Assembly: GCA_002686955.1 (NCBI GenBank)
Contig: NYZA01000240.1
Location: forward strand, 1-6,423
Reading direction: 5' to 3'
DNA from: Gemmatimonadota bacterium
Lineage (GTDB): Bacteria; GCA-2686955
Length of the DNA: 6,423 bases
Below the pieces are notes generated by a model that had not been told where the DNA came from, did no database searches, and was given only the letters and a program-made list of their open reading frames with translations. Below are positions 1-6,423 of this stretch, one piece after another; the stretch's first letter is position 1; the number at the start of each line of letters is the position of its first letter. The translations under genes were made by a program, and so were the position numbers.

Positions 1-1
1 G

Positions 2-634
2 TTCGGCTGCTCCGGTCAACGTTGCATGGCGGCTTCGGTGATGCTGGCGGTCGGCGACGTGCAAGCCGTGATCGACCGCATGGCGCGGAAGGCCGCGGCG
101 ATCGAGCTCGGCAAGGATATGGGCTGTATCATCAACGCCGCGGCCGCGGAGCGGATCATGGGCTATATCGACCAGGCGGAGGAGATGGGGGCCAGGGTGA
201 TCGTCGACGGGCGCGGGGCGAAGGTGGCGGGGAACGAAGGCTACTGGGTAGGACCGACCATCATCGACGGTGTGACGACCGAGATGCCGGCGGCGCGCGA
301 AGAGATCTTCGGGCCGGTTCTGTCGATCGTTCGGGTCGACACGCTCGATCGCGCGATCGAGATCGAGAACTCGAACCCGTACGGCAATGCAGCCGCGATC
401 TTCACGACGAACGGCGCGGTGGCCCGCTACGCGATCGAGCGATTCTCCGCCGGTATGTGCGGAGTGAATATCGGTGTTCCGGTTCCCCGCGAGCCTTTCG
501 CATTCGGTGGCTGGAACGAGAGCAAATTCGGCCACGGCGACGTGACCGGCTACGACGGTTTCCGTTTCTGGACCCGCCCGCGCAAAGTGACCGCGCGCTG
601 GGAGATCGCCAAGGACGCGACATGGATGAGCTGA
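2..634 (+). CDS. mmsA: CoA-acylating methylmalonate-semialdehyde dehydrogenase, C-terminal part (5' end outside window)
   Basis: The visible 210 residues are the C-terminal part of an aldehyde dehydrogenase superfamily enzyme. The first codons give FGCSGQRCMA, and the GQRC cysteine (codon 23-25) is the catalytic nucleophile. The family motif EEIFGPVL, the NPYGN segment and the end motifs GVNIGVPVP and FGGWNESKFG follow, finishing with FWTRPRKVTARW. The GQRC motif and the GVNxxVPVP tail are typical of the CoA-dependent MmsA/IolA/ALDH6 group rather than of ordinary ALDHs. This group oxidises malonate semialdehyde to acetyl-CoA and methylmalonate semialdehyde to propionyl-CoA, with NAD+ and CoA, in the cytoplasm. 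Family proteins are about 500 residues, so roughly 290 residues lie upstream. It is followed after 23 nt by an aminotransferase and then preT/preA, which suggests it finishes beta-alanine and 3-aminoisobutyrate breakdown from pyrimidines. A role in valine or inositol catabolism is possible but less supported by the neighbours. Confidence 0.9.
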   Translation, partial: FGCSGQRCMAASVMLAVGDVQAVIDRMARKAAAIELGKDMGCIINAAAAERIMGYIDQAEEMGARVIVDGRGAKVAGNEGYWVGPTIIDGVTTEMPAAREEIFGPVLSIVRVDTLDRAIEIENSNPYGNAAAIFTTNGAVARYAIERFSAGMCGVNIGVPVPREPFAFGGWNESKFGHGDVTGYDGFRFWTRPRKVTARWEIAKDATWMS

Positions 635-645
635 CGACGCCGGGT

Positions 646-650
646 GGAGG
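646..650 (+). promoter_or_regulatory. Shine-Dalgarno site deciding the aminotransferase start
   Basis: A GGAGG core lies 7 nt before the ATG at 658. It supports that start over the in-frame ATG at 622, which would overlap the end of mmsA and lacks a comparable site. Confidence 0.75.
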
Positions 651-657
651 ACGCGCT

Positions 658-1977
658 ATGACTTCCGAAGAGATGGTCCGACTGTGCAAGGACCACACCA
701 TGTACACTTGGGCGGCAACCGGCGCGGTCGACCCGATCCCGGTGGACCGCGCGGAAGGGGTGTATCTCTATACCCCTGAAGGGGAGCGGATCCTCGATTT
801 CAATAGCCAGCTGATGTGTGTCAACATCGGCCACGGTCACCCCAAGGTGCTCGCCGCGATCGAGCGGCAGATGAAGAAGTTCGCTTACGTCTATCCGGGG
901 ACCGCGACCGAGATCCGGGCCCGAGTGTCGAAGCGGCTCGCCGAATTGGTTCCCGGAGACATCAATACCTTCTTCTTCACATTGGGTGGAGCGGAGGCGA
1001 ACGAGAACGCGATCCGTACAGCCCGTCTCTACACCGGCCGGCAGAAGATACTGGCCCGCTATCGCAGCTATCACGGCGGCACCAACGCCTGCATGCAGCT
1101 CACGGGCGACCCGAGGCGCTTGGCGAACGAGCCGGGAATGCCTGGGATCATCCATGTGATGGATCCTCGTCCCTACGACTATTCGTTCGGCACCAGCGAC
1201 GCCGAGATGGCAGACAACCACCTGCGCTACCTCGAAGAGACGATCACCTACGAAGGCCCCGAGACGATCGCCGCGATGTTCGTGGAGACGGTCATCGGTA
1301 CCAACGGAATCCAGCCGCCCCCCCAGGGTTATCTGCCCAGGCTGAAAGAGCTGCTCGACCGTCATGGGATCCTTTTGGTTTGTGACGAGGTGATGTGCGG
1401 ATGGGGCCGGACCGGCAAGCTCTTTGCGTTCGAGCACTACGACATCGTGCCCGATATCGTCACCATGGCGAAGGGTTTGACCTCGGCCTATGCGCCTCTT
1501 GGCGCGATGGGCGTGAGCGACACGATCGCCGATCATTTCAAGAGCAACGTGTTCTGGGGCGGCCTGACCTACAACTCACACGCCCTCTCGCTGGCGGTCG
1601 CAGAGGCGGTAATAGATGTTCTGCACGACGAGAAGCTTGTCGAGAACGCCGCGCGGATGGAGTCGGTGATGCTGGGCGAGATGGAGCGTCTGAAGAAGAA
1701 ACACCCTTCGCTCAAGGAGGGGCGCGCGATCGGTCTCTTCGGGATGCTCGACATCCGCAAGAACGCGGCGGGCGAGTTGATCTGCCCTTACAACGGCGGC
1801 CATCCGGCCATGGCCGAGCTGGCGAAATCCCTGCGCGACAACGGGATGTTCACTTTTGTCCGCTGGAGCCACATCATGTGCAACCCACCCTTGTGCATCA
1901 ACGAAGCGCAGATCAAGGAAGGGTTCGAGATCATAGATTCCGCTCTCGATATCACCGATCGGGTGTTCGAGGGCTGA
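658..1977 (+). CDS. Class III PLP-dependent omega-aminotransferase, probably beta-alanine / 3-aminoisobutyrate transaminase
   Basis: This 439-residue protein is a complete fold-type I, class III aminotransferase. Visible landmarks are GGAEANEN (residues 110-117, cofactor phosphate loop), Y138-H139-GG (ring stacking), D243 in the CDEV motif (pyridine nitrogen), K272 in MAKG (Schiff-base lysine) and T304 in the TYNSH segment (phosphate contact from the partner subunit). R402 near the C-terminus is a candidate for binding the alpha-carboxylate of the amino acceptor. The N-terminus (KDHTMYTW, then a YTPEGERILDFNSQ stretch) resembles the taurine/beta-alanine transaminase branch. Such enzymes move the amino group of beta-alanine-like substrates to pyruvate or 2-oxoglutarate. 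Lying between mmsA and preT/preA, it most likely converts beta-alanine and 3-aminoisobutyrate to the semialdehydes used by MmsA. The class is certain. The substrate is inferred from context, and taurine or another omega-amino acid remains possible. The start is set by the GGAGG at 646-650. Confidence 0.88.
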   Translation: MTSEEMVRLCKDHTMYTWAATGAVDPIPVDRAEGVYLYTPEGERILDFNSQLMCVNIGHGHPKVLAAIERQMKKFAYVYPGTATEIRARVSKRLAELVPGDINTFFFTLGGAEANENAIRTARLYTGRQKILARYRSYHGGTNACMQLTGDPRRLANEPGMPGIIHVMDPRPYDYSFGTSDAEMADNHLRYLEETITYEGPETIAAMFVETVIGTNGIQPPPQGYLPRLKELLDRHGILLVCDEVMCGWGRTGKLFAFEHYDIVPDIVTMAKGLTSAYAPLGAMGVSDTIADHFKSNVFWGGLTYNSHALSLAVAEAVIDVLHDEKLVENAARMESVMLGEMERLKKKHPSLKEGRAIGLFGMLDIRKNAAGELICPYNGGHPAMAELAKSLRDNGMFTFVRWSHIMCNPPLCINEAQIKEGFEIIDSALDITDRVFEG

Positions 1978-1980
1978 GCC

Positions 1981-1985
1981 GGAGG
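1981..1985 (+). promoter_or_regulatory. Shine-Dalgarno site of preT
   Basis: A GGAGG core sits 4 nt before the ATG at 1990, inside the 12-nt gap after the aminotransferase stop. The short gap and strong site fit co-transcription with independent initiation. Confidence 0.65.
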
Positions 1986-1989
1986 CAAC

Positions 1990-3294
1990 ATGAGCACAAT
2001 TCCCGCCGAGCGGGACGAGACGAAGTTCGAGGATTTCAAGGCACCGTACACGGCCCATCAGGCCCGGATGGAGGCCGAGCGCTGCCTCTACTGTGAAGAT
2101 GCACCCTGTGTCAAAGCCTGTCCCACATCGATCGACGTTCCGCAGTTCATCCGCAAGATTACGAGCGGGAATCTCTGGGGATCGGCCCGGACCATCTTCT
2201 CGGCCAATATCCTCGGAATGAGCTGCTCCCGCGTCTGCCCCGTGGAAACATCGTGTGTCGCGGCCTGCGTACACAACGAGCAGGCCGTCGCGCCGATTCA
2301 GATCGGAAGGCTGCAAAGATTCGTCACCGATCACGCATACGAGAGCGGTTGGCGCTACTTCGAGGCGGGCGGATCGAGCGGAAAAAGCGTTGCACTCGTC
2401 GGCGGTGGACCGGCATCGCTCGCGGCCGCCCACGAACTTCGTCGCAAAGGCCATGCCTGCACGATCTACGAGAAGCGCCGGATGCTGGGGGGGTTGAACA
2501 CGACCGGGATCGCTCCCTACAAGTTGCGGGCCGATCGAGCCACCGAAGAAGTGGAATGGGTTCTTGGGATCGGAGGCGTCGACATCGAGACGTCGACGGC
2601 GTTGGGTGAGGATGTGTCGCTCGAAGAGCTGGAAATGAAACACGATGCGGTGTTCATCGGCATCGGGCTCGGTGAGGACACATTTCTTTCAGTCACGAAC
2701 GAACACCTTGAGGGGGTGCACGGCGCGGTCGAGTTCATCGAGCGGATCAAGCTCGGTCGAGTCGACCTCGATGGAGTAGGGCGCGCCCTGGTGATCGGCG
2801 GTGGGAACACCGCTCTCGATGCCGTGCGGGAGCTGGTGGGACTCGGCCTAGACGACGTGAGGCTGGTCTATCGGGGGCGAGAAGAGGTGAAACCGGGCTA
2901 TGCTCACGAGTGGGAGGCGGCGAAGATGGAGGGGGTGCGTGCGCACTGGCAAACGCAACCGATCGACTACAGGGGCGAAGGTCGTGTAAGCGGTCTGAGA
3001 TGCGTGAGAACCGACGAGAAGAAGAGGGCGATCGATGGCAGCGAGCGCACACTCGATGCAGATCTGATTCTGCTTGCGCTCGGGCAGGAGACACTCGGTT
3101 CGCTCGTGGCATCCGCCGAGGGCATCGAGATCGACGGCGGATGTGTTCGTATCGACGATAATGGCGCCACCGGCCGGCCGGGGGTGTTCGCCGGCGGGGA
3201 TTGTACGAACGGGGGCAAAGAGGTAGTGAACGCGGCCTTTGAAGGCAAACGAGCCGCGGAAGCGATCGATCGCTACCTGATGGGAGAGAAGTGA
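1990..3294 (+). CDS. preT: NAD-dependent dihydropyrimidine dehydrogenase, FAD/NAD(H) electron-transfer subunit PreT
   Basis: This 434-residue subunit takes electrons from NADH to FAD and passes them through Fe-S clusters to PreA. It is slightly longer than E. coli PreT (about 410). Residues 32-93 hold eight cysteines (32, 35, 40, 44, 79, 83, 89, 93). Against pig DPD as I recall it, all its cluster ligands match at a constant offset of 47, including Q109 for the unusual Gln156 ligand. An FAD dinucleotide-binding motif follows (VGGGPAS, glycines 138-140, with E161 ending strand 2). The second Rossmann motif is VIGGGNTA (268-275), which is the NAD(P)H site. The C-terminal FAD signature is FAGGDCTNGGKEVV (D404). 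The same architecture occurs in glutamate synthase small subunits, but the matching cluster ligands and the adjacent preA identify PreT. Its stop codon overlaps the preA start (TGATG), suggesting translational coupling and balanced subunit production. Confidence 0.93.
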   Translation: MSTIPAERDETKFEDFKAPYTAHQARMEAERCLYCEDAPCVKACPTSIDVPQFIRKITSGNLWGSARTIFSANILGMSCSRVCPVETSCVAACVHNEQAVAPIQIGRLQRFVTDHAYESGWRYFEAGGSSGKSVALVGGGPASLAAAHELRRKGHACTIYEKRRMLGGLNTTGIAPYKLRADRATEEVEWVLGIGGVDIETSTALGEDVSLEELEMKHDAVFIGIGLGEDTFLSVTNEHLEGVHGAVEFIERIKLGRVDLDGVGRALVIGGGNTALDAVRELVGLGLDDVRLVYRGREEVKPGYAHEWEAAKMEGVRAHWQTQPIDYRGEGRVSGLRCVRTDEKKRAIDGSERTLDADLILLALGQETLGSLVASAEGIEIDGGCVRIDDNGATGRPGVFAGGDCTNGGKEVVNAAFEGKRAAEAIDRYLMGEK

Positions 3295-4565
3295 TGCCCG
3301 ATCTGACCGCCAACTGCGCTGGAATCGTCTCGCCGAACCCCTTTTGGCTCGCGTCCGCGCCACCCAGCAATTCGGGCGAGCAGGTGATGCGAGCGTTCGA
3401 CGCCGGCTGGGGCGGCGCGGTCTGGAAGACACTCGGGCAACCGATCCAGAATGTCTCCAGCCGCTTTGGAGGCCACCACTATCGGGGCACCCGGGCGATC
3501 GGATTCAACAACATCGAGCTTATTACCGACCGTCCCCTCGATACGAACCTTCGCGAGATCGAAGAGGTCAAGAAGCGCTACCCGCACAACGCCCTGATCG
3601 TCAGTCTGATGGTGGAGTCGGAAGAGGAGTGGAAGGAGATCATCCGGCGTTCGATCGATGCCGGGGCCGATGGCCTCGAGCTGAACTTCGGCTGTCCGCA
3701 CGGGATGTGCGAGCGCGGCATGGGCTCGGCCGTGGGCCAGGAGCCGAAGGTTAACGAGCGGATCACGTCGTGGGCGGCGAGTTACTCGAGTGTGCCGGTC
3801 ATCGTGAAGTTGACGCCGAATGTGCACGATATCCGCCCCCACGGCCTCGCGGCCCAACGCGGCGGCGCCGATGCGGTGAGCCTTATCAACACCATCAAGA
3901 GCATCGTCAGCGTCGACATCGACAGCATGATCCCCGCGCCGATCGTCGGTGAGCTCGGCACCAACGGCGGATACTGCGGCCCGGCGGTCAAACCGATCGC
4001 GCTGCAGATGGTGGCATCGCTGGCGAGCACTCCTGAATTCAAGCTGCCGATCAGCGGCATCGGAGGGATCTCGAATTGGCGCGACGCCGTGGAGTTTATG
4101 TTGCTGGGGTCGAGCTCGGTTCAGGTCTGCACCGAAGTGATGCTGCGAGGCTATCGCGTCGTCGAGGACATGATCGAAGGGCTCGAGTTCTACATGCGAG
4201 AGAAAGGCTTCGAGAGGCTCGACGATCTTATCGGTGGCGCGGCACCGGCGTTCAGTGAATGGGGCGACCTCGACATGAATTTCGAGTCGGTCGCCCGTGT
4301 CGATGCGGAGACTTGCATCGGTTGCTACGACTGCGTGGTCGCCTGTGCCGACGGCGGTCACCAGTGCATCGAACCGGGGAGGGGCGATCGCAGGGTGCCG
4401 GTGGTCGATGAGGAGGAGTGCGTCGGCTGCAATCTCTGCGAGATCGTCTGCCCCGTCCCCGGCTGTATCACCATGACCGAGGTCGACAACGGCTGGGCGC
4501 CGGCGACCTGGAACCAACATCTCGCCTCGGGAGTCCGGCTTCGTCCAAAGAAAGGGTCGCACTAA
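3294..4565 (+). CDS. preA: NAD-dependent dihydropyrimidine dehydrogenase, catalytic FMN subunit PreA
   Basis: This 423-residue cytoplasmic subunit reduces the 5,6 double bond of uracil or thymine, the first step of reductive pyrimidine breakdown. The N-terminal FMN TIM barrel shows SPNPFWLAS near the start, GGAVWKTLG (K45), NNIEL (N72-N73), NFGCPHG with catalytic C134, KLTPN (K172), INT (N199-T200) and GIGGI (255-259, FMN phosphate). These correspond to uracil- and FMN-binding positions of DPD. The C-terminus is a two-cluster ferredoxin domain with CxxCxxCxxxC at 341-351 and CxxCxxCxxxC at 376-386, plus an extra C391. Length matches E. coli PreA (about 411). The ATG at 3294 is preferred. It overlaps the preT stop by one base and has GGAGAG at 3282-3287. 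A GTG directly before it (3291) would add only one residue. The stop codon TAA abuts a palindromic repeat. Confidence 0.94.
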   Translation: MPDLTANCAGIVSPNPFWLASAPPSNSGEQVMRAFDAGWGGAVWKTLGQPIQNVSSRFGGHHYRGTRAIGFNNIELITDRPLDTNLREIEEVKKRYPHNALIVSLMVESEEEWKEIIRRSIDAGADGLELNFGCPHGMCERGMGSAVGQEPKVNERITSWAASYSSVPVIVKLTPNVHDIRPHGLAAQRGGADAVSLINTIKSIVSVDIDSMIPAPIVGELGTNGGYCGPAVKPIALQMVASLASTPEFKLPISGIGGISNWRDAVEFMLLGSSSVQVCTEVMLRGYRVVEDMIEGLEFYMREKGFERLDDLIGGAAPAFSEWGDLDMNFESVARVDAETCIGCYDCVVACADGGHQCIEPGRGDRRVPVVDEEECVGCNLCEIVCPVPGCITMTEVDNGWAPATWNQHLASGVRLRPKKGSH

Positions 4566-4747
4566 GGGTTCGCGCAAGAATGGAATGCTATTGTCGCATC
4601 CCATCTGCACCACATCTCCGGCCGATCGGCAAGCCCCGAAATCCGCGACGTAGCGCTGCTACGCCTGTGGTTTCGGAGCTCACCGATCGACCAGATCTGC
4701 GGCACATATGGGCGCCAAGATGACAAGTTGTTCTTGCGCGGACCCTA
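4564..4747. repeat. Large imperfect palindromic repeat element, complete copy
   Basis: This element of about 184 bp is an inverted repeat over almost its whole length. The outer arms (4565-4580 and 4731-4746) match at 15 of 16 positions. The next 18-19 bases on each side do not pair well. The inner arms (4600-4654 and 4658-4712) pair at 39 of 55 positions by Watson-Crick, ending in a 6-bp stem CGTAGC/GCTACG around the 3-nt loop GCT. The left arm recurs at 6357-6423. The form recalls intergenic palindromic repeats such as ERIC, but I do not recognise this sequence as a named family. It contains no protein gene. There is no T-run after the hairpin, so a classical intrinsic terminator is not supported. 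It could still end or stabilise the operon transcript. It begins inside the preA stop codon. The sequence from 4748 to 4800 shows nothing I can name. Confidence 0.85.
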
Positions 4748-4800
4748 ACTCGAACGAGCGACGCCCTGGAGAGACCTGAGGTTGAGTCGATAGCTCAGCT

Positions 4801-6279
4801 GTGGACTCGATCAAACCGGCCCGTGTTCGCGCCCTCGGTGTCGCGGTGGCGCTCTGTGGCGCGTACGCCCTTTCCCGCGTACCGGTGTTCACGGCGGGCT
4901 ATGGGGGGGACGGGGACTACTGGAACGTGGCGAGCGTGGCCCGCCGGATTCTCGAGTCGGGCGAGTACGAGATGGCGCGCGCTCCGGGCAACCCCTTGCA
5001 CGAGGCGCAGATGGCCGTGGCTCTCTGGATCGCCGACGCCGCCGGCGTTTCCGGTTGGTGGGTGGCCAACTCCTTTACGCTGCTTTGGGGCGTGCTGCTC
5101 CTGCTGGCCGTCGACCGAATCAGGGCTCGGATCGGCAGCCTTCGTGCCCATCGTTGGCCGCTCCTGGCCATGGTCGCCTTCCTGCCGATCTTCTGGGCGC
5201 ACTCCGCCGATGGCTCCGATCACGTCCCCGCCGCCGCCCTGACCCTCGCCTCGATCGCCTGCGCTCTTCCCGCGGAATCGGCCGCCGCCGCCCTGCTCTC
5301 CGGAGTACTCCTCGGTTTCGCCGGAGGATTCCGAATCGGGAGCCTCGTGTTCGCGCCGGCGGCAATCCTCGCCCTTCCCACGCGATGGCGGTCCTGGAGG
5401 TGGCTCGCACTCTCGCTCGGAGTCGCTCTGGTTCTCGCCCTTGTCTACCTGCCGGTGCTGCACTCCCAAGGGATCTCGGCGCTCTCCCCAACCCACCGCG
5501 CCCACAGCATCTTGGGGCGTCTCGCACGAACCGCCTATCGGATCGACGCCGCCCTCCTGCCTGGCTTCCTTCTGCCCTTCGCCGTTTTCCTCATTGGCCG
5601 CTCCCGGCGAGCCCGCCACGGGATCGTTCGTCTGTTCCGACGGCCCAAGCCCGCCGAAATCTCGCTGCTCAGTGGACTGTTGGCCTCGATTCTGCTCTTC
5701 TCGTGGCTTCCGCTCGACGCGGCCTATCTGCTGCCCGGAGCGATCAGCGTCTTCCTGCTCGCCACGCGCATCGTCCGCCCCCGCGTACTCGCGGCCTGCG
5801 CCTGCGTGGCCGCTCTGAGCGCTTGGTTCGAGCCGAACTTGGTCGATCCTCGCACGGGACGTCTCGCGCCGGGCATCTATCCCGGCCGGGTCTCCGCCTT
5901 CGTCCACGAGGGGCGCATGTTCAAGGACTACACCGCCTTTCTTCTTTCGCGGCGTTTCCCCCCGGGAAGCCTCGTTGTCGTCTCCCGCGCACCTTGGGGC
6001 GGACGAGGAGAGGAGTTCGTGTTGCGAGTCCCAGCGGAATCCCCGCTCCGGGCGGAGGACGCATCGCCGATTCGCACCCACCCGGAATTGAACGACGTCT
6101 GGTTCGTCGGCTACCGCCCACTTCTGCACGGTGAATCTCGCCGGGCGCTCGCCCTTTCGAATCGCCGCCTCTTGATCGACGCGGATGCGATCGACAGAGC
6201 CCGACAAGAGGCGCACGGGGACCTTCTCGCGGCGGTATCCTCTTGGCCTCGGTCGGTCGAGGTCTTCTCTCCCGAGTAG
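4801..6279 (+). CDS. Polytopic membrane protein, GT-C glycosyltransferase-like
   Basis: I do not recognise a specific family, but this 492-residue protein looks like an integral membrane glycosyltransferase of the GT-C type. One N-terminal helix (about residues 11-30) is followed by an outer loop with G-Y-G-G-D37-G-D39 and then R60-A-P-G-N-P-L-H-E. Acidic residues just after helix 1 are the usual GT-C catalytic-loop signature. Seven to nine further hydrophobic segments follow between about 70 and 345, including a GGFRIGSL stretch, and a soluble C-terminal part of about 145 residues ends the protein. GT-C enzymes use lipid-linked sugars on the outer face of the membrane. The donor and acceptor here cannot be told. 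The GTG start at 4801 is the first start after an in-frame stop at 4783-4785. There is no convincing ribosome-binding site, so the start is less sure. It lies between two repeat copies and has no visible link to pyrimidine catabolism. Confidence 0.72.
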   Translation: MDSIKPARVRALGVAVALCGAYALSRVPVFTAGYGGDGDYWNVASVARRILESGEYEMARAPGNPLHEAQMAVALWIADAAGVSGWWVANSFTLLWGVLLLLAVDRIRARIGSLRAHRWPLLAMVAFLPIFWAHSADGSDHVPAAALTLASIACALPAESAAAALLSGVLLGFAGGFRIGSLVFAPAAILALPTRWRSWRWLALSLGVALVLALVYLPVLHSQGISALSPTHRAHSILGRLARTAYRIDAALLPGFLLPFAVFLIGRSRRARHGIVRLFRRPKPAEISLLSGLLASILLFSWLPLDAAYLLPGAISVFLLATRIVRPRVLAACACVAALSAWFEPNLVDPRTGRLAPGIYPGRVSAFVHEGRMFKDYTAFLLSRRFPPGSLVVVSRAPWGGRGEEFVLRVPAESPLRAEDASPIRTHPELNDVWFVGYRPLLHGESRRALALSNRRLLIDADAIDRARQEAHGDLLAAVSSWPRSVEVFSPE

Positions 6280-6356
6280 AGCTCGATCGATTCCACGAGC
6301 CCCGAGGAATCACGATGTCTCTGCTTCGCCCGCTCCTCCTCCCCGGCCCTACGCTT

Positions 6357-6423
6357 GGGGTCCACGCAAGAACAACTAGCGAGTTTCGCATCCCATCTGC
6401 ACCCCATCTCCGGTCGATCGGCA
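6357..6423. repeat. Palindromic repeat element, second copy (left arm only, cut by window end)
   Basis: This stretch aligns without gaps to 4565-4631 of the first copy, 1792 bp away and in the same orientation. The segment 6386-6423 matches 4594-4631 at 36 of 38 bases, and the outer 16 bases match at 13 of 16. The 13 bases between them (6373-6385) are the same length but differ at most positions. The copy lies about 77 bp downstream of the stop codon of the membrane-protein gene. The rest of the element would lie beyond the window. Bases 6280-6356 between the gene and this copy hold no gene or strong signal that I can see. Confidence 0.85.

Follow-up and report, generated by a model that had tools for sequence, protein, structure and literature searches.

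A MITE-like transposon of a Gemmatimonadota bacterium whose core is selected for the fold of one strand, probably as RNA

The intergenic palindrome that follows preA in the window (the whole stretch of 6,423 nucleotides that was analysed, from a Gemmatimonadota bacterium) is a member of a dispersed mobile family, and its inner core has been selected for the fold of one strand, the minus strand of the window, which we call the R strand throughout. The family carries a signature of mobility, covaries in a strand-specific manner and keeps its core in relatives with different arms. We favour, with a probability of about 0.55, the reading that this is a non-autonomous MITE-like transposon whose core is kept for the one-strand fold, most likely as RNA made from source copies, where it would aid the spread of the element. 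The first-pass annotation of the window had placed the palindrome at 4564-4747; the element is real, but both ends lie 2 positions further in, with GGG at 4566 and CCC at 4745 as its boundaries (Table 1). The window copy is chimera-like, since its two terminal inverted repeats (TIRs) belong to different subtypes (AATGCTAT versus AACTTGTCAT), which explains the additional A-C and mismatched cells of its outer stem.

Table 1. Coordinates of the window element, its parts and a second copy within the window
Feature	Positions	Strand	Remarks
Whole MITE-like element	4566-4745	-	180 bp; minus strand is the R strand, the folding one
Left target duplication TAA, 3 bp, also the preA stop codon	4563-4565	.	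sequence
Right target duplication TAA, 3 bp	4746-4748	.	sequence
Left TIR GGGTTCGCGCAAGAATGGAATGCTAT, subtype AATGCTAT, 26 bp	4566-4591	+	
Right TIR, minus strand reads GGGTCCGCGCAAGAACAACTTGTCAT, subtype AACTTGTCAT, 26 bp	4720-4745	-	
Inner hairpin core, ~128 bp, conserved module; G-U pairs on the R strand, tandem G.A in the internal loops	4592-4719	-	
Apical motif, form of the window copy CCACAGGCGUAGCAGCGCUACGUCGCGGAU	4641-4670	-	family motif CCGSAGG-YGUAS...SUACRU-YGAGGA
Second copy, truncated by the contig end, downstream of a plus-strand gene	6358-6423	-	80% identity over 66 nt

A mobile repeat was one of the options that the first-pass annotation had left for the palindrome, and it had proposed a search for other copies in the genome. 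Many were found: the family occupies at least 73 distinct places in its own genome (116 both-strand matches by BLASTN and covariance model, counted from the table), and its TIRs and 3-bp duplications mark the element as a mobile repeat. The TIR pattern matches 174 places in the genome (93 + 81), against 4 (3 + 1) for a reversed control pattern. Identical 3-bp direct repeats flank 21 of the 39 copies for which both ends were read, where 2000 shuffles gave 7.0 on average and 17 at most, and such duplications at the ends are the mark of a DDE-type insertion. Short, non-coding, dispersed and present in high copy number, with TIRs and direct target duplication, the family looks like a MITE. In shorter forms of 151, 98-99, 86-89 and 40 bp the hairpin tip is missing while the TIRs are retained, and the junctions of several of them fall at AGAT direct repeats that are found in both arms. 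Deletion derivatives that keep both TIRs at a length of 40-99 bp were noted at ten loci, and several of them are flanked by matching 3-bp duplications. Many contigs of this metagenome-assembled genome (MAG) terminate within copies of the element, including the window at its end, 6423, and ten others, which indicates that the repeat fragments the assembly. The plasmid and phage collections that were searched contained no match to the element.

The asymmetry between the two strands is already visible in the window copy, in which an ungapped comparison of 4600-4654 with 4658-4712 gives 39 Watson-Crick pairs, 9 G-U pairs on the minus strand only, 1 on the plus strand only and 6 other positions among 55, in exact agreement with the earlier count by hand. 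This 9:1 split is on its own weak evidence (p=0.02). The predicted RNA minimum free energy of the window copy is -117.1 kcal/mol for the minus strand (z -11.7) versus -92.0 for the plus strand (z -7.1), and the R strand is the better folder in all 30 own-genome copies compared, by a margin of 14-50 kcal/mol, these copies having been oriented solely by BLASTN identity, with contig-minus matches flipped. Across 25 copies, R-strand cells comprise 262 G-U against 23 A-C. The bias is family-wide, yet it is limited to the inner hairpin, and the TIRs are without it.

Because the copies are related, we placed 42 own-genome copies on a tree and scored the changes along its branches. Within the inner hairpin, changes from Watson-Crick to G-U outnumber those from Watson-Crick to A-C by 15:1 (p=0.0005) on internal branches and by 38:19 (p=0.016) on terminal ones, with C>T and A>G changes both contributing, whereas over all branches of the TIRs the ratio is 38:28 (p=0.27). 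The direct comparisons, inner hairpin versus TIRs over all events (53:20 versus 38:28, p=0.075) and internal versus terminal branches (p=0.054), are suggestive. The TIRs, located in the very copies and on the strand that were scored for the core, provide an internal control for strand-biased mutation, and their lack of bias next to a biased core argues against such mutation as the cause. In the own-genome alignment, 95.8% of cells are paired and 33 of the 72 pairs are doubly changed, versus 19.2 +/- 2.3 after shuffling, which together with the tandem G.A internal loops supports the minus-strand fold. The family has many fixed G-U columns, individual G.U pairs being fixed in as many as 40 of the 42 copies. 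Both the pairing constraint and the strand bias, which the first-pass annotation had proposed to follow through many copies, are thus retained, and its suggestion of selection on the fold of one strand is borne out by the family-wide bias, the covariation and the restriction to the inner hairpin. Covariation and strand-specific wobble, taken together as the hallmark of a structured RNA, are both present; of the four families in which G-U events were tested, two gave no significant result.

The internal loops carry a further asymmetry. On the R strand they hold G.A, not C.T, for example as tandem G.A at model columns 43/44 and 54/55. In a strand-neutral palindrome alignment, oriented by the apical motif only, G.A and C.T cells of the core stand at 114:8 in the own genome, and four other arm groups range from 101:3 to 181:15, counted as cells and not as independent events. 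Good support for the G-U signature comes from two families, and the signature is not universal. The second of these is the CCTAAACTGAGC family, whose arms are unrelated, with G-U against A-C events of 27:3 in the inner part and 22:17 in the arms. Inner events are non-significant in relatives from Thermoanaerobaculia that share the arm type of the window element (16:14) and in IS1380-armed copies (15:11), and in the latter A-C cells outnumber G-T cells (47:26). The G.A signature is universal among the groups examined.

Beyond the own genome, a 16-nt core pattern run against all genomes was too short and gave mostly chance matches, and pointed to three Acidobacteriota MAGs. A covariance model (R1) gave matches in 11 of 119 genomes from the class of a Thermoanaerobaculales MAG. 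Applied to the Acidobacteriota, a model built from 17 of these copies (R2) located the element in 32 of 396 genomes; among 385 genomes that had been picked as relatives of the window genome and lie in other bacterial families, 18 had it, and the single genome of the same family that was searched had no element. The relatives are mainly ~165-190 bp long. Their arms vary widely and are often unrelated, including GGGTYCGCGCAAGAAT (the window type), CCTAAACTGAGCGATTCTGGCGG, CTARCCCGGATTATTCATGAAGG and others, and nearly all of them share the apical motif (Table 1). Among the relatives listed, the R strand is more stable in 28/28, 28/28 and 24/28 copies of three sets. Since MAFFT over all arm types gave no consensus fold, covariance-model alignments were used, and in these alignments, which are fitted to the structure, both partners have changed in 62 of 72 pairs among the 17 class-level copies and in 70 of 71 among 47 cross-phylum rows, one of which is a reverse-strand match. 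In the CCTAAACTGAGCGATTCTGGCGG-armed family, apparent 5-bp duplications were seen by eye (GAATA, TAGAT, TTAAA and TTTGA; ten loci), suggesting that mobility of the core here probably depends on a different transposase. The apical patterns were sought in viral contigs without a match, and Rfam returned no family at gathering thresholds and no match to the element at relaxed ones.

How could such an element work? A transposase supplied in trans would recognise the outer 26-bp TIRs as double-stranded DNA; the TIR pattern is observed, the partner presumed. The R strand of the core would fold into a long rod that contains G-U pairs as well as internal loops of purine G.A, closed by the conserved apical hairpin cap. 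The folded molecule is most likely RNA transcribed from source copies, and the core would then be a candidate protein-binding RNA, for instance one that recruits or regulates the transposase of the element; alternatively, it may be tolerated or processed within transcripts. A further advantage of G-U pairs could be that they permit the hairpin in RNA yet leave the palindrome in DNA imperfect, and so less prone to deletion. Presumably the core matters for the spread of the element rather than for individual resident sites: the mixed orientation of copies relative to genes, described below, and the looser terminal branches suggest source copies, while the element spreads, as the target of selection. 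MITEs are usually regarded as dead deletion products with an irrelevant interior; here, the interior is the conserved part and the ends are the changing part. If the folded strand is RNA, a widespread structured RNA would be missing from Rfam, and selection on a non-autonomous transposon would act through its transcript. A broader and more tentative idea, possible though doubtful at present, is that of a class of mobile non-coding RNAs, rod-like and with a near-universal apical motif, which travel as MITE cargo across many phyla with exchangeable terminal repeats and different transposases, and act in trans via a bound protein. The covariance models and the specific apical motif are ready for use by others in expression tests and in a search for bound proteins.

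The folded molecule might instead be single-stranded DNA, the element being recognised in, or passing through, a single-stranded state like attC or REP hairpins. This we regard as unlikely, at somewhat under one chance in four. G.T and tandem G.A pairs are tolerated in DNA hairpins too, so that a single-stranded DNA fold would likewise favour both; the R strand of the window copy is more stable with DNA parameters as well (-54.8 versus -44.4); and families without the G-U bias still retain G.A over C.T. However, the TIRs and 3-bp target duplications indicate a DDE transposase working on double-stranded DNA, the apical motif is absent from all Y1/RAYT gene loci fetched, and near-complete fixation of G.U pairs is more natural for RNA. 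Together, the fixed G-U pairs and the DDE-type ends make RNA the likelier of the two molecules. It is less probable again that we are dealing with an ordinary MITE with a functionless hairpin, its arms complementary through the needs of the TIRs, gene conversion or recent origin, and its bias inherited from a master copy or produced by asymmetric mutation. The copies do share descent, with many G-U columns fixed, and changes on terminal branches are less biased than those on internal ones. This explanation is nonetheless largely contradicted already by the tree events of the core (15:1 and 53:20) beside the unbiased TIRs of the same copies, by the recurrence of the bias in the family with unrelated arms, and by the conservation of the core across phyla with different arms.

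Least probable, in our view, is a role in the transcripts of neighbouring genes, in which each resident copy would govern RNA processing or stability in the manner of Correia/NEMIS or ERIC, even though many copies abut the 3' ends of genes, the stop codon of preA adjoins the window copy, and RNase III is known to cut MITE hairpins within mRNAs (PMC10969869). On simple home-made codon-usage gene calls, 26 copies have the R strand in sense orientation to the upstream neighbour and 30 in antisense; relative to the downstream neighbour, 36 are antisense and 22 sense. A signal carried by the R strand would thus be read on the wrong strand in about half of the copies, since it is sense to the upstream gene in just 26 of 56, and the constraint appears weaker on terminal branches. 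The same mixed orientation leaves unsupported the antisense function towards the preA operon that the first-pass annotation had considered. Several copies (four loci) are inserted exactly at gene ends, and at the window copy the TAA doubles as the stop codon of preA. The operon concerned, at 2-4565, encodes an aldehyde dehydrogenase, a class III aminotransferase, and PreT-like and PreA-like proteins (reductive pyrimidine degradation), and downstream of the element, at 4801-6279, lies a gene for a 492-aa hydrophobic protein with no Pfam match.

Several known systems resemble the window family in part. Integron attC sites are one-strand imperfect palindromes; unlike the cassette arrays in which those occur, copies of the window family are solitary and intergenic, with TIRs and 3-bp duplications. 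Correia/NEMIS, ERIC, YPAL and RUP are bacterial MITEs that fold as RNA in transcripts, some of them cut by RNase III (PMC10969869, PMC3733652), and they share with the window family a length of 100-200 bp, intergenic position, high copy number, TIRs, target duplication and a long hairpin. The window family differs from them in its 3-bp duplications, cross-phylum core, exchangeable arms and core-limited strand asymmetry. GTAG/CGTC-tagged REPs and their RAYTs offer another parallel, as dispersed palindromes with G-T pairing found in several phyla, and this pairing has been interpreted as a sign of RNA function (PMC3733652); REPs, however, are 20-40 bp long with a terminal unpaired tag, where the window family has TIRs and target duplications. 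In the open-access literature, we found no report of a cross-phylum conserved MITE core with exchangeable ends.

Candidates for the mobilising enzyme were sought among known transposases. The CTARCCCGGATTATTCATGAAGG-type arms of several relatives resemble the TIRs flanking PF13701 (IS1380-family) genes, and in one genome a copy of the element adjoins such a gene; the apical motif, sought by regular expression in PF13701 loci, was absent from them save for this separate copy. An IS1380-derived MITE was rejected for the window element itself, whose arms are GGGTYCGCGCAAGAAT and not the IS1380 TIR, the match being confined to some relatives. In the own genome, an 84.5% complete and fragmented MAG, there is no PF13701 match and none of the PF01609 genes carries the TIRs of the element. 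With this completeness and with many contig ends inside copies, the missing transposase is weak evidence. One PF01609 element of the genome ends in TGAAGTTTC. Mobilisation by RAYT, as for REP/REPIN, was also rejected, the apical motif being absent from the 27 PF01797 (Y1) loci fetched. An ISKra4 gene near a matching TIR was set aside, as the adjacent DNA reads by eye as an IS1380 remnant. On one contig of another genome, two head-to-tail copies of an IS1380-type gene, each with one internal stop, lie beside AACCCGCATAATTCATGAAGC-type TIRs.
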